From assembly GCF_024626475.1 (NCBI RefSeq), contig NZ_JANKHH010000007.1, forward strand, positions 434,001 to 498,000: a DNA stretch of 64,000 bases, read 5' to 3'. The position numbers and the translations under genes were made by a program. The notes below the pieces were generated by a model, which had not been told where the DNA came from, made no database searches, and saw only the letters and a list, made by a program, of their open reading frames with translations. The first letter of the stretch is position 1. Every line of letters starts with the position of its first letter. Positions 1 through 64,000 of this stretch are shown piece after piece. This DNA is from Parerythrobacter lacustris (GTDB taxonomy: Bacteria; Pseudomonadota; Alphaproteobacteria; Sphingomonadales; Sphingomonadaceae).

Positions 1-707
1 AGCCGCAGGCCAAAGGTTTCGGCGATCTGTTCGAGGCGTGGATTGGTACGCGCCAGGTGCGATTTTTCGGCGATACGGATGCGATTCTTGACCACGATCC
101 AGTCGGCCGGCTTGCTGCCGCGTTTTTGCTGCTCGGCCCGAAGATCGAGCACCGTGCGCGCGAACGGACCGGCCTCGCGCATTGTCTCGGTCACCGGGTC
201 GAACCGCGCGAGCACGTCGAGATCGAAGAACGAGGCATTGACCGGGGTCACCAGCATATCGGCGATGGCAACGGCGCGGCGGACGACCGGCACATCGTGC
301 CCGGGGGCATCGATCACCACAACATCGCATTTTGCACCCAGTCGTGCGATCTCTTGCGCCAGCATCGCGCCGCTCGGCCTGTCGAGCACGACGCAACGCG
401 GGGTCGGCAGGTCGATCCCGAGGCAGACGGCAGTTCCATGCCGGTTTTCGATCGCTCGCGCAAAGCTGCGCTGGCGGGCATCGAGATCGATGGCAAGCAC
501 CTCGTGACCCCGATTGGCGAGCGCGATTGCCGTATGGAAAGCAAGCGTGGACTTTCCGACGCCGCCTTTCTCGTTAGCGAACAGGATCGTGTGCAACTTG
601 GGCAGCTTGCGGTTGGACATGTCGTCCACGACGCGCGAAGCCACCTCGCCATTCGGCTCGCACGCCGTGCTGACCCAAATCGAAATATGAGAACCATCAG
701 GTGTCAT
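1..707 (-). CDS. mipZ: MipZ-type ParA family ATPase (partial, C-terminus off the left edge)
   Basis: About 235 codons are visible; the 3' end lies outside the window. It is a P-loop ATPase of the ParA/MinD superfamily: the deviant Walker A motif NEKGGVGKST sits at residues 45-54, followed by IDLDARQRS and a Walker B-like VVVIDAPG. The segments FFDLDVLARFDPVTE and GSKPADWIVVKNR resemble the MipZ branch rather than plasmid ParA. In Caulobacter, MipZ binds ParB near the poles and keeps FtsZ away, placing the division septum; the same role is inferred here. The ATG at 707 has GAGGGGG about 11 nt upstream. An internal ATG at 620 (MSNRKLPKLHTIL) would give a length closer to MipZ relatives and is a reasonable alternative. 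Confidence 0.85.
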   Translation of the reverse strand, partial: MTPDGSHISIWVSTACEPNGEVASRVVDDMSNRKLPKLHTILFANEKGGVGKSTLAFHTAIALANRGHEVLAIDLDARQRSFARAIENRHGTAVCLGIDLPTPRCVVLDRPSGAMLAQEIARLGAKCDVVVIDAPGHDVPVVRRAVAIADMLVTPVNASFFDLDVLARFDPVTETMREAGPFARTVLDLRAEQQKRGSKPADWIVVKNRIRIAEKSHLARTNPRLEQIAETFGLR

Positions 708-893
708 GCCCCGAACCACCCCCTCACCAATTGCCGTGCTGCGAGCCCGAATCGCTTCCGCGAGAAGCAATCTTGCTTAGAATCACGTTATCCACAAGAA
801 ATTTGCATGTTTGTGACTTGCACTGAGACATATTGATCGATCGCCTGTTTGCCTCTTCATCAACCCGATCAAAGCCCTATGTTGCTGGGCATA

Positions 894-2939
894 ATGGCGC
901 GAACACCCGCAGGCACACCACACGACCCGCGAGGGGCCGAGCGTTTCAACGAGGAGCGCGCGACCTATACGGTTGCCAGCGCGCAGCCGGACCTAGAAGC
1001 CGGGGTCAAGGCGATCCGCGAGACAGTGAAGACCCTGAAGCCGGTGCCGGGCGTCTACCGCATGCTCGACGCGCGCGGCGACGTGCTCTATGTCGGCAAG
1101 GCGCGCGCGCTGAAAAACCGGGTAGCGAACTATACTCAGGTGCAGGCGCTCTCCAGCCGATTGCAGCGTATGGTCAGCCAGTGCCGTGCGATGGAAATCG
1201 TCACCACCAACAGTGAGGCCGAGGCGCTGCTGCTCGAGGCGCAACTGGTCAAACGGTTCCGCCCGCCGTTCAACGTGCTGCTGCGCGACGACAAGAGCTT
1301 TCCCTTCATCCTGCTGCGGTCGGAGCATGACTTCCCGCGCATCATGAAACACCGCGGCGCGCGGCGGGCGAAAGGCAATTACTACGGACCCTTCGCCAGC
1401 GCAGGCAGCGTCAACACCACGATCAACGCGCTGCAAAAGCTATTCCTGCTGCGCAGCTGCACCGACAGCTTCTTCAGCCGCCGCGACCGGCCGTGCCTGC
1501 TGTACCAGATCAAGCGTTGCTCCGCGCCTTGCGTCGGGCGGATCGACCAGGCAGGCTATGCCGCGCTGGTCGGCCAGGCGAAGGATTTCCTGTCTGGTAA
1601 ATCGGGCGCGGTGCAGACCGATCTTGAGCGGCAGATGGCGAAGGCGGCGGAAGCGCTGGATTTCGAGACTGCCGCAATCTTGCGCGACCGGTTGCGCGCG
1701 GCGACCTTCATCCAGGGTTCGCAGGCGATCAATGCGCAAGGCGTGGGCGATGCCGATGTCTTCGCGCTGGCTGCCAAAGGCGGGCAGGTGGGTGTGCAGG
1801 CGTTCTTCATCCGCGGTGGCCAGAACTGGGGCCATCGTGCGTTCTTTCCGGCGCACACCAGGGATGTCGACGACGCCGAAGTGCTGTCCGACGTGATGCT
1901 GCAATTCTACGAGGAAGTGCCTCCGCCGCCGACCGTGCTGGTCGACCGCGACCTGCCCGAGCGCGAATTGATGGAAGAGGCGTTCGGCGCGCTGGCTGAA
2001 CGCAAGGTCGCGATCTCGATCCCGCAGCGGGGCGACCGGCGCCGGCTGATGGAGCAGGCGCAGCGCAACGCGATCGAAGCGCTCGACCGACGGCTGGCGG
2101 AAAGCGGTACCAAAGCGAAGATCCTGCGCGACCTTGCCGAATTCCTTGAGCTCGACGGCCCGCCGCAGCGGATCGAGGTTTACGACAACAGCCATATCCA
2201 GGGCTCGAAGGCGGTCGGCGCGATGGTGGTCGCGGGCCCCGAAGGGTTCCTCAAGAACCAGTATCGCAAGTTCAATATCAAGGAAGCGCAGGCGAACGAC
2301 GATTTCGCCATGATGCGCGAAGTGATGCGGCGGCGGTTTCGGTCATTGGCGTCCTTCGAGACGCCTCAGACTGCGTCTTCGCCTCCTCAGGATGAGCGGG
2401 AATCATCCCATCCCGCTCATCCTGAGGAGGTGCCGAAGCCGATGGCAGAGGCATCGTCTCGAAGGACCGAGACCCACGAAACCGTCTGGCCCGACCTCGT
2501 CCTGATCGATGGCGGCAAGGGCCAGATGTCATCGGTCCGCGATACGCTGGAGGAAATGGGGATCGAGGACGTCCCGCTGATCGCGATTGCCAAGGGGCCG
2601 CACCACGGGCGCGAGGGGCGCGAGGTGTTCCACTTCCCTGACGGGCGCGAGAAGACGCTGCCGACCAATTCACCGCTGCTGTTCTATCTCCAGAACCTGC
2701 GCGACGAGGTCCACCGCTACGCGATCGGAGCGCACCGGGCGAAACGCAGCCGCGCAATCAGCGCCTCACCGCTCGACGAAATTCCAGGTATCGGGCCAGC
2801 GAGGAAACGCGCGCTGTTGCTGCACTTCGGTACAGCGAGCAAGGTCAGAGCGGCGGCGCTGGAGGATTTGCAGCGCGCACCGGGCGTGAGCGATACGGTC
2901 GCGCGCAAGATTTACGATTTCTATCACGCTGGCGGATAA
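894..2939 (+). CDS. uvrC: Excinuclease ABC subunit C, with an in-frame repeat insertion
   Basis: UvrC makes the two incisions flanking a lesion in nucleotide excision repair. The 681-residue product shows the N-terminal GIY-YIG nuclease (GVY at 53-55, LYVG near 64), a UVR domain (ALDFETAAILRDRLRA), and the C-terminal RNase H-like nuclease (VYDNSHIQGS, then LIDGGKGQ and DEVHRYAIGAHR). Tandem helix-hairpin-helix motifs follow (IPGIGPARKRALL, APGVSDTVARKI). Residues about 486-525, between MREVMRRRF and WPDLVLIDGG, are encoded by a palindromic repeat element and have no counterpart in ordinary UvrC; all catalytic motifs remain. The start is uncertain: ATG at 894 (MARTPAG) is preferred, ATG 879 and TTG 849 are also open, and none has a strong Shine-Dalgarno. 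It is divergent from mipZ. Confidence 0.95.
   Translation: MARTPAGTPHDPRGAERFNEERATYTVASAQPDLEAGVKAIRETVKTLKPVPGVYRMLDARGDVLYVGKARALKNRVANYTQVQALSSRLQRMVSQCRAMEIVTTNSEAEALLLEAQLVKRFRPPFNVLLRDDKSFPFILLRSEHDFPRIMKHRGARRAKGNYYGPFASAGSVNTTINALQKLFLLRSCTDSFFSRRDRPCLLYQIKRCSAPCVGRIDQAGYAALVGQAKDFLSGKSGAVQTDLERQMAKAAEALDFETAAILRDRLRAATFIQGSQAINAQGVGDADVFALAAKGGQVGVQAFFIRGGQNWGHRAFFPAHTRDVDDAEVLSDVMLQFYEEVPPPPTVLVDRDLPERELMEEAFGALAERKVAISIPQRGDRRRLMEQAQRNAIEALDRRLAESGTKAKILRDLAEFLELDGPPQRIEVYDNSHIQGSKAVGAMVVAGPEGFLKNQYRKFNIKEAQANDDFAMMREVMRRRFRSLASFETPQTASSPPQDERESSHPAHPEEVPKPMAEASSRRTETHETVWPDLVLIDGGKGQMSSVRDTLEEMGIEDVPLIAIAKGPHHGREGREVFHFPDGREKTLPTNSPLLFYLQNLRDEVHRYAIGAHRAKRSRAISASPLDEIPGIGPARKRALLLHFGTASKVRAAALEDLQRAPGVSDTVARKIYDFYHAGG
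2351..2467. repeat. Palindromic repeat element inserted in frame inside uvrC
   Basis: The outer 13-bp arms are perfect (2351-2363 against 2455-2467; GTCCTTCGAGACG and its complement). Inside them a 20-bp perfect inverted repeat (2382-2401 against 2411-2430) encloses a 9-nt spacer. The total is 117 bp, exactly 39 codons, so the reading frame is kept. The insert encodes a Ser/Pro/Glu-rich, probably disordered linker. From memory, sequences of the type CTCATCCTGAGGAG with CGTCTCGAAGGAC arms occur as dispersed intergenic repeats in alphaproteobacteria. Only one copy is visible in this window. Confidence 0.85.
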
Positions 2940-2965
2940 CCCGGCGCGTCGTTCAGCTTAACGGT

Positions 2966-3175
2966 TCAAACGCTGCTTTCGGCAGCGCGAGCGGCGGCTT
3001 TTTCCGCTTCGGTCTTCGCCCGTTGGACCGACACTGCGCGTGCCTGCTTGGCGAGGTCGCGCCAGGTCTTCTCCGCCCGCAATTCGCGATCGCGGACGTT
3101 GTCGAGCGTTGCCTGCTTTGCAGCGGCTGCTGCGGCGTCGGCGCGCTCGGTGTAGAATTCGTAGGATTGCGACAT
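2966..3175 (-). CDS. Small hypothetical protein, helical and charged
   Basis: The product is 69 residues beginning MSQSYEFYTERADAAAAA. It is rich in Ala, Lys, Glu and Arg and should be almost wholly alpha-helical. There is no membrane segment, cysteine or signal peptide. The ATG at 3175 is supported by GGAAGG about 8 nt upstream; the frame is open further upstream but lacks a better start. It lies 65 nt downstream of the cold-shock gene on the same strand and may be co-transcribed with it. I do not know a function. Confidence 0.75.
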   Translation of the reverse strand: MSQSYEFYTERADAAAAAAKQATLDNVRDRELRAEKTWRDLAKQARAVSVQRAKTEAEKAAARAAESSV

Positions 3176-3240
3176 GCGGGACCTTCCAGTCGGTGACTGC
3201 GGGGGTGCGACGAGAATTCGCCGCGCCCCCGCAGGCAAAA

Positions 3241-3453
3241 TCAGTCTGCCGACGACAGGTTCACGGCGCTTTCCTTGCCGTTGCGGCCCATCTCGACGTC
3301 GTAGTTGAGGCGCTGTTCCTTATCGAGCGAGTTCATCCCGGCAGCCTGGACCGCCGAAATGTGCACGAAGCTGTCAGCCGAGCCGTCGTCGGGCTGGATG
3401 AAGCCGTAGCCCTTGTCGGAGTTGAAGAATTTTACGGTGCCAGTTTTGGCCAT
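3241..3453 (-). CDS. Cold-shock family protein
   Basis: A single cold-shock (OB-fold) domain of 70 residues fills the protein. RNP1 is visible as KGYGFIQPDD and RNP2 as SFVHISAV, with the usual start MAKTGTVKFFNSDKG. These proteins bind single-stranded RNA and DNA and act as RNA chaperones in the cytoplasm. AAGGAA lies about 7 nt before the ATG. The region upstream (3454-3768) is long enough for a structured leader, as is common for csp genes, but I could not identify a specific thermosensor. Confidence 0.95.
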   Translation of the reverse strand: MAKTGTVKFFNSDKGYGFIQPDDGSADSFVHISAVQAAGMNSLDKEQRLNYDVEMGRNGKESAVNLSSAD

Positions 3454-3768
3454 GGATTGTTCCTTTCAAGAACACTGGGTTGCCCCCGGACGACAGGCCC
3501 GGAGGTCGTGCATCAAATCGTCCGATGAAAGGAAGTCGTCGTCTGGTTTTCGCCGGGGCCCGGAACGGGCAAGCGGCGTCGGCAAATCTCGAAGTCCGTC
3601 GCAAATTTCGACGTCAGCGAGGGTGCCTTAGCACAGGTTCGAGAATTCGCCTAATCTATTGCAGTGGGCACCATCCGCGCTCACCTTATGCGCTTCGTCT
3701 CACGCTCGGACCGCCGCGCCGGCCTCCTCTTGGTCCGGTCGGCATTCGCCGCCTTCACCGCGGATGCA
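3454..3768. other. Gene-free stretch: upstream region of the cold-shock gene
   Basis: These 315 bases hold the csp ribosome-binding site next to the start codon and, presumably, its promoter and 5' leader, plus the 3' end of the porin transcript entering from the right on the same strand. I see no convincing sigma70 hexamer pair, no hairpin followed by a T-tract, and no plausible small ORF with a ribosome-binding site. Confidence 0.5.
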
Positions 3769-4962
3769 TCACAGCACGAACTCGACCTGCAGCCAGAACC
3801 GTTCGGTATCGACCGAAAATCCCTCAGCGTGATAATTGGCATATTTGGCCATCAGCCCGACCTTGCCAATCTTCGCCGAGATCACCGCATTCCATTCGCT
3901 GCCGTAATCCACGCTCCCCGCTGCGCTGCCAAAGCGGTGATGGATTATGCTTGCGCGCGGCTTGCCGGGCACCGGCAGCGTATAGCTGAAACTGGCGTAG
4001 GCATCCTCGAGCCCATCCGGAGGCGTGGTCACGAAAACATCCGCGAAACCGTTGAACTTGTGCTGCGAGCCAAACGGCATCTGGACCGCCGACCCGTTGT
4101 CTGAACCGAGAAGCTCCCATCCCAGGCCGACCGCGAAACTGCCCAGCGTGGCGTTGACTTCGGCCAACCCGTAATCGGCGGCAAAGTTGCGCACCGGATT
4201 GCGCCAGTCCGCCTGGCGCGCATAGCTGCCCTTCAGATCGATTTTCGCCTTACCCAGCGCCATCCCGCCTTGCGCCAGGACTCCGAATGTCTGGCTTGAA
4301 TTGCCGACCGCAAAGGCCTCGTCGAAGTCGAGCAGATAGGCGAACGCCTTGACATTGAAGCCGGCGAGTTTCGTACCTGCGCCGAGCAGCACGAATTCGC
4401 CGTCGACCGCCTGCCTCGATCCGGCATCGATCCCGAACAGGGTGCGCTGCGCCGCGAGATAACTCGCGTCCAGTCGAACCGGGCCGATCGCCGTCTGACC
4501 GCGCACGGCATCGAATGTCTGTTCGTTCTGCCGCCATCCGGCCGACCCGATCCAGCGCTGGTCGTCGAGCTCGATCCTCTGGCGGCCAACGGTCAGCGCG
4601 GTGTCGCCCTTCCGCCAGTCCAGCTGAAGCCGGTTGAGCTCGATATTGGCGGGATCGGGTATGGCCGCGTAGGTCAGACGGCGTTGATCCTCTGCCTGCG
4701 GAAAGGGAAAGGCGTTGTAGTCGGTTACGAGCGCTGCGGTTGCTTCGCTTTCGGCGAGCAGGGAGAAATCCGCCCACACCGCCTTGGCCCCAACGCGCGC
4801 GCGCAGCGTTACCGCGTCCGCATCGCGGAGCGCATCGTCAAGCACCGCCGATTCGTATCGCAAGCGCAGGTCGACTTGCGGCTCTAGCTTGATTTCCTCC
4901 GCCGATCCGTGCCCCGGCATCAGGCAGGCAGCGGCAATCAGACCAATACCCGGCAATCGCAT
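3769..4962 (-). CDS. Outer-membrane porin-like beta-barrel (alginate-export-like family)
   Basis: The 397-residue protein begins with a signal peptide (MRLPGIGLIAAACLMPGHGSA, cleavage expected near AEE). The rest is alternating beta-strand sequence with many aromatic girdle residues, ending in a strand-like WLQVEFVL. The segment VGRQRIELDDQRWIGSAGWRQNEQ resembles proteins annotated as alginate export or major outer-membrane porins, so a substrate-diffusion channel in the outer membrane is the likely role; the substrate is unknown. ATG 4962 is chosen because a GGGGGG stretch sits just upstream; a GTG at 4974 is the alternative. The gene stands alone. Confidence 0.75.
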   Translation of the reverse strand: MRLPGIGLIAAACLMPGHGSAEEIKLEPQVDLRLRYESAVLDDALRDADAVTLRARVGAKAVWADFSLLAESEATAALVTDYNAFPFPQAEDQRRLTYAAIPDPANIELNRLQLDWRKGDTALTVGRQRIELDDQRWIGSAGWRQNEQTFDAVRGQTAIGPVRLDASYLAAQRTLFGIDAGSRQAVDGEFVLLGAGTKLAGFNVKAFAYLLDFDEAFAVGNSSQTFGVLAQGGMALGKAKIDLKGSYARQADWRNPVRNFAADYGLAEVNATLGSFAVGLGWELLGSDNGSAVQMPFGSQHKFNGFADVFVTTPPDGLEDAYASFSYTLPVPGKPRASIIHHRFGSAAGSVDYGSEWNAVISAKIGKVGLMAKYANYHAEGFSVDTERFWLQVEFVL

Positions 4963-5042
4963 TCTGCCCCCCACAAGCTTCGACCGGAAACTGTCAGCCC
5001 CGGTGCTTCCTTAGGAGGCGTGCGTCAGCTTCGCCATAGCAG

Positions 5043-6542
5043 TCAGATTGCAGCTTGCCGGGAGCCGCTCTCATTCAGGCGCGCTCGCTCCACCCATGTC
5101 GCATGCACCCCGCTGCTGATCTTGTGCGGCAGCGCGCAGCGGCAGATCGGGCCTTTGGCGATGTCGCTCGCGTCGAGGATAGCGAATTCGCTGGTGCCGT
5201 TGTTCTCGTCGATCAGGAAAGTGACGAGGTAGCCATCGTCCTCTGACACAGCACCCTGGCGCGGCACCATCGGGCTTTCGCTGGCATAGACACCCTCGGG
5301 CAGGGTGAAGATCTGCTCCTCGCCCGTTGCGGTATCGTGACGGCAATAGCCATTGAACAGGAACCAGCCGGGCCTGGTCGTGGTCGACCAGACGTAACGG
5401 CTCGGGCGCATGGCGTAGTCGGGATTGATGGTGCCGAACTCCACGATCCGGTCCGACAGGCGCTGTTCGCGGCACTCGCCAGTCGAAAGATTGAACCGCC
5501 AGCGGTGGAGGCGGCACTGGAAACTGTGCTCGTCGACATAGGCCATCATGTGGGCATAGCGGCCATGCTCCGCGAGCGGCTGCGGCATCGGGCAGGACTG
5601 GTGGTAGCCCTCCAGCACCACCTCGTCATGCCCTTGCTCGTTCTTGGCCTCATAGGCGTTGGTCCAGTGGAGCACATAGGTCGGCTCGGCCTCGAACCAG
5701 CGAATCTCGTCCGGCTGACCGTGGCGCGGGATCAGCGCAAAACGCGTCGGCAGTCCTTCGTGCAGCCGCGCGGCATGGATGTCGCGTTCGAGCGCGTCGG
5801 CATCCCAGAACAGCGGCATGTCGTTGAGGATCGACCAGTTCTTCGTCACCGCCATATCGTGCGGCAGACGCGGCCCGGGCAGGGGGATCGGCACATAGTG
5901 GATACGCTTGCCGGCCTGGTCGACCACGCCGTAATGCATGTAGGGGGCGTGGACGGAGTAGTTGAAGAACATCAGCTCCCCGGTACCTTCGTCGACTTTC
6001 GGATGCGCCGATACGCCGTCGAGCGGACCCCACGGCGCCTTGCCGAGGTTTTCCAGCGTCTCCGGATCGAGCATCCACGCTTCGCCGCATTGGTAAAGGG
6101 TGGCGTAGGCCACCCCGCCGTGGACCACGATGTCGGTGCTGCCGGTGTCCTTGAGCCCGCCATGCGCGCCGAAACCGGGGCGCTGCGATGTCCCCGGCGG
6201 GTCCATCAGCCCGCCCCATAGCGATTGGCCCGCGACCTGCTCCGCCTCGAAGCAATGGGTACGAACGAAGCGGTTGCGGTAGCTTGCCTTGCCGTTTCTG
6301 ATGCTGACCTGATGCACCATCGCATCGCCGTCGAACGGGTGGTAGCGGCCGAGTGGCTGATGCACCGGGTTCTCGGTATTGCGCAGGTAGATGCCGTCGA
6401 TGTCCGCCGGAATGGCACCCTCGATCACCTCGAGCTCGTCGACCGTCACTTCCTCGTGGCATGGGGTCCAGGCACCCGACAGGTAGGGATGGTTCGACGG
6501 CTCTAACGTCGTGCGAACGGGCGGCAGCTTCGTGATCTGCAT
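5043..6542 (-). CDS. Carotenoid oxygenase family protein
   Basis: The 499-residue protein belongs to the RPE65/carotenoid cleavage and lignostilbene dioxygenase family, seven-bladed propellers with a four-histidine iron centre. Candidate iron ligands are seen in VSAHPKVD, LPHDMAVTKN, YVLHWTNAYE and the C-terminal SGVHATWVE. The N-terminal phrase GIYLRNTENPVHQP is also characteristic of the family. Predicted substrates are carotenoids, apocarotenoids or stilbene-type aromatics; the sequence alone does not decide. ATG 6542 has GAGAGGA about 7 nt upstream, so the longer in-frame extension to 6593 is not used. It is monocistronic as far as visible. Confidence 0.92.
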   Translation of the reverse strand: MQITKLPPVRTTLEPSNHPYLSGAWTPCHEEVTVDELEVIEGAIPADIDGIYLRNTENPVHQPLGRYHPFDGDAMVHQVSIRNGKASYRNRFVRTHCFEAEQVAGQSLWGGLMDPPGTSQRPGFGAHGGLKDTGSTDIVVHGGVAYATLYQCGEAWMLDPETLENLGKAPWGPLDGVSAHPKVDEGTGELMFFNYSVHAPYMHYGVVDQAGKRIHYVPIPLPGPRLPHDMAVTKNWSILNDMPLFWDADALERDIHAARLHEGLPTRFALIPRHGQPDEIRWFEAEPTYVLHWTNAYEAKNEQGHDEVVLEGYHQSCPMPQPLAEHGRYAHMMAYVDEHSFQCRLHRWRFNLSTGECREQRLSDRIVEFGTINPDYAMRPSRYVWSTTTRPGWFLFNGYCRHDTATGEEQIFTLPEGVYASESPMVPRQGAVSEDDGYLVTFLIDENNGTSEFAILDASDIAKGPICRCALPHKISSGVHATWVERARLNESGSRQAAI

Positions 6543-6768
6543 GGCAGTCCTCTCTTGGGTGCTGCAGGGTAGCGCGCGCATCCCTGCGCGCAAGCCGTGG
6601 AGATTCTCGTCCGATCGCGCGCAACAGAAGGACGAAATTAACCATAAGAGGGCCGTCGAAAGGTTAAGTCGCTGATTTTGTGACTGTTCTTATCCGGGAA
6701 AGGTCCACTTTGGTGGAAACGCCATCTTTACGTTGTTCGTGTACCGCCAACTTACCAAGGAACCGCCT

Positions 6769-9078
6769 TTGCTGCAGAAACTGCGATCCCTCTACGCCAT
6801 CGAGCGTCTCCGCCATGCGGGCTTCGCCATCATTCTGGCGGCGCTGTTCTCTGCTGCCACGATTTTCCGCCCGATCGACATCGGTATCTGGTCGATGCAG
6901 TCGAAGATGTTCGACAAGCAGCCGAGCGGTGAGATCGCGCTGGTCACACTCGAAAGCTCCGACGCCTCGACCGGTGCCGTGGTGGCAAGTCGGCAACTCG
7001 TCGACACGCTCAACAAGCTCGAGGCCGACGGCGCAAAGCGGGTCGTACTCGATTTCCCGATCCGGAAGAGCGGTGCGGACAAACTCGATAGCGAGCTGCG
7101 CGAGACGCTGCTCGGATTGGGTGACAGGGCCGTGCTCACCCGCACAGTACGGACCGATCTCCTCGAGAGCAGGGCGGTCGCCGAAACCGACCCCTATTTC
7201 ACGCGCGACATGCGGGTCGTCAGCAGCGATTACGAAACTGACTTCCTCGATTTCGTCTGGGGTGTGGACCCATACTACGCTCACCGACAGTCGAAGCTGC
7301 CTGCCATGTGGACGGTCCTCGCGGACGAAGGCGATCAGAAGCGCCCGGTCCAGCCCGACTACACCGTCCAGACGGCGGCGGTTCCACATGGAACCTCAAC
7401 CGCGTTGATGAATGGTTCGACCATAGAGGTGGCCGGCAAAACTGTAGTCCTCGGCGCCACCGGCTCGCCCGCCCGCTCGGTCAAGGTTCCGAACGAGGGC
7501 TTCGTAACCTCCAGTCTCGTGCATATCGTTGGCGCGGAAACCGCGAAACGCGGGAGTGGCCAATTCTATGACTGGGGTATTTCGATCGCAGGATTCGGGA
7601 TCGCGTTCTTCCTCCTCCTCGCAACATTGCGCACCCGCCGTCGCCGCCGGATCGGCTACGCACTGTGGATGCTTGCCATCGGTTTCGCCATTGTTGTCGC
7701 ATCCGGACTGGGCATTCGAATTATCTTCACCGGACCGCTCGGCATCGCCGGCCTGTTTGCCATCCTTCGGTTCGCCGCGAACTTCAAGCGTCGCCATCTT
7801 CAGATCGAGCAGCGCAGCGGCTTGCCCAATTTCGTCGCGATGAACCGGGATTTGGGCAATCGCATCGGTGGCGAACGCATAGCGATTGTGGCCGTCAAGA
7901 TCGCCCGCCTCGATGCGATATTCGCGACCCTGTCGCAAGGAGATCAAGGCAGATATTTGCGCCAGATTGCCGGGCGACTGTCGCTGGGAGAGCAAAGCCA
8001 GACAATCTACTACGACGGCGGCAAGAACCTCGCCTTCGTGCTGCCGATCGCCGCCTATAACGACCTTCAGGGTCACCTGGAGGGCTTGCGCGCCATTGCG
8101 TCGCAATCGGTAAGCCTGTCCCAACGGGACCTCGATGTCTCGATGACTGTCGGTGTCGACCAGTCGTTCGAGAAGCCGATGGCGAGCCGGCTCAACTCAG
8201 CGATCGCCGCTGCCGATCAGGCCCGCGAGGCCTATCGCCCGGTCTTCGTTATATCCGATTTCGAAGCAGATAGCGAAGAATGGGACTATTCGCTCCAGGC
8301 CCGACTGGAAGACGCGCTGTCGGAAGACCGCATCGGAATCAAGCTGCAACCACAGGCCAATCTGCAAACGGGCGAGATCATCGGTGCGGAGTCGCTCGCC
8401 CGGTGGGTCGATGAAAAGCATGGCGATGTCTCTCCGGCCCGGTTCATACTCCAGTGCGAAAGGGCAGGGCGTCTCGACGATCTGACCAAGCGCATCACGC
8501 ACAAGACGCTGCGGGCCGCCGAGAGTCTCCTCGAGGACGGGTTCGAACCACAGATTTCGATCAATGTCTCGGCCATCCAGTTCGTCGACCACAGGATTGC
8601 GGATCTGGTCGAAGAGAACCTCGCGGCATGCCGGATGAACCCCGCAAATCTCGTGATCGAAGTAACCGAGACGGCGCGAATCGAGGACTTTGCCGTAGCG
8701 CGTGAAGTCTTCGAGCGGATCGGCAAGTCGGGTGTCAGGTTCTCGATCGACGATTTCGGTATCGCGAGTGCCAATTTCGATGCCCTGTCGGAACTGCCGT
8801 TCGATGAAATCAAGATCGATCTCGCCTTCGTGCACCGCATGCGCACCTCGCAGATGGCGCGATCGATCGTGTCCAACGTGATCCGCCTGGCGGGAGAGAC
8901 CGGGCTGGTTTCGGTGGCTGAGGGAATCGAGGATCGCGAATCATACGAAATGCTGAAAGATCTCGGCTGCGATATCGGTCAAGGCTTCTATATCGCCCGC
9001 CCGTTAACCCTAGGTGAGTTGAGTGAAACGCTTGGTTTACAAAGAGATAGAGGGCGGATCATGCGCAGGATTGGTTAA
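6769..9078 (+). CDS. Membrane-bound EAL phosphodiesterase with CHASE2-like sensor and degenerate GGDEF domain
   Basis: The 769-residue product has a membrane segment near residues 15-37, a periplasmic CHASE2-like region (about 40-255), two or three further membrane segments, a degenerate GGDEF domain with GGKNL in place of GGDEF near 417, and an EAL domain from about 510. The EAL metal and substrate residues are present: ESLAR, INVSAIQF, EVTET, DDFG, KIDLAFV, AEGIED and GQGF. It should therefore hydrolyse cyclic-di-GMP, with the dead GGDEF domain possibly regulatory. No ATG lies near the start. TTG 6769 is chosen because AAGGAA sits 6 nt upstream; TTG 6733 and GTG 6739 are alternatives. Confidence 0.88.
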   Translation: MLQKLRSLYAIERLRHAGFAIILAALFSAATIFRPIDIGIWSMQSKMFDKQPSGEIALVTLESSDASTGAVVASRQLVDTLNKLEADGAKRVVLDFPIRKSGADKLDSELRETLLGLGDRAVLTRTVRTDLLESRAVAETDPYFTRDMRVVSSDYETDFLDFVWGVDPYYAHRQSKLPAMWTVLADEGDQKRPVQPDYTVQTAAVPHGTSTALMNGSTIEVAGKTVVLGATGSPARSVKVPNEGFVTSSLVHIVGAETAKRGSGQFYDWGISIAGFGIAFFLLLATLRTRRRRRIGYALWMLAIGFAIVVASGLGIRIIFTGPLGIAGLFAILRFAANFKRRHLQIEQRSGLPNFVAMNRDLGNRIGGERIAIVAVKIARLDAIFATLSQGDQGRYLRQIAGRLSLGEQSQTIYYDGGKNLAFVLPIAAYNDLQGHLEGLRAIASQSVSLSQRDLDVSMTVGVDQSFEKPMASRLNSAIAAADQAREAYRPVFVISDFEADSEEWDYSLQARLEDALSEDRIGIKLQPQANLQTGEIIGAESLARWVDEKHGDVSPARFILQCERAGRLDDLTKRITHKTLRAAESLLEDGFEPQISINVSAIQFVDHRIADLVEENLAACRMNPANLVIEVTETARIEDFAVAREVFERIGKSGVRFSIDDFGIASANFDALSELPFDEIKIDLAFVHRMRTSQMARSIVSNVIRLAGETGLVSVAEGIEDRESYEMLKDLGCDIGQGFYIARPLTLGELSETLGLQRDRGRIMRRIG

Positions 9079-9081
9079 CAG

Positions 9082-9110
9082 TTTACAAAGCGTCTCGGTT
9101 AACATATTCT
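9082..9110 (+). promoter_or_regulatory. Candidate sigma70-type promoter for the 12-codon unit
   Basis: TTTACA (9082-9087) and TATTCT (9105-9110) are separated by exactly 17 bp. The octamer GGTTAACA occurs twice as a direct repeat (9073-9080 and 9098-9105), the second copy touching the -10 box. That could be a regulator site; TTAAC-type motifs recall CtrA half-sites, but the spacing does not fit the CtrA consensus. Confidence 0.5.
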
Positions 9111-9140
9111 TCTGGTGCTAGTCGCAGCAGGAGATAGAAC

Positions 9141-9179
9141 ATGCGCTGGAAGTCAATCTACGATTGGATTTTCAAGTAA
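9141..9179 (+). CDS. Twelve-residue peptide ORF MRWKSIYDWIFK
   Basis: ATG at 9141 is preceded by AGGAG at good spacing (8-9 nt) and the ORF closes with TAA after 12 codons. The peptide is cationic and aromatic, with two tryptophans. It is followed within 25 nt by a strong intrinsic terminator and preceded by a promoter-like pair, so it forms a self-contained transcription unit of about 115 nt. It could be a translated micropeptide, or the transcript could act as a small RNA with the ORF incidental. There is no downstream gene on this strand for it to regulate as a leader peptide. Confidence 0.5.
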   Translation: MRWKSIYDWIFK

Positions 9180-9201
9180 GATCCTGATCCATACGAACTA
9201 G

Positions 9202-9234
9202 AAAGGGTCCCTTGCGGGGCCCTTTTTTGTTTTC
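9202..9234 (+). terminator. Intrinsic terminator after the 12-codon ORF
   Basis: A 10-bp stem (AAAGGGTCCC, 9202-9211, against GGGGCCCTTT, 9216-9225, with one G-U pair) and a 4-nt loop TTGC is followed by a T-rich tail continuing to 9234. The orientation is rightward. Confidence 0.85.
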
Positions 9235-9256
9235 CGGGTCGAACTCGATAGGGCAG

Positions 9257-10168
9257 TCAGCTGCGTTTACGCCTGATCATGCCTTCTTGAGCTACGCTGG
9301 CCACCAGCTCGCCGGCCTGATTGAAGATGCGGCCGCGATTGAAGCCCCTGCCGCTGCCGCTCCACGGGCTGTCGGTGGCATACAGCAACCACTCGTCCGC
9401 CCGAGCCGGGCGATGAAACCAGATCGCATGGTCGAGGCTCGCGCCGACCAGTTCGCCGCGCATCCAGCTGAGGCCGTGCGGCAGCGCGCTGGTGCCAAGC
9501 AAGGTAAAGTCGCTGGCATAGGCGATCACTGCGCGATGGATCGCGGGATCGTCGGGCAAGGGGGCGACGGTGCGGAACCAGCTGCGCGCCTGCGGTTCCT
9601 TTTTCTCGCTGTTCATCCAGTGCAGCTTGTCGGTGGTGCGCATGTCGATCGGGCGCGGGCGGAGCATGAGGTTGCGCTGGGTTTCGGACATTCGCTCGCC
9701 CAGCTTCTCTACCACGCCCTTGCGGATATCCATGTCCGACCGGAGATCCTCTGGCGCCGGAACCTCCGGCATGGGTGCGTCGACATGCTCGAGGCCCTCC
9801 TCCGGGGACTGGAAGCTGGCGGTCAGGTTGAGAATCGGGCGGCCTTCCTGGCTCGCGACGACCCGCCGGTTGGCAAAGCTGCGGCCTTCGAAATCGCACG
9901 CGGTAGAATAGTGGATCGGGGGGCCTTCCTGCCCGCCACGCAGGAAATAGGCGTGCAGGGAATGGGCCTCTTTGCCGTCAGTGATCGTAGCCTGCGCCGC
10001 CTGGAGCGCCTGCGCGATCACCTGGCCGCCGAACATCCGCCCGACTCCGCCCTTTTGTGGGCGACCTTCGAACTCGCTGTCTCCTGCCGGTTCGACAGTC
10101 AGCAGACGGACGAGATTTTCGACCAGCTTCTCTGGCGGTGGCGGGGCGTTGCTTTGCGTTTCGCTCAT
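9257..10168 (-). CDS. tesB: Acyl-CoA thioesterase II
   Basis: The 303-residue protein is a TesB-type double-hotdog thioesterase that hydrolyses acyl-CoA to free fatty acid and CoA in the cytoplasm. Hallmarks are GRMFGGQVIAQALQAA in the first hotdog, HSLHAYFLRGG, the catalytic aspartate in YASDFTLLGT (near residue 218), and DHAIWFHRP with LLYATDSPWSGSGRGFNRG in the second hotdog. The length matches the family. It may follow the JmjC/GNAT pair upstream on the same strand, separated by 32 nt. Confidence 0.95.
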   Translation of the reverse strand: MSETQSNAPPPPEKLVENLVRLLTVEPAGDSEFEGRPQKGGVGRMFGGQVIAQALQAAQATITDGKEAHSLHAYFLRGGQEGPPIHYSTACDFEGRSFANRRVVASQEGRPILNLTASFQSPEEGLEHVDAPMPEVPAPEDLRSDMDIRKGVVEKLGERMSETQRNLMLRPRPIDMRTTDKLHWMNSEKKEPQARSWFRTVAPLPDDPAIHRAVIAYASDFTLLGTSALPHGLSWMRGELVGASLDHAIWFHRPARADEWLLYATDSPWSGSGRGFNRGRIFNQAGELVASVAQEGMIRRKRS

Positions 10169-10200
10169 CGCCGGCGCTTTGCGGCGCGATGCAGGCTACG

Positions 10201-11082
10201 TCAACGCACGAGACGGAGTTTCCGCAGCGCGCGATAGCCGAAGGCTTTGGCAGTGTTTCCGGCAGGCCAGCGCGCGGGGGGGGCCGGGGCGAGGCCGAAC
10301 CGCCGCAGCACCCGGTTGAACCCGCGCGCATCGGCTTCGGCGAAGCTCCAGTCGCTGCGCCAGGTGATCGACAACGAGATCGAACTTTCCGGGCCGTTGC
10401 GCACGAAATGCGGGGTCATCACGGGGACGAACAGCCCATCTCCCGGGCCGAGCGCGAATTCGCGGCCATGCTGCGCAAAGCTGTCGTGCCAGGTCAGCTC
10501 GCGCGCCCCGCCGGAATGGTAGGTTTCGTGCACCTCGTCGGGGGCGAAGCGGCTGTCGCCTGCCGGGAACTGGGTCATCGCCTTCGAGCCGACGAGCTGG
10601 AGCAGGATGTTGTGCTCCGGATCGAAATGGTATGGCGTCACCGCATTGGGGCTCGAGATAAAGATGAAACCCTGCGGGCGCAGCATTGCGCCGGTCTTGC
10701 GCTCGATCTCGCCGCGCAATTCGCCCAGCAGGTCGAGCAACAGCGCTTCGTACTCGGGAACCTGCTCGATGTTCTTGAGCACCGCCCAGCTGTTGCTCGA
10801 CGCGATATGACGGATGGTGTCCTCGATCGACAGGCCGTTGCTGCCGGGCTTGCCGTCGACCCCGATCGGCAGGTCGCCGCGATTGTACTCGATCGAGGAA
10901 GGAGGCAGCTTGCCCGCCAGCACGGCAAGCGAATCCAGTTCGAGCAGGACGTTCCTTCCCAGCCCATGGCGCAGGAGATGCGGGGTTTCGGGATAGTTGG
11001 CGGCGAATGTCGCACGGGCTTGCGCGCCGAAAACGGGCGGCGAACCGGTATCGTCCGGCGCGATTTCCTGCATCAGGCCCAT
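10201..11082 (-). CDS. Cupin-like / JmjC-domain protein
   Basis: The 293-residue protein has the double-stranded beta-helix core of JmjC/cupin_8 proteins. It shows the HxD metal motif TPYHFDPEHN near the middle and a distal histidine in VPVMTPHFVRNGP, enough for a 2-His-1-carboxylate iron site. The family includes 2-oxoglutarate-dependent hydroxylases acting on proteins or small molecules; the substrate here is unknown. Its start lies 1 nt after the stop of the upstream GNAT-type gene, so the two are almost certainly translationally coupled and may act on the same target. Confidence 0.8.
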   Translation of the reverse strand: MGLMQEIAPDDTGSPPVFGAQARATFAANYPETPHLLRHGLGRNVLLELDSLAVLAGKLPPSSIEYNRGDLPIGVDGKPGSNGLSIEDTIRHIASSNSWAVLKNIEQVPEYEALLLDLLGELRGEIERKTGAMLRPQGFIFISSPNAVTPYHFDPEHNILLQLVGSKAMTQFPAGDSRFAPDEVHETYHSGGARELTWHDSFAQHGREFALGPGDGLFVPVMTPHFVRNGPESSISLSITWRSDWSFAEADARGFNRVLRRFGLAPAPPARWPAGNTAKAFGYRALRKLRLVR

Positions 11083-11083
11083 G

Positions 11084-12256
11084 TCACAATTCTCCCATTT
11101 CGGTGCCCGCCTCGCGCCGCAGGATCTGGCGGCAGATCGACTGCCGCGCGCGTCCGCCGATGGCTATCGAGACACGCACGATGGTGCGCTTCTCGCGCCA
11201 GATGCGGTCGATCATCGGGTGGTCCTGCGACGCGCAACTGTCGCACCAATCGATCTGCGGATGGTCGAGCAGCGCGAGGTTTTCCAGCTGCAACAGCACG
11301 CCGGGCGAAAAGCGTGCGAAGCTCTCGTCGTAGGCCGTCTTGTAGGAGAACGCGCCCGGCGGGGTGAGGAAGTTCGCCAGCATGGCGATCGGCTTGCCGT
11401 CGAACCAGAACGAAAGGCGCTCGAGCTTTCCAGCCGATGCCGCACCGCCGAGCGTTTTGCGGAACATATTCGCGGTCGCCGGATCGCAGGCGAGAGCGGA
11501 GCCGTTTTCGCCCTTCCAGCCTGCCTTTTCCAGCGCGAGAAAAGCGTCGGTCCAGGCGAGGAGGCCCGTGTCGTCGCCTTCACGGCGAAATTCGAGCTGT
11601 CCCTCTTCGGCGAGGCGGCGATGCTGGCGCCGCAGCTCCTTGCGCTTCTTGCCGCTCATCGATGCTGCGAGATAGGCTTCCGGTCCGAGATCGGACTGGA
11701 GCAAGGCGCGCTCTTCGCGGTGGACGATGGCAGCCGGACGGGTCTGATCGGCCAGGATGCCGCGCAGGCTGGCCAGCAGCGGACCCTCTTCGTCAAGCTG
11801 CGACAGATGCAGGAACAGTGCGCTTCCCGCGCGTTCGTCCGCCCATTCCAGCAACGCGGTCCAGAAGGCGTCTTCCTGCCCGGAGGCAACCAGCGGCGTG
11901 CCGAGGAAGGCATTACCGTGCATCCAGTTGCGCAGATGGGGCAGGGGGTAGCGATAATACAGGCCGTGGCGAGCCACCGGGATCAGCCCGATCAGTGCGT
12001 CGCCGCTTTCAATCGTGAGGATGTCACACCGCCGGGCAGCATCGTGCGACTCCAGCGCAGGGAGCAGGGCCCACGGTTCGAGGAAGGGATTGGGTTCGGC
12101 CGCGTTCTCCGTCAGGCCGCGCCACATGGCGAGAAATCGACCGTCCGAGGCCGTTTCGCCCCACGGCCGCGACCGAATGCTCACCGGGCGCGGGTCGGCG
12201 CCTTGCACCTGGGCAAGTGCAGTCCCTTTCGCTTCCGGCGATGAGCGGCCCGCCAT
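11084..12256 (-). CDS. GNAT-type acyltransferase, CelD/BcsL-like
   Basis: The 390-residue protein resembles the Acetyltransf_6 (CelD/BcsL) group of double-GNAT acyltransferases. It shows SGKKRKELRRQHRRLAEEG, then DAFLALEKAGWKGENGSAL and SFWFDGKPIAMLANF, with SYKTAYDESFARFSPGVLL. Such proteins are often found near cell-surface polysaccharide or peptide-bridge genes, but the acceptor here is unknown. Its stop precedes the JmjC-like gene by 1 nt. There are no signal peptide or membrane segments. Confidence 0.75.
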   Translation of the reverse strand: MAGRSSPEAKGTALAQVQGADPRPVSIRSRPWGETASDGRFLAMWRGLTENAAEPNPFLEPWALLPALESHDAARRCDILTIESGDALIGLIPVARHGLYYRYPLPHLRNWMHGNAFLGTPLVASGQEDAFWTALLEWADERAGSALFLHLSQLDEEGPLLASLRGILADQTRPAAIVHREERALLQSDLGPEAYLAASMSGKKRKELRRQHRRLAEEGQLEFRREGDDTGLLAWTDAFLALEKAGWKGENGSALACDPATANMFRKTLGGAASAGKLERLSFWFDGKPIAMLANFLTPPGAFSYKTAYDESFARFSPGVLLQLENLALLDHPQIDWCDSCASQDHPMIDRIWREKRTIVRVSIAIGGRARQSICRQILRREAGTEMGEL

Positions 12257-12357
12257 GCGTTAACCTTCGTTTCCCGCAGCAAATGCTGCCACTTGCCGGT
12301 CCTACCGGGGATTGGCTGACGAAGTTTTAACGGTTGGCGCGATTTATCGGCGGCAAA

Positions 12358-12389
12358 GCAAAACCCCGCCCGGCTCGCGCCGGACGGGG
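12358..12389 (-). terminator. Intrinsic terminator of hppA
   Basis: Read leftward, an 11-bp GC-rich stem (12389-12379 with 12374-12364, one G-U pair) with loop GCGA is followed by TTTT. It sits about 35 nt past the hppA stop codon. Confidence 0.8.
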
Positions 12390-12423
12390 TCTGCATTGGT
12401 TTGCGAAGATCGCGCGGATCAGG

Positions 12424-14571
12424 TCACATGCCGTGGCCTGCCAGCGCCGCGAGCAGCAGCAGCGCGACGATGTTGGTGATCTTGATCATCGGGTTCACCG
12501 CCGGACCCGCGGTGTCCTTGTAGGGATCGCCCACCGTGTCTCCGGTCACCGCAGCCTTGTGGGCTTCGGAGCCCTTGCCGCCGTGGTGGCCGTCTTCGAT
12601 GTACTTCTTCGCATTGTCCCATGCGCCGCCGCCGGCGGTCATCGAGAGCGCGACGAAGATGCCCGAGATGATCACGCCGAGCAGCAATGCGCCCAATGCC
12701 GCGAAACCGTCAGCCGCGCCATTGGGCGAGACCGCGGTGATCACGAAGTAGACCACCACCGGGGCAAGCACCGGCAGCAGCGACGGGATGATCATCTCCT
12801 TGATCGCCGCCTTGGTCACCAGGTCCACCGTACGGGCATAGTTGGGGCGGCTGGTGCCGGCCATGATGCCCGGATCGTTGGCGAACTGGTCGCGCACATC
12901 CTTCACCACGTCGCCCGCGGCGCGGCCCACGGCGGTCATGCCCATCGCACCGAACAGGTACGGGAGCAATGCACCGAGCAGCAGGCCGACGATGACATAG
13001 GGGTTTTCGAGGCTGAAGCTGACCGCTGCCTTGCCGTCGACCGTCTCCAGCCCGAGCTTGTCGGCGAAGGCGTTGAGGTCGGTGGTATAGGCGGCGAACA
13101 GCACCAGCGCGGCGAGGCCGGCCGAAGCGATCGCATAGCCCTTGGTCACGGCCTTGGTGGTGTTGCCCACTGCGTCGAGCAGGTCGGTCTTCTCGCGGAC
13201 GCTGTCGTCCAGACCGGCCATTTCGGCGATGCCGCCGGCGTTGTCGGTCACCGGACCATAGGCGTCGAGCGCGACGACCATCCCGGCCAGCGCCAGCATC
13301 GCGGTCGCCGCATAGGCTATCCCGATCAGGCCGGCGAGCTGGTAGGCGATGATGATGCCCGCAACGATCACCAGCGTCGGCAACGCGGTCGCCTCGAGGC
13401 TGATCGCGAGACCCTGGATCACATTGGTGCCGTGGCCGGTTTCGGAGGCCTTGGCGATCGACTTGACCGGGCGGTAGTTGGTGCCGGTGTAGTATTCGGT
13501 GATCCAGATGATCAGCCCGGTGATGACCAGGCCGAGCAGCGAGCACCAGAACAAGTCCATGCCGGTGAAGCTGGTGCCGCTGCTGCTGATAGTCACCTCG
13601 GTGGCGATGCCGCCGAGCGCGACGTCGGTCGCGTACCAGATCGCCGGGATGGCGAGCACGGCGCTGACGAGGAAGCCCTTGTACATCGCGCCCATCACGT
13701 TCTTCCCTCCGCCGAGGCGGACGAAATAGGTACCGATGATCGAGGTCACGATGCACGCGCCGCCGATCAGCAGCGGGAGCGCCATCAGCCCTTCGAGCTG
13801 CGGGACGTTCGACATCAGGAGGGCAGTCAGCACCATGGTGGCGCCGACGGTGACGACATAGGTTTCGAACAGGTCGGCCGCCATGCCGGCGCAGTCGCCG
13901 ACGTTGTCGCCCACGTTGTCGGCGATCACGGCAGGGTTGCGGGGGTCATCCTCCGGGATGCCCGCCTCGACCTTGCCGACGAGGTCTGCGCCGACGTCGG
14001 CCGCCTTGGTGAAGATACCGCCGCCGAGACGCGCGAAGATCGAGATCAGCGAGGCACCGAAGGCCAGCGCGACGAGCCCGTCGACCACCACGCGGTTGTT
14101 CGGATCGTTGATCGGGTTGCCCAGCTGGTCGGTCAGGACCCAGTAAAACACTGCAATCGCGAGCAGCGCGAGGCCGGCCACGAGCATGCCGGTAATCGCA
14201 CCAGCGCGGAACGCCAGCGTGAGGCCCTCCTGCAGACCCTTGCTCGCCGCCTGCGCGGTGCGCACGTTCGCGCGGACCGAGATGTTCATCCCGATATAAC
14301 CCGCCACGCCCGAGAGGATCGCGCCGATCAGGAAGCCGATCGCCGAAATCGGGCCAAGGAACCAGCCGACGAGGACGGCGACGACCACGCCGACGATGCC
14401 GATGGTGGTGTACTGGCGGTTGAGGTAGGCTTGCGCGCCTTCCTGGATCGCCGCGGCGATTTCCTGCATCTTTGCGTTCCCGGGATCAGCCCCGAGAACC
14501 TGGCGGCTGGTGAAGAAGCCATAGACGATGGCCAGCAATCCCAGCGCGATTGCGATTTGTACGAGTGTCAC
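12424..14571 (-). CDS. hppA: Membrane-bound proton-translocating pyrophosphatase, potassium-independent type
   Basis: The 715-residue polytopic protein has about 16 membrane segments and couples hydrolysis of pyrophosphate to proton export across the cytoplasmic membrane. The substrate-binding signature is intact: [20 protein letters not shown], then [22 protein letters not shown]. In the segment [18 protein letters not shown] (near residue 465) the positions that separate subfamilies carry Lys and Thr rather than Ala and Gly/Ala, which is the pattern of potassium-independent H+-PPases. A leftward terminator follows. The upstream spacer (14572-14711) probably holds its own promoter. Confidence 0.97.
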
Positions 14572-14711
14572 GAAGTTCCCCCGATCATTCCTGTGAGTGG
14601 AAACGGCCCGTTCTTACGGGTCCGCGAAAGGTCGCACGGCTATACGTACGTGTCGCGTCCGTGCAAGCCCCTATCGCGGCGAATTGCACGGCATTTGGCA
14701 CTCTGCGCAAG

Positions 14712-15587
14712 CTAGTGCTGATAACCCAGCGGCTTCCCATCTGCAGGAGGGTTGCCGTCGAGCAGAAGCGCATGCTTGCCGCGCGGCAGAACTTTGCCGA
14801 TCGGCCAAGCGAAATCGGGCAGCTTGGCACCGGGCCGGGCGGTCAGCAGCAGCGCGTAGTCGTCGCCCCAGCGCAGCGCGTCGTCGCGGCGGGATTCGGG
14901 CGCGCCGAGGGGGACGGCCGAGGGATCGAGATCGATCGTCACCGTGCTCGCATAAGCGATGCGCGAGGCGTCGAGCAGCAGCCCGTCCGACACATCCATC
15001 ATCGCGCTGACAAACGGTGCCAAGGCCTGCCCCTCGGCAAGCAGGGGTTGAGGGCGCAGATAGGCGGCAGTCTCGCCGCCGGTCCCGTCGCGCAGGGCCT
15101 CGTAGCCCATCATCGCCCCACCGACGGTGCCGACGAGGAACACGCCGTCCCCCGGCTGCGCGCCCGAGCGCGAGGGAACGGGCGAATGCGTCGCCTTGCC
15201 CAGCGCGGTTAGCCCGAGCGCGCGCGGACCGGTGGTCGCCCCCACCGTATCCCCGCCGAGCAGGGGCACCTCGAAGGCCGTCAGCGCCTCGGCCAGCCCT
15301 TCGAGAAAGCGGTCGTCATCCGCGCCCATCATCTGGCCCAGGACCAGGCCAATGGGCTGCGCGCCTTTGGCCGCAAGATCGGACAGGTTCACCGCCACCA
15401 GCTTCCACGCGACATCGGCCATGTCCTGACCGGTGAGCCAGTGCATCCCCTCGACCATCATGTCATGGGTGACGACCAGTTCCTGCCCGCCGATGGAGAG
15501 CACCGCCGCATCGTCATTCAGCCCCCGCGCGGCGGGATGCGTAGCAAGCGAGCGCAGCCGGGCGATGAGGTCGAATTCAGTGGTCAT
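14712..15587 (-). CDS. thiL: Thiamine-monophosphate kinase
   Basis: ThiL phosphorylates thiamine monophosphate to thiamine diphosphate, the active cofactor, using ATP. The 291-residue protein shows the family sequence GLNDDAAVL, VVTHDMMVEGMHW, VAVNLSDLAAKGAQPIG, LLGGDTV and MMDVSDGLLLDASRIA. The length is normal or slightly short. It lies downstream of nusB in the same direction, as in many bacteria, but here a palindromic repeat of about 190 bp separates the two. Confidence 0.95.
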   Translation of the reverse strand: MTTEFDLIARLRSLATHPAARGLNDDAAVLSIGGQELVVTHDMMVEGMHWLTGQDMADVAWKLVAVNLSDLAAKGAQPIGLVLGQMMGADDDRFLEGLAEALTAFEVPLLGGDTVGATTGPRALGLTALGKATHSPVPSRSGAQPGDGVFLVGTVGGAMMGYEALRDGTGGETAAYLRPQPLLAEGQALAPFVSAMMDVSDGLLLDASRIAYASTVTIDLDPSAVPLGAPESRRDDALRWGDDYALLLTARPGAKLPDFAWPIGKVLPRGKHALLLDGNPPADGKPLGYQH

Positions 15588-15627
15588 GGAGGGACGTTAG
15601 CCGTTTGGGCGGAAGAGTGAAGTTTTC

Positions 15628-15816
15628 GCGCTCACAGAGGCGCAGAGGCACAGAGACGAGGGGACGTGCGCGCCGAAGGCGCTTTCCTAATTTTCGCTCG
15701 CAAAGGCGCAAAGGCGCGAAGACGCGGGGCAACCTTTTCGCGCCTTTGCGCCTTTGCGAGAGTCAAAATGGTCCGCCTGCGGCGCGGGAGCGAGACCTCT
15801 GCGCCTCTGTGAGCGC
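15628..15816. repeat. Nested palindromic repeat between nusB and thiL
   Basis: The outer inverted repeat has perfect 21-bp arms (15628-15648 against 15796-15816). Within it is a second inverted repeat with perfect 24-bp arms (15697-15720 against 15737-15760) around a 16-nt spacer. The two left arms are related: CTCACAGAGGCGCAGAGG in the outer and CTCGCAAAGGCGCAAAGG in the inner copy, and the similarity continues for about 31 nt. This looks like one element inserted into a diverged copy of itself. It begins 2 nt after the nusB stop and ends about 40 nt before the thiL start. Confidence 0.9.
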
Positions 15817-15818
15817 CC

Positions 15819-16265
15819 CTAAGCCCGCACATCCTTCGCCACCGCGTCCAGGATGCCGTTGACGAATTTCGCCTCGCGGTCGTCGAAGAAGGCTTTCGCG
15901 ACGTCGAGATACTGGTCGATCACCGTGCCTACCGTGACATCGGGCCGCGCCATCAGCTCGTAAGCGCCTGCGCGCAGGATCTGGAGCATGGTCTTGTCCA
16001 TCCGCGCCAGCGTCCAGCCTGCGGCCAGCTTCTCGGCCAGCTTCGCGTCGATCTCGTCGCGCCGGGCATCGACGCCGGCCACCACATCGTCGAAGAAATC
16101 GACATCGGCCTCGGCATATTGTTCGTCCTCGATCTCCCGGCCCAGACGGTGCTGGTGAAATTCGTCGAGCAGCCGCGCGAGCGGGGTGCGCTCCATATGC
16201 TGCTGGTAAAGCGCCTGAACGGCGGCGAGGCGGGCGGCCGCGCGGGCCTTCGAGCGGGAGGTCAT
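15819..16265 (-). CDS. nusB: Transcription antitermination factor NusB
   Basis: The 148-residue all-helical RNA-binding protein partners with NusE (S10) on boxA RNA during rRNA antitermination. Family features include ARLAAVQALYQQHM at the N-terminus, RMDKTMLQILRAGAYEL in the centre and GTVIDQYLDVAKAFFDDREAKFVNGILD at the C-terminus. Its ATG overlaps the hisD stop codon by 4 nt (ATGA), so it is the last gene of a hisG-hisD-nusB operon. Confidence 0.96.
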   Translation of the reverse strand: MTSRSKARAAARLAAVQALYQQHMERTPLARLLDEFHQHRLGREIEDEQYAEADVDFFDDVVAGVDARRDEIDAKLAEKLAAGWTLARMDKTMLQILRAGAYELMARPDVTVGTVIDQYLDVAKAFFDDREAKFVNGILDAVAKDVRA

Positions 16266-17554
16266 TTCGGCAATCTCAATTCGATCGATCGGGCGTGGGC
16301 CGGCAGGCCCTCGGCATTGGCCAGCGCGATCCCGGCGGGACCGACCGCGGCCAGCGCCGCTTCGCTGGCGGAGAGGAAGCTGGTGCGCTTCATGAAATCG
16401 AGCACCGACAGCCCGCTGGAAAAACGCGCGCGGCGACCCGTCGGCAGCACGTGGTTCGGTCCGGCGAGATAGTCGCCGACCGCTTCGGGGGTCGTGCGGC
16501 CGAGGAAGACGCTGCCAGCATGGCGCAGACCCGCAAACAGCGCGTCCGGATCGTCCACCGCCAGCTCGACATGCTCGGCGGCGAGCCGGTTGGCGAGCGG
16601 CACGGCATCCTCGATCTGCTCGACCAGGATGATCACCCCATGGTCCTTCCAGCTTGCCTGCGCCACCTTGCTGGTGGACAGCATGGCGGACTGGACGTCG
16701 ACACGGTCCTCGACCTGCATCGCGAAAGCGGCATCATCGGTGATCAGGATCGACTGGCTGGAGGGATCGTGCTCGGCCTGGCTCAGCAGATCGGCGGCGA
16801 TCCAGTCGGGATCGTTGCTGCCGTCGGCGATGACGAGGATCTCGCTCGGCCCGGCGACCATGTCGATCCCGACCACGCCGTAGAGCTGGCGCTTGGCCTC
16901 CGCCACCCAGGCGTTGCCGGGGCCGGTAACGACATCGACCCGCGGGATCGTCGCGGTGCCATAGGCCAGCGCGGCGATCGCCTGCGCCCCGCCGATCCGC
17001 CACAGCGTATCGATCCCCGCGACATGCGCGGCGGCGAGCACCAGCGGATTGAGCTTGCCACCGGGGGTCGGGGAGACCGCGACGATGCGCTCCACGCCCG
17101 CGACCCTGGCCGGAATGGCGTTCATCAGCAGCGATGACGGGTAGGCGGCACGCCCGCCGGGCACGTAGAGCCCCGCCGCATCGACCGGCAGCCACTTCGC
17201 GCCGAGCCGCATCCCGGTATCGTCGGTGTAGTCGCGGTCCTCGGGCAGCTGCGCCCGGTGGTAGGCCTCGATCCGCTGCGCTGCGAGGTCGAGCGCGTCG
17301 CGCAGGCCCGGTTCCAGCCCGGCGTAGGCAGCGGCGAAGTCCTCCGGCCCCACCCGCCAGCTTTCGGGCGTGTCGAGCGTATACTGGTCGAACCGCGCGG
17401 TCAGCTGGACCAGCGCCTTGTCGCCCCGGTTGCGCACATCCGCGAGGATCGAGGCGACATCGCGCGTCACGTCCTCGTCGCTCTCGCGCCGGTCGTCGAC
17501 GATGGCGGCGAAAGCGCGCTCGAAGCCGGGGTCGGAGGCCTTGAGGAACTTCAT
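16262..17554 (-). CDS. hisD: Histidinol dehydrogenase
   Basis: HisD oxidises L-histidinol to histidine in two NAD-dependent steps, the last of histidine synthesis. The 430-residue protein carries VPGGRAAYPSSLLMNAIPA, the signature region IDMVAGPSEILVIAD with LLSQAEHDPSSQS, and the zinc-site neighbourhood AAEHVELA and PNHVLPTGRRARFSSGLSV. The start overlaps the hisG stop by one base (TGATG) and the stop overlaps the nusB start, so translation is coupled along the operon. Confidence 0.97.
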   Translation of the reverse strand: MKFLKASDPGFERAFAAIVDDRRESDEDVTRDVASILADVRNRGDKALVQLTARFDQYTLDTPESWRVGPEDFAAAYAGLEPGLRDALDLAAQRIEAYHRAQLPEDRDYTDDTGMRLGAKWLPVDAAGLYVPGGRAAYPSSLLMNAIPARVAGVERIVAVSPTPGGKLNPLVLAAAHVAGIDTLWRIGGAQAIAALAYGTATIPRVDVVTGPGNAWVAEAKRQLYGVVGIDMVAGPSEILVIADGSNDPDWIAADLLSQAEHDPSSQSILITDDAAFAMQVEDRVDVQSAMLSTSKVAQASWKDHGVIILVEQIEDAVPLANRLAAEHVELAVDDPDALFAGLRHAGSVFLGRTTPEAVGDYLAGPNHVLPTGRRARFSSGLSVLDFMKRTSFLSASEAALAAVGPAGIALANAEGLPAHARSIELRLPK

Positions 17555-18210
17555 CACGCGGCCTTTGCCGCTGCATCGGCACGGAAGGCCTCGACCAGCG
17601 CGGCGACCCTCGGATCGGTCTTGAGCGCCGCCCGGTTGACGATCAGCCGCGCGGTGATGTCCATGATCTTGGCGACTTCGACCAGTCCGTTGTCCTTCAG
17701 CGTCTGCCCGCTCGAGACCAGGTCGACGATCCGCCCGCACATGCCGAGACTGGGGGCGATCTCCATCGCGCCGTTGAGCTTGACGCATTCGGCCTGGATG
17801 CCCTGCGCCTCGAAATGGCGGCGGGTGAGGCCGGGATATTTGGTCGCGACGCGCACATGGCTCGCCCCGTCGATGCTCGCTGCGCCATCCTTCGGCTCGG
17901 CGAGTGACAGGCGGCAGTGGCCGATGTCGAGATCGACCGGGGCGTAGAGATCGGCGTAGTCGAACTCCTCGATCACATCCGACCCGACGATGCCGACCTG
18001 CGCCGCACCATGCGCGACGAAGGTCGCGACATCGAAGGCGCGCACCCGGATCAGCCGCATGTCGGCGCGGCCCGTCGCGAAGGTCAGGCTGCGGTTGGCC
18101 TTGTCGTGAAACGCATCCTCCGGCACCACGCCGGCGCGCGCCATCACCGGCAGCGCCTCGTCGAGGATGCGCCCCTTGGGCACGGCAAAGGTCAATTGTG
18201 TTTGCGCCAT
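17554..18210 (-). CDS. hisG: ATP phosphoribosyltransferase, short (catalytic-only) form
   Basis: HisG condenses ATP with PRPP, the first committed step of histidine synthesis. The product is 218 residues: [20 protein letters not shown] opens the catalytic domain, [16 protein letters not shown] closes it, and the C-terminal ACT-like regulatory domain of long-form HisG is absent. Short-form enzymes need the HisZ regulatory subunit; no hisZ lies in this window. ATG 18210 is chosen because the upstream reading frame runs into the divergent DUF2332 gene. It is the first gene of hisG-hisD-nusB. Confidence 0.95.
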
Positions 18211-18264
18211 CGCGCCGCGCAGATAGGCAAGGGTCCGGCAAAGGGCAATTGGAAAGGGGTGGAT

Positions 18265-19359
18265 ATGGCGGATCGGGGCGAAAGGCCGGATTACGAATTC
18301 GTCGACATGAACACCCGCGGCGAGGGCGCGGTCGCCACCGCCTTCGCCAACCAGGTCGCCTATTGCGAGAATGCCGGGGCACCGATCACCGCGCGGGTCG
18401 TCGGGGCGATCGCCGACGTTCTGGCATCCGATGCCTCGAACGCGCTGATCGAGCGGATCCGGACCTGGCATGGCGCGCCGCTCGCCGACGCGCTGCCGCT
18501 GCGGATCGCGGGCGGTATCCACGCACTCCACCTGTCGGGCGATGCCAAGGAACTCGCGCCGATCTATCGCGGCATTTCAGCCGACGATGCTGCGCTGGTG
18601 CGCGATGCGATGCTGGCGTTCGAAGCGCCGTTGATGCCCTGGCTCGACGGGCCGCCGCAGACCAACGAGGCCGGCCGGTCGAGCAATTTCTCGGCGGCGA
18701 TGCTGTGGCTGGCGGACAAGGGTTTGACCGCACGGTTCGCGCTGCTCGAAATCGGATCGAGCGCGGGGATCAATCTGATGATGGACCGCTACCGCTACGA
18801 TCTCGGCGGGATCGTGGTCGGGCCGGAGCAACCCGCGATGCATTTCGCGCCCGAATGGAACGGCAGCCCGCCTCCTGCCGCCGACATAGCGATCGTTTCG
18901 GCGAAGGGCTGCGATGTCGCCCCGGTCGACCTGACCGATCCGGCGCAGGCGCTGCGCCTCAAGGCCTATATCTGGCCCGAGCACACGGTTCGGTTCGACC
19001 GGATGGAAGCCGCGATCCGCGCCGCGACCGAGCGCAAGCCCGACCTCGTCAGGATGAACGCGGCGGAATTCGTCGAGGATGCGCTGGCCAAGCCGCAAGT
19101 ACCGGGCACCACGCGGGTGCTGATGCACTCGATCGTGTGGCAATACGTGCCCCAAGACCAGCAGCAGCGCGTGACGGCGGCGATGGAATCCGCCGGCGCT
19201 GCGGCGACTGCGGACAGGCCGCTCGCGTGGGTATCGGTCGAGGCCGACCGCACGGTCCACCGCCATATGCTCAAGGTCCGCTACTGGCCCGGCGGCGAGG
19301 AGGCGGTGCAGCTCGCCTGGTCGCACCCGCACGGCGCGGATATGGAGTGGCTGGGGTAG
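18265..19359 (+). CDS. DUF2332 family protein
   Basis: The 364-residue protein belongs to the DUF2332 family, of unknown function and frequent in sphingomonads and actinobacteria. Recognisable segments are [65 protein letters not shown] and [12 protein letters not shown]. The [11 protein letters not shown] stretch looks like a Rossmann methyltransferase SAM-binding loop, so a methyltransferase-like fold is possible. ATG 18265 is preceded by GGAAAGGGGTGG. It is divergent from hisG with a 54-nt shared upstream region. Confidence 0.8.
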
Positions 19360-19477
19360 GACGTTGTGCTTAGGCCGCGCGGACAAACTCTGGCGTAGGT
19401 CGCTGTCCGCTTTCAGGTGGAATTTGCGGACCCCAGAATGGCTCAGATGAGGGTGGAAAGCTGCCGTTCTCCATCTC

Positions 19478-19870
19478 TTAGATTGGCCGAAACCAACCTT
19501 TTGTACATCCAGTCGCGCGGCAATCCTCGATGGTCAAATTGTAACGCCCATCATCGAAATACCAGAGGGTAACCTGAGCAGATTTCTGTCCATCGATCTG
19601 ACATTGTCCGACATATAGTGACGAACCAGTTGACCTATGATCGGCTTCTTCAACAAGTGTGGCTTGCCCTCCGCAAAGCAGCGATGGCTTGAGCTTATCG
19701 GCCTTGGACCGTGTGAGCATCTGTCGGTTGCCCCCTCTATCCAAAAGATAACAATTTTCTGAGGTCGAGCAGCGCGAGATTGCCTCCCGAACTTTCACTT
19801 CTGTCGGTCGATGGTCCGCGCATCCGGTCAGTGCAAAGGCCAAGATGCACCTAGGAAGCAGTCTATTCAT
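19478..19870 (-). CDS. Small putative lipoprotein, atypical base composition
   Basis: The product is 130 residues with a lipoprotein signal: MNRLLPRCILAFALTGC, lipobox LTGC at 14-17. The mature part has seven more cysteines (for example SRCSTSENCYLL, LLCGGQA, GQCQID, EDCRATGCTK), suggesting disulphides in the periplasm. The gene is visibly richer in A and T than its neighbours and uses codons they avoid, which suggests recent acquisition. I do not recognise a family. The flanks (19360-19477 and 19871-19979) hold GC-rich pieces with short inverted repeats such as GTCCGC and GCGGAC but no gene. Confidence 0.7.
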   Translation of the reverse strand: MNRLLPRCILAFALTGCADHRPTEVKVREAISRCSTSENCYLLDRGGNRQMLTRSKADKLKPSLLCGGQATLVEEADHRSTGSSLYVGQCQIDGQKSAQVTLWYFDDGRYNLTIEDCRATGCTKGWFRPI

Positions 19871-19979
19871 GTTGCGAAACTAGCGGTTCTGCCAATGACC
19901 GCAACGGGGTCGTTAGCGGAACGGCCGCTTTTGCACGCAAAAACACGGACTTCCGCCGTTCGAGATTGGTCCATCCCGT

Positions 19980-20876
19980 CTATCCCGTCGCGTCCAAAAA
20001 CGCCGCCATCGCGGCGTTGAACGCCTCGGGCGCTTCCCACTGGACGAAGTGGCCGCAGCCGGGGACCTGCACCACTTGCGGGTCCACGATCACCTCGTCC
20101 AGCCCGTCGAGATTGGCGGGCGGCAGCGCTTCGTCGTCCATCGCCCAGATCACCAGTGTCGGTATCACAAGCTTGGGCAGCGGGAAGGGCTGGTAGTCGG
20201 CGGGCAGTTCGTAGGGCGCATCGAGCGGCAGCACTTCCATCGGGCTGGCGCGGTAATAGTTGAGCATGCCGAAAGCGGCGTCGGGGTCCGACCAGTCGGC
20301 CAGCATCCGCGCCGCCTCGTCCTCGTCGATGCGGGTCATCACCTTGCCCTCGAACGCTTTCATCAGCAGCGGGGCGAGGCCGTGTCCGCGGATCATCGGG
20401 TCATTGGCGGGGTCGCGGAAGAGGGTGAAATACTGGCTCGCCGCGCGCTGCTCGCGGTTGGTGTAGAGCAGCTTGGGAAACAGCACCGGGTGGGGCGCAT
20501 TGGCGATCACCGCGCTGGTGACCCGCCCGTTCATCATGCCGGTATAGGCGACGCCCCAGGCGATCGCGCCGCCCCAGTCGTGGCCGACGACGGTGAAGCG
20601 CTCGATCCCCAGCGCATCGGCGAGGAAGAACACATCGCCGATCATCTTGTCCGGCGTATAAGCATTGACCTCCTGCGGCTTGGACGATCCGCGATAGCCG
20701 CGCTGGTCGGGCGCGATGCAGCGGTAGCGATCCGAAAATTGCGCGATCTGGTTGCGCCAGGTGCGGTGGCTCTCGGGAAAGCCATGGAGGAAAATGAGCG
20801 CAGGTGCGTCGCGCGGCCCTTCGTCGACGACATCGAGCTCGATCCCGTTGGCAAGGGCGACGCGGCGCTGCTCCAT
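19980..20876 (-). CDS. Alpha/beta hydrolase, epoxide-hydrolase-like
   Basis: The 298-residue protein has the alpha/beta-hydrolase fold with FLHGFPESHRTWR (oxyanion region), the nucleophile elbow VGHDWGG with aspartate as nucleophile, WAMDDEAL (acid) and GCGHFVQWE (catalytic histidine). An Asp nucleophile with HGFPES is typical of epoxide hydrolases and haloalkane dehalogenases. It starts 2 nt after the SDR gene stop, so the two form an operon on the minus strand. Confidence 0.85.
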   Translation of the reverse strand: MEQRRVALANGIELDVVDEGPRDAPALIFLHGFPESHRTWRNQIAQFSDRYRCIAPDQRGYRGSSKPQEVNAYTPDKMIGDVFFLADALGIERFTVVGHDWGGAIAWGVAYTGMMNGRVTSAVIANAPHPVLFPKLLYTNREQRAASQYFTLFRDPANDPMIRGHGLAPLLMKAFEGKVMTRIDEDEAARMLADWSDPDAAFGMLNYYRASPMEVLPLDAPYELPADYQPFPLPKLVIPTLVIWAMDDEALPPANLDGLDEVIVDPQVVQVPGCGHFVQWEAPEAFNAAMAAFLDATG

Positions 20877-20878
20877 GC

Positions 20879-21694
20879 TCAGCCCTCGGCCTCCATCTTC
20901 TCCATATAACCGTTGGCGACCATCGCCGCGACCTGGTCGAACAGCTGGTCGGGGGTGCGGCGGAGCTCGCCCATCGCTTGCTCCATTCCGCGCGCGACGA
21001 TGATCTCGCGCTGGTTCAGCGCCATGGCATCAATCATGGTCTTCGCGGCTTCACCGGCGGGAATACCCTCGTCGATCGCCTTGTCGCTCTTGCCCCGCCT
21101 GCTGCCGTCGGCAGTCAGCGCATTGCGCGAAACATCGGTCGCGACCGAGCCGGGGTAGATCACATGCACCTCCACGCCGGAGGGCGACAGCTCGGCGCGC
21201 AGGGCATCGGCATAGCCCGCCAGCCCGAACTTGGCAGCGCAATAGGCGGTGCGCATCGGCACCCCGACCTTGCCCGCGATCGAGGAAATGAACAGCAGGT
21301 GCCCGCTGCCGCGCTCGCTCATATGGCCGATCAGCCCCTGGCTGAAGGCGATCTGCGCGGTGAGGTCGACGTCGATGATTTCGCGGTACACCGCCATGTC
21401 GGTGCGCGTCGCGCGGCTGCGCTGCGAGATGCCTGCATTGGCGATGGCGATATCGACCTGCCCCTTCCAGCCGATCGCCTGCGCAGTGGCATCGGCCAGA
21501 GCCGCATCGTCGCGCACGTCGAACGGCAGGATCAGCGCCTCGGCAGCGAGGTCGTCCGCCACCGCTTGCAGCCGCGCTTCGTCGCGACCCGAGAGGATGC
21601 AATTCACCCCGCGCCCCGCCAGTTCGCGCGCCAGCGCCGCGCCGATACCTGAACTCGCGCCGGTGATCCAGGCAACCTGTCCTGCGAAATCCAT
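20879..21694 (-). CDS. Short-chain dehydrogenase/reductase
   Basis: The 271-residue classical SDR has the NADP(H)-binding TGASSGIG near residues 11-18, IANAGIS, catalytic Ser in LLFISSIAGK and the YCAAK catalytic motif (Tyr and Lys). It probably oxidises or reduces a hydroxyl or keto group of a lipid-like substrate; nothing in the sequence fixes which. It lies 9 nt upstream of pirin-gene end on one side and is coupled to the hydrolase on the other, suggesting a pirin-SDR-hydrolase operon. Confidence 0.88.
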   Translation of the reverse strand: MDFAGQVAWITGASSGIGAALARELAGRGVNCILSGRDEARLQAVADDLAAEALILPFDVRDDAALADATAQAIGWKGQVDIAIANAGISQRSRATRTDMAVYREIIDVDLTAQIAFSQGLIGHMSERGSGHLLFISSIAGKVGVPMRTAYCAAKFGLAGYADALRAELSPSGVEVHVIYPGSVATDVSRNALTADGSRRGKSDKAIDEGIPAGEAAKTMIDAMALNQREIIVARGMEQAMGELRRTPDQLFDQVAAMVANGYMEKMEAEG

Positions 21695-21703
21695 ATCCTC
21701 TCC

Positions 21704-22585
21704 TTAGGGGTAGCTGACGGTCTTTGGCTTGTCGGGCAGGGGGATGAATTCCTCCGCATCGCCCGGGACAGTGGGGAAGCGGCCTGCGGTCCAGTCGTCG
21801 CGAGCCTGCCGGATGCGGTCATGGTCGGAGCTGACGAAGTTCCACCACACATGGCGCTTGGTCTTGAATGCCTCGCCGCCGAGCAGCATCACCCGCCCAC
21901 CGCGTTCGCTGGCCAGCGTCATGGTGCGTCCCGGCGCGAGCACGGTCAGTTCGTAAAGCCCGAGCGCTTGCCCGTCGACGCTCGCCTCGCCGCCGACCAG
22001 CATCACCGCGCGTTCGTCCGCGCTGATCTCGACCGGCAGGGCACCGGTCGGGGCGAGAACGATCTCGGCATAGATGGTGTCGGCATGGGTGGTGGTCGGC
22101 GCGCGCTTGCCCCACAGCTCGCCCATGATGACCGTCGCCTTCGCGCATTGGTCCTCGACCACCGGCAAGTCCGCAATGGCTTCGAACGCGGGGTCGATCT
22201 CCTCGCACCCGTCAGGCAGGGCGAGCCAGGTCTGCATGCCGTAGAGGCGCGGCCCGGCATCGCGCTCCGCCTGCGGGCTGCGTTCGGAATGGACGATCCC
22301 GCGCCCGGCGGTCATAAGGTTTACCGTGCCGGGGCGGATGGTGGAGAAGCTGCCGATGCTGTCGCGGTGGTCGATCGCGCCCTCGAAGAGCCAGGTCACA
22401 GTGGCGAGGTTGATGTGCGGATGCGGCCGCACGTCCATCCCGCTGCCGATATCGAGCTGCGCTGGGCCGAACTGGTCGACGAAGATGAACGGGCCGACCA
22501 TGGTGCGTGCGCGCGAAGGAATCGCCCGCCGCACCTCGAATTGGCCGAGATCGTGGGTAACGGGGGTGATGGTCTGTTCGAACAT
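21704..22585 (-). CDS. Pirin family protein
   Basis: The 293-residue bicupin shows pirin hallmarks: FIFVDQFGPAQL, HPHINLATVTWLFEG with the metal-ligand histidines, GRGIVHSERSP, and a C-terminal cupin ending with a WWNFVSSDHDRIRQARDDW segment. Bacterial pirins include quercetin dioxygenases and redox regulators; the exact role is open. ATG 22585 (MFEQTITPV) is preferred; the frame extends to a TTG at 22609 that is unlikely. Confidence 0.92.
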   Translation of the reverse strand: MFEQTITPVTHDLGQFEVRRAIPSRARTMVGPFIFVDQFGPAQLDIGSGMDVRPHPHINLATVTWLFEGAIDHRDSIGSFSTIRPGTVNLMTAGRGIVHSERSPQAERDAGPRLYGMQTWLALPDGCEEIDPAFEAIADLPVVEDQCAKATVIMGELWGKRAPTTTHADTIYAEIVLAPTGALPVEISADERAVMLVGGEASVDGQALGLYELTVLAPGRTMTLASERGGRVMLLGGEAFKTKRHVWWNFVSSDHDRIRQARDDWTAGRFPTVPGDAEEFIPLPDKPKTVSYP

Positions 22586-22636
22586 GCGGGCGATTGTGTC
22601 ACGACCCAACGAGCGGGGGAAGGGCCTTGTCGGCGA

Positions 22637-23476
22637 TCAATCCTCGAACCGGCTTTCCTCGCGCAACTTGAGCCCGGCGGTCTGGAGCGGGGTCACCCGG
22701 TTGGTGAATTCGGTCGGGGTCATCCCGGTGAAGCGCCGGAACTCGCGCGCGACATGCGACTGGTCGAAATAGCGCAAGCTGGCGAGATCGTGGTCGCTCG
22801 GACTGGAAAAGCCGCGCATCGCGGTCGCCATGTCGAGGAAGCGGCTGCGGCGCAGGATCGCCTTGGGTGTGAGGCCGAATGTGTACTGGCACCGCCGCTC
22901 GAGCTGGCGGACCGAGAGACCGACCTCGCGCGCGGCATCCTCCACCCTGATGCCGCTGTCGGTGCGGGCGAATACCTCGAACTTTGCCATCTGCCTGTCC
23001 GTCCGGCGGGTGCCGATGGCATCGAGCCGCTCGGTTATGGCGCCTTCCATCGCAGCGAGCTTGCCCGCATCGTCGCTCGCCTGCTCGACCCCGGCCTGCA
23101 TCGTGTCGGCAATATCGCCCCACAGTTCCTGCAGGGTCAGCAGCCGGTCGGCGAATTCGCGATGCGAGCTTTCGAACAGACCTTTCCACCCGCTCGGACG
23201 GATCGCGAATCCGGCGACCGCGAAGCTGCCCTGGACACGGACGCCAAAGGGACGGGCGTTGGCACCGAAAAACAGCGTCCGGCCCGGCTGGCTCCATTCC
23301 CCCGGTGCCACTTCGCCCTTCCAGTCACCCTTGAGCAGACAGCGCACGAAGGCCGTTTCCGCCAGGAGGAAATCCTCGATGACCATCTCTTCCGGCAGTT
23401 CGGCTTCGAAGACATAGAACCGCCGCACAAAGGGGGCGAGGGCCTCCGAAGGGCGGAATGTGCGCGACAGCAGCAT
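22637..23476 (-). CDS. AraC family transcriptional regulator
   Basis: The 279-residue protein has an N-terminal sensor part similar to DUF6597-type domains and a C-terminal AraC/XylS double helix-turn-helix: IRVEDAAREVGLSVRQLERRC (first HTH) and ASLRYFDQSHVAREFRRFTGMTPTEF (second HTH with the conserved family signature). It lies just upstream of the pirin-SDR-hydrolase genes in the same direction and could control them. It follows bolA after 4 nt. Confidence 0.9.
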   Translation of the reverse strand: MLLSRTFRPSEALAPFVRRFYVFEAELPEEMVIEDFLLAETAFVRCLLKGDWKGEVAPGEWSQPGRTLFFGANARPFGVRVQGSFAVAGFAIRPSGWKGLFESSHREFADRLLTLQELWGDIADTMQAGVEQASDDAGKLAAMEGAITERLDAIGTRRTDRQMAKFEVFARTDSGIRVEDAAREVGLSVRQLERRCQYTFGLTPKAILRRSRFLDMATAMRGFSSPSDHDLASLRYFDQSHVAREFRRFTGMTPTEFTNRVTPLQTAGLKLREESRFED

Positions 23477-23480
23477 CAGC

Positions 23481-23786
23481 TCAGTCCGGAGTGGATGCCT
23501 TTATCGCCAGCGCGTGCACCCTCTGTCCGGGTATGTCGCCCAATGAGCGGTTGACCATGCGCTGGCGTTCAAGCCGGGAAACGCCGACAAAGGCAGCGCT
23601 TTCGATGACAATCGTGAAATGCGATTCCCCGCTGCCATCATCGCCCGAATGGCCGCTGTGCTTCGCGCTGTCGTTGATGACTTCCAGTCGCGTCGGCGCA
23701 AAGGCCGCGCGCAGCAAGTCTTCGATTTCCTCTGCAACCCTTGTCCCCATGGCGTCTCTTTGGGGCTTCACTTCCGGCTTGTCCAT
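23481..23786 (-). CDS. BolA family protein
   Basis: The product is 101 residues. The BolA fold is recognisable from LEVINDSAKHSGH, ESHFTIVIES, FVGVSRLERQRMVN and LGDIPGQRVHALAIKAST. BolA-like proteins partner with monothiol glutaredoxins and take part in iron-sulphur cluster handling. ATG 23786 has AAGGA 5 nt upstream; an ATG at 23792 is too close to that site. The start is only 15 nt from the start of the divergent J-domain gene. Confidence 0.92.
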   Translation of the reverse strand: MDKPEVKPQRDAMGTRVAEEIEDLLRAAFAPTRLEVINDSAKHSGHSGDDGSGESHFTIVIESAAFVGVSRLERQRMVNRSLGDIPGQRVHALAIKASTPD

Positions 23787-23801
23787 GCCCATCCTTATGC
23801 G

Positions 23802-24395
23802 GTGAAGCAGACGCGATTCCATGGCCGTTACGAAGATGCGCAGCGCATGTGCCAGCACCCGGGATGCCGCGAACCGGGCGAGTTTCGCGCGCCGGGCGCG
23901 CGCGGCGGCTCGTTCGACGGGCCGGGTGAATGGCGCTGGTTCTGTCTCGACCATGTGCGCGAATTCAACGCCGGATACGACTGGTTCGAGGGGATGAGCG
24001 CGGAAGAAATCCTCTCCGCCCAGTCCCCCATCGCCGGCTGGCAGACCGAGACGCGCGCCTTCCGCCCGACGGCGGGGGTCGACGGGATGCCGCGCTGGGC
24101 GGACTACGACGACCCGCTCGACGCAATCTCCGCCCGCGCCAACGGGATCAAGAGCCGCGCCCGCCGCGAAGCGGAGATGGAGATGGACGGGCGGTTCAGC
24201 CCCGACGAGGCAAGGGCGCTCGACACGATGGGTCTCGGCCTCGATGTCGACCGCCAGAAGCTGCGCCGCCGCTATTCCGAGCTGGTGCGCCGCTACCACC
24301 CTGACCGCAACGGGGGCGACCGCAAGTTCGAGGCACGGCTGGGCCGGGTAGTCGAGGCCTACCAGCTGCTCAAGAAGTCACGGGTCTTCGCCTGA
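23802..24395 (+). CDS. J-domain (DnaJ-like) protein with N-terminal zinc-finger-like region
   Basis: The 197-residue protein has a C-terminal J domain: LDVDRQKLRRRYSELVRRYHPDRNGG with the HPD tripeptide that stimulates DnaK ATPase. The N-terminal half contains CQHPGCREPGEFRAPG and WRWFCLDHVREFNAGYDWF, where the cysteines and histidines could bind zinc. It is probably a co-chaperone with a specialised client. GTG 23802 is the most plausible start, leaving 15 nt to the divergent bolA; no strong Shine-Dalgarno is seen. Its stop abuts the convergent SRPBCC gene. Confidence 0.85.
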   Translation: MKQTRFHGRYEDAQRMCQHPGCREPGEFRAPGARGGSFDGPGEWRWFCLDHVREFNAGYDWFEGMSAEEILSAQSPIAGWQTETRAFRPTAGVDGMPRWADYDDPLDAISARANGIKSRARREAEMEMDGRFSPDEARALDTMGLGLDVDRQKLRRRYSELVRRYHPDRNGGDRKFEARLGRVVEAYQLLKKSRVFA

Positions 24396-24848
24396 TCAAC
24401 CGGCTTCGCACAGTGCCTTGAGCTGGTCGGCGCATGCGCCCCAGCCTTCGGTGAAGCCCATTGCCTCGTGCTGCTGCATGGCTTCCTCCGACCAGTGCCG
24501 TGCGCTGGCGGTGTAGCGCGTGCCCTCCACGCCGCCTTCGCTCGCGGGTTCGATTTCCCAGATGCCGATCATGAACGGGCCTGAGGGTTCGAAATCGGCG
24601 GTGCAGGCGTCGGTGGTGACGAAGCGGCGGCCTTCATCCCAGGCGAGGAAGATGCCCTCGTTGGGCATCACCTCGCCGTCGGGCCCGTACATGGTGATCG
24701 CGCTGCGTCCGCCCGCCCGCCGCTCCTGCGCGGTGACCTCGGCGCGCCAGGGTTTGGGGCAGAACCATTCTTCCTGCCGGTTGGCGAGGACGTCCCACAC
24801 CGCCTCGGGCGTGGCGGCGATGAAGCGGGTGAGCGTAAGTTGGTGCAT
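24396..24848 (-). CDS. SRPBCC/AHSA1 domain protein
   Basis: The 150-residue protein has the START-like SRPBCC fold of the AHSA1 type: LTRFIAATPEAVWDVLANRQEEWFCP at the start, a central AITMYGPDGEVMPNEGIFLAWD, and the terminal helix MQQHEAMGFTEGWGACADQLKALCEA. Such proteins bind hydrophobic ligands. It is the last gene of the eight-gene operon controlled from 29.0 kb, 12 nt after the GST gene. Confidence 0.88.
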   Translation of the reverse strand: MHQLTLTRFIAATPEAVWDVLANRQEEWFCPKPWRAEVTAQERRAGGRSAITMYGPDGEVMPNEGIFLAWDEGRRFVTTDACTADFEPSGPFMIGIWEIEPASEGGVEGTRYTASARHWSEEAMQQHEAMGFTEGWGACADQLKALCEAG

Positions 24849-24860
24849 GGTAGTCTCCAG

Positions 24861-25541
24861 TCAGTCCCGGTCGGGCGCGCCATAGGGAAAGTATGCACGA
24901 TAGGGGCGGGCATCCTCGACGCAGCGCACGACCGCCGGCAGCGCGAGCAGTTCGGCCCGGAGGGCTGCAAGCCGCGGGCACGAAGCTGGGATCGGCTCGA
25001 CCCAGTCGGCGTAGAACAGTGCGGGCGCGGCGGCGCAGGTGACGAGGCTGACGTGCGGCGGCAGGACGTTTGCCTCGAGCCACCTTTCGAGCCAGGCGTA
25101 AGCCCGGCGCAGGCCCGCCTTTCCGGCAGCGATCTCGGGTTCGTAGGGTTCGGCGCGCAGGCCCCCCGCAGCGGGATCGTCCCGGTCGACGAAATGCGCA
25201 GCGATCACCCGCTGCATATTGCCCATCACATAGTTGTCGAACACCCGGTCGAGCATCCGCGCCACTGCGGCCTGGGCCGGGTCGGCGGGAATGAGCGGAG
25301 CCGGGCCGGGATAGTGGACCGCGAGATGTTCGACGATGCTGGTCGATTCGACCACCACCTGCCCGCCATCGACCAGCACCGGGAACTGGCCGGAAGGGTG
25401 CGCCCGCCCGGTGAAGCTTTCGAACTTCGGCACCGACTGGTCGATCTCTCGGAAAGTGAACTCCGTCCCGTTGGCATAGAGCGGGATCAGTGCCTTCCAC
25501 GTGTAGGAGGAAAAGGGGTGGCCGTGGAGTTCGAGCATCAC
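24861..25541 (-). CDS. Glutathione S-transferase family protein
   Basis: The 226-residue protein has the thioredoxin-like N-terminal domain (MMLELHGHPFSSYTWKALIPLYANG, GQFPVLVDGGQVVVESTSIVEHL with the cis-Pro and ES glutathione-binding motif) followed by an all-helical C-terminal domain. It probably conjugates or reduces electrophiles with glutathione. It overlaps the upstream RibD-like gene by 4 nt and belongs to the same operon as a second GST. Confidence 0.9.
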   Translation of the reverse strand: MMLELHGHPFSSYTWKALIPLYANGTEFTFREIDQSVPKFESFTGRAHPSGQFPVLVDGGQVVVESTSIVEHLAVHYPGPAPLIPADPAQAAVARMLDRVFDNYVMGNMQRVIAAHFVDRDDPAAGGLRAEPYEPEIAAGKAGLRRAYAWLERWLEANVLPPHVSLVTCAAAPALFYADWVEPIPASCPRLAALRAELLALPAVVRCVEDARPYRAYFPYGAPDRD

Positions 25542-26212
25542 CAGTTGCCCTCCGCCATTCGTCTCTGCCGCGCCAGTTCGCGGTCGCTGGTGGATGGGAT
25601 GGGGCCTTCGGGCGGGTAGGGGGGCAGCGTGCCGCCGGGCTTGTAGGTTGTTATGACCGTGCCCTTGGCCGTCACGCGGTGGTCGGTAACGGTCAGCAGA
25701 TCCGCCGGCGTGCCTTCGCAGAACAGCCGCTTCCCGCTGCCGAGCAGCACCGGATAGGTCATGGTGATCAGCCGGTCGATCAGGCCCGCCGCGAGCAATG
25801 CGGGATAGAGCGTGCTCGACCCTTGGATGATGATATCCGCGCCGTCCTGTGCCTTGATAGCGGCTACGTCCTCGATCCCGCGCATCCGGTGGCTATTCTC
25901 CCAATCGAGCGGCTGTTCGCCGCGCGTCAGGACATATTTGTTCGCCCGCCCGAAGGCCTCGCTCATCGGCTTGTTGTCGCCTGTCGCATAAGGCCAGTAG
26001 GCGGCGAAGATATCGTAGGTACGGCGGCCGAGCAGCAGGTCGTATTCGCCTGCAAACAGCGAGCCGAGCGTTTCGTTGATCCCGTCATCCCACAGCTTGA
26101 ACACCCAGCCGCCCTGGTCGAAGCCGCCGGTCGGGTCTTCGGTCGGACCGCCGGGGGCTTGCATCACCCCGTCAAGCGACAAGAAGGCGGCACCGGTGAT
26201 TGTGCGGGGCAT
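25538..26212 (-). CDS. Dihydrofolate-reductase-like (RibD C-terminal) family protein
   Basis: The 224-residue protein carries the RibD_C/DHFR-like NADPH-binding fold: FLSLDGVMQAPGGP at the start, YDLLLGRRTYDIFAAYWP, KYVLTRG and DIIIQGSSTLYPALLAAGLIDRL, with PVLLGSGKRLF. These stand-alone proteins are reductases of unknown substrate, common in regulator-linked stress clusters such as this one. It overlaps its downstream neighbour by 4 nt. Confidence 0.9.
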   Translation of the reverse strand: MPRTITGAAFLSLDGVMQAPGGPTEDPTGGFDQGGWVFKLWDDGINETLGSLFAGEYDLLLGRRTYDIFAAYWPYATGDNKPMSEAFGRANKYVLTRGEQPLDWENSHRMRGIEDVAAIKAQDGADIIIQGSSTLYPALLAAGLIDRLITMTYPVLLGSGKRLFCEGTPADLLTVTDHRVTAKGTVITTYKPGGTLPPYPPEGPIPSTSDRELARQRRMAEGNW

Positions 26213-26215
26213 CGC

Positions 26216-26704
26216 TCAGTCTCCCCGGATCGCGGCTTCAATTGCCGCATGGTCGATTTTCACCATCGCTTGCATGGCCGCGAAGACGCGCGCCTTGGCC
26301 GCAGGATCGGGGTGGCCCAGCCCGTCCATCAGCACGCGCGGGACGATCTGCCAGCGCATGCCGAAGCGGTCGAAGCACCAGCTGCACGCCATCTCGCCGC
26401 CGCCATCGGCGGTCAGCGCTGCCCAATAGCGGTCGGTCTCCTCCTGGCTGTCGGTAAACACCTGGAAGCTGATCGCATCGGTGAAGCCGTTCTCCGCCTT
26501 TCCGTTGAGCCCCATGAAGGGCTGGCCCAGCAGCGTGAAACCGACCGTCAGCACATCCCCCGCCTTGCCGCCGGGATAGTCGCCGGGCGCGGTATCGACC
26601 CGCTCGATCCGGCTGTCGGGGAACAGCCCGCAATAGAGCTGCGCCGCTTCATGCGCGTCGCGCTCGAACCACAGGCAGGTGGCGATTTTGCTGTCGGCCA
26701 TCAC
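26216..26704 (-). CDS. VOC family protein, PhnB/3-demethylubiquinone methyltransferase-like
   Basis: The 162-residue protein belongs to the PhnB-like VOC superfamily: ATCLWFERDAHEAAQLYCGLFPDSRIERV, LGQPFMGLNGK and the end segment SWCFDRFGMRWQIVPRVL. The protein has no methyltransferase SAM motif, so the frequent annotation as a methyltransferase is probably wrong. It overlaps the next upstream VOC gene by 4 nt. Confidence 0.9.
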   Translation of the reverse strand: MMADSKIATCLWFERDAHEAAQLYCGLFPDSRIERVDTAPGDYPGGKAGDVLTVGFTLLGQPFMGLNGKAENGFTDAISFQVFTDSQEETDRYWAALTADGGGEMACSWCFDRFGMRWQIVPRVLMDGLGHPDPAAKARVFAAMQAMVKIDHAAIEAAIRGD

Positions 26705-27525
26705 TCTGCTCCCTTCCGCGGCCCGACGAGGCCGAAGCTCGCGCCCTGCGGATCGCTCGCGTTGAGCGAATATTCGCCGCCGGGAATCTCCATCGGCTCC
26801 TGGAACAGGGTCCCCCCGCCGTCCCGGATCGCATTAACCGCGGCGTCGATGTCGGGGACGCGGAAGTAGAAGGTCCACATCGGCATCGGCGGGCCTTCGG
26901 GCATCATCGGCATGACCGCGCCGAGTATGCCGACACCCATCGGCGTGCCTTCCGGTGCCCGTCCGCTGTGGCGCAGGAATTCGTATGTGCCGAGCGGGCC
27001 CATATCCATCTCGCCGCCTTTCACCCAGCCGAAATGCTTGGCGTAGAAGTGCCTCGCGGCCTCGGGGTCGCTGGTCATCAACTCGTTCCACGCGCAATGC
27101 CCCTGGCGCGGCCGGTCGTAGGAGAAGGCGTGGCTTTCCGGGTTCTCGACCCCCTCGGGCGGCTTGGGGGTCATCACGTAGAAGGGCGCGCCCTGCGGGT
27201 CGGTCACCATCGCCACGCGGCCCGCGCCCTCGATGTCGCGCGCGGGCATGGCGATGCGCCCGCCATCCGCCTCGATCAAGGCGGCCATCTTGTCCGTATC
27301 GTCGGCAGAGACATAGCCCAGCCAACCCGGCCGGGCCCCGCCCGAGGTCATCTCGTCGGTCAATTGCAGGACGCCGCCGATCTGGCTCTCGCTGGCCTCG
27401 ATATGACGGTAGTCGTCACCGCCGCCGAAGCGCCAATCCAGCAAGGGGCCGTAGAATGCCTCCGCTCCCGCGCGGTCGGTGGTCATCAGTTCGTACCAGA
27501 TGAAATCGCCATGGTGATTAGCCAT
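26701..27525 (-). CDS. Two-domain VOC (glyoxalase-like) protein
   Basis: The 274-residue product has two VOC modules: FIWYELMTTDRAGAEAFYGPLLDW in the first and HCAWNELMTSDPEAARHFYAKHFGW in the second, each closing with a beta strand such as VAMVTDPQGAPFYVM or SLNASDPQGASFGLV. VOC proteins bind a divalent metal and act on small electrophiles or bind drugs. ATG 27525 has AAGGAG about 8 nt upstream; the frame extends further but into the neighbouring GST gene. It overlaps that gene by 8 nt. Confidence 0.9.
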   Translation of the reverse strand: MANHHGDFIWYELMTTDRAGAEAFYGPLLDWRFGGGDDYRHIEASESQIGGVLQLTDEMTSGGARPGWLGYVSADDTDKMAALIEADGGRIAMPARDIEGAGRVAMVTDPQGAPFYVMTPKPPEGVENPESHAFSYDRPRQGHCAWNELMTSDPEAARHFYAKHFGWVKGGEMDMGPLGTYEFLRHSGRAPEGTPMGVGILGAVMPMMPEGPPMPMWTFYFRVPDIDAAVNAIRDGGGTLFQEPMEIPGGEYSLNASDPQGASFGLVGPRKGAE

Positions 27526-28171
27526 CGTTACTCTCCTTGCGTGCGGCATCCGCCGTCTCGAATTGCGCGATCTGTTCGGCATGGGCCTTTCGGAATGCGG
27601 GCCGCGCCAAAATGCGGTCGACATAGGCCTCGCTCGCGGGACGATCGCCCCGGCCGCGCAGCATGTCGAGCCTCAGAACATCCGCCATGACCAGGTCCGC
27701 CACCGTGAAGCGGCCTGCGACCAGCCACTCACGGGTGGCCAGCACGGCCTCCATCTGGGCGAGGCGTCGGTCCATCCAGTCGGAAATCGCCGGAATGTCC
27801 TGCTCGGACCATTGCAGCACGACCCACGGCATGGTGACCATCTCGATCGTGTTTAGCGCGGCCATCAGCCACTGGACGCATTCCGCCTCCCCCGCGGGAT
27901 CGCGCGGCAGGAGCGCTTCGCTCTTGCGCGCGAGGTGGAGCAGGCACGCGCCGCTTTCGAACAGGCGAATTTCGCCATCCTCCAGCATCGGAACCTGGCC
28001 GAACGGCTGGCGGTCGAGGTGGTTTGTCTCCCGGCCGTCGAAAGGAACGGTCGCGATCCGGTAGGGAATGCCGGCTTCCTCGCACGCCCAGCGCAGCCGC
28101 AAGTCGCGAACGAAGCCGCGCGGGCCTTCCGGCACCCAGTCGAGCGTCCAGATGGTAACCGGATCGGTCAC
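27518..28171 (-). CDS. Glutathione S-transferase family protein
   Basis: The 217-residue protein has a thioredoxin-like N-terminal domain (RLRWACEEAGIPYRIATVPF, FGQVPMLEDGEIRLFESGACLLHLA) and a helical C-terminal domain (WLVAGRFTVADLVMADVLRL). It is distinct from the GST at 24.9 kb and not a tandem copy. It lies 3 nt downstream of the DUF1428 gene in the operon. Confidence 0.9.
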   Translation of the reverse strand: MTDPVTIWTLDWVPEGPRGFVRDLRLRWACEEAGIPYRIATVPFDGRETNHLDRQPFGQVPMLEDGEIRLFESGACLLHLARKSEALLPRDPAGEAECVQWLMAALNTIEMVTMPWVVLQWSEQDIPAISDWMDRRLAQMEAVLATREWLVAGRFTVADLVMADVLRLDMLRGRGDRPASEAYVDRILARPAFRKAHAEQIAQFETADAARKESNDG

Positions 28172-28174
28172 GGC

Positions 28175-28540
28175 TCAGGCTTGCTGTTCGAAGATCGGTT
28201 CGAACCCGCCGAAGATCATCCGCTTGCCGTCGAACGGCATGTCGCTGCCGTCGCCGAAGTGTTCGGCCATCCTGGGGTCGGCCATCAACTTGTCGTGGCT
28301 CGCGTCGGCGGTTGCCTTGTCGGGCCAGGTCATCCAGCTGAAGACGATCTTCTCGCCGCCTTCCGCCTTCACCGCCATGCGGAAATCGGTGGTGGTGCCG
28401 TCCTTGACGTCGGCTTCCCAGCATTCGACCTGCGACAGCGCGCCATGGTCTTTCGCAATCGGCCAGAACTTCTCGGCCACTTCGCGATAGGCGTCCTTCT
28501 TGCCCTCGGGCACGGGGATCACGAAACCTTGTACATACAT
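28175..28540 (-). CDS. DUF1428 family protein
   Basis: The 121-residue protein matches DUF1428: MYVQGFVIPVPEGKKDAYREVAEKFWPIAKDHG, a central VFSWMTWPDKATAD and PFDGKRMIFGGFEPIFE at the end. It has a ferredoxin-like dimeric alpha/beta barrel fold like antibiotic-synthesis monooxygenases. The function is unknown. It is the second gene of the HxlR-linked operon. Confidence 0.9.
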   Translation of the reverse strand: MYVQGFVIPVPEGKKDAYREVAEKFWPIAKDHGALSQVECWEADVKDGTTTDFRMAVKAEGGEKIVFSWMTWPDKATADASHDKLMADPRMAEHFGDGSDMPFDGKRMIFGGFEPIFEQQA

Positions 28541-28567
28541 CGTCTCTCTCCTTCGAATGTCGCGGAT

Positions 28568-28999
28568 TTACGCCGTGCCTTCGGCGGGCGGGCCGTCAGC
28601 GGCGGCCTGCGGGTCCATCCACATTGTCTCCCAGATATGGCCGTCCGGGTCCTCGAAGCTGCGGCCGTACATGAACCCCATATCCTGCACCGGGGTCGGG
28701 TCCGGCTTTCCGCCTGCGTCGACCGCCTGGTTCACGATGCTCTCCACCTCCTCCTTCGAATCCCGGCTGATGCACAGCAGCACCTGCGCGGCGCGGTGGG
28801 CATCGGGTATCTCCTTCGAGGTGAAGGTCTTCCAGAAATCATGCGTCAGCAGCATGACATGGATCGCCTCCGACCAGACCATGCAGGACGCCATATCGTT
28901 GCTGAACTGCGGGTTCTGCTCGAACCCCACCGCTTGGTAGAACGCGATCGATCGTGCGAGGTCGGTGACGGGCAGGTTGATGAAAATCATCTTGGTCAT
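28568..28999 (-). CDS. VOC family protein (glyoxalase/bleomycin-resistance-like)
   Basis: The 143-residue single-module VOC protein shows MTKMIFINLPVTDLARSIAFYQAVGFEQN at the start, an internal VMLLTHDFWKTFTSKEIPDAH and YGRSFEDPDGHIWETMWMDP at the end, with the terminal Glu as a likely metal ligand. It is the first gene of the eight-gene operon running leftward to 24.4 kb; its promoter must lie in the 73-nt gap to the HxlR gene. Confidence 0.9.
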   Translation of the reverse strand: MTKMIFINLPVTDLARSIAFYQAVGFEQNPQFSNDMASCMVWSEAIHVMLLTHDFWKTFTSKEIPDAHRAAQVLLCISRDSKEEVESIVNQAVDAGGKPDPTPVQDMGFMYGRSFEDPDGHIWETMWMDPQAAADGPPAEGTA

Positions 29000-29055
29000 G
29001 GCGGTTTCCTCTCCTCAGGTCCCGCGAATCGGCACTTGCCTTTGATGGACCTTTG

Positions 29056-29086
29056 AGTTACCAAAAACAACTATGAAGTTACCAAA
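29056..29086. promoter_or_regulatory. Candidate HxlR operator: 10-bp direct repeat at 21-bp period
   Basis: AGTTACCAAA occurs at 29056-29065 and again at 29077-29086, 21 bp apart, so both copies face the same side of the helix. The second copy overlaps the start of the HxlR gene, and the pair sits between that gene and the divergent operon, a suitable position for autoregulation and operon control. Confidence 0.55.
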
Positions 29087-29756
29087 TGAAACTTCTATCC
29101 ATGGCAAGTGGTATGACGACGCCTGCGGCACCGCCTACGGGATGGAGCTGGTGGGCGAGCGCTGGGCGCTGCTTGTCCTGCGTGAACTAATGCTCGGACC
29201 GCGGCGATTTTCCGACCTTCGCGCCAGCCTGCCCGGAATATCGGCCAAGGTGCTGACCGAGCGGCTCGCCGGGCTGGAGCAAGCGGGCGCGCTGGTCCGC
29301 CGCCAGCTGCCGCCGCCCGGCAAGGCGCAGGTCTATGAACTCACCGCATGGGGATATGCTGCCGAGCCGATCCTGCAGGAAATCGGGCGCTGGGCGGCGA
29401 TGTCCTCCGGCCACGATCCGCTGCTCCCGCTGTCGCCGGTCTCGCTGATGCTGTCGATGCGCACCATGGCCGATTACACGCGCACCGGCACGATTGAGGG
29501 AAAGGTCGGTTTCGCGATTGGCGATGAAGAGTTTCTGGCTAGGCCGTGCGCGGGTGAGCTGCCGATCCGGCGTGGCGGCATCGAGCAGGCAGACGCGCTT
29601 TTCCGCGCCCCGCTCGCGTCGATCATTGCCGGGGGCATCTATGCCGGGGTGCCGTGGGAGGAGCTCGAAGCCGGGGCAGGCCTCAGCATCGAAGGCGACC
29701 GCGATCTTGCCATGCGCTTCGTCGCGCTGTTCTCACTCCCGCCGAAGCTCGCCTAG
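29073..29756 (+). CDS. HxlR family transcriptional regulator
   Basis: The 227-residue protein has an N-terminal HxlR winged helix: CGTAYGMELVGERWALLVLRELMLGPRRFSDLRASLPGIS, then AKVLTERLAGLEQAGALVRR and VYELTAWG. A C-terminal extension of about 110 residues may be a ligand-sensing domain. Cysteine 18, just before the HTH, could sense electrophiles as in HypR- or QorR-type members. No Shine-Dalgarno precedes ATG 29073, so the message could be leaderless. It is divergent from the VOC/GST operon and is its likely regulator. Confidence 0.88.
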   Translation: MKLPNETSIHGKWYDDACGTAYGMELVGERWALLVLRELMLGPRRFSDLRASLPGISAKVLTERLAGLEQAGALVRRQLPPPGKAQVYELTAWGYAAEPILQEIGRWAAMSSGHDPLLPLSPVSLMLSMRTMADYTRTGTIEGKVGFAIGDEEFLARPCAGELPIRRGGIEQADALFRAPLASIIAGGIYAGVPWEELEAGAGLSIEGDRDLAMRFVALFSLPPKLA

Positions 29757-29918
29757 TTTTGCTGGCCCCGCGGCCATGGCCAAAATAGGGTGCCATGTTT
29801 GCGCAGCATTCGTGCTAAAGAGGTTTTCTCTCCGAGTTCGCCGGAGGTGGTAAGCACGATAGCGAGCGCCGGGTAAGGCTTTCGTCCCGCGAGTCTCCTG
29901 CATCCGAAGGCCTCGGCC

Positions 29919-30947
29919 ATGGAACCCATCAAAGCTATGAAGCCTGAATCCACAGGTAGTCTGGGCATGGCCTTGGTCATGTCATCCAGTACTCCGCTCA
30001 TCCTGCTCAACGAGGAGCTCGTGGTGAAGGCTGCCAGCGGTTCGTTCTGCCGCAACTTCTCGATCGATTGCGACGGCGTGGTAGGCAAGGAGCTGTTCGA
30101 GCTGGGTGAAGGGGAATGGGACATCCCGCAACTGAAATCACTGCTGAAAGCGACCGCAGCCGGACAGGCCGAAATCGAGGCCTATGAAGTCGATCTCGTT
30201 CGCCCTGATCAACCGACACGCAACCTGGTGATCCATGCCCATGTGCTCGAACGGCATGAAAGTGAGGCACTTCGGCTTGCTGTAGCGATTACCGACGTCA
30301 CCGAAGCGCTGAAATCCAGGCGGGAAAACGACGCTTTGGTGCAGGAAAAGCAGGTCCTGCTCCAGGAACTGAATCATCGTGTGGCAAACAGCCTTCAGAT
30401 CATCGCGAGTGTCCTCATGCAGCGTGTGCGGATTGCCCAGTCCGAAGAGACGCGCACGCACTTGCGCGATGCCCACCACCGGGTGATGTCCGTTGCCACT
30501 CTCCAGCGCCAACTGGCTTCGAGCGCCACGGGCGAGGTCGCTTTGCGGCCCTATTTCACCGATTTGTGTGCCAGCATCGGTGCTTCGATGATTCCCGATC
30601 CCGCACTGCTGTTCCTTGTGGTCGACTCGGACGACAGCGTCACCTCCGCCGACAGATCAGTGAGCATGGGCCTCATTGTCACAGAGCTGGTGATCAACTC
30701 GCTCAAACACGCTTATCCGGATGAAGCCAAGGGCACGATCCGCATCGGGTATCACGCCACGGATGACGGTTGGATACTGAGCGTGGCAGACGACGGTGTT
30801 GGCATTGAAGGGGCCCATGAAAGCGGGAAGCCGGGCCTCGGCACAGGCATCGTCAACGCACTAGCGAAGCAGCTCAAGGCAACCGTCGCAGTGACGGATG
30901 CCCATCCCGGCTGTATCGTCTCGATCACTCATCGAAACAAGATGTAA
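29919..30947 (+). CDS. PAS-type sensor histidine kinase, HisKA_2 family
   Basis: The 342-residue soluble protein has an N-terminal PAS-like region (LILLNEELVVKAASGSFCRNFSID, VGKELFELG), a linker helix, then the HisKA_2 dimerisation box QELNHRVANSLQIIASVLMQ with the phosphoacceptor His near residue 152. The ATPase domain has ELVINSLKHAY (N box) and VADDGVGIEG (D box). There are no membrane segments, so it senses a cytoplasmic signal. ATG 29919 has GAAGG 8 nt upstream. The upstream gap (29757-29918) has no gene. It forms a pair with the response regulator 100 nt downstream. Confidence 0.88.
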   Translation: MEPIKAMKPESTGSLGMALVMSSSTPLILLNEELVVKAASGSFCRNFSIDCDGVVGKELFELGEGEWDIPQLKSLLKATAAGQAEIEAYEVDLVRPDQPTRNLVIHAHVLERHESEALRLAVAITDVTEALKSRRENDALVQEKQVLLQELNHRVANSLQIIASVLMQRVRIAQSEETRTHLRDAHHRVMSVATLQRQLASSATGEVALRPYFTDLCASIGASMIPDPALLFLVVDSDDSVTSADRSVSMGLIVTELVINSLKHAYPDEAKGTIRIGYHATDDGWILSVADDGVGIEGAHESGKPGLGTGIVNALAKQLKATVAVTDAHPGCIVSITHRNKM

Positions 30948-31048
30948 ACAACCGCAAAAGCCGACAAGTTCGGGGCGCGATCCGGTGCAACAGCGAGCCC
31001 GTAGTCTAGCTTATCTGCCCAGGCGCCCGAGCCTTCAAAGGGAGTTTA

Positions 31049-31417
31049 ATGCAGGCCCTCATCATCGAAGACGAGTATCTGATCGCGCTCGCGATCGAAG
31101 ATGCGCTGATCGAGCTCGGATACACGACATTCGCTTTTGCTGACACGGTGGCAGGTGCCATCGAAGCGGCAGGCAATCGATGCCCCGACCTCATCGTCGC
31201 GGATCACCGGATCAGCGATGGAACCGGAACCGATGCCGTCAAGGCGATTTGCTCTGGCAAGCCTATCCCGGTCGTGTTCATGACAGGGAGTGGCGAGGAA
31301 GTTCTGGAAGAGCTTCCGGGCGCGGTGATTGTCCTGAAGCCATTTTCGCTGCCATTGCTCGAAGCAGCCATCAAGCGGGCCATCGAGCATCCTGTGCAGC
31401 ACACCGCGGTCCGCTGA
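31049..31417 (+). CDS. Single-domain response regulator
   Basis: The 122-residue receiver domain stands alone, with no output domain. The acidic pocket is IIEDEY, phosphoacceptor Asp51 in LIVADHRIS, Thr in FMTGSG near 77 and Lys in VLKPFS near 96. AGGGAG precedes the ATG. With the HisKA_2 kinase upstream it recalls single-domain partners such as LovR in the alphaproteobacterial general stress response, though no phyR, nepR or ecf gene lies here to support that directly. Confidence 0.9.
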   Translation: MQALIIEDEYLIALAIEDALIELGYTTFAFADTVAGAIEAAGNRCPDLIVADHRISDGTGTDAVKAICSGKPIPVVFMTGSGEEVLEELPGAVIVLKPFSLPLLEAAIKRAIEHPVQHTAVR

Positions 31418-31447
31418 AGCCGGGCTGAAACCCTACTACCCCCGGAG

Positions 31448-32290
31448 TTACTGCCGGAACGCCCAGCGTAGCGTCTTGCCCATGCCCCAGCTTGCGGCCC
31501 GCGCTGGCAGAACACCGAGGCCGGGTCGCTCCAGCCCCAGCATCTGCCGCGCGTAGGGCGGCAGGATATCCACGGCCGCCGTCCCGAGCGTCGCCTGCAC
31601 GCCGCGCGGTGCGCCCTTCGTTCGTTGGCTGAGCACCAGCCGCGCCACCTCTTTCGCCTCGGGCGAATAGCGCAGATCGCTCCGCATTTCGCGGAGCAGC
31701 TTTTCCGCCTCGTTCTTCGTCTCCGGTACCGGATCGGCCCCGAGCTTGCGGGCGATCAAGGCGAACTGGCGGAAATATTCGTCCTGCTCGGCAAATGGCA
31801 TGGCGGGCCGGACGTAGCGCAGATAGGCCTCGAGGAAGCTGGTCGCCTCCGCCACGTGCACCCACGCCAGCGTGCGCGGATCGTTTGCCGCATAGGGCGA
31901 TCCGTCGGGCAGCGTGCCGGTCACCCGCGCATGGATGCGGTTGACCCGCGCGATCGCTGCCTCCGCCTCGTCGCGATTGGCGAAGGTCGTCTGCGCGATG
32001 AACCTTGCGGTCCGGCGCAGCCGGCCGTGCATGTCGTTGCGAAAATCCGAATGGTCGAGCACACCCTGCAAGGCATGCGGATGGAGCATCTGGATCAGCA
32101 GGCTACGAATGCCGCCGATCATCATGCCCACGACATCGGCATGAACCATGCGGATCGGCGAATCGCGCTCGAACAGCGCCTCGTCGCTGATCGCAACCGG
32201 CTGCTGCCCGCCCTCGACATCGTTGAACACCGCGCGCACGCTGTCGACCAGCTTCATGCGGATGCGTTCCGACGGGCGCAGCGATTCCAT
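31448..32290 (-). CDS. DUF2236 (oxygenase MpaB-like) family protein
   Basis: The 280-residue protein fits the DUF2236 / MpaB-LaeB family, some members of which are haem-binding oxygenases or latex-clearing proteins. Visible landmarks are LLIQMLHPHALQGVLDHSDF, RLRRTARFIAQTTFANRDEAEAAIARVNRIHARVTG, and DPRTLAWVHVAEATSFLEAYLRY, with His residues that could bind haem. No Shine-Dalgarno precedes ATG 32290 (MESLRPSERIRM); a second ATG lies 11 codons inside. Confidence 0.85.
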   Translation of the reverse strand: MESLRPSERIRMKLVDSVRAVFNDVEGGQQPVAISDEALFERDSPIRMVHADVVGMMIGGIRSLLIQMLHPHALQGVLDHSDFRNDMHGRLRRTARFIAQTTFANRDEAEAAIARVNRIHARVTGTLPDGSPYAANDPRTLAWVHVAEATSFLEAYLRYVRPAMPFAEQDEYFRQFALIARKLGADPVPETKNEAEKLLREMRSDLRYSPEAKEVARLVLSQRTKGAPRGVQATLGTAAVDILPPYARQMLGLERPGLGVLPARAASWGMGKTLRWAFRQ

Positions 32291-32380
32291 GAGTGGCAAT
32301 ATAGGGTTGCGGCGGGCGAATGGAATGTTGCGCTGCACATGCTTGCAGCGCCCCGCGCGCGCGTCTAGGCAACGGCCAAG

Positions 32381-33376
32381 ATGAACGACATGACCGACAA
32401 GACCTTCGAGGCATCCGACAAAACCGTGCTCGCCGCCCCCGACACCGAGGTGGATGTGCGCGCAACCTTCGGCATCGATATCGACTGGAAAGTCCCCGCC
32501 TTCTCCAAGGCCGACGCCCGCGTGCCCGATCTCGACGAAAGCTATGTGTTCGATCCCGACACCACGCTCGCGATCCTTGCCGGCTTCGCGCACGACCGGC
32601 GGGTGATGATCCAGGGCTATCACGGCACCGGCAAGTCGACCCATATCGAACAGGTCGCGGCGCGCCTCAACTGGCCTTGCATCCGGATCAACCTCGACGC
32701 GCATATCAGCCGCATCGACCTGATCGGGCGCGATGCGATCGTGCTGCGCGACGGGCTGCAGGTGACCGAGTTCCGCGAAGGGCTGCTCCCTTGGGCGCTC
32801 CAGCATCCGGTGGCGCTGGTGTTCGACGAATACGATGCGGGCCGCCCGGACGTGATGTTCGTCATCCAGCGCGTGCTCGAACAGCAGGGCAAGCTCACCT
32901 TGCTGGACCAGAACCGCGTCATCCGCCCCGATCCGGGCTTCCGCCTGTTCGCTACTGCCAACACGGTCGGGCTGGGCGACACCAGCGGGCTTTATCACGG
33001 CACGCAGGCGATCAACCAGGGCCAGATGGACCGCTGGAACATCGTCGTCGGGCTCAACTACCTGCCCGCCGAAACCGAAGAACAGATCGTCAAGGCGAAA
33101 AACCCGGAGACCGACGCCAAGACGGTGGCCGACATGGTCAAGGTCGCGGACATGACCCGGCAGGGCTTCATCAACGGCGACATCTCGACCGTCATGAGCC
33201 CGCGTACGGTAATCACCTGGGCGCAGAATGCAGCCATCTTCAAGAACATCGGCTTCGCCTTCCGTCTGAGTTTCCTCAACAAGTGCGACGAGGCGGAGCG
33301 GATGCTGGTGGCCGAATACTTCCAGCGCGTGTTCGGGGAAGACCTGCCCGAAAGCGTGGTCAAGCCGGGTCGATAG
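32381..33376 (+). CDS. cobS: AAA ATPase, CobS family (cobaltochelatase subunit)
   Basis: The 331-residue protein resembles CobS, the AAA+ ATPase of the aerobic cobaltochelatase CobNST. Walker A is GYHGTGKST near 79-87, Walker B is [11 protein letters not shown], and the arginine-finger neighbourhood and [16 protein letters not shown] complete the family look. Partner CobT is not adjacent and no other cobalamin gene is in the window, so its role in this organism is inferred from family only. It is flanked by unrelated genes. Confidence 0.88.
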
Positions 33377-33454
33377 CGCTCACCCCGGGTTCATCACAAA
33401 TGGGACAGGAATTTTCCCTCGCAATTGGTGTGTTGGCGGGGTAACACAGCCTGA

Positions 33455-35617
33455 ATGGCTTCTATTTTCCAGCTGTTCCGCAAGGGGGATAAGGCAAACC
33501 GCGCGCCGCCGGCGCATCGCGGGTTTTATGCGCTGTACGAATCGCAACAGCGCGAACCCGACGAGGATGAGGACGGCCTGCCGCTGTACCGTTCGGGTTC
33601 GCGCGCGCCGGATTACGACGAGTGGGATCGCCGCCTCGAGCAGCTCGAACAGCAGGTCGACCAGACCCGGCCCAAACTGCGCTGGTGGAAGCCAGCATAC
33701 TGGAAGGGCCGGCGCAAGCGCTGGTGGGCGGGGAGGATCGTCGCCGGTTCCTTCCTCGCTTTCATCCTCCTCGTCGCCTGGCTCGCGATCACCGCGCCGC
33801 TGTCGAAATCGCTCCAGCCCATCGCCCCGCCGCAGCTGACGCTGGTCGCGGCGGACGGCACGCCGATTGCGCGCAACGGCGCGATCGTGGCCGATCCGGT
33901 CAAGGTATCCGATTTGCCGCCGCATGTGGTCGACGCATTCCTGTCGATCGAGGACCGGCGGTTCTATTCGCACTGGGGGGTCGATCCGCGCGGGATCGGA
34001 CGGGCGGTGTTCACCGGGGTCGGCGGCGGCAGCACGATCACCCAGCAGCTCGCCAAATTCACCTTCCTGACCCCCGAGCAGACACTGACCCGCAAGGCGC
34101 GAGAAATGCTGATCGCCTTCTGGCTCGAGAGCTGGCTGACCAAGGATCAGATCCTCGAACGCTATCTCTCCAACGCCTATTTCGGCGACAACGTCTACGG
34201 CCTGCGTGCCGCCTCGATGCATTACTTCTACCGCAAGCCGGAGAAGCTGAAGCCCGAGCAGGCGGCGATGCTGGCAGGGCTGGTGCAGGCCCCGTCGCGG
34301 TTCAATCCGCGCAAGAACTACGATGCGGCGGAAAAACGCATGCACATGGTGCTCGATGCGATGGTGGCGAACGGGAAGCTGACCGAAGCCGAAGCGGCTG
34401 CTCTGCCATCGCCCCGGATCGACAACCGGACGAAGAACGACCTGCCCACCGGCACCTATTTTGCCGATTGGGCCCTGCCCGAGGCGCGCAAGCTGACCCA
34501 GAGCGGTTATGCCAGCCAGACGCTGACCACGACGCTCGATTCGCGGCTGCAGAATATCGCCCGCCGCGTGGTCACGCGCGCGCCGCTGGGCGAGGCGCAA
34601 GTGGCCCTTGTGGCGATGCGGCCCAATGGCGAGGTCGTCGCGATGATCGGCGGCAAGGATTATTCCGCCTCGCCCTTCAACCGCGTCACCCAGGCGAAGC
34701 GCCAGCCCGGATCGACCTTCAAGCTGTTCGTCTATCTCGCCGCGCTCGAAGCGGGGATGGAGCCGGATGACCTGATCGACAACACCGCGATCGAACAGGG
34801 CAGCTATCGCCCGAAGAACGCGAGCGAGAACTACAGCGAGAGCCTGACGCTGGAGCAGGCCTTCGCGCGGTCGAGCAATGTTGCGGCGGTTCGCTTGTTC
34901 GACCGGGTCGGCAGCGATGCGGTGATCCGGCAGGCGCGCGCACTCGGCATAAAGTCGCCGCTGGCTGAGGGCGATCCCAGCCTCGCGCTCGGCACCTCGA
35001 CCACCACTTTGCTCGAAATGACCGCTGCCTATGCCGGGATTGCCGGCAACAGCTTCCCGGTCGAACCGCGCGCTTTCCCGGCGGAGGAAGAGGGCTGGCT
35101 CGACTGGCTGTGGAGCGGGACCGACAGCTATGGCTCCTCGACCCACACATCGATCGAGCAGTTGCTGCGCGCGGCGATCAATGCGGGGACCGGCCGCGCG
35201 GCGATGCTGCGCGGGCCGAACTTCGGCAAGACCGGCACCAGCCAGGAAAACCGCGACGCGCTGTTCATCGGCTATGCGGGGGACCTCGTGGTCGGCGTAT
35301 GGATCGGCAAGGACGACAATACGCCGCTGAAAGGTGTGAGCGGCGGAGGATTGCCTGCCCGCATCTGGCGCGACTTCATGCAGCAGGCGCTGGGCGAAGT
35401 GCGCGAGCCCAGCAGGCGCGAAACGCCGCAGCCGAACCCGAGCGGCCCGATCCAGCCGATGGACGATATACCCTTGGGCGAGGGCGGCCCGACCATGAGC
35501 ATTGGCGAGAACGGGGTCACCGTCTCTACCGAGGTACAAGGGGTTCCGCTCGACCTGCGGCTCGACGACGGTGGTTTCTCGGTACAGCCGCGCGAGCCCG
35601 AGCCGGCGGAAAACTAG
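33455..35617 (+). CDS. Class A penicillin-binding protein (PBP1A/1C-type)
   Basis: The 720-residue bifunctional murein synthase has one membrane anchor near residues 93-112, a GT51 glycosyltransferase domain (catalytic Glu in SIEDRRFYSHWGVDPRGI near 165; GGSTITQQLAKF) and a transpeptidase domain: SxxK as GSTFK near 418, SSN near 475 and KTGTS near 590. Residues after about 650 form a Pro/Gly-rich tail. It polymerises and cross-links peptidoglycan in the periplasm. Its stop overlaps the stop of the convergent thioesterase gene (CTAG). Confidence 0.95.
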   Translation: MASIFQLFRKGDKANRAPPAHRGFYALYESQQREPDEDEDGLPLYRSGSRAPDYDEWDRRLEQLEQQVDQTRPKLRWWKPAYWKGRRKRWWAGRIVAGSFLAFILLVAWLAITAPLSKSLQPIAPPQLTLVAADGTPIARNGAIVADPVKVSDLPPHVVDAFLSIEDRRFYSHWGVDPRGIGRAVFTGVGGGSTITQQLAKFTFLTPEQTLTRKAREMLIAFWLESWLTKDQILERYLSNAYFGDNVYGLRAASMHYFYRKPEKLKPEQAAMLAGLVQAPSRFNPRKNYDAAEKRMHMVLDAMVANGKLTEAEAAALPSPRIDNRTKNDLPTGTYFADWALPEARKLTQSGYASQTLTTTLDSRLQNIARRVVTRAPLGEAQVALVAMRPNGEVVAMIGGKDYSASPFNRVTQAKRQPGSTFKLFVYLAALEAGMEPDDLIDNTAIEQGSYRPKNASENYSESLTLEQAFARSSNVAAVRLFDRVGSDAVIRQARALGIKSPLAEGDPSLALGTSTTTLLEMTAAYAGIAGNSFPVEPRAFPAEEEGWLDWLWSGTDSYGSSTHTSIEQLLRAAINAGTGRAAMLRGPNFGKTGTSQENRDALFIGYAGDLVVGVWIGKDDNTPLKGVSGGGLPARIWRDFMQQALGEVREPSRRETPQPNPSGPIQPMDDIPLGEGGPTMSIGENGVTVSTEVQGVPLDLRLDDGGFSVQPREPEPAEN

Positions 35618-36027
35618 ACTTCGGGACTTACGACCAGAATGTTCATCACCGCGGTCGCGACAGGGCGTTTGCGGTCCTCTTGCCATGCCTCGACCGTCAG
35701 GTTGGCATTTCGCCTGCCGAGTTTGGTGATCCGGGCCTTCGCGTAAGTGGTCCGGTTCTTCGCGGCGGAAAGGAACTGGACGGTGATGTTTACCGGCTTC
35801 AGTTGGGGCTGGACCTCGCGGTCTGCCAGCGCGCTGCGCAGCGCGGCATAGCCTGCGGTTTCGAGCAATCCGCTCGTCGCGCCGCCATGGAACACCCCCG
35901 GTCGGCCCTCGACATTGGGCGCGAAGTCCACCGCGACGATCGGCAAGCCATCCTCTAAGGAGTCGACGGCGATACCCATCGAACGTGCGTAGGGCGGAAG
36001 CTCCGCCATTTTCTCATTGCGGGACAC
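35614..36027 (-). CDS. PaaI-type hotdog thioesterase
   Basis: The 137-residue hotdog-fold protein shows the YbgC/PaaI-like signature GVFHGGATSGLLETAGYAALRSAL and PVNITVQFLSAA. It probably hydrolyses aryl- or acyl-CoA. GTG 36027 has GGGGGA about 9 nt upstream; ATG 36009 is an internal alternative. Its start overlaps the end of the other hotdog gene by 14 nt, so the pair is co-translated and may form a heteromer. Confidence 0.88.
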   Translation of the reverse strand: MSRNEKMAELPPYARSMGIAVDSLEDGLPIVAVDFAPNVEGRPGVFHGGATSGLLETAGYAALRSALADREVQPQLKPVNITVQFLSAAKNRTTYAKARITKLGRRNANLTVEAWQEDRKRPVATAVMNILVVSPEV

Positions 36028-36469
36028 GGCGCGTATCCCCCGTGATGGTCATGAAAACCCCGGCGATATTGGCCACCGGATCGCCGGGATCGCCATCATG
36101 CGCTACCCCGCGCACGAAGGCGGCGGAGCGGGTGACCTTGTAGCATTCGGCATGCCCCACCACCGCCGCCCGCGCACGCGCCGGCCGCTGGTAGTCGACC
36201 CTCAGGTCCAGCGTGGCGATCGCCGCGAATTCCTTGCGCGCGGTCCAGATGCACAGGCCGGATGCCATGTCCATCAGGCTGACGATCGGACCCGAGGCAA
36301 GGACATGCCGGTCCGGCTCGCCCAGCAGGTCTTCGCGCCAGGGGAGTTCCAGCTCGACCCAGTTGTCACCCGCCGCCACGAACCGCAGCCCGAGCCACCC
36401 GGCGTGGCCATGCCCGAGCAGGAATTTCGCCGCGCGCGCGGGATCGAAACGGGCAACTGTCGATGTCAT
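36014..36469 (-). CDS. PaaI-type hotdog thioesterase
   Basis: The 151-residue hotdog-fold protein has RHVLASGPIVSLMDMASGLCIWTARKEFAAIATLDLRVDYQRPARA, the PaaI-type active-site helix with an Asp (VSLMDMASG). It is followed by the second hotdog gene with a 14-nt overlap. Both lie on the minus strand, convergent to the penicillin-binding protein gene. Confidence 0.88.
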   Translation of the reverse strand: MTSTVARFDPARAAKFLLGHGHAGWLGLRFVAAGDNWVELELPWREDLLGEPDRHVLASGPIVSLMDMASGLCIWTARKEFAAIATLDLRVDYQRPARARAAVVGHAECYKVTRSAAFVRGVAHDGDPGDPVANIAGVFMTITGDTRRVPQ

Positions 36470-36596
36470 CCCATTCGCTTAGGAGGAGGGCGGATGGACT
36501 TGCAATCTTCTAATTTCCTTGGCGGCGTTGCGACCCGCAATCTCGACCAGCAGCGCAGGCATTCCGTCTGCGGCTGCCAGACAAGGGGGAATGACC

Positions 36597-36761
36597 ATGC
36601 ACCTGCCCAAAATCGACCTGTCCAGCCTGCCCGACCTGCCGGAGGCCAGCGGCGCTTTCGGTTCGCTGTCCGACCTGGCTACTGCAACCACCGATGACCG
36701 GATCCTGATCATCATGGTTTACATCTATGAAATGATCCCGCCCGAAGCTCTGGTCTTCTGA
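36597..36761 (+). CDS. Small peptide of 54 residues heading an unrecognised three-gene unit
   Basis: The peptide begins MHLPKIDLSSLPDLPEASG and continues with a Gly/Ser/Ala segment, then a DD pair and a hydrophobic aromatic tail (IIMVYIYEMIPPEALVF). AAGGGGGA lies 7 nt upstream of the ATG at 36597; ATG 36591 is too close to it. It has no cysteine and no classical signal peptide. The leader-like N-terminus followed by a compact C-terminal tail, next to two cupin-like genes, is compatible with a modified peptide precursor or with a small structural subunit. Six nt separate it from the next gene. I do not recognise the family. Confidence 0.65.
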   Translation: MHLPKIDLSSLPDLPEASGAFGSLSDLATATTDDRILIIMVYIYEMIPPEALVF

Positions 36762-36767
36762 ACGGCG

Positions 36768-37724
36768 ATGCGGGTCGATCCGGCAATCACGGCGTTGCGG
36801 GGGGATGTCGCTTCGCAGCGCCGGTCGCAAGCGGCGCTCGAGGCAGTCAAGGCGGCGTGGCGGGCCGATGCCGGGGCCGGTGTGGTCGAAGGGCTGCAGC
36901 GCTACGCGCAGGGCGCAAAGCTGGGGGATTGCGCCATGCTGGCGGCAGAGTTCCTCGGATCGGACCTCGGGCGTATCCGGGAGCTTCTTTCCGGCTGGCT
37001 CGACTGCCTTTCGCGTCATCCTTTCGGCCATGTCCCTGCGCGCCATCAGTACTCCGGCGGAATCGGATTGATCCAACTCGCCGAGTCCGGCGGGGCGGCA
37101 TTGTCTCTGGTGCTGCACGAGGCGAGCTCGGCGCAAAAGGAACCTCGCACGGTCAGCTTCGTCGATGCTGAACGGCACGAATTCGTCCTCGCCGGTAAAG
37201 GTTGCGCCTCGGGTTATCGCTGGAGCGGCCGCGACGGCGATCAACCCGAAAGCCGTCAGCTTTCGCTCGAACCGGGATCCTTGGTCGCTTTGCCGGATCG
37301 GTATCAGGCGAAGCAGGTCGTTCGGGTCGACCAGTCGCTGGTCATGCTGCGCCTGAGCAGGGCACCCGAACGGCCTCGACCGAGCGTCGAGCTATGTCTA
37401 GCGGATGGCCGGATCGTCCATCGCGCCACCGGGGACCGGCGCGAAAGTTGCCGGGAAATGGCGATGGCCGTGCTGACCGCAATGGGGCGGACCGATGCGG
37501 TGCCTGCGCTCGCAGCACGTGCTTTGCTCGGGGGGTGTGAAGAGCGGTGGCAGACACTGCGGCACTGCCTGGCGCTCGACGGCAGCGAAGGCATGCGGTT
37601 GTTGCGAATGGTCGCGAGCGACACGACCGATCCGCTCAATGCCAGCGCGGCCCAGCTGCTTGCCGTGCTGGCACAGCGTTTTCCGGAATTCGCACAGGAT
37701 CGGCCCGTAGCGTGCCACGCGTAA
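36768..37724 (+). CDS. Unrecognised protein, degenerate cupin-like core plus helical C-terminus
   Basis: The 318-residue protein is not one I recognise. The central third (GGIGLIQLAESGGAALSLVLHE to SLEPGSLVALPDRYQAKQVV and QSLVMLRLSRAP) reads as cupin-type beta strands but without a full HxH metal set. The C-terminal third (MAMAVLTAMGRTDAVPALAARALLGG, then LDGSEGMRLLRMVASDTTDPLNASAAQLLAVL) looks like paired helices of a HEAT-type repeat. The layout parallels the next gene, so the two may be ancient duplicates with this one having lost metal binding. It follows the 54-aa peptide gene by 6 nt. Confidence 0.75.
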   Translation: MRVDPAITALRGDVASQRRSQAALEAVKAAWRADAGAGVVEGLQRYAQGAKLGDCAMLAAEFLGSDLGRIRELLSGWLDCLSRHPFGHVPARHQYSGGIGLIQLAESGGAALSLVLHEASSAQKEPRTVSFVDAERHEFVLAGKGCASGYRWSGRDGDQPESRQLSLEPGSLVALPDRYQAKQVVRVDQSLVMLRLSRAPERPRPSVELCLADGRIVHRATGDRRESCREMAMAVLTAMGRTDAVPALAARALLGGCEERWQTLRHCLALDGSEGMRLLRMVASDTTDPLNASAAQLLAVLAQRFPEFAQDRPVACHA

Positions 37725-37750
37725 TAGACGTTCCGACCGACGACCGGCAG

Positions 37751-38611
37751 ATGGGGGTCGAAGAGTGTGCCTCCGCAATTGCAGCCATAGGATTCGACCC
37801 CGCCTGCCCCGGCATGGTCGACGAAGTCGCCGGCCTCCTCCGAGCGCTCGGCGCGAACCGCACCTTCCTTGGCGACGGGCTCGTCGAACTGCTGGCCGAA
37901 AGCGGGAAGGGCGAGACACCGCAAAGCGCCTACAGCCCGCAATCGATCATGCTGACTTCGCCGCGCAACGGCTTTTTCCTGCGCGCCAACATCTGGCCGT
38001 CCGAACAGGACAGTTGCTTCCGCCGGAGCGGGGCACACAATTTTGCCTATGGCGCGGCGCATGATCACAATTTCGATTTCCTGACCTACGGCTATTTCGG
38101 GCCGGGCTATCGCAGCGACTATTACGAATACGATTATCACACGGTCACGGGCTATCGCGGCGAGCCAGTCGGCTTGCGCTTCATCGAGCGCAGTGCGCTT
38201 TCGCCGGGCAGGCTGATGCACTACCGGGCGCATCGCGATGTCCACGCGCAACTGCCGCCGGACAGTCTCTCGGTGTCGCTCAATGTCATGGCCTGCGAAC
38301 CGGCGCAGGGATGGCATGACCAGTATGGCTTCGACCTCACGCGCGGAACAGTGAGCAGGGTGCTCAATAGCGGTTCGACGGAAACCTTGCTGCGCATTGC
38401 CGTGGCGCTGGGTGACGAGGAGGGAGTCGGCTTGGCCGAAGACTGGGGGCGCAACCATGCGAGCGACCGGATTCGGCTCGCGTGCTTCGAAGCGCGGGCA
38501 TTAGCTGCGCATGATCCGTCCAACCGCGACACGATCTGGCGCGAGGCCGAGCGTTCGGGCAGCTTGCTGGTGAAAAAGGAAGCCGAATTGCGGCGGCGCG
38601 AATCAGCTTAA
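37751..38611 (+). CDS. Unrecognised cupin-like protein with intact histidines and helical C-terminus
   Basis: About 286 residues from ATG 37751; a GTG at 37712 overlapping the upstream gene would add 13. The core has GAHNFAYGAAHDHNFDFLTYGYFGPG, a cupin-type HxH cluster, later HYRAHRDVHAQLPPDSLSVSLNV with a further histidine on the expected return strand. Four or more histidines could bind iron or another metal, suggesting an oxygenase. The C-terminus (TLLRIAVALGDEEGVGLAEDWGRNH, DRIRLACFEARALAAHD) is helical like the preceding gene. It is unannotated by any family name I know. Its stop overlaps the ruvX stop. Confidence 0.75.
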   Translation: MGVEECASAIAAIGFDPACPGMVDEVAGLLRALGANRTFLGDGLVELLAESGKGETPQSAYSPQSIMLTSPRNGFFLRANIWPSEQDSCFRRSGAHNFAYGAAHDHNFDFLTYGYFGPGYRSDYYEYDYHTVTGYRGEPVGLRFIERSALSPGRLMHYRAHRDVHAQLPPDSLSVSLNVMACEPAQGWHDQYGFDLTRGTVSRVLNSGSTETLLRIAVALGDEEGVGLAEDWGRNHASDRIRLACFEARALAAHDPSNRDTIWREAERSGSLLVKKEAELRRRESA

Positions 38612-39093
38612 AAGGCGCTTCCGGCCAGCGCATCGATTGCGCCCTGCAGGATGATCGCGGCGGCATGGCTGTCGATCCGCTCGGCGCGCTTCCTGCGGCT
38701 GAAATCCTGCCCGATCATGTCGCGCTCGGCGCTCGCGGTCGACCAGCGTTCGTCCCACAGCAGGACCGGCAGATCGAGCGCCTGCGCGAGGTTGCGGGCA
38801 TAGGCGCGGCTCGATTGCGCGCGGGGGCCTTCGCTGCCGTCCATGTTGCGCGGAAGGCCGAGCACGATGCCCCTGATCGCGCGTTCCTGGACGATGGCGG
38901 ATAGTGCAGCGGCATCTCTCGAGAACTTGCCCTTGGGCAGGGTCTTGCCCGCGGTTGCGAAGCTCCATGCGGCATCGCAGGTTGCGATGCCGAGGGTCTT
39001 GGTGCCGAGATCGAGCCCCAGCAGTGCGCCGCCATCGCCCACTGCGGCGCCAAACTCGCTGGCGCTTTCGGTGATCAGGACGTCTTGCCCCAT
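38608..39093 (-). CDS. ruvX: Holliday junction resolvase-like / pre-16S rRNA nuclease RuvX (YqgF)
   Basis: The 161-residue RNase H-fold protein shows the family motifs LLGLDLGTKTLGIATCD (first catalytic Asp), GIVLGLPRNMDGSEGPRAQSSRAYA, PVLLWDERWSTASAERDM and RIDSHAAAIILQGAID (last catalytic Asp). In E. coli YqgF processes the 5' end of 16S rRNA. Its stop overlaps the stop of the convergent cupin-like gene and its start overlaps the DUF3089 gene by 19 nt. Confidence 0.95.
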   Translation of the reverse strand: MGQDVLITESASEFGAAVGDGGALLGLDLGTKTLGIATCDAAWSFATAGKTLPKGKFSRDAAALSAIVQERAIRGIVLGLPRNMDGSEGPRAQSSRAYARNLAQALDLPVLLWDERWSTASAERDMIGQDFSRRKRAERIDSHAAAIILQGAIDALAGSAF

Positions 39094-40211
39094 GCCTCGA
39101 CCCGCGCGATGACATCCTGCTGCACGTTCTTCCAGAACAGCGGGATGTCGTAGACATGGTAATTGTTCCCCGGCAGCACTGCGCTGCCGACTTCGGGCGG
39201 ATCGCCGATCAGCAGCAGTCCGCGCTCATCGCAGCGCGCGGGGACTGCTGCCGGGATCAACTCGCCGGTCGAATAGTCGGCCTCGGGCACCAGTGTCCCG
39301 AGATTGCGCTCGGCCGGTGCCTCGCCGTTGACCGAGCCGGTTAGCGGATTGATGCACAGGATCCGGCTTTCGCCCCGCGGCTTGCCATCGAAACCGATCG
39401 ATCCGGCATAGGTCTCGAGCAGCGCGCTTGGGTCCGCCGGCTCGGCGAAGCTCGACCAGCTCAGAATGCAGCCCGGTTGGCCAGGTGTCGCGCAAGCCGG
39501 GAAGCCGAGGGCAGGGAGATCTTGCTCGACCGAAATCGGCCAGCCGATTGCATACACTGCGGCAACTCTCGGAGCGATGTCGCTGCCCGCTACCTCTTCG
39601 CGCAGCAACCGCAACAGGTGGAGGGCACCCTGACTGTGTCCGACCAGTACGATCGGCGTGTTCTGATCCACGCTGGCCACGAAGAAGCCGTAAGCTTGTT
39701 TCACATCGCGATAGGCGGCATCGATCGCCTTCTGGCCTTCCTCCCCCTTGGTGAGGAAACTTCCCATCGTTGCCTGACGGTATCTCGGGGCCCAGATCTC
39801 GCTTGCTGCGTTGAACGGGCTGGCCATGCCCTTGACGTAGATTCTGGCGACGTTCTGCGACTGCGGGTCGTCTATCGGCGCGTTCCAGTTTGCGCGGTCG
39901 AGATAGCTGGTCGGGTGGATGAAAAAGACCGCGAAATCGGGGGCGTCGTCCACCGGAAGCGGCATGGCCACCCCGTCGCGAACTTGGGCAGGCTGCCAGC
40001 GCGCCGGATCGCCCGTTCCCATCCCGGGGCGCGACAGCCACATCTTCGGGTCGTTATAGGCGTTGGTGTCGAGCGGTTGCTGCTCGACGAAATCGCCCGA
40101 CGGCACCAGAGCGAGCTCGGTCAGTTCCTTCGACCAGATGGTGAGCGCGATCAGCCCCAGCACCGCAACCATGATCAGCCCGGCAACGAGATAGAGAAAC
40201 TTGCGCGCCAC
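39075..40211 (-). CDS. DUF3089 alpha/beta hydrolase-like protein
   Basis: The 378-residue protein has an N-terminal membrane anchor (LYLVAGLIMVAVLGLIALTIW, approximately residues 6-26) and a DUF3089 domain with the lipase-type nucleophile elbow IVLVGHSQGALHLLRLL, plus FAVFFIHPTSYLD and NNYHVYDIPLFWKN near the end. It is predicted to be a membrane-tethered esterase facing the periplasm. The start is GTG 40211, overlapping the AI-2E-type gene stop by one base. Confidence 0.88.
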   Translation of the reverse strand: MARKFLYLVAGLIMVAVLGLIALTIWSKELTELALVPSGDFVEQQPLDTNAYNDPKMWLSRPGMGTGDPARWQPAQVRDGVAMPLPVDDAPDFAVFFIHPTSYLDRANWNAPIDDPQSQNVARIYVKGMASPFNAASEIWAPRYRQATMGSFLTKGEEGQKAIDAAYRDVKQAYGFFVASVDQNTPIVLVGHSQGALHLLRLLREEVAGSDIAPRVAAVYAIGWPISVEQDLPALGFPACATPGQPGCILSWSSFAEPADPSALLETYAGSIGFDGKPRGESRILCINPLTGSVNGEAPAERNLGTLVPEADYSTGELIPAAVPARCDERGLLLIGDPPEVGSAVLPGNNYHVYDIPLFWKNVQQDVIARVEAWGKTS

Positions 40212-41299
40212 TATGAACCCTCTGACATCATTGCCTGATATGCCTCTTCATTGCGTTCGGCCCGCCGTTCGAGCGCGACCTTGATCATCGCCAGCAACGG
40301 GTCCGCCAGGAACAACCCGAGGATGCCGAACAGGATCCCCATGATCAGCTGCGAAGCCAGCACCATGGCCGGGGCGAGGTCGACCGTCTTCTTCGCAATC
40401 AGCGGGATGATCACATAGCCATCGAAGGTCTGGACAAGGAAATAGACGATGATGGTGTAGATACCCATGTCCGTCCCGCCGGAAAAGCCGACCATCACCA
40501 TCAGTCCGCCCGCGATGAGTGCGCCAAGGTTGGGGATGAAGGCGAGCAACCCGGTCAGGATCGCCAGCAGCGCCGCCATCGGCACCCCGTAAAGCGCGAG
40601 CATGATCCAGGTGAAAACCCCTTCGAACACCATGCCGACGAGCCTGCCGGCCATCAGGCGCCGCATGGTGTAGCCCATCCGCGAAGCCGTTTCGAAGAAC
40701 TCGGCACGGCGGTGCCGTGGCAACATCCAGGCCACCGAACGTTCGTAGAGTTGCGGCTCCATGGCGACATAGATGCCGATGATCGCGATCAGGAAAATCG
40801 TGCTTAGCCCGCCCAGCAGCCCGCCAATCGCGCGGGTAACCGTGCCGACGCCGCTCATCAGATTTCCGGCAATGCCCTGCAGATCGGTCTGGCTGACGTC
40901 GAAACCCTGCGTTTGCAGCCACGCGATCCCGGCATTGATTTGCGCCTGCACGATGGTCGGCAGCGCCGCCGCCTCGCGCGAAATCTGCGAGCCGGCGTAC
41001 ATCGCCAGCCAATAGAAAAATCCGGCGGTCGCCCCGATCACGATCAGCACCAGCCACATGCGGCTGAGCGGCAGGACCCGGCCGAGCAGGCGCGCTCCGC
41101 CGTCGATCATCGCAGCGAACACCATCGCACCAAAGATCACCAGCAGCGATTGCGAGATATAGATCGCGAGGATCACTGCCCCCACGACCAGCGTCCAGAC
41201 GAACGCCCGCTGGGCTTCGAACCGCAATTCAGGATTGTCGATCCGCGACGGGCTCGATCCGAGATCGTCGTTCCCGGCGGCCTCGTGCGGATCGCTCAT
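40211..41299 (-). CDS. AI-2E family transporter (PerM/YdiK-like permease)
   Basis: The 362-residue polytopic protein has about eight membrane segments and the family end motif LVQTFDGYVIIPLIAKKTVDLAPAMVL followed by GILGLFLADPLLAMIKV. Members are putative efflux permeases; transport of autoinducer-2 is shown only for some relatives, so substrate is open. ATG 41299 is selected ([12 protein letters not shown]); its start overlaps the lepB stop by 4 nt (ATGA). Confidence 0.9.
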   Translation of the reverse strand: MSDPHEAAGNDDLGSSPSRIDNPELRFEAQRAFVWTLVVGAVILAIYISQSLLVIFGAMVFAAMIDGGARLLGRVLPLSRMWLVLIVIGATAGFFYWLAMYAGSQISREAAALPTIVQAQINAGIAWLQTQGFDVSQTDLQGIAGNLMSGVGTVTRAIGGLLGGLSTIFLIAIIGIYVAMEPQLYERSVAWMLPRHRRAEFFETASRMGYTMRRLMAGRLVGMVFEGVFTWIMLALYGVPMAALLAILTGLLAFIPNLGALIAGGLMVMVGFSGGTDMGIYTIIVYFLVQTFDGYVIIPLIAKKTVDLAPAMVLASQLIMGILFGILGLFLADPLLAMIKVALERRAERNEEAYQAMMSEGS

Positions 41300-42168
41300 T
41301 CGCTTGCCTTGCTCTCGTCGATGGTCGGACGCAGTGTCGTCCATGCGCGCTTCCCGCGCAAGGCACCCGGCCAGGTCAAAGGGTTCCAGCTGGCCGTGCC
41401 ATCGAGCGAAAAGGTGATGAACTCGGCCCGCCCGCCGACATTCTCCAGCGGCACCGGGCCGCCCAGACCCTGTTCCAGATCGGATGCACGGCTATCGGCT
41501 GAATGGTCGCGGTTGTCGCCCATCATGAAGATGTGTCCGGAAGGAATTTTCGTGGGCGGATATTCGTCGAGTCTTTGCCGAACGTGATCGATCACCAGAT
41601 AGGTCGCGCCATTGGGCAATGTTTCGCGCATGACCGGGAGCTCGTAGACCTCGCGCCCGTCCTCCAGCGTTTTGCGATAAACGTCGAAATAGCCGAGGCA
41701 GGTGACCTGGTCGCACAGTTGCGCATCGTCCACCGGGATGCGGATTGCCGGTTCGACTTCCTGCGGAACCGGCTTGCCGTTGAGGATGATCTGCCCCTTA
41801 CGCACTTCGATCGTATCGCCCGGCAGGCCGACCACGCGCTTGATATAGTCCTCGTCGCGGCTCGGCGGCACGGCGATCACCACGTCGCCATATTCGGGTG
41901 TGCCCGGCCAGACGCGCCAGTCGCCGCGCGGCAGGACGTGGAACGATGCCGAGACCCACGACCAGCCGTAGGGATATTTGCTAACCACCAGCCGGTCCCC
42001 GACCAGCAGGTTGGGCACCATCGAGGTCGACGGAATGTAGAATGGCTTGGCGATGAAGCTGTGGAAGCCGAGCACCGCGAGCAGCATCAGCGCGAGGCCG
42101 CGGATTTCAGCGAGCCAGTTGATCGGTTCTTTCGTCTTGTCGGTCACGGCGGAGGGTTCGTTACTCAA
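41296..42168 (-). CDS. lepB: Signal peptidase I
   Basis: The 290-residue type I leader peptidase removes signal peptides from exported proteins at the periplasmic face. It has one N-terminal membrane segment, the catalytic Ser in [22 protein letters not shown] (near residue 49), the catalytic Lys in [17 protein letters not shown] (near 105) and the late [17 protein letters not shown] box. TTG 42168 overlaps the acpS stop; GTG 42147 is an alternative. It is followed without gap by the permease gene. Confidence 0.95.
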
Positions 42169-42566
42169 AGCAGGCGCGCCTCGATGATGACATAGGCCTG
42201 CGCCCATGGATGGTCGTCGGTGAGGGTAAGGTGAATGACGGCCTCATGGCCATCCGGGGTGATTTCGGCAAGCCGTTTCGCCGCGCCGCCCTCGAGCTTG
42301 AGTGTCGGCGCGCCCGAGGGCGCATTAACCACGCCGATATCCTTCATGAACACCCCGCGCCGGAAGCCGGTGCCGACCGCCTTGGAGAATGCCTCCTTGG
42401 CGGCGAAGCGCTTGGCGTAAGTTCCGGCGATGGTGAAGGGACGCCGCCGTGCCTTGGCGCGCTCGACATCGGTGAAGACGCGGTTCTCGAACCGTTCTCC
42501 GAACCGATCGAGCGAGTTCTGGATGCGCTCGATATTGCACAGGTCGGAGCCGACACCGATGATCAT
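42165..42566 (-). CDS. acpS: Holo-[acyl-carrier-protein] synthase
   Basis: AcpS transfers the 4'-phosphopantetheine arm from CoA to acyl carrier protein. The 133-residue protein shows [36 protein letters not shown] and the signature [18 protein letters not shown], with the Asp and Glu Mg2+ ligands in place. Its stop overlaps the lepB start. A spacer of about 256 bp rich in hairpins separates it from pdxJ upstream. Confidence 0.95.
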
Positions 42567-42584
42567 GGTTTGTTTGCCATTCGC

Positions 42585-42790
42585 ACGCCCATCCGGGCGT
42601 ACGTCCTCGGCGCTGTTTCGACCCGTGCCGGGTCGAGCGCCTGCGGGCGGGCAGTCGCCCTTGCGGCCCATCGGGCCGTCGTCCCGAAACAAGCAAGCGG
42701 GGAAGCGCCGGGCGCGGCGCGACCAGCGACGCCAGCGCGCGACTGCGCGCCGCCGCCTCTGCGGCGAAGCCAAGCGGGCCGGATGGCCCG
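42585..42790. repeat. Chain of small perfect hairpins between pdxJ and acpS
   Basis: Seven perfect 5-7 bp hairpins follow one another: 42585-42600, 42619-42635, 42645-42660, 42664-42678, 42735-42750, 42751-42766 and 42775-42790. Most have 3-4 nt loops. An outer pair TGTTTCG (42614-42620) and CGAAACA (42685-42691) encloses three of them, so the minus-strand transcript could fold as a multibranched RNA. It has a small open frame on the minus strand without Shine-Dalgarno or protein-like composition. From memory, related GGCCCGATGGGCC-type strings recur between sphingomonad genes, so it may also be a dispersed repeat. Confidence 0.7.
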
Positions 42791-42822
42791 CACCCGGCGT
42801 TTGAGGGGCGAAAGCAAAAGAC

Positions 42823-43563
42823 TCACCGCGCCTCATCCATTATTTCGCGCATCTGGCGCACCGCTTGTTCAAGCCCAACGAACACCGCCTCGCCGACGAG
42901 GTAATGCCCGATGTTGAGCTCGGCGAGCTGCGGGATCGCGGCGATCGGCTGGACGTTCTCGTAGGTCAGCCCGTGGCCCGCGTGCGGTTCGATGCCGTTC
43001 TTGGCGGCAAGGGCGGAGAGATCGGCAATGCCCTTCAGTTCGCTCGCGACCCGCTCCCGGTCGCCATCGAGGAAGGCGTGGGCGTAGCCGCCGGTATGGA
43101 ATTCGACCACCGGCGCGCCGAGCCGCAGCGCGGCATCGAGCTGGCGCTCGTTGGCCTCGATGAACAGGCTCACCCGGATGCCCGCCTCCTTGAGGCGGTC
43201 GATAATCGGCACCAGCGTGTTGTGCAGCCCCGCCGCGTCGAGCCCACCCTCGGTGGTGCGCTCCTCGCGCTTTTCGGGCACGATGCAGGCGGCGTGCGGC
43301 TTGTGCCGCAAGGCGATCGCCAGCATCTCCTCGGTCGCCGCCATCTCGAGATTGAGCGGCAAGTCGGTCGCCGTCTGGATGCGCGCGAGGTCTTCGTCGC
43401 GGATATGCCGCCGGTCTTCGCGCAAATGCGCGGTGATCCCGTCGCCGCCGACCGCCGCGACGATCTCCGCCGCGCGCACCGGATCGGGATGATCGCCCCC
43501 GCGCGCGTTACGGATGGTCGCGACGTGGTCGATGTTGACCCCGAGACGAAGACGACCGCTCAC
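42823..43563 (-). CDS. pdxJ: Pyridoxine 5'-phosphate synthase
   Basis: PdxJ condenses 1-deoxyxylulose 5-phosphate with 3-amino-2-oxopropyl phosphate to give pyridoxine 5'-phosphate (vitamin B6). The 246-residue TIM-barrel protein begins [18 protein letters not shown] and shows [37 protein letters not shown] and [12 protein letters not shown] 43563 overlaps the pyrE stop by one base, so pyrE-pdxJ are translationally coupled. Confidence 0.97.
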
Positions 43564-44141
43564 TACTTCCGGCTCCCCGGCTTGGTGACGGGCACGGCGG
43601 CAAGCGCCTCCGGCACCTCGTCGTCGGCGTAGGTCGGGAAATTGATTTCGACCAGCGGATAGAACGGCACGCCGAGATCGACCGAGCCGGCGGAACGGTC
43701 GATCAGTGCGACTTCGGCCAGCACCTCGCCGCCCTCGCGCGAGACAGCCTCGATCGCCTCGCGGCTCGACAGGCCGGTGGTGACCACATCCTCCACCATC
43801 AGCACCCTGGTGCCGGGTGCGAGCGCGAAGCCGCGCCGCAGGTGGAACACACCGTCCGGGCGTTCGAGGAACATCGCATCCTTTCCCAGCGCTCGGCCCA
43901 TCTCATGGCCGATGATCAGCCCGCCCATTGCAGGCGAGATCACCGCGTCGATCTGGCTGCGCAACTCGCGCGGCAATCTGGCCGCCAGAGCGACTGCCAG
44001 CCGCCCGGCGCGTTCGGGATTCATCAGCACCCGCGCGCATTGCAGATAATAGGCGCTGTGCCGCCCGGAGGAGAGCATGAAATGGCCTTCGAGCAAGGCC
44101 CCGCAAGCGCGGAATTCGGACAGGACTTCATCTTCGGTCAT
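43563..44141 (-). CDS. pyrE: Orotate phosphoribosyltransferase
   Basis: PyrE converts orotate and PRPP to orotidine 5'-phosphate in pyrimidine synthesis. The 192-residue protein has AGALLEGHFMLSSGRHS-type start, VISPAMGGLIIGHEMGRALG and the PRPP loop LMVEDVVTTGLSSREAI. ATG 44141 (MTEDEVLSEF) gives the usual length; an upstream ATG at 44180 would add 13 residues. It is divergent from ctaC. Confidence 0.96.
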   Translation of the reverse strand: MTEDEVLSEFRACGALLEGHFMLSSGRHSAYYLQCARVLMNPERAGRLAVALAARLPRELRSQIDAVISPAMGGLIIGHEMGRALGKDAMFLERPDGVFHLRRGFALAPGTRVLMVEDVVTTGLSSREAIEAVSREGGEVLAEVALIDRSAGSVDLGVPFYPLVEINFPTYADDEVPEALAAVPVTKPGSRK

Positions 44142-44336
44142 GGGGAAAGTCGTTAGCCCTTCAATGGTTGGAATCGACATGTCGCCAGAGGGGCAACAGC
44201 ACTTGCGGATTTTTCTCCTATAAGCGCTTGAGACGGGGGGCAAGCATGCGTATAGGCCGCGCATTGTTCCCCCCTTCCGGGGGCTGAGCGGCTGTATTCG
44301 GTCGCATCCGGTTACTGGCAGAGAGCATTGAAAACA

Positions 44337-45413
44337 ATGAGTTTCGGTAATTCGCCCAAGGGGGCACAGCGACTGGCGACGACGCTTTGGGCGGCTTTAT
44401 TGCTGGCGTTCGCGCCGCAGGCCGCGATGGCACAGGCTGCGCCACCCGCGCCGGTCGAAACCGCCGCCGCTACGGAAACCGTGGCTGGACCGGCGACCGA
44501 TGCCGCAGCCGCTCCCGCAACCGACGCAGCCTCCTCCGCCGCAGCAACGGGCGATTCGAGCTACACCCCGCTCGGGCCGGAGCACATCAAGGGGCAGCCG
44601 ACTGCCAAGGGCTGGGATGTGCAGCAGCAGTATTCGCCGATCGGTCACCAGGCCAATCAGCTGCATATCGGCCTGATTTGGGTGATGGCGATCATCAGTG
44701 CGTTCGTTCTCGGCCTGCTGCTGTGGGTGGTTATCCGCTTCAACAAGAAGGCCAACCCGACCCCGTCGAAGACCACGCACAACACGCTGATCGAAGTCGT
44801 GTGGACGGTGGTGCCGGTGCTGATCCTCGTCGCCATCGCGATCCCCTCGATCGACCTGCTCGCCAAGCAGTACGAAACCCCGCCGAAGGACGCGGTCACC
44901 GTCAAGGCGATCGGGTACCAGTGGTACTGGGGCTATGAATATCCCGACAACGGCGGGTTCGAAGTCGTGTCGAACATGATGCCGGAAGACGAGGCCGAAG
45001 CGAAGGGCTTCCCGGGCCAGCTCGAGGTCGACAACCGCATGGTCGTGCCGGTCAAGACGCCGATCCGCCTGCAAACGACTGCGGCCGACGTGATCCACTC
45101 CTTCGCCGTTCCGTCGCTGTGGTTCAAGCTCGACGCGGTGCCCGGCCGGATCAACGAGAAGCTGCTCTACATCGAAGAGCCCGGCATCTATTACGGCCAG
45201 TGCTCGGAACTGTGCGGCATCAAGCACGGTTACATGCCGATCGCGGTCGAAGCGCTGCCGCGCGACCGGTGGGAGGCCTGGGTCCGCAGCAAGGGCGGCA
45301 CCGTCCAGGGTGACGCGCCCGCAGCCGCGCCGGCCGCAGCAGCGCCCGCCGCCGCCGCGACCCCGGCCGCCGCAGAGACGCCCGCCGCCGCTGCACCGGC
45401 TGCGGCCGAATAG
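44337..45413 (+). CDS. ctaC: Cytochrome c oxidase subunit II
   Basis: The 358-residue protein has a signal peptide (cleavage near AMAQA), an Ala/Pro/Thr-rich linker, two membrane hairpin segments (LHIGLIWVMAIISAFVLGLL and TVVPVLILVAIAIPSIDLL) and the CuA domain, whose ligands are the His of VIHSFAVPS and CSELCGIKHGYM. It accepts electrons from cytochrome c at the periplasmic side. Residues after about 325 are a low-complexity Ala/Pro tail of unknown role. ATG 44337 is chosen over TTG 44328. First gene of the oxidase cluster. Confidence 0.97.
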   Translation: MSFGNSPKGAQRLATTLWAALLLAFAPQAAMAQAAPPAPVETAAATETVAGPATDAAAAPATDAASSAAATGDSSYTPLGPEHIKGQPTAKGWDVQQQYSPIGHQANQLHIGLIWVMAIISAFVLGLLLWVVIRFNKKANPTPSKTTHNTLIEVVWTVVPVLILVAIAIPSIDLLAKQYETPPKDAVTVKAIGYQWYWGYEYPDNGGFEVVSNMMPEDEAEAKGFPGQLEVDNRMVVPVKTPIRLQTTAADVIHSFAVPSLWFKLDAVPGRINEKLLYIEEPGIYYGQCSELCGIKHGYMPIAVEALPRDRWEAWVRSKGGTVQGDAPAAAPAAAAPAAAATPAAAETPAAAAPAAAE

Positions 45414-45448
45414 ACATAAGCATTCGAAAAGAGCGATAGAGACTGACC

Positions 45449-47173
45449 ATGGCCACCACCGCTGAAGGTTTCGACATCCACCACGATGATCACGCGCATG
45501 ACGCGGATCACAAGCCGGGCTTCTTCGCCCGCTGGTTCATGTCGACCAACCACAAGGATATCGGCACGCTCTACCTGATCTTCGCGATTTTCGCGGGGAT
45601 TATCGGCGGTGCGCTGTCGGGCATCATGCGGATGGAACTGGCCGAACCTGGCATCCAGTACCTCGGCTGGTACGTCGACATGATGGGCGGCGAAGCGAGC
45701 TTCGAAGCCAATCTTCATGCTTGGAACGTGATCATCACCGCGCACGGCCTGATCATGGTGTTCTTCATGGTCATGCCGGCGATGATCGGCGGCTTCGGCA
45801 ACTGGTTCGTGCCGCTGATGATCGGCGCGCCGGACATGGCCTTCCCGCGCATGAACAACATCTCGTTCTGGCTGACTGTCGCAGGCTTCCTCAGCCTGTG
45901 CATCTCGCTGTTCGTCCCCGGCGGGGCGGGCGGTAACGGTGCGGGTGTGGGCTGGACGGTCTATGCACCGCTTTCGACCAGCGGCTCGACCGGGCCTGCG
46001 GTGGACTTCGCGATCTTCTCGCTGCACCTTGCCGGTGCCGGCTCGATCCTCGGCGCGACCAACTTCATCACCACCATCTTCAACATGCGCGCGCCGGGCA
46101 TGACCCTGCACAAGATGCCGCTGTTCGTTTGGTCGGTGCTGGTCACCGCCTTCCTGCTGCTGCTCGCGCTGCCGGTGCTGGCCGCCGCGATCACCATGCT
46201 GATCACCGATCGCAACTTCGGCACCACCTTCTTCGATCCGGCGGGCGGCGGCGATCCGGTGCTGTACCAGCACCTGTTCTGGTTCTTCGGCCACCCCGAA
46301 GTCTACATCATGATCCTGCCGGGCTTCGGCATGATCTCGCAGATCGTCGCGACCTTCAGTCGCAAGCCGGTGTTCGGCTACCTCGGCATGGCCTACGCCA
46401 TGGTCGCGATCGGCGTGGTCGGCTTCGTCGTCTGGGCGCACCACATGTATACCGTCGGTCTCGACGTGAACACCAAGATGTATTTCACCGCCGCGACCAT
46501 GGTGATCGCCGTGCCGACGGGTGTGAAGATCTTCAGCTGGATCGCGACGATGTGGGGCGGCTCGATCGAGTTCAAGAGCCCGATGGTGTGGGCGATGGGC
46601 TTCATCTTCCTGTTCACCATCGGCGGCGTGACCGGCGTCTATCTTGCCAATGGCGGCGTGGACGATGTGGTGCACGATACCTACTTCGTCGTCGCACACT
46701 TCCACTACGTGCTGTCGATGGGTGCGGTGTTCTCGCTCTTCGCCGGGTTCTACTACTGGTTCCCCAAGATGAGCGGCAAGATGCACAGCGAGTTCCTCGC
46801 CCACCTGCACTTCTGGGTGTTCTTCATCGGGGTGAACATCATCTTCTTCCCGCAGCACTTCCTCGGCTGGCAGGGCATGCCGCGCCGCTATCCGGACTAT
46901 GCGGAAGCCTATGCCTACTGGAACGAGATTTCCTCGATCGGCTACTACGTCATGGCCGGCTCGATGCTGATCTTCTTCGCCAACCTCGTCTACGCTTTCG
47001 TGGCGGGCAAGAAGGCGGAAGGGAATTACTGGGGCGAAGGCGCAACCACGCTCGAATGGACGCTGTCGAGCCCGCCGCCGTTCCACCAGTTCGAAACCCT
47101 GCCGGTGATCGAGGACCACCACGATTACCACGACCATGGCGGGGCCGCCGACATCACACCTGCCCGCGCCTGA
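45449..47173 (+). CDS. ctaD: Cytochrome c oxidase subunit I
   Basis: The 574-residue haem-copper oxidase subunit has twelve membrane segments. The haem/CuB ligands are in [15 protein letters not shown], the [14 protein letters not shown] loop with the cross-linked His and Tyr, WAHHMYT and [11 protein letters not shown]. The GHPEVY glutamate and the TKMYFTAAT threonine/lysine region show an A1-type proton-pumping enzyme. It reduces oxygen to water. A histidine-rich N- and C-terminus is visible. It follows ctaC by 35 nt. Confidence 0.98.
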
Positions 47174-47250
47174 TCGGGGCCGACAGGAACGAAACGCTTC
47201 CGGCCGGCCCGCAAGGGTCGGCCGTTTGCTTGCAAGCCGCGAGGTAAGCC

Positions 47251-48210
47251 ATGCCCGAAATGCGCCACATCGAAGTCGGAGAACTGACGCTGCGCTGCGC
47301 GGTAGAAGGCACGGGGCCGCTGGTGATCATGGTCCACGGCTTTCCAGAAAGCTGGTACAGCTGGCGCCACCAGCTCGGCCCCGTCGCCGAAGCGGGCTTC
47401 ACCGCCTGCGCGATCGACGTGCGCGGCTATGGCGGATCGGACAAACCGGAGCCGGTCGAAGCCTATGCGATGGAGCGGATCGTCGGCGATCTGGTTGGGC
47501 TCAAGCAGGCGCTCCAGCCCGATGCGCCCGCCATTCTGGTGGGGCACGATTGGGGCGCGCCGATCGTATGGAACACCGCGCTGACCAACCCGCAGCATTT
47601 CCGCGCAGTCGCCGGCCTGTCGGTCCCCTTTGCCGGGGTGCCGAGCCGCCCGTTCACCGACGTGTTCCGCGAGCATTTCACCAGCCAGGGCCGGTTCTTC
47701 TACCAGGAATATTTCCAGCAGCCGGGCGTGGCCGAGGCCGAAGCCGAGAAGGACCCGCGCGACTGGGTGCAGCGGATGATGTATTCGATCAGCGGCGATG
47801 TGCCGCCGGGCGATTACTGGAGCAAGCCTCTCGGCGCGACCTTCCTCGAAGGCTTGCCCGATCCGCAACCGGTGCCGTGGCTGACCGAGGCGGACATGGA
47901 CTTCTACGAGGGCGAATTCAAAGCCTCGGGCTTCCGTGGGCCGCTCAACCGCTACCGCAACCACGAAGCCGACCATGCATGGCTGCAAGGCTGGAACGGC
48001 CAGCGGATCGAGCAGCCAGCGCTGTTCATTGGCGGCACGCGCGACCCGGCGACCTTCCTGTTCGGCGCGGTGACCGATCCCGTCGGAATGATGAAGCTGT
48101 TCGCGCCGCAGGTCGAAGGCCATGTGCTCGACGGGGTGGGCCATTGGACCCAGCAAGAGCGGCCAGGCGACGTGAACGCGCTGCTGATCGACTGGCTCGG
48201 CCGGATTTGA
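47251..48210 (+). CDS. Alpha/beta hydrolase, soluble epoxide hydrolase-like
   Basis: The 319-residue protein has MVHGFPESWYSWRHQL, the nucleophile elbow LVGHDWGAPIVWN with Asp nucleophile, cap residues with a Tyr pair and FIGGTRDPATF with VGHWTQQERP carrying acid and histidine. This is the epoxide hydrolase pattern. It interrupts the oxidase cluster between ctaD and ctaB and is not homologous to any oxidase assembly factor. ATG 47251 has a GAGGTAAGCC stretch upstream. Confidence 0.88.
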   Translation: MPEMRHIEVGELTLRCAVEGTGPLVIMVHGFPESWYSWRHQLGPVAEAGFTACAIDVRGYGGSDKPEPVEAYAMERIVGDLVGLKQALQPDAPAILVGHDWGAPIVWNTALTNPQHFRAVAGLSVPFAGVPSRPFTDVFREHFTSQGRFFYQEYFQQPGVAEAEAEKDPRDWVQRMMYSISGDVPPGDYWSKPLGATFLEGLPDPQPVPWLTEADMDFYEGEFKASGFRGPLNRYRNHEADHAWLQGWNGQRIEQPALFIGGTRDPATFLFGAVTDPVGMMKLFAPQVEGHVLDGVGHWTQQERPGDVNALLIDWLGRI

Positions 48211-48929
48211 ACGATTTGTGGTCCCGTGAGCGGATGTTTCGCGATGCCTGGCCGGCCCTTCAGGAAATAGAGGCAGATGGCTGGGTTGCACGGCTGACCG
48301 GTGGCGACACGCGGCGCGTCAATTCGATCAACCCACTTGGGCCCGAACACGGCGATGTACGGGACGCTCTCAAACAATTTGCTCCCGCTTATGCCAAAGC
48401 TGACTTGCGAATGATTGTCAGGGTGCCGGATTTTTGCGCCAGAGCCGATGCGGACTTGGCAACTGCTGGGCTGGCGGTCGAAGGGACGACGCGAACCCTG
48501 TCGGCGTCGCTGGCAGGCCGCACTATTCCCGAAGGTCCCAATTTCGAGATCAGCAGCGAACTGTCACCCGATTGGCTCGCGGCCCGGGTGGGGCCGCACG
48601 GCGATCCTGCGACGGCCGCGCTGCTGGCCAAGATTACGGTTCCGGCACTTTTCGTTACGGTAAAGCGCCAGGAAGATGTCGCCGCCATCGGTTTTGCAGC
48701 GCTGGGTGACGGCATTGCTGTCATCGAATCGATCCGCACATTGCCAAAGTTTCAACGGCGCGGATTGGGGCGGCTGTGCATGGAGGCGTTGCTAGGCGCA
48801 TCAGCCCGGGCCGGGGCGAAGACGGCGTGCCTCCAGGTCGATGCCGCCAATAGCGCCGGTCTGGCGCTTTACACCGGGCTTGGCTTCGACCGCCACCTCT
48901 ACGACTATCATTATCGCGTTCCGGCATGA
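48207..48929 (+). CDS. GNAT family N-acetyltransferase
   Basis: The 240-residue protein ends with a canonical GNAT core: [27 protein letters not shown] (acetyl-CoA binding loop RRGLGR) and [30 protein letters not shown]. The N-terminal half ([32 protein letters not shown]) is a second, degenerate GNAT-like module. TTG 48207 overlaps the hydrolase stop; ATG 48234 is also possible. With the hydrolase it forms the two-gene insert in the oxidase cluster. Confidence 0.87.
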
Positions 48930-48981
48930 CCGGTTTCACTTCATTCTCGCGCCCGAGGCGCGTATAGGCGCCCCAAGAATC

Positions 48982-49905
48982 ATGACCACTGCGACCACCT
49001 CGACCGTTTCGCTCCCTGCGGACTGGCGCGATTTCTTCGCGCTGACAAAACCGCGCGTGATGACTCTGGTGATCTTTACCGGCCTGTGCGGCCTGCTTGC
49101 TGCACCGGGCACCATCCATCCGGTGATCGCCTTCACCGCGATCCTGTGCATCGCGGTGGGTGCGGGCGGCGCGGCGGCGCTCAACATGTGGTGGGAAGCC
49201 GATCTCGATGCCGGGATGAAGCGGACCGCCAAGCGCCCGATCCCGACCGGGCGGCTGAGCGCGGTCGACGCGCGAGATTTCGGCCTGATCCTTAGCGGCA
49301 TGTCGGTGATGGTGATGGGGCTCGGCGTGGGCTGGCTCGCGGCAGGCATCCTCGCGTTCTCGATCTTCTACTACGCGGTGATCTACACCATCTGGCTCAA
49401 GCCGCGCACGCCGCAGAACATCGTCATCGGGGGCGGGGCGGGGGCCTTCCCCCCGCTGATCGGCTGGGTCGCGGTGACCGGCGATATCACCGCGATGCCG
49501 GTGCTGCTGTTCGCGATCATCTTCATGTGGACCCCGCCGCACTTCTGGGCGCTCGCGCTGTTCGTGCAGATCGACTACGCCAAGGTCGGCATTCCGATGA
49601 TGCCGGTGGTCAAAGGCGAGAAGTCGACCCGCTGGCAGATTCTGCTCTACGCCGCCCTGCTGGTGCCGGTCGCGGCAGCGCCGTGGTTGATCGGCGGGAC
49701 CGGGGCGATCTACGGGATCGCGGCGCTGGCGCTGTCCTTCGCCTTCCTCGTCCTGTCGGTCCCGGTCGCGCTGCGCGTCGCCGAGCCGGGCGATGCGATG
49801 AAGCCCGAAAAGCGCCTGTTCAAGTTCAGCATCCTCTATCTTTTCGCGCTGTTCGCCATGCTCGTCGTCGACGCGGCGCTGCGCAACCAGGGACTCCTCG
49901 CATGA
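48982..49905 (+). CDS. ctaB: Protohaem IX farnesyltransferase
   Basis: CtaB attaches a farnesyl group to haem b, giving haem O, on the way to haem A for the oxidase. The 307-residue protein is a UbiA-type prenyltransferase with about nine membrane segments. The Asp-rich motif appears as [21 protein letters not shown] and the second motif as [22 protein letters not shown]. Stop overlaps the next ATG by 4 nt. Confidence 0.97.
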
Positions 49906-50024
49906 CCCCCGAAGAACAAACCGAAGTCCGCCGCCGCCAGAAGAGCCGCAACTGGGCACTGGGCGGCGTGCTGCTGTTCATGGTTGTGCTGTTTTATGCC
50001 ATCACCATTGTGCGAATGGGATAA
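49902..50024 (+). CDS. Small single-pass membrane protein of the oxidase cluster (CoxF-like)
   Basis: The 40-residue product [20 protein letters not shown]... has a charged N-terminus and one hydrophobic segment ([17 protein letters not shown]) ending in RMG. Its ATG overlaps the ctaB stop (ATGA). Small proteins of this kind sit between ctaB and ctaG in alphaproteobacterial oxidase operons and are thought to be assembly aids. Confidence 0.8.
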
Positions 50025-50027
50025 GTG

Positions 50028-50618
50028 ATGACGACGATCGCGCTCGAGAAGAAGAACAACCGCACCGCGCTCTATGCGCTGCTGGGGGCGCTCGCGATGC
50101 TCGGCCTCGGCTATGCCGCGGTGCCGCTTTACCAACTGTTCTGCCAAGTCACCGGCTTCGGCGGGACGACCCAGCGCGCCACCGATGCGGAGGCGAACGG
50201 AGCCGCAGCGCGCGCGGCCGGCGAGGAAATCTCGATCCGGTTCGACGCCAACACCGCGAACGACATGCCGTGGAGCTTCAAGCCGGTGCAGGTAACCCAG
50301 TCGGTTCGCATCGGTCAGCGCCAGCTCGCGTTCTACACCGCGCGCAACGACAGCGACGTGCCGATCACCGGCGCGGCGACCTTCAACGTCGAACCCGAGC
50401 AGACCGGGCGCTACTTCAACAAGATCCAGTGCTTCTGCTTCACCGAGCAGACGCTGCAGCCGGGCGAGGAAATCCGCATGCCCGTGCTGTATTTTGTCGA
50501 CCCGGCGATTCTCGACGACGAGAACGCGAAGGGTGTCGAGCAGATCACCCTCAGCTACACCTTCCACAAGGCGATCGAACAGAAGACCGCATCGGTGGGT
50601 GAGAAACCCGCTTCGTGA
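50028..50618 (+). CDS. ctaG: Cytochrome c oxidase assembly protein (Cox11/CtaG, CuB delivery)
   Basis: The 196-residue protein has one N-terminal membrane anchor (TALYALLGALAMLGLGYAAVPLYQLFCQ) and a periplasmic domain with the copper-binding CFCF in FNKIQCFCFTEQTLQPGEE. Family features MPVLYFVDP and ITLSYTFHK are present. It delivers copper to the CuB site of subunit I. GTG 50025 and ATG 50028 are both possible starts. Confidence 0.96.
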   Translation: MTTIALEKKNNRTALYALLGALAMLGLGYAAVPLYQLFCQVTGFGGTTQRATDAEANGAAARAAGEEISIRFDANTANDMPWSFKPVQVTQSVRIGQRQLAFYTARNDSDVPITGAATFNVEPEQTGRYFNKIQCFCFTEQTLQPGEEIRMPVLYFVDPAILDDENAKGVEQITLSYTFHKAIEQKTASVGEKPAS

Positions 50619-50682
50619 CACTGGACCTGTCCGCTTCGCGCGATTAAGGGCAGGCCAACAGTTCTGACAGGACGAGAGACCC

Positions 50683-51546
50683 ATGGCTGGCGCTAAGAAC
50701 CACGACTATCACATCCTTCCGCCCGACATCTGGCCGCTGATCGGCTCGATCTCGGCACTGACCTTCACCAGCGGCATGGTGCTGTACATGCACGAGATGG
50801 CCAACGCTTACCTCGTGCTCGGCCTCGGCATCGCCGGGCTGATCGCCACCTTCTTCAGCTGGTGGGCCAATGTGGTGAAGGAAGCGCAGACCGGATACCA
50901 CACGCCGGTGGTGCAGCTGCACATGCGCTACGGCATGATCCTGTTCATCGCGTCCGAAGTGATGTTCTTCGTCGGCTGGTTCTGGGCGTTCTTCGATTTC
51001 GCGCTGTTCCCCGCGCCGCTCGAACTTGTGGACGGTGAATGGGTCAACCGCATCGGTGAAGAAGGCGCGGCAGCGCTCGCGGTCTTCCCGGCCAACGGGC
51101 TCGAGGTGCTCGACCCCTTCAGCCTGCCGCTGCTCAACACGCTGATCCTGCTGTGCTCGGGCACCACGGTCACCTGGGCGCACCATTCGCTGATCCATGG
51201 CGACCGCGAAGGTCTCAAGAAGGGGCTGTGGCTGACGATAGGTCTCGGCATCCTGTTCAGCGCGATCCAGGCCTACGAATATGCCCACGCGCCGTTCGGC
51301 TTCGGCGGCAATACCTACAGCTCGGGCTTCTACATGGCGACCGGGTTCCACGGCTTCCACGTGCTGGTCGGGACGATCTTCCTGATCGTCTGCCTCGCCC
51401 GCACCTACAAGGGCCACTTCACCCCGCGCCAGCACTTCGGTTTCGAAGCGGCGGCATGGTACTGGCACTTCGTCGACGTGGTGTGGCTGTTCCTCTTCGT
51501 CGCGGTCTACATCTGGGGCGGCTGGGGCGCACCGGTCCACGGATGA
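50683..51546 (+). CDS. ctaE: Cytochrome c oxidase subunit III
   Basis: The 287-residue polytopic protein of seven membrane segments supports proton uptake by subunit I. Family features are YHTPVVQLHMRYGMILFIASEVMFF, the conserved E near WFWAFFDFALFP, WAHHSLIHGDR, GFYMATGFHGFHVLVGTIFL and HFGFEAAAWYWHFVDVVWLFLF. It is followed by DUF983 with an ATGA overlap. Confidence 0.97.
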   Translation: MAGAKNHDYHILPPDIWPLIGSISALTFTSGMVLYMHEMANAYLVLGLGIAGLIATFFSWWANVVKEAQTGYHTPVVQLHMRYGMILFIASEVMFFVGWFWAFFDFALFPAPLELVDGEWVNRIGEEGAAALAVFPANGLEVLDPFSLPLLNTLILLCSGTTVTWAHHSLIHGDREGLKKGLWLTIGLGILFSAIQAYEYAHAPFGFGGNTYSSGFYMATGFHGFHVLVGTIFLIVCLARTYKGHFTPRQHFGFEAAAWYWHFVDVVWLFLFVAVYIWGGWGAPVHG

Positions 51547-51929
51547 CCTCCGACAATCCGGACAATGCGAAGGGGCAGCCCGGCTTGGCCGAAGCTGCCC
51601 TTTCCGGTCTTTGCCCGCGATGCGGTGCACCGACGCTGTTCGAAGCGATCGCCCAATTCGCCCCGCGCTGCCCGAACTGCGAACTGGATTATACGGGCTT
51701 CAACGTCGGCGACGGGCCGGCGGCGTTCCTGACGCTGATCATCGGCGGCGTGGTCGTCGGGCTCGCGCTGTGGCTCGAAGTGGCGGTTGGCCCGCCATTC
51801 TGGATCCATGCCTTGTTGTGGATCCCGGTGGTGGTGCTGTCGGTGTTTGCGGGTCTGCGGTTTGCCAAGACCTGGCTGATCTACGCCGAGTATCGAAACA
51901 AGGCGGGCGAGGCGGGAAGAGACTCGTGA
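51543..51929 (+). CDS. DUF983 family protein
   Basis: The 128-residue protein has two CxxC zinc-ribbon pairs (LCPRCGAPTLF and RCPNCELDYTGF) followed by two membrane segments. DUF983 genes sit beside ctaE and SURF1 in alphaproteobacteria, and an oxidase-assembly role is inferred from that place only. It overlaps ctaE and SURF1 by 4 nt each. Confidence 0.9.
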   Translation: MTSDNPDNAKGQPGLAEAALSGLCPRCGAPTLFEAIAQFAPRCPNCELDYTGFNVGDGPAAFLTLIIGGVVVGLALWLEVAVGPPFWIHALLWIPVVVLSVFAGLRFAKTWLIYAEYRNKAGEAGRDS

Positions 51930-52498
51930 ACTGGCGTGAAGTTCCCCTCGTATCCAGCGTGATTGTGCTGGCAGCCGTACTAACAATGATCGGCCTCGGC
52001 ATCTGGCAGCTGAACCGGCTGGAAGAGAAGGAAACGCTGATCGCACGCTATGCGGCGGTGCCGGTCGATGCCGCCCGGATCGACTATCCCCCTTCGGATC
52101 AGATCGAAGCCTCGCTCTATCGCCCGGTGCGCGCAACCTGCGAAAAGGTCGCCAGCATCCTCGGCGTCGCGGGCCAGAACCGGCTCGGCATGAGCGGCTT
52201 CTCCCATGTTGCGGAATGCACGCTCGAGGGCGGCATGGAGGCCAAGGTCGCGCTCGGCTGGTCGCGCAATCCGCAGTCGCCCGAATGGAAGGGCGGGGAG
52301 GTGCTGGGTATCCTCGGCCCTGGCGGCAAGATCGTCGCCGACCCGCCGCTTGCCGAACTTGGGCCCTTGGCCAAGCCCGATCCGGCGGATATTCCGAACA
52401 ACCATCTGGCCTACGCCGGGCAGTGGTTCTTCTTCGCGCTGACCGCGCTGGTCATCTACTTTCTCGCCCTGCGCGTGAAGCTGCGCCGTTCGGCGTGA
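51926..52498 (+). CDS. SURF1 family cytochrome oxidase biogenesis protein
   Basis: The 190-residue protein has the SURF1 form of two terminal membrane segments around a periplasmic domain: TMIGLGIWQLNRLEEKETLIARY at the N-terminus and NNHLAYAGQWFFFALTALVIYFLALR at the C-terminus. SURF1 helps insert haem a into subunit I. The GTG start overlaps the DUF983 stop (GTGA). It is somewhat shorter than typical SURF1 proteins. Confidence 0.93.
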   Translation: MNWREVPLVSSVIVLAAVLTMIGLGIWQLNRLEEKETLIARYAAVPVDAARIDYPPSDQIEASLYRPVRATCEKVASILGVAGQNRLGMSGFSHVAECTLEGGMEAKVALGWSRNPQSPEWKGGEVLGILGPGGKIVADPPLAELGPLAKPDPADIPNNHLAYAGQWFFFALTALVIYFLALRVKLRRSA

Positions 52499-52571
52499 GC
52501 AGGGGAACTTGGCGCGCGCCAAGCCTCGCTCGCTTGCCCGGCGCGGCGCGCGCGGCTAACCGCCGGACACG

Positions 52572-53972
52572 ATGAAATACGTCTCTACCCGCGGCAGCGC
52601 CCCGGCGCTCGATTTCGAAGGCGTGACGCTCGCCGGGCTCGCTTCGGACGGCGGGCTCTATGTGCCCGAGGCCTGGCCGCAGTTCAGCGCCGCCGAACTC
52701 GCCGCGATGCGCGGGCTGCACTACGCCGAACTCGCCACGCGGGTGATGCTGCCGTTCGTCGCGGGCAGCCTGAGCGAAGACCAATTGCGCGACCTGTGCC
52801 GCCAAGCCTATGCCCGCTTCGCGCACGCTGCGGTGGTGCCGCTCAGGCAGCTCGACGAACAGCAGTGGCTGCTCGAGCTGTTCCACGGCCCGACGCTGGC
52901 GTTCAAGGACGTTGCTCTGCAACTGCTCGGCCTCCTGTTCGAGACTTTCCTTGCGCGCAGCGGCGACCACCTGACCATTGTCGGCGCGACCAGCGGGGAT
53001 ACCGGCAGCGCGGCGATCGATGCGGTTGCGGGTCGCGAGCGAGTCGATATTTTCATGCTCCACCCCGACGGCCGGGTGAGCGACGTCCAGCGCCGCCAGA
53101 TGACCACGGTGCTCGCCCCCAATGTGCACAACATCGCGATCGACGGCAGCTTCGACGACGCGCAGGCAAGCGTGAAGCGAATGTTCAACGATCCGGCGAT
53201 GACCGGGCGGTTCCACATCGGCGCGGTCAATTCGATCAACTGGGCGCGGCTGATGGCACAGGTGGTGTATTATTTCGCCGCCGCGCTGCAATTGGGCGCA
53301 CCTGAGCGCAAGGTTGCGTTCAGCGTGCCGACCGGAAATTTCGGCGACGTCTTCGCCGGATATGTTGCGGCGCAGATGGGGCTGCCGATCGAGCGGCTGA
53401 TCGTCGCAACCAATGTCAACGACATCCTCCACCGCGCTCTGTCGGACGGCGACTACTCGGCAGGCGAGGTCACACCCACCGCCGCACCGTCGATGGATAT
53501 CCAGGTCAGCTCCAATTTCGAGCGGCTGTTGTTCGACGTCGGCGGGCGCGACGGCTCAGCCTTGGCCGAGCAGATGCGCGGCTTCGAGGCGACCAGGGCC
53601 ATGCGCCTGACCAATGCGCAGCGCGAAGGTGCGGCAACGCTGTTCTCCAGTGCTCGCGCCGATGCTGACGACACGGCGCGCGCGATGCGTTGGGCATACG
53701 AGCAATGCGGCGAAGTGATCGATCCGCACACCGCGATCGGTCTCCATGCGGCGCGCGCGGCAGGCATCGCGACGGATATCCCGGTCGTGACTCTGGCGAC
53801 CGCGCATCCCGCCAAGTTCCGCGATGCGGTCGAACGTTCGACCGGCGTCCGCCCGCCGCTACCCGCCCGGGTAGGCGATCTGTTTGCGCGCGAGGAGCGC
53901 TACGATCGCCTGTCAGGCGATTACGACGACATCGCCGCCTATGTCGCCGAACGCGGCACCGAGTCCCGCTGA
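52572..53972 (+). CDS. thrC: Threonine synthase
   Basis: ThrC converts O-phosphohomoserine to threonine using PLP. The 466-residue protein begins MKYVSTRGSAPALDFEGVTLAG and has the PLP-lysine motif HGPTLAFKDVALQLLG, the phosphate-binding TSGDTGSAA, and VPTGNFGDVFAGYVA. It is the yeast/E. coli-like long form. Its stop overlaps the methyltransferase start (TGATG), and together with SURF1 upstream this order is common in sphingomonads. Confidence 0.97.
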   Translation: MKYVSTRGSAPALDFEGVTLAGLASDGGLYVPEAWPQFSAAELAAMRGLHYAELATRVMLPFVAGSLSEDQLRDLCRQAYARFAHAAVVPLRQLDEQQWLLELFHGPTLAFKDVALQLLGLLFETFLARSGDHLTIVGATSGDTGSAAIDAVAGRERVDIFMLHPDGRVSDVQRRQMTTVLAPNVHNIAIDGSFDDAQASVKRMFNDPAMTGRFHIGAVNSINWARLMAQVVYYFAAALQLGAPERKVAFSVPTGNFGDVFAGYVAAQMGLPIERLIVATNVNDILHRALSDGDYSAGEVTPTAAPSMDIQVSSNFERLLFDVGGRDGSALAEQMRGFEATRAMRLTNAQREGAATLFSSARADADDTARAMRWAYEQCGEVIDPHTAIGLHAARAAGIATDIPVVTLATAHPAKFRDAVERSTGVRPPLPARVGDLFAREERYDRLSGDYDDIAAYVAERGTESR

Positions 53973-54862
53973 TGGCGGAATTGTGCGAGGAGCCCAGTCT
54001 GCTCGCAGGCGAGGGATGGGACGACTACGGCCTCGTCGACAGTGGCAACGGGCGCAAGCTCGAACGCTACGGCCCGTACCGCTTCATCCGCCCCGAGCCG
54101 CAGGCAATGTGGCAGCCGCGCCTCGCGGACTGGCAGGCTCACGGCGAATTCGTCCCCGGTTCGGATGAGGACGGCGGAGGGCGTTGGCAGTTCGAACGGC
54201 CTGTGCCCGAAGCGGGCTGGCCGCTGGGGTGGAACGAAGCGAAGTTCACCGCGCAGTGCACCCCGTTCCGCCATTTGCAGTTCTTCCCCGATATGGCTCC
54301 GGTGTGGGAATGGATGGGTGAACAACTGGGCGAGCGAACCGATGCTGAGACGCTCAACCTGTTCGGCTACACCGGTGTCGGCTCGCTCGCGCTCAGCCGG
54401 TACAGGCGCGTCACTCATGTCGATGCGTCGAAGAAATCGGTCGCCCAGGCGCGCGAGAACGCTGCGCTCTCGGGCATGGAGGACCGCCCGATCCGCTGGC
54501 TGGTCGACGATGCGGCGAAGTTCACTGCGCGCGAGGTGCGGCGCGGCAATCGCTACGACGGAATCATCCTCGACCCGCCGAAGTTCGGGCGCGGGCCGAC
54601 CGGCGAGGTCTGGCGGATCGAGGAAGGGCTTGCGCAGTTGGTCGGCGACTGTGCACAGGTGCTCGATGCCGATAGCCGGTTTCTGTTCCTCACCGTCTAC
54701 GCCGTGCGCATAAGCAGCCTCGCCATCGCCGGGCTGCTGGCGGAAAAGCTCGCCCATCTGCCGGGCGTCATCGAACATGGCGACCTCGCCGTGCGTGAAG
54801 AGGGCGAGAGCGGCCGCCTGCTGCCGACCGCGATCTTCGCGCGCTGGAGCAATACCGCATGA
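53972..54862 (+). CDS. Class I SAM-dependent methyltransferase (RlmI-like)
   Basis: The 296-residue protein has a Rossmann methyltransferase core: LNLFGYTGVGSLALSRYRRVTHVDASKKSV (SAM-binding loop and acidic residue), IRWLVDDAAKF and GIILDPPKFGRGP. The DPPKF motif matches the RlmI/YccW group that methylates cytosine or guanine in 23S rRNA, but the usual PUA domain is absent. It is coupled to thrC at the start and to the next gene by an ATGA overlap. Confidence 0.9.
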   Translation: MAELCEEPSLLAGEGWDDYGLVDSGNGRKLERYGPYRFIRPEPQAMWQPRLADWQAHGEFVPGSDEDGGGRWQFERPVPEAGWPLGWNEAKFTAQCTPFRHLQFFPDMAPVWEWMGEQLGERTDAETLNLFGYTGVGSLALSRYRRVTHVDASKKSVAQARENAALSGMEDRPIRWLVDDAAKFTAREVRRGNRYDGIILDPPKFGRGPTGEVWRIEEGLAQLVGDCAQVLDADSRFLFLTVYAVRISSLAIAGLLAEKLAHLPGVIEHGDLAVREEGESGRLLPTAIFARWSNTA

Positions 54863-55353
54863 GGTTCGACAACAAAACTGATGACGAGATTGAGAGCTGG
54901 GCTCGGAAGTATGAAGAGGCAAATAAGGCTGACGATCCCGCCTATATGCTGCTAGTTGAAGAGAGGACAAAACGGCGGCAGAAGAAGCAGAAGCTCGACT
55001 TCGGGAAGTCACTCGATCATCTAAAATGTTGCGCTATCGCAGGAGAATTCACATCCTACGGCAAGCTAGCCGAGGCGAGCGGAGTCACATGGCAAGCTGC
55101 CAGACATCAAATGAATGGGGCATACGGTCACTTAGACACTTTGCTGGGCGAATGCCGCAGGGCGGATTTGCCTTTATTGACTGCAATTTGCGTAAACCAA
55201 CAAAACTTGCAATTGGGCACATTGGGTGAAGAAGCGCTCTTGGGCTTCGCTGATGGAGCACGCCGAGTAGGCTATGAGGTGATTGATGCGGAAGGATTCC
55301 ATAGCCAGTGTGTGAAGGAGTGCTTCGAGTGGGGCAAAGCTCAGAAGTCATGA
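54859..55353 (+). CDS. Unknown protein, low-GC insert between methyltransferase and folB
   Basis: The 164-residue protein is clearly AT-richer than its neighbours and uses rarer codons, which suggests lateral acquisition. The N-terminus is a charged coiled segment (KTDDEIESWARKYEEANKADD, RTKRRQKKQKLDFGKSL), then a winged-helix-like part (EFTSYGKLAEASGVTWQAARHQMNGAYGHLD), then LPLLTAICVNQQN. The last features resemble DNA-associated helix-turn-helix domains found in restriction-type proteins. It overlaps both neighbours by 4 nt, so it is embedded in the operon without disturbing it. Confidence 0.7.
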   Translation: MRFDNKTDDEIESWARKYEEANKADDPAYMLLVEERTKRRQKKQKLDFGKSLDHLKCCAIAGEFTSYGKLAEASGVTWQAARHQMNGAYGHLDTLLGECRRADLPLLTAICVNQQNLQLGTLGEEALLGFADGARRVGYEVIDAEGFHSQCVKECFEWGKAQKS

Positions 55354-55721
55354 TCGATTCGCTCACCCTCGAAGTCGCCGATCTCGAACACGATGTCCTG
55401 ACCGGCATCTATTCGGAAGAAACCGGCAAGCCGCAGCCGCTGCGGATTTCGATCAGCGCGCAGATGCGGGTGGCCGAACGCTACGAGCCGGATACGCCGC
55501 TCGAAGCGAGCAAGAACTATATGGACCTCAAGTTTGCGGCGACCGATGCCTTGCCGCCCGGAGTGCATTTTAAACTGATCGAAGCCGTGGCGGACCACAT
55601 CTGTGAAACCCTGTTCCTGCAGGATGAGCGGGTCGAAGCGGTGACGGTCAAGATCGTCAAACTGGCGATCGCCGAGAAAGACGAGAAGATCGGCATCACC
55701 CTGACCCGGCATCGGAGATAG
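55350..55721 (+). CDS. folB: Dihydroneopterin aldolase family protein
   Basis: The 123-residue protein has the FolB tunnelling fold: DSLTLEVADLEHDVLTGIYSEE, NYMDLKFAATDAL and FKLIEAVADHICETLFLQDERVEAVTVKIVKLAIAE. FolB makes 6-hydroxymethyl-dihydropterin in folate synthesis; FolX-type epimerase function cannot be excluded. Its ATG overlaps the preceding stop (ATGA). Confidence 0.92.
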   Translation: MIDSLTLEVADLEHDVLTGIYSEETGKPQPLRISISAQMRVAERYEPDTPLEASKNYMDLKFAATDALPPGVHFKLIEAVADHICETLFLQDERVEAVTVKIVKLAIAEKDEKIGITLTRHRR

Positions 55722-55725
55722 CGCG

Positions 55726-56055
55726 ATGCAAACCGCGATCCGCGTCGAGACCCTGCCCGAATCGGCGATCGAGGCGGCAGAGGCGTTTCGCGCCAGGCCG
55801 CTACAAAACGCGCAGGAGATACTGGCGCAGGGCCAAGACGTGGTGTTCGTCCTCCCGCCGGCAGGCTTCGACCACGCCGACTGGCGGACCGCGATGGCGC
55901 ATGATCTTGCCCGCGCGCATGCGCCGGCACGGGTCAACATCATCGCCGGGGCCGATGACGCGGCGATCACCGCCACTTTGTCCTATCTCGAAAATGCCCC
56001 CGGCGTGACCGGGCAATATCTCCCGCTCGCCGGGGCGGGGCGGTTCGATGGCTGA
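55726..56055 (+). CDS. Small Rossmann-fold-like protein
   Basis: The 109-residue protein reads as a truncated Rossmann or SDR fold: DVVFVLPPAGFDHADWRTAMAHDLARAHAPARVNIIAGADDAAITATLSYLENAPGVTGQYLPLAG. It has no catalytic Tyr-Lys pair. It lies 4 nt after folB and overlaps moaA by 8 nt. Function unknown; a pterin-linked role is suggested only by position. Confidence 0.75.
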   Translation: MQTAIRVETLPESAIEAAEAFRARPLQNAQEILAQGQDVVFVLPPAGFDHADWRTAMAHDLARAHAPARVNIIAGADDAAITATLSYLENAPGVTGQYLPLAGAGRFDG

Positions 56056-57052
56056 TCCCGCGCCGATGATCGACGGCTTTGCGCGGCGCATCACCTATCT
56101 GCGGCTGTCGGTGACCGACCGCTGTGACCTCCGGTGCAGCTATTGCATGCCGGAGCGAATGCAGTTCCTCCCGCGCGCCGAGGTGCTGACGCTGGAAGAG
56201 CTTTACGATCTTGCGCGTGCCTTCATGGCGCGCGGGGTCAGGCGGATCCGGCTGACCGGCGGCGAGCCGTTGGTGCGGCGCGACATGATCGATCTCGTCC
56301 GCGCGCTCGGCAGGCACGTCGGCGAAGAGCTTGATGAGGTGACGCTGACCACCAACGGCACACAGCTGGCGCAGCATGCTGCGGCGCTAGCCGAGGCGGG
56401 CGTCAGGCGGATCAACGTCTCGCTCGATACGCTCGACCGCGAGGTTTTTTCGCGCCTTTCCCGCCGCGATGCGCTGCCGCAGGTGCTTGAGGGTATCGCC
56501 GCGGCGCGCGACGCCGGGCTGGCGGTCAAGATCAACACCGTCGCGCTCAAGGGCATAAACGAGCACGAAATTCCCGCACTCATGCGCTGGGCGCATGGGC
56601 AGGGTTTCGATCACAGCCTGATCGAGACCATGCCGCTGGGCGAGATCGACGAATCCCGCTTCGAGCATTTCCTTCCGCTCACAGCAGTGCGCGAATCGCT
56701 GGAGCGGGAGTTCACGTTGGTCCCGTCGCAGCACCGCACTGGCGGCCCCGCGCGCTATTTCGATGTGGCGGAGACCGGTGGGCGGCTGGGTCTCATCTCG
56801 CCTTTGACCGAGAATTTCTGTGCCGGCTGCAACCGCATGCGGGTGACCGCGACCGGGCAGCTCTATCCCTGCCTCGGCGGCGGCGAGCGGGTCGATTTGC
56901 GCGCGGCGCTGCGTTCGGAGGATCCAGCGGGCCAGCTCGCGCGCGGGCTCGACGCGGCCTTGCGGATCAAGCCGGAGAAGCACGATTTCCGGATCGATGC
57001 CGAGCACCAGTCACCCGCGCTGCCGCGCCATATGTCGATGACCGGCGGCTGA
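56048..57052 (+). CDS. moaA: GTP 3',8-cyclase MoaA
   Basis: MoaA is the radical-SAM enzyme of molybdenum cofactor synthesis. The 334-residue protein has the radical-SAM cluster CxxxCxxC as CDLRCSYC at residues 26-33, the SAM-binding RLTGGEPLVR, and the C-terminal cluster ligands FCAGCNRMRVTATGQLYPC. It ends in GG, needed for radical generation. It is the first mo-gene of moaA-moaD-moaE. Confidence 0.97.
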   Translation: MADPAPMIDGFARRITYLRLSVTDRCDLRCSYCMPERMQFLPRAEVLTLEELYDLARAFMARGVRRIRLTGGEPLVRRDMIDLVRALGRHVGEELDEVTLTTNGTQLAQHAAALAEAGVRRINVSLDTLDREVFSRLSRRDALPQVLEGIAAARDAGLAVKINTVALKGINEHEIPALMRWAHGQGFDHSLIETMPLGEIDESRFEHFLPLTAVRESLEREFTLVPSQHRTGGPARYFDVAETGGRLGLISPLTENFCAGCNRMRVTATGQLYPCLGGGERVDLRAALRSEDPAGQLARGLDAALRIKPEKHDFRIDAEHQSPALPRHMSMTGG

Positions 57053-57053
57053 C

Positions 57054-57296
57054 ATGGCGATCCGCATCCTCTTTCTGGGCCCCTTGCGCGACCTCGCAGG
57101 CTGCGAGGAGATGACCGCCGCAGCGCCGCTCGACTGGGCAGGGCTGCTCAAGCTTGTCGGGCAAGATGTTGCCGAGGTCCTCGCCGGAGACCGTATCCAC
57201 CTCGCATGCGGCGGGCGTGTTCTGGCCAACAAGACCGAACTCTCCGCTCAGGACGGCGACGAGGTCGCGCTGCTCCCCCCGGTCAGCGGGGGCTGA
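57054..57296 (+). CDS. moaD: Molybdopterin synthase small subunit
   Basis: The 80-residue ubiquitin-fold protein ends in PPVSGG, the terminal glycines carrying the thiocarboxylate sulphur donor. It forms the MoaD2-MoaE2 molybdopterin synthase. It is 1 nt downstream of moaA and 3 nt upstream of moaE. Confidence 0.95.
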   Translation: MAIRILFLGPLRDLAGCEEMTAAAPLDWAGLLKLVGQDVAEVLAGDRIHLACGGRVLANKTELSAQDGDEVALLPPVSGG

Positions 57297-57299
57297 GCC

Positions 57300-57743
57300 T
57301 TGCGCGACATTCGCCTGCTGACCGAAATGTTCGTCCCGGGCGCACTGATCGGTCCGTTCACCAATGCACATCCGGGGCTGGGCGGGGTGTGCACCTTCGT
57401 CGGCGAAGTACGCGGCGACGCCGAAGTCGCAGCGCTCGAACTGACGCACTACGAGCCACTGACGCTGGGCGGAATGCACCAGCTTGCAGACCGCGCCGAG
57501 GAGCGGTTCGACCTGCTCGGCTTGCTGATGGTGCACCGCATCGGCTTGCTGCGCGTGGGTGAGCCGATCGTCTGCGTTTCCGCCGCCGCACTGCACCGGC
57601 GCGATGCGATCGATGCGGTCGATTGCTGCATGGATCACCTGAAGAGCGCCGCCTGGTTCTGGAAGCGCGAGAAGCGCAGCGATGGCTGGCACTGGATCGA
57701 ACCGCGCGACGAGGACCATCGCGACCTTGCCCGCTGGGGGTGA
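57300..57743 (+). CDS. moaE: Molybdopterin synthase catalytic subunit
   Basis: The 147-residue protein shows GGVCTFVGEVRGDAEVAALELTHYEPLTLGGMHQ, VHRIGLLRVGEPIVCVSAAALHR and AIDAVDCCMDHLKSAAWFWKRE, with the active-site lysines. It starts with TTG at 57300 behind a GGGGGC site, 3 nt after moaD. Confidence 0.95.
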   Translation: MRDIRLLTEMFVPGALIGPFTNAHPGLGGVCTFVGEVRGDAEVAALELTHYEPLTLGGMHQLADRAEERFDLLGLLMVHRIGLLRVGEPIVCVSAAALHRRDAIDAVDCCMDHLKSAAWFWKREKRSDGWHWIEPRDEDHRDLARWG

Positions 57744-57757
57744 AGAAATCTGCGGAT

Positions 57758-57771
57758 TTGATCTCGATCAA
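57758..57771. promoter_or_regulatory. Perfect FNR/FixK-type box TTGATCTCGATCAA
   Basis: The sequence is the ideal TTGAT-N4-ATCAA palindrome recognised by FNR, FnrL, FixK and Anr. Its centre (57764.5) is 60 nt from the ATG of the next gene. If the transcription start were 41.5 nt downstream of the centre, as in class II activation, it would fall near 57806 and leave a leader of about 19 nt with AAGGAG in it. Confidence 0.75.
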
Positions 57772-57824
57772 AGCCAGCAGGCTTCCAGCCTGCGAAACAG
57801 GCTCCACATTGTAAGGAGCCTCCC

Positions 57825-58247
57825 ATGTCCAAGCATATCGTCCGTGAAGATCTTGCCGCTCGCGCCATTGTCCGCGAGGAGGCGCGGGCACCACATCAGG
57901 TCGATCGTACCTTCGAGCTGCCCACGGTTCTCTATGCGACGACGGTCGGCCTGTACCTCGGCTTTTTTGCGGTGATGGCGGCAGGCTTCGCCAGTCCCGG
58001 CCTGATCATCCCGATGGTGATTTTTGCGCTGTTCGTCGTGGCAGGGTTCGGAGTGCCGATGGTCTGGGCAAGGCTCGCTCCGCAGACGAAGAGCCGTGCC
58101 CTGACAATGGGCCAGCTCAAGCACAGCGGCATCCAGACGAACACCGGCCGACTCAGCGGGCGCGACGCGGTGGTCCAGATGCTCATCCTGCCCGTCCTGA
58201 TCCTGCTCTGGGGTCTGGCGACGGTCACGATCGCGGCGCTGGTCTGA
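57825..58247 (+). CDS. Small membrane protein with two or three TM segments, FNR-box linked
   Basis: The 140-residue protein has two hydrophobic blocks in the first half (ATTVGLYLGFFAVMAAGFAS, LIIPMVIFALFVVAGFGVP) and one near the C-terminus (MLILPVLILLWGLATVTIAALV). AAGGAG (57813-57818) precedes the ATG. I recognise no domain. The upstream FNR box implies expression at low oxygen, which fits a window rich in aa3 oxidase genes; a role in microaerobic respiration is an inference from regulation only. Confidence 0.85.
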   Translation: MSKHIVREDLAARAIVREEARAPHQVDRTFELPTVLYATTVGLYLGFFAVMAAGFASPGLIIPMVIFALFVVAGFGVPMVWARLAPQTKSRALTMGQLKHSGIQTNTGRLSGRDAVVQMLILPVLILLWGLATVTIAALV

Positions 58248-58296
58248 CCATCTAGCGGAGTCCATTCCGGAATGTGCCCTGACCTTGGGCTGCGAA

Positions 58297-58327
58297 TGCG
58301 CGGGATCGTAGAGAGCGATCCCGCGCA
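58297..58327. other. Perfect 12-bp hairpin between convergent genes
   Basis: TGCGCGGGATCG (58297-58308) pairs perfectly with 58316-58327 over a 7-nt loop. There is no T-tract on either side, so it is not a standard intrinsic terminator, but its place between two converging genes suits a bidirectional RNA stop or stabiliser. It is followed by the small palindrome ATATGCATAT. Confidence 0.6.
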
Positions 58328-58343
58328 TATGCATATCCGGCGA

Positions 58344-58856
58344 TCAGCGATCGAGTACGCCGCGCAGTTCGGCAAGGATCGCGTCCTGCTCGCGCAATCG
58401 CGCAAGCGCCACTTCGCGGGCGGCCACGACGTCATCGACCCGTTCGACCGCCAGCGAGGTATCCGCGACCATCAGGTCGAGATCCGCCAGTGCGACCGCA
58501 GCCTGGCTGCGTTCCGAATCGAGCGAGGCAAGCGCAACCTGCGCGGCGGCCCAGCGGTCCTCGCCTGCCGCCGATCCCGCGCCTGATACCACGGCATTCC
58601 GCGCAACAGGTGCCTCGGACATGAAACGCGCATGCGATGCCTGCAACTGTTCCAACAATGCGACGATCCGCGCTGCCTTGTCTTGCGGCAAGGGAGCAAT
58701 CTCGATCGGAGCCGATCCCTGAGGGGCGTCGAAACTGCCCTGGCCGCGCTCGAAATCGCGGATCGAGAGCGAGGGATAGATCGAGTTGCTGGCCGCGCAC
58801 CCTGAAATGGCAGTCGCGCCGAGGACAAGTGCGACGAGGTTGGATGGAATTTTCAT
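58344..58856 (-). CDS. Putative lipoprotein with coiled-coil C-terminus
   Basis: The 170-residue protein has signal peptide and lipobox AISGC (residues 15-19) from ATG 58856 (MKIPSNLVALVLGATAISGC). The mature region is Ala/Leu/Glu-rich and helical (IVALLEQLQASHARFMSE, DSERSQAAVALADLDLMVADTSLAVERV, ARLREQDAILAELRGVLDR). No family is recognised; a periplasmic, membrane-tethered spacer is possible. Confidence 0.75.
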   Translation of the reverse strand: MKIPSNLVALVLGATAISGCAASNSIYPSLSIRDFERGQGSFDAPQGSAPIEIAPLPQDKAARIVALLEQLQASHARFMSEAPVARNAVVSGAGSAAGEDRWAAAQVALASLDSERSQAAVALADLDLMVADTSLAVERVDDVVAAREVALARLREQDAILAELRGVLDR

Positions 58857-58940
58857 CCTGCTTCTACTAGCATGGCGGAGGCCGCTTGCCACCGTCTCGT
58901 GAAGTGCCCGGTATCAGGCAAAAAACCGCGCGACGGAGCG

Positions 58941-58969
58941 TTGACTTCGCAGGCGCTTTCCCTTAACGG
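58941..58969 (+). promoter_or_regulatory. Candidate rplU promoter
   Basis: TTGACT (58941-58946) and TAACGG (58964-58969) are 17 bp apart, about 95 nt upstream of the rplU ATG. The -35 is good, the -10 poor, as is frequent in alphaproteobacteria. The transcript would have an approximately 90-nt leader with a GC-rich stem. Confidence 0.35.
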
Positions 58970-59063
58970 CACGCTTCTTTCCGGGCCACGCCACTCGGCG
59001 GGGGTTCGGACGCGCCGTTTTCGAGAGACTGCGGCACAGCAACAAGATTGAGAGAATACGACC

Positions 59064-59537
59064 ATGTTCGCAGTTGTGCGCACGGGCGGCAAGCAATACC
59101 GGGTTGCCGCCGGAGACAAGATCGCCGTCGAGAAGCTGGCTGGCGAAGCCGGTGACACCGTTACGCTGGGTGATATCCTGCTCGCCGGTGAAGGCGATTC
59201 GATCGCCGACGCTTCCAAGGTGACCGTTTCGGCCGAGATCATCGCGCAGGCGAAGAGCGAAAAGGTCATTGTTTTCAAGAAGCGCCGCCGGCACAACTAT
59301 CGCCGCAAGAACGGCCATCGCCAGCAGATGACCCTACTGCGCATCACCGCCGTCGGCGATGCCAAGAAGGCCGCTCCGAAGAAGGAAGCTGCGCCGAAGG
59401 AAGACGCCCCGGCCAAGGAAGCCAAGGCTCCTGCAGCCAAGAAGGCGGCTCCGAAGGCGGAAGCTGCCGACAAGGCGCCTGCCGCGAAGAAGGCCCCGGC
59501 CAAAAAGCCGGCCGCCAAGAAGACCGATACGAAGTAA
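59064..59537 (+). CDS. rplU: Ribosomal protein bL21 with long Lys/Ala tail
   Basis: Residues 1-102 match bL21: [36 protein letters not shown] and [23 protein letters not shown]. The rest, about 55 residues, is a repetitive Ala/Lys/Pro tail ([34 protein letters not shown]), like histone H1 tails. E. coli L21 lacks it. It is co-transcribed with rpmA after 12 nt. Confidence 0.97.
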
Positions 59538-59549
59538 GGGACACGCACG

Positions 59550-59819
59550 ATGGCACATAAAAAAGCAGGCGGTTCATCCCGCAACGGCCGCGATTCGGCC
59601 GGTCGTCGCCTTGGTGTGAAGAAGTTCGGCAGCGAGGCAGTCGTCGCCGGAAACATCATCGTGCGCCAGCGCGGAACCAGGGTCTATCCGGCCGTCAATG
59701 TCGGCATGGGCAAGGACCACACGCTGTTCGCGCTGACCGACGGCGTGGTCCGATTCCACAAGGGCAAGCTTGGCCGCAAATACGTGTCGGTCGACATGAT
59801 TGCGCAAGCCGCCGAATAA
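59550..59819 (+). CDS. rpmA: Ribosomal protein bL27
   Basis: The 89-residue protein begins [31 protein letters not shown] and shows [27 protein letters not shown]. The N-terminal tail reaches the peptidyl-transferase centre. It is the second gene of rplU-rpmA. Confidence 0.97.
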
Positions 59820-59886
59820 ACCGGACAGTTCGCTAACGGGGCTGTCCAGACAGGACGGTCCCAGCCGGGATAACCACCGGCAGACG

Positions 59887-59924
59887 AAGAGGGAGATGGG
59901 GCCGACCTGTCTCCCTCTTGTCGT
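59887..59924 (+). terminator. Candidate terminator of rplU-rpmA
   Basis: AAGAGGGAGA (59887-59896) pairs perfectly with TCTCCCTCTT (59910-59919), loop of 13 nt, followed by GTCGTTTC. It lies about 70 nt after the rpmA stop, rightward. A second weaker inverted repeat (GGACAG and CTGTCC) precedes it. Confidence 0.6.
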
Positions 59925-60021
59925 TTCTCCCTCTCCATCCGGCGAAATAATCTTTCGCCGAAACGCAATTGTCACGCGGCCGGAATAGGAGCCCGGCGCG
60001 GGGCCGAATGGGAGAAATTCG

Positions 60022-60552
60022 ATGTTCCATCGCACGGAAAGACTGTTCCTCAGACCCGGTTTCCCCGAAGATTGGGAAGCCATCCTTGCCGGCGTCGCCG
60101 ATGAAGGCGTGGTGCGAAACCTCGCCCGCGCGCCGTGGCCCTATGGGGAAGAGGACGCCAAATTCTTCGCCGCGATGGAGCAGGACCGTTCTCTGCCCCA
60201 CTTCCTCGTCACTTTGCCTGGCGAAGGCGTGATCGGCAGCGCCGGGCTGGGCGAGCACGAAGGCAGGCCCGAAGTCGGCTACTGGATTGCCCGCAAACAT
60301 TGGGGGAAGGGCTACGCCACCGAGGCAGCGCGCGGCGTGATCGATGTGGCGCGGATGCTCGGCCACACGCAGCTGACCGCTGGCCACTTCGTCGACAATC
60401 CCGCATCGGGCAAGGTCCTGCGCAAGCTCGGCTTCCGGCCGACCGGAAGCATGAGGACTCGTTTCAGCCGCGCTCGCGGCTGCGCTGTACCCTCGGTCGA
60501 GTTCGAGCTCGAGCTAGGGGAGCCAGCCGTCGAGCTGCCGCAAGCCGCCTGA
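60022..60552 (+). CDS. GNAT family N-acetyltransferase (RimJ/RimL-like)
   Basis: The 176-residue protein is of the Acetyltransf_3 type: TERLFLRPGFPEDWEAI at the start, EVGYWIARKHWGKGYATEAARGVI with the acetyl-CoA-binding WGKGYATEA, and VDNPASGKVLRKLGFRPTG. RimJ-like enzymes acetylate N-termini of ribosomal proteins or small amines; the position after ribosomal genes is suggestive only. ATG 60022 is chosen. Confidence 0.9.
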   Translation: MFHRTERLFLRPGFPEDWEAILAGVADEGVVRNLARAPWPYGEEDAKFFAAMEQDRSLPHFLVTLPGEGVIGSAGLGEHEGRPEVGYWIARKHWGKGYATEAARGVIDVARMLGHTQLTAGHFVDNPASGKVLRKLGFRPTGSMRTRFSRARGCAVPSVEFELELGEPAVELPQAA

Positions 60553-60559
60553 AACGAAA

Positions 60560-60591
60560 GAGGCCCCGCATCGCTGCGGGGCCTCCTTTCT
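60560..60591 (+). terminator. Strong intrinsic terminator after the GNAT gene
   Basis: An 11-bp perfect stem (60560-60570 against 60575-60585, GAGGCCCCGCA with TCGC loop) is followed by CTTTCT. It lies 8 nt after the GNAT stop. Confidence 0.85.
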
Positions 60592-60596
60592 GCGCT

Positions 60597-60664
60597 CCCC
60601 AGCGAAGGCGGGGGTCTCGGTCGGCAAAGTGGCGTGCTGCCCGAGGTCCCCGCCTTCGCGGGGG
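60597..60664. repeat. Long inverted repeat with GCGAAGGCGGGG arms
   Basis: The arms of 24 nt (60597-60620 and 60641-60664) are complementary except for two or three positions; each contains GCGAAGGCGGGG or its complement. The right arm ends 6 nt before the stop codon of the downstream minus-strand gene. From memory, similar GAAGGCGGGG-type repeats are abundant in sphingomonad intergenic regions. It is unlike the repeats at 2.4, 15.7 and 42.6 kb. Confidence 0.8.
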
Positions 60665-60670
60665 CCCAGA

Positions 60671-61546
60671 TCACTCAGCCGGCATCAATGCGGCTTCGAA
60701 TTCGCCTTCGTATTTGCGGATCAGTGCGCGGTCGTCGTGGTCCCACGGGTGGAACCCCGGCTTGAAATAGGCCAGCCATGCCGGGAAGATGCGGCGCACG
60801 ACGCCGGGCGACCAGGCGAGGTATTTGAACAGGCCCCAGCGTGCTTTCCAGCCGGTGATGCCATCCTGCGCGAGCAGGTTCATGCTGTCTTCCCAGCGGT
60901 TCTTGAAGAAGCGGCCGGTGACGATCAGCATCATCAGACTGCGCACTTTCCAGCGCTTCCAGTCGGTCCAGTCGCGCGTGGCATGGTTCCAGGTGTCGTA
61001 GGCGACGCCCTTGTGCTCGACTTCCTCGATCGAGTGCCAGCGCCACATTGCAGCGACTTCCGGATCGGCCTTGTCGAAATGCTTCGGGTTGGCGAGGAAT
61101 TCATGCGCCATCATGGCGGTGTAATGCTCCAGCGCCATGGTCGCGGCGAGATTGAGGATCTCGGGGCGGCCTTTGGTCAGTTCGAGCATTTCCTTCACCC
61201 GAAGGTCGATCTTCTTGATGTCGTAGCCGTGGTTTTCGGCCAGCTTGTTGAAGGCGACATGTTCGCGGGTGTGATTGATTTCCTGCTTCACGAAAGCGCG
61301 GATTTCCGCCGCCAGCTTGGGATCGGCACCGTCGCGATGTGCCTTGACCGATTCGATGAAGAAGGCCTCGCCGCGCGGGAAAGTGGCCGAAAGCGCATTG
61401 TGCCAGGCGGTGCCGAAGGGCTCGCCGGCCCACCAGCGGTTGGGATTGGTGCCGCGATTGAACCGCTCGTCCCGCACGACGATGTCGAGATCCTCGGGTG
61501 TCGGGTTGTGGCGGGTATCGAGATCGATTTGGGCGGGGGCGTTCAT
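60671..61546 (-). CDS. Metal-dependent hydrolase family protein (PF10118-like), copy 2
   Basis: The 291-residue protein resembles the family annotated as predicted metal-dependent hydrolases. Conserved: ALSATFPRGEAFFIESVKAHRDG, EINHTREHVAFNKLAE, MALEHYTAMMAHEFL and RWHSIEEVEHKGVAYDTWNH. The repeated HxxE/ExxH pairs look like a di-iron four-helix bundle, so an oxidase or hydroxylase is equally likely. It is a paralog of the gene at 61.6 kb. A palindrome at 61577 lies 31 nt upstream of the start. Confidence 0.85.
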   Translation of the reverse strand: MNAPAQIDLDTRHNPTPEDLDIVVRDERFNRGTNPNRWWAGEPFGTAWHNALSATFPRGEAFFIESVKAHRDGADPKLAAEIRAFVKQEINHTREHVAFNKLAENHGYDIKKIDLRVKEMLELTKGRPEILNLAATMALEHYTAMMAHEFLANPKHFDKADPEVAAMWRWHSIEEVEHKGVAYDTWNHATRDWTDWKRWKVRSLMMLIVTGRFFKNRWEDSMNLLAQDGITGWKARWGLFKYLAWSPGVVRRIFPAWLAYFKPGFHPWDHDDRALIRKYEGEFEAALMPAE

Positions 61547-61576
61547 GGTTCGCTCCGATTCGGTTACTGACAGGCG

Positions 61577-61597
61577 TGTAAGTATGCGTTACTTACA
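61577..61597. promoter_or_regulatory. Candidate TetR operator TGTAAGTA-N5-TACTTACA
   Basis: A perfect 8-bp inverted repeat (61577-61584 and 61590-61597) with 5-nt spacer, 31 nt from the start of the 61546 gene. Such palindromes suit dimeric TetR-family repressors; a TetR gene lies at 62596-63192. Confidence 0.65.
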
Positions 61598-61634
61598 TCA
61601 GTGTCAATAACGAAAGGCTTTCACCACCAATCTC

Positions 61635-62567
61635 CTACTCCGCCGGCATCACCGCATCAGCATAGGGGCTGTCGAACTTGCGGATCAGCGCCCGGTCGTC
61701 GCGCTTCCACGGGTGGAAACCGGGGAGGAGGATCGCCGCCCACTCGAAGAACATCCGCCGCATCATCCCCGGCTTCCACCACAGGAAGGCATAAAGCTCG
61801 CGCTTGGCCTTGCTGCGGGTGAAACCGTCCTGCTCCAGCAAGCCGATCGCATCGCGAATACGGTTGCCGAAGTATTTCTTCGTGATCAGCGCCGCGATCA
61901 GCGCGCGGGTCTTGTACCGCTTCCAGCTCGACCAGTCGCGCGTGGCATGCAGCCAGACGTCGTAGACCAGCCCCTTGTGCTCGATCTCCTCGGTCGCATG
62001 CCACCGCCACACATCGGCAGCCACGGGGTCGGCACCGGCAAGATAGCGCGGGTCGACCAGTAACTGGCGGCTGATCACTGCGGCGAAATGCTCGAGCGCG
62101 ATGGTGATTGCGAGGTTGAATTCCTTCGGCCGCCCTTCGGTCAGGTCGAGCATGGCCTGGATGCCCTGCTCGATGCTCTCGACATTATAACCATGCGCCG
62201 AAACGAGGCGGTTGAACGCGACATGCTCGCGCGTATGGTTCACTTCCTGCGTTGTGAAGGCCTTGACTTCCTGCGCCAGCTTCGGCGGCAGATCTTCGCG
62301 GAAAGTGCGCAGCGTATCGATGAAGAAGGCCTCGCCGCGGGGCAGGCTGGCGGAGACCGAATTGTACCAGGCGGTGGCAACCGGATCGTTCGAATGCCAC
62401 CAGCGGGGCGAAGGGTGATCGCGGTCGAACCTCACGTCGCGCACGATCAATTCGTGCTCCGCAGGCGTCGCGCTGGCCGGTTTGTCCACACGTGTTTTGA
62501 TACCGGGGAAGGCCGACTTGCTCGCCGGTTCCGCGCGTTCTAGGTCTCTGGTTATCTGCTCACCCAT
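61635..62567 (-). CDS. Metal-dependent hydrolase family protein (PF10118-like), copy 1
   Basis: The 310-residue protein is a paralog of the downstream gene: SVSASLPRGEAFFIDTLRTFREDLP, TTQEVNHTREHVAFNRLVS, IALEHFAAVISRQLL and WRWHATEEIEHKGLVYDVWLHATRDWSSW align. It has a longer N-terminus of about 20 residues. The shared carboxylates and histidines suggest a metal centre. It is divergent from the TetR gene with a 28-nt gap. Confidence 0.85.
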   Translation of the reverse strand: MGEQITRDLERAEPASKSAFPGIKTRVDKPASATPAEHELIVRDVRFDRDHPSPRWWHSNDPVATAWYNSVSASLPRGEAFFIDTLRTFREDLPPKLAQEVKAFTTQEVNHTREHVAFNRLVSAHGYNVESIEQGIQAMLDLTEGRPKEFNLAITIALEHFAAVISRQLLVDPRYLAGADPVAADVWRWHATEEIEHKGLVYDVWLHATRDWSSWKRYKTRALIAALITKKYFGNRIRDAIGLLEQDGFTRSKAKRELYAFLWWKPGMMRRMFFEWAAILLPGFHPWKRDDRALIRKFDSPYADAVMPAE

Positions 62568-62595
62568 GTTTACAGTTTATTAGGCACGCGAATCG

Positions 62596-63192
62596 ATGGC
62601 AACCCGCAAGCGTCTGTCCCCCGAAGAATCGCGCACCGCCGCGCTGGAGGCGGCGCGCGGTCTGCTGATCGAAACAGGGCCCCAGTCGGTGACGCTGAAG
62701 GCGGTGGCGCAGCGCATCGGCCGCACCCACGCCAATCTGCTGCACCATTTCGGGTCGGCATCGGGGCTGCAAAAGGCGCTTGCAGCGCATCTCGCCGCGA
62801 CCGTGTGCGAGACGATCAAGGACGCCGTCCGCGCGAGCAGGGCAGGGCTTGGTAGCCCGCGCGAAGTGGTCGACCTTGCGTTCGATGCCTTCGACCGCGA
62901 GGGCGCAGGCGCGCTGGCGAGCTGGATGCTGCTGACTGGCAACGAGGATGCGCTCGACCCGATTATCGAGACGATCCACCAGCTGGTGGATGAAATCGCC
63001 CCCGAAGAGGCCGAAACGCATGAGGAAATCATGCTCCTGCACGAGGAAACGCTGAGCCTCGTTCTTCTCGCGCTGGGCGATGCGCTGATGGGGGCTCCGA
63101 TGGCGAAGTCGCTCGGCCTGCCGCGCGACACCGTGCGCAGAAGGGCCGAAGGGATGCTGATCCGCTCGCTCGAACGGCGGGTTGCCAGCTAG
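62596..63192 (+). CDS. TetR family transcriptional regulator
   Basis: The 198-residue protein has an N-terminal TetR HTH: RTAALEAARGLLIETGPQSVTLKAVAQRIGRTHANLLHHFGSASGLQKALAAHL. The C-terminal ligand domain is helical with hydrophobic lining. Divergent from the paralogous hydrolase genes; a likely repressor of them, with the palindrome at 61577 as an operator candidate for the second copy. It is convergent with the YgfZ-like gene. Confidence 0.9.
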   Translation: MATRKRLSPEESRTAALEAARGLLIETGPQSVTLKAVAQRIGRTHANLLHHFGSASGLQKALAAHLAATVCETIKDAVRASRAGLGSPREVVDLAFDAFDREGAGALASWMLLTGNEDALDPIIETIHQLVDEIAPEEAETHEEIMLLHEETLSLVLLALGDALMGAPMAKSLGLPRDTVRRRAEGMLIRSLERRVAS

Positions 63193-63201
63193 ATTGAGGC
63201 G

Positions 63202-63939
63202 CTAGGGGGCTTCGACCGCGCTGCGCTGCCAGACGGGCAGGGCGGCAGGGACAAGTTCTTCCACCCGCAGGTGATCGACCGCCTTGCCGAGTTCGGGATA
63301 ATCGACCCTGCGGCGCTTTTCGTTCGAAGTTTCGAGCGGCACCACCACCAGCCGGCGGTTGACCTTTTGCCGCCAATTCATCCGGGCGGTGTTTTCCTGC
63401 CCGACATAACAGCCCTTGGTGAAGCTGACGCCGTTGAGTTCGACCGCATTGGTCTCCAGCCACAGGATATCGCTTAGTTCAGCGCGGCCTTCGGGCACGC
63501 CAAGCGACAGCCGATGCGCGAGCCATGCGTCGTCTGCCGGAGCAGTGTTCTCGTCCAGCGGTGCGATCCAGCGTTCGCCTAGAGCCGCCAAACGCGGGTC
63601 CGCCGCAGCGCCGTCTCCGACATGGGGTCGCCAATAGACCGCTGTGTGGGGGTCGACAGCGATCGCAATCTTGCGGCGCAACCGGTAGAGCGAGAGCCGC
63701 TTGGCCAGTTCCTCCGCATGGGCGGCCTCGCAATCGAGCAGCAGAGCGCCGTCCGCCCCGGGCCAGACTATGAAGTCGAACATTGTCTTTCCCTGCGCGC
63801 TGAGCAGCGCTGCATAGGCGGGAAGCTGTCCCTTCACATCGTTGGTGACGAGGCCCTGCAGGAAGTCCGCCACATCTTCGCCAGCATCGGTCGGGGTCAG
63901 CCGGATCACGGCGCGGCGGGCGAGGCGGCAAGCGGTCAT
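63202..63939 (-). CDS. ygfZ: YgfZ/GcvT-domain folate-binding protein
   Basis: The 245-residue protein carries the YgfZ signature KGCYVGQENTARM (canonical KGCYxGQE), with FLQGLVTNDV and ALLSAQGKTMFDFIVW in the N-terminal GcvT-like domain. YgfZ (IBA57 in mitochondria) assists maturation of certain Fe-S enzymes using folate; the family, not the sequence, gives the role. ATG 63939 is used. Sequence from 63940 to the edge shows no gene. Confidence 0.92.
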   Translation of the reverse strand: MTACRLARRAVIRLTPTDAGEDVADFLQGLVTNDVKGQLPAYAALLSAQGKTMFDFIVWPGADGALLLDCEAAHAEELAKRLSLYRLRRKIAIAVDPHTAVYWRPHVGDGAAADPRLAALGERWIAPLDENTAPADDAWLAHRLSLGVPEGRAELSDILWLETNAVELNGVSFTKGCYVGQENTARMNWRQKVNRRLVVVPLETSNEKRRRVDYPELGKAVDHLRVEELVPAALPVWQRSAVEAP

Positions 63940-64000
63940 ACCCGATAAGTGGCACGGCGCGCGCGCGAATCAAGCCCTGTCCTACAGGCTGCGGCTGTGC

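Follow-up and report, generated by a model that had tools for sequence, protein, structure and literature searches.

The thiol dioxygenase fold is known from cysteine catabolism and from oxygen sensing on protein N-termini. In the portions of the literature available, the three-histidine site is described as strictly conserved in the thiol dioxygenase superfamily, and the Ser-His-Tyr motif of CDO and MDO as missing in ADO and PCO (PMC8503633); ADO is described as sulfinylating the N-terminal cysteines of proteins (PMC11406360). A cupin-like enzyme has also been assigned to a ribosomal peptide pathway, namely PbsQ, a JmjC-related RiPP hydroxylase that acts on a residue of its precursor, according to the accessible part of its description (PMC12257519).

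Here, we describe a trio of genes, P1, P2, and P3, located within the window (the whole stretch of 64,000 nucleotides that was analyzed). With modest confidence, we read the trio as an undescribed RiPP-like system, in which a metal enzyme, P3, oxidizes a small peptide, P1, with a pseudo-enzyme, P2, as partner. Among the literature matches listed, represented by titles and the beginnings of abstracts with most subscription papers outside reach, no paper concerned the trio, and these partial records yielded no RiPP cupin enzyme combining the fold of P3 with a partner of the P2 type.

Organization and boundaries of the trio

The features of the locus, in window coordinates, are as follows.

36014..36469, - strand: left border gene, thioesterase-like (which we take to be PaaI-like), divergent, outside the system
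36583..36589, + strand: purine-rich Shine-Dalgarno-like stretch, 7 nt ahead of the P1 start, as read from the sequence
36597..36761, + strand: P1, 54-residue peptide; leader-like block MHLPKIDLSSLPDLPEASGAFGS, linker, then TDDRILIIMVYIYEMIPPEALVF
36768..37724, + strand: P2, 318 residues; N-terminal helices, cupin barrel without conserved histidine, HEAT-like tail with R260-W261; putative pseudo-enzyme partner
37712..38611, + strand: P3, 299 residues, GTG start; thiol-dioxygenase-like cupin barrel with H117-D-H119 ... H178-x-Q180, HEAT-like tail; putative catalytic subunit
38608..39093, - strand: right border gene, ruvX-like (presumably encoding a RuvX-like protein), convergent, touching the end of P3, outside the system

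As an earlier sequence-only reading of this DNA had proposed, all three genes lie on one strand, the first encodes a 54-residue peptide free of cysteine, and P2 begins 6 nt past the end of P1. The gap of 26 nt that the same reading placed between P2 and P3 is replaced by an overlap. P3 likely starts at the GTG at 37712, because the alignment of relatives supports this start and residue 2 is proline in 77 of 85 copies (the protein of the window begins MPRVID...), and with this start the P2 and P3 reading frames share 13 nt. An identical 13-nt overlap is found in 56 of the 85 copies, which suggests that translation of P2 and P3 is coupled. A scan for promoters and terminators returned nothing above chance.

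The left border gene was searched for in 13 relatives without P3 and found in nine. In three of these (L143, L144, and L145), the two border genes are only ∼50–115 nt apart (BLAST ends), which marks the trio, on this comparison of sites, as a discrete cassette that enters or leaves this position as a whole; in the other six, ruvX was absent from the 1.5 kb examined beside the left gene. P3 matches are fragmentary or split in five genomes (G605, G621, G568, G074, and G572), which suggests decay of the cassette in some lineages, although some of these cases may be contig ends or assembly errors.

Predicted folds and paralogy of P2 and P3

No Pfam or NCBIfam family was matched above cut-off by P1, P2, or P3 of the window, and five proteins searched against the PADLOC models of known anti-phage defense systems, the window's three included, matched 0 families at E<=1, in agreement with the earlier statement that no named family applied. 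The Pfam and NCBIfam searches of six relatives' peptides, one P2, and one P3 likewise gave no family for P1, P3, or the P2 barrel, and searching the PDB by sequence returned nothing for these same three. The P2 profile matched mostly artificial repeat proteins in the PDB, over the tail. Matches to DUF693 (E 0.45 and 0.074) were below the family cut-off and were rejected. No RiPP recognition element, which is frequent though not universal in RiPP systems, was matched by P2 or P3 in sequence searches of Pfam or NCBIfam.

AlphaFold models of P2 and P3 (mean pLDDT 94.1 from 61 sequences and 95.0 from 58 sequences, respectively) present their parts in the same order: N-terminal helices, cupin strands, and a helical HEAT-like tail. 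The P2 and P3 profiles align with probability 94.4 and E 8.8e-8 over 146 columns, which take in part of the barrel as well as the tail, and by this measure the two proteins are distant paralogs. Models and profiles thus agree on the common layout of cupin core and HEAT-like C terminus that had been read from the sequence, and the unrelated folds that the same reading had named as evidence against itself were not what structure prediction gave. With HEAT_2, 35 of the 61 P2 members gave matches at E<=0.01, the best being 5.9e-12, as did 22 of the 58 P3 members at E<=0.1, with a best of 4.3e-5; the repeats were matched in the tails of relatives only, and not in the window's own P2 or P3.

The two barrels differ in their conserved residues. 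Ten residues of P3 are invariant in 58/58 members (R91, W95, H117, D118, H119, H178, Q180, S187, S189, and N191), the invariant histidine motif reads HDH...DVHxQ, and Q77 is kept in 57/58. The P2 barrel has no conserved histidine (61 rows); columns with more than 30% histidine are confined to tail residues 262 and 288 (window numbering), and the residues that are invariant besides the start are R260 and W261, also in the tail. The HxH motif is therefore kept in the last protein and lost in the middle one, as originally noted, and the accompanying idea of an active and a pseudo-subunit fits these alignments, with P3 as the putative catalytic subunit and P2 as its putative pseudo-subunit. Structural matches of P2 are a mixture of cupins, e.g., ectoine synthase (Z 12.0, rmsd 2.6, 104 aligned) and CDO (Z 11.2, rmsd 3.8, 162 aligned), and no weight is placed on the absence of a given family from this mixture.

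Relationship of P3 to thiol dioxygenases

Foldseek placed mercaptosuccinate and 3-mercaptopropionate dioxygenases at the top for P3 and also listed 3-hydroxyanthranilate dioxygenase, which occupied ranks 28, 47, and 49. The best VIA-align match of the predicted model was 4qma (Z 13.6, rmsd 3.1, 158 aligned), and 50 of the 50 matches listed were thiol-type dioxygenases, including ergothioneine dioxygenase and YubC of B. subtilis. As modeled, the barrel of P3 is the cupin barrel of the thiol dioxygenase superfamily, and the protein is built like a thiol dioxygenase, perhaps one of the peptide-oxidizing type. It was not assigned to the superfamily as a member because the CDO_I and PCO_ADO profiles do not match it, neither giving a match among 58 P3 members at E<=0.1. 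PCO_ADO is present in 2/299 genomes and CDO_I in 3/59.

P3 was also compared with an alignment of ten MDO-like proteins, comprising three from relatives and seven from plasmid records, with L121 left out; one of the relatives' proteins matched 6xb9 in the PDB at E 7.7e-63. The resulting match runs colinearly through 172 columns but is weak, at probability 4.7% and E 0.0086; its score of 25.8 exceeded those of 40/40 column shuffles (highest 23.6). In this weak alignment, HDH falls on HDH and DVH on DIH, placing the three histidines in the same register, and hhalign pairs Q77 of P3 with a glutamine of the YQQ motif in MDO relatives. The Ser-His-Tyr motif is absent in P3, where the aligned positions are S189, N191, and M/L/V/I193. 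Comparison with the three MDO relatives only was weaker for P3 (probability 1.3%) and gave no match for P2.

Linkage of the peptide gene to P2 and P3

P3 was present in 34/148 relatives, 99/296 genomes of the order, and 15/398 genomes of the phylum, the window's genome being counted in each; 13 of the last 15 belong to the window's family. Of 415 pattern matches from a scan of GTDB, 399 were confirmed as P3 relatives, and the best 80 loci were kept, which carry 85 P3 copies. P2 lies directly upstream of P3 in 85/85 copies of these best 80 loci, including three in which it is partly lost at contig ends (L044, L054, and L110). A P1 profile built from 31 candidates detected a peptide upstream of P2 in 68/85 copies at E<=1e-3 and in 80/85 at E<=1 (two of the 80 loci, L092 and L098, come from organisms already represented in the profile). 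Control regions drawn at random from these loci gave 0/390 and 1/390 at these cut-offs with equal database size, and 0/390 at both when scored at larger database size; six loci shorter than 6 kb contributed no control regions. The peptide is thus kept together with the larger genes in relatives, where the sequence-only reading had named its absence or non-conservation as the finding that would speak against a unit.

The five copies without a peptide match at E<=1 are those of the contig-end loci L044, L054, and L110, copy 0 of L055, whose candidate peptide is weak (E 8.1, within control noise), and L078, in which P2 and P3 are present and the P1 profile search recognized no peptide. A divergent, shortened P2-P3-like pair with 27% identity to P3 is found on plasmid p1-ED002 of Vibrio sp. 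ED002 (L033:7201-8609), where it sits between transposon and restriction-modification genes; a recognizable peptide was not found with this pair. Two complete P2-P3 pairs with differing peptide types lie in tandem, ∼2.5–3 kb apart, in L039, L053, L055, L077, and L085. At one locus (L073:8131-9954; 1/85 copies), P2 and P3 form a single open frame, possibly a natural fusion and possibly a frameshift or sequencing error, to which no weight is given. The P3 of L084, a record titled Bacillus sp. 2B10, falls inside a Sphingomonas clade of the P3 tree, which probably reflects a contaminated record or an incorrect label. The system as a whole is spread over Sphingomonadales and some gammaproteobacteria. 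A phage system is unsupported, as viral collections gave only one distant relative, at a contig end.

Conservation and variation of P1

In 22 P1 representatives, a conserved N-terminal block with the majority pattern I....LP.L...VG..G is joined by a variable linker to a C-terminal part that is hydrophobic; the two blocks are leader-like and core-like and may correspond to a leader and a core. The window's peptide group, 39 peptides chosen by pattern, follows the frame M.LPkid.s.LPdLd..tG.fGs, a variable linker, dD, and then mv..Y. The last frame column is Tyr in 37/39, Trp in one, and Cys in one, and Glu or Asp follows it directly in 36/39. Within this group, pN/pS of P1 ranged from 0.22 to 0.54 in 10/10 pairs, and in the three pairs of equal length for which changes were counted, most were at third codon positions; judged by these substitutions, P1 is under purifying selection for its amino-acid sequence, beyond mere position. 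Conservation of both blocks within the group suggests a constant role, e.g., as a signal or cofactor, rather than that of an arms-race toxin, and the clade with exporters (described below) may differ in this respect.

Other peptide groups are built differently: some end in ...DDLFELIVGIAILIYE..., some carry EVGG followed by Cys and a Gly-rich hydrophobic stretch, and some consist of two GxxxG-rich peptides in tandem. Two differing peptides precede one P2-P3 pair in L035, L039, L053, and L085. In a set of 117 peptides, which takes in candidates picked by eye or at weak E and has one sequence twice, the hydrophobic maximum lies within the second half of 116, Cys occurs in 33, and no potentially modifiable residue is common to all tails. 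The remaining 84/117 and the P1 of the window contain no Cys; the usual thiol chemistry therefore cannot apply throughout, and cysteine oxidation is ruled out as the general reaction.

Genomic surroundings of the trio

Neighboring genes were surveyed at 82 loci, i.e., the 80 GTDB loci and two plasmid loci. ABC exporter genes adjoin the trio in 10/82 (L032, L034, L035, L036, L039, L042, L053, L055, L077, and L085). Pfam backs the exporters of L032, L034, L039, L042, L055, and L085 (HlyD, ABC_tran, MacB_PCD/FtsX, ABC2_membrane_3, or ABC_membrane), and the calls in L035, L036, L053, and L077 rest on BLAST clustering; L041, L046, L049, L059, and L100, whose ABC genes are more distant or lie on the opposite strand, were left out. 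The ten exporter loci cluster on a quick P3 tree (2 changes, a value reached by 0/500 shuffles), within a 13-member clade that includes three Aquisalinus copies without exporters. In the five tandem loci named above, the second pair alone falls in this clade. In L032, on plasmid pASTE61-200 of Alteromonas stellipolaris, two small ORFs with hydrophobic tails (6588-6737 and 6836-6961) lie between a MacB-like permease gene and P2, and both are omitted from the PLSDB gene table, which is incomplete.

ECF-sigma-like genes were found upstream of the trio in 12/82 loci and winged-helix regulator genes downstream in 26/82, as assigned by Pfam on one and two representatives, respectively. C39 peptidase genes occur in 9/10 genomes tested; none was seen beside the trio in the ten, as far as contig numbers and positions match. 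A GG-leader/C39 bacteriocin is ruled out as an account of all clades, the GG step being found in some groups only and C39 not beside the trio. No adjacent protease was seen at the trio, and in the window's clade no exporter, ECF-sigma-like, winged-helix, or C39 accessory genes lie beside it.

Discussion

In the RiPP-like system that we favor, P1 would be a ribosomal peptide precursor whose N-terminal block serves for recognition and whose C-terminal core is hydrophobic, and P3 a mononuclear non-heme iron (or similar metal) enzyme whose thiol-dioxygenase-like barrel would use O2 to oxidize the core. P2, the paralog whose barrel lacks metal ligands, would pair with P3 and present the peptide, thus serving in assembly or substrate presentation. 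The product would probably be exported by the adjacent ABC transporters in one clade; in the window's clade, it would be exported via genes elsewhere or act inside the cell. As a first guess, the modified residue would be the oxidizable side chain at the Tyr column of the window's group, because this position is Tyr in all but two peptides (which have Trp or Cys) and is nearly always followed by an acidic residue. A peptide modified by a metal oxygenase complex had been one of two possibilities raised by the sequence-only reading, and it is the best reading here too, one toward which we lean; the modification, the metal, the O2 chemistry, the P2-P3 complex, and P1 as substrate are what we infer.

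The RiPP-like system is supported by the conserved trio, the selection on P1, its leader-like and core-like blocks, the paralogy of P2 and P3, the invariant three-histidine set and thiol-dioxygenase-like fold of P3, the missing Ser-His-Tyr motif, which ADO and PCO, oxidizing proteins and peptides, lack as well, and the clustering of exporter loci on the P3 tree. It is weakened by the many peptides without Cys, by the lack of an adjacent protease and of an exporter in the window's clade, by the weak sequence similarity of P3 to thiol dioxygenases, by the appearance of 3-hydroxyanthranilate dioxygenase among the Foldseek matches, by the P2-P3 pairs of L078 and Vibrio L033 without a recognizable peptide, and by the want of a modifiable residue common to all peptide tails.

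The main rival, which corresponds to the sensor or structural complex that had been raised as the other possibility, is that P1 is a small subunit rather than a substrate, its N-terminal block binding P2/P3 and its tail anchoring the complex to the membrane, where it would sense oxygen, metal, or the envelope. The conserved state of the two P1 blocks in the window's group, the ECF-sigma-like and winged-helix neighbors, and a cassette that stands alone without an exporter in the window's clade would all suit such a role, but a product better fits both the two differing peptides ahead of single P2-P3 pairs and the exporters that adjoin the trio in one clade, and the invariant residues of P3 look catalytic; we consider a sensor or anchor unlikely. 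An unmodified bacteriocin-like or toxin-like P1, for which P2 and P3 would provide immunity or act as antitoxin or chaperone, is very improbable: hydrophobic tails rich in GxxxG, peptides in pairs, and ABC genes, all in one clade, together with the patchy distribution and broken copies, are of the kind expected, but the invariant metal-site-like residues of P3 are unexpected for an immunity protein, PADLOC gives no match, and the core sequence is conserved within the window's group. Little credence can be given to P3 as an ordinary small-molecule thiol dioxygenase with P1 as a mere neighbor or translation-coupling leader, since the closest folds (mercaptosuccinate, 3-mercaptopropionate, and cysteine dioxygenases) and the alignment of Q77 with a YQQ glutamine of MDO relatives are set against a missing Ser-His-Tyr motif, selection on the amino-acid sequence of P1, and constant accompaniment by a paralog without metal ligands (85/85).

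If the RiPP-like system is as we propose, a ribosomal peptide pathway exists for which Pfam, NCBIfam, and PADLOC hold no model, with a P1 gene small enough for gene tables to miss, and the thiol-dioxygenase fold enters peptide natural-product chemistry with a clear enzyme/pseudo-enzyme pair. The narrower claim of a new ribosomal peptide class, in which an iron enzyme of thiol-dioxygenase fold, paired with its degenerate paralog, would have switched from thiols to oxidizing a side chain other than a thiol on a small hydrophobic peptide, e.g., the Tyr (Trp or Cys in single cases) ahead of the acidic residue in the window's group, is offered tentatively and remains rather doubtful.

Comparison with known systems

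Double-glycine-leader and two-peptide bacteriocins resemble the present loci in the EVGG-type step of some peptide groups and in the GxxxG-rich tails, paired peptides, and ABC exporters of one clade, the two-peptide type being presumably that of class IIb. They differ in that no C39 peptidase was seen beside the trios and the window's type has neither a GG site nor an exporter, and we know of no P2-P3 pair in such systems. MNIO (DUF692) enzymes with a partner, e.g., MbnBC and TglHI, similarly combine a short precursor gene with an iron enzyme and a partner protein that act on the peptide, as far as partial accounts of them go. In contrast, P3 is a cupin with no DUF692 match (this domain was absent from the Pfam results for 58 P3 sequences at E<=0.1 and for 61 P2 sequences at E<=0.01), its partner P2 is paralogous to the enzyme, and the P1 of the window is free of Cys.

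Thiol dioxygenases (CDO, 3-mercaptopropionate and mercaptosuccinate dioxygenases, and ADO/PCO) are set apart by the HEAT-like tail of P3, its obligate paralogous partner, the linked peptide gene, and the lack of a CDO_I or PCO_ADO match in 58 members. They share with P3 the cupin barrel, as its top structural matches, and the register of the three histidines in the weak profile alignment; ADO and PCO, according to the available part of the source (PMC8503633), are likewise without the Ser-His-Tyr motif. PbsQ, as partially documented (PMC12257519), is comparable in being cupin-like and in hydroxylating a residue within a RiPP precursor, but it is JmjC-related and performs one tailoring step of a larger cluster, whereas the best structural matches of P3 are thiol dioxygenases and P3 has a putative pseudo-enzyme partner.
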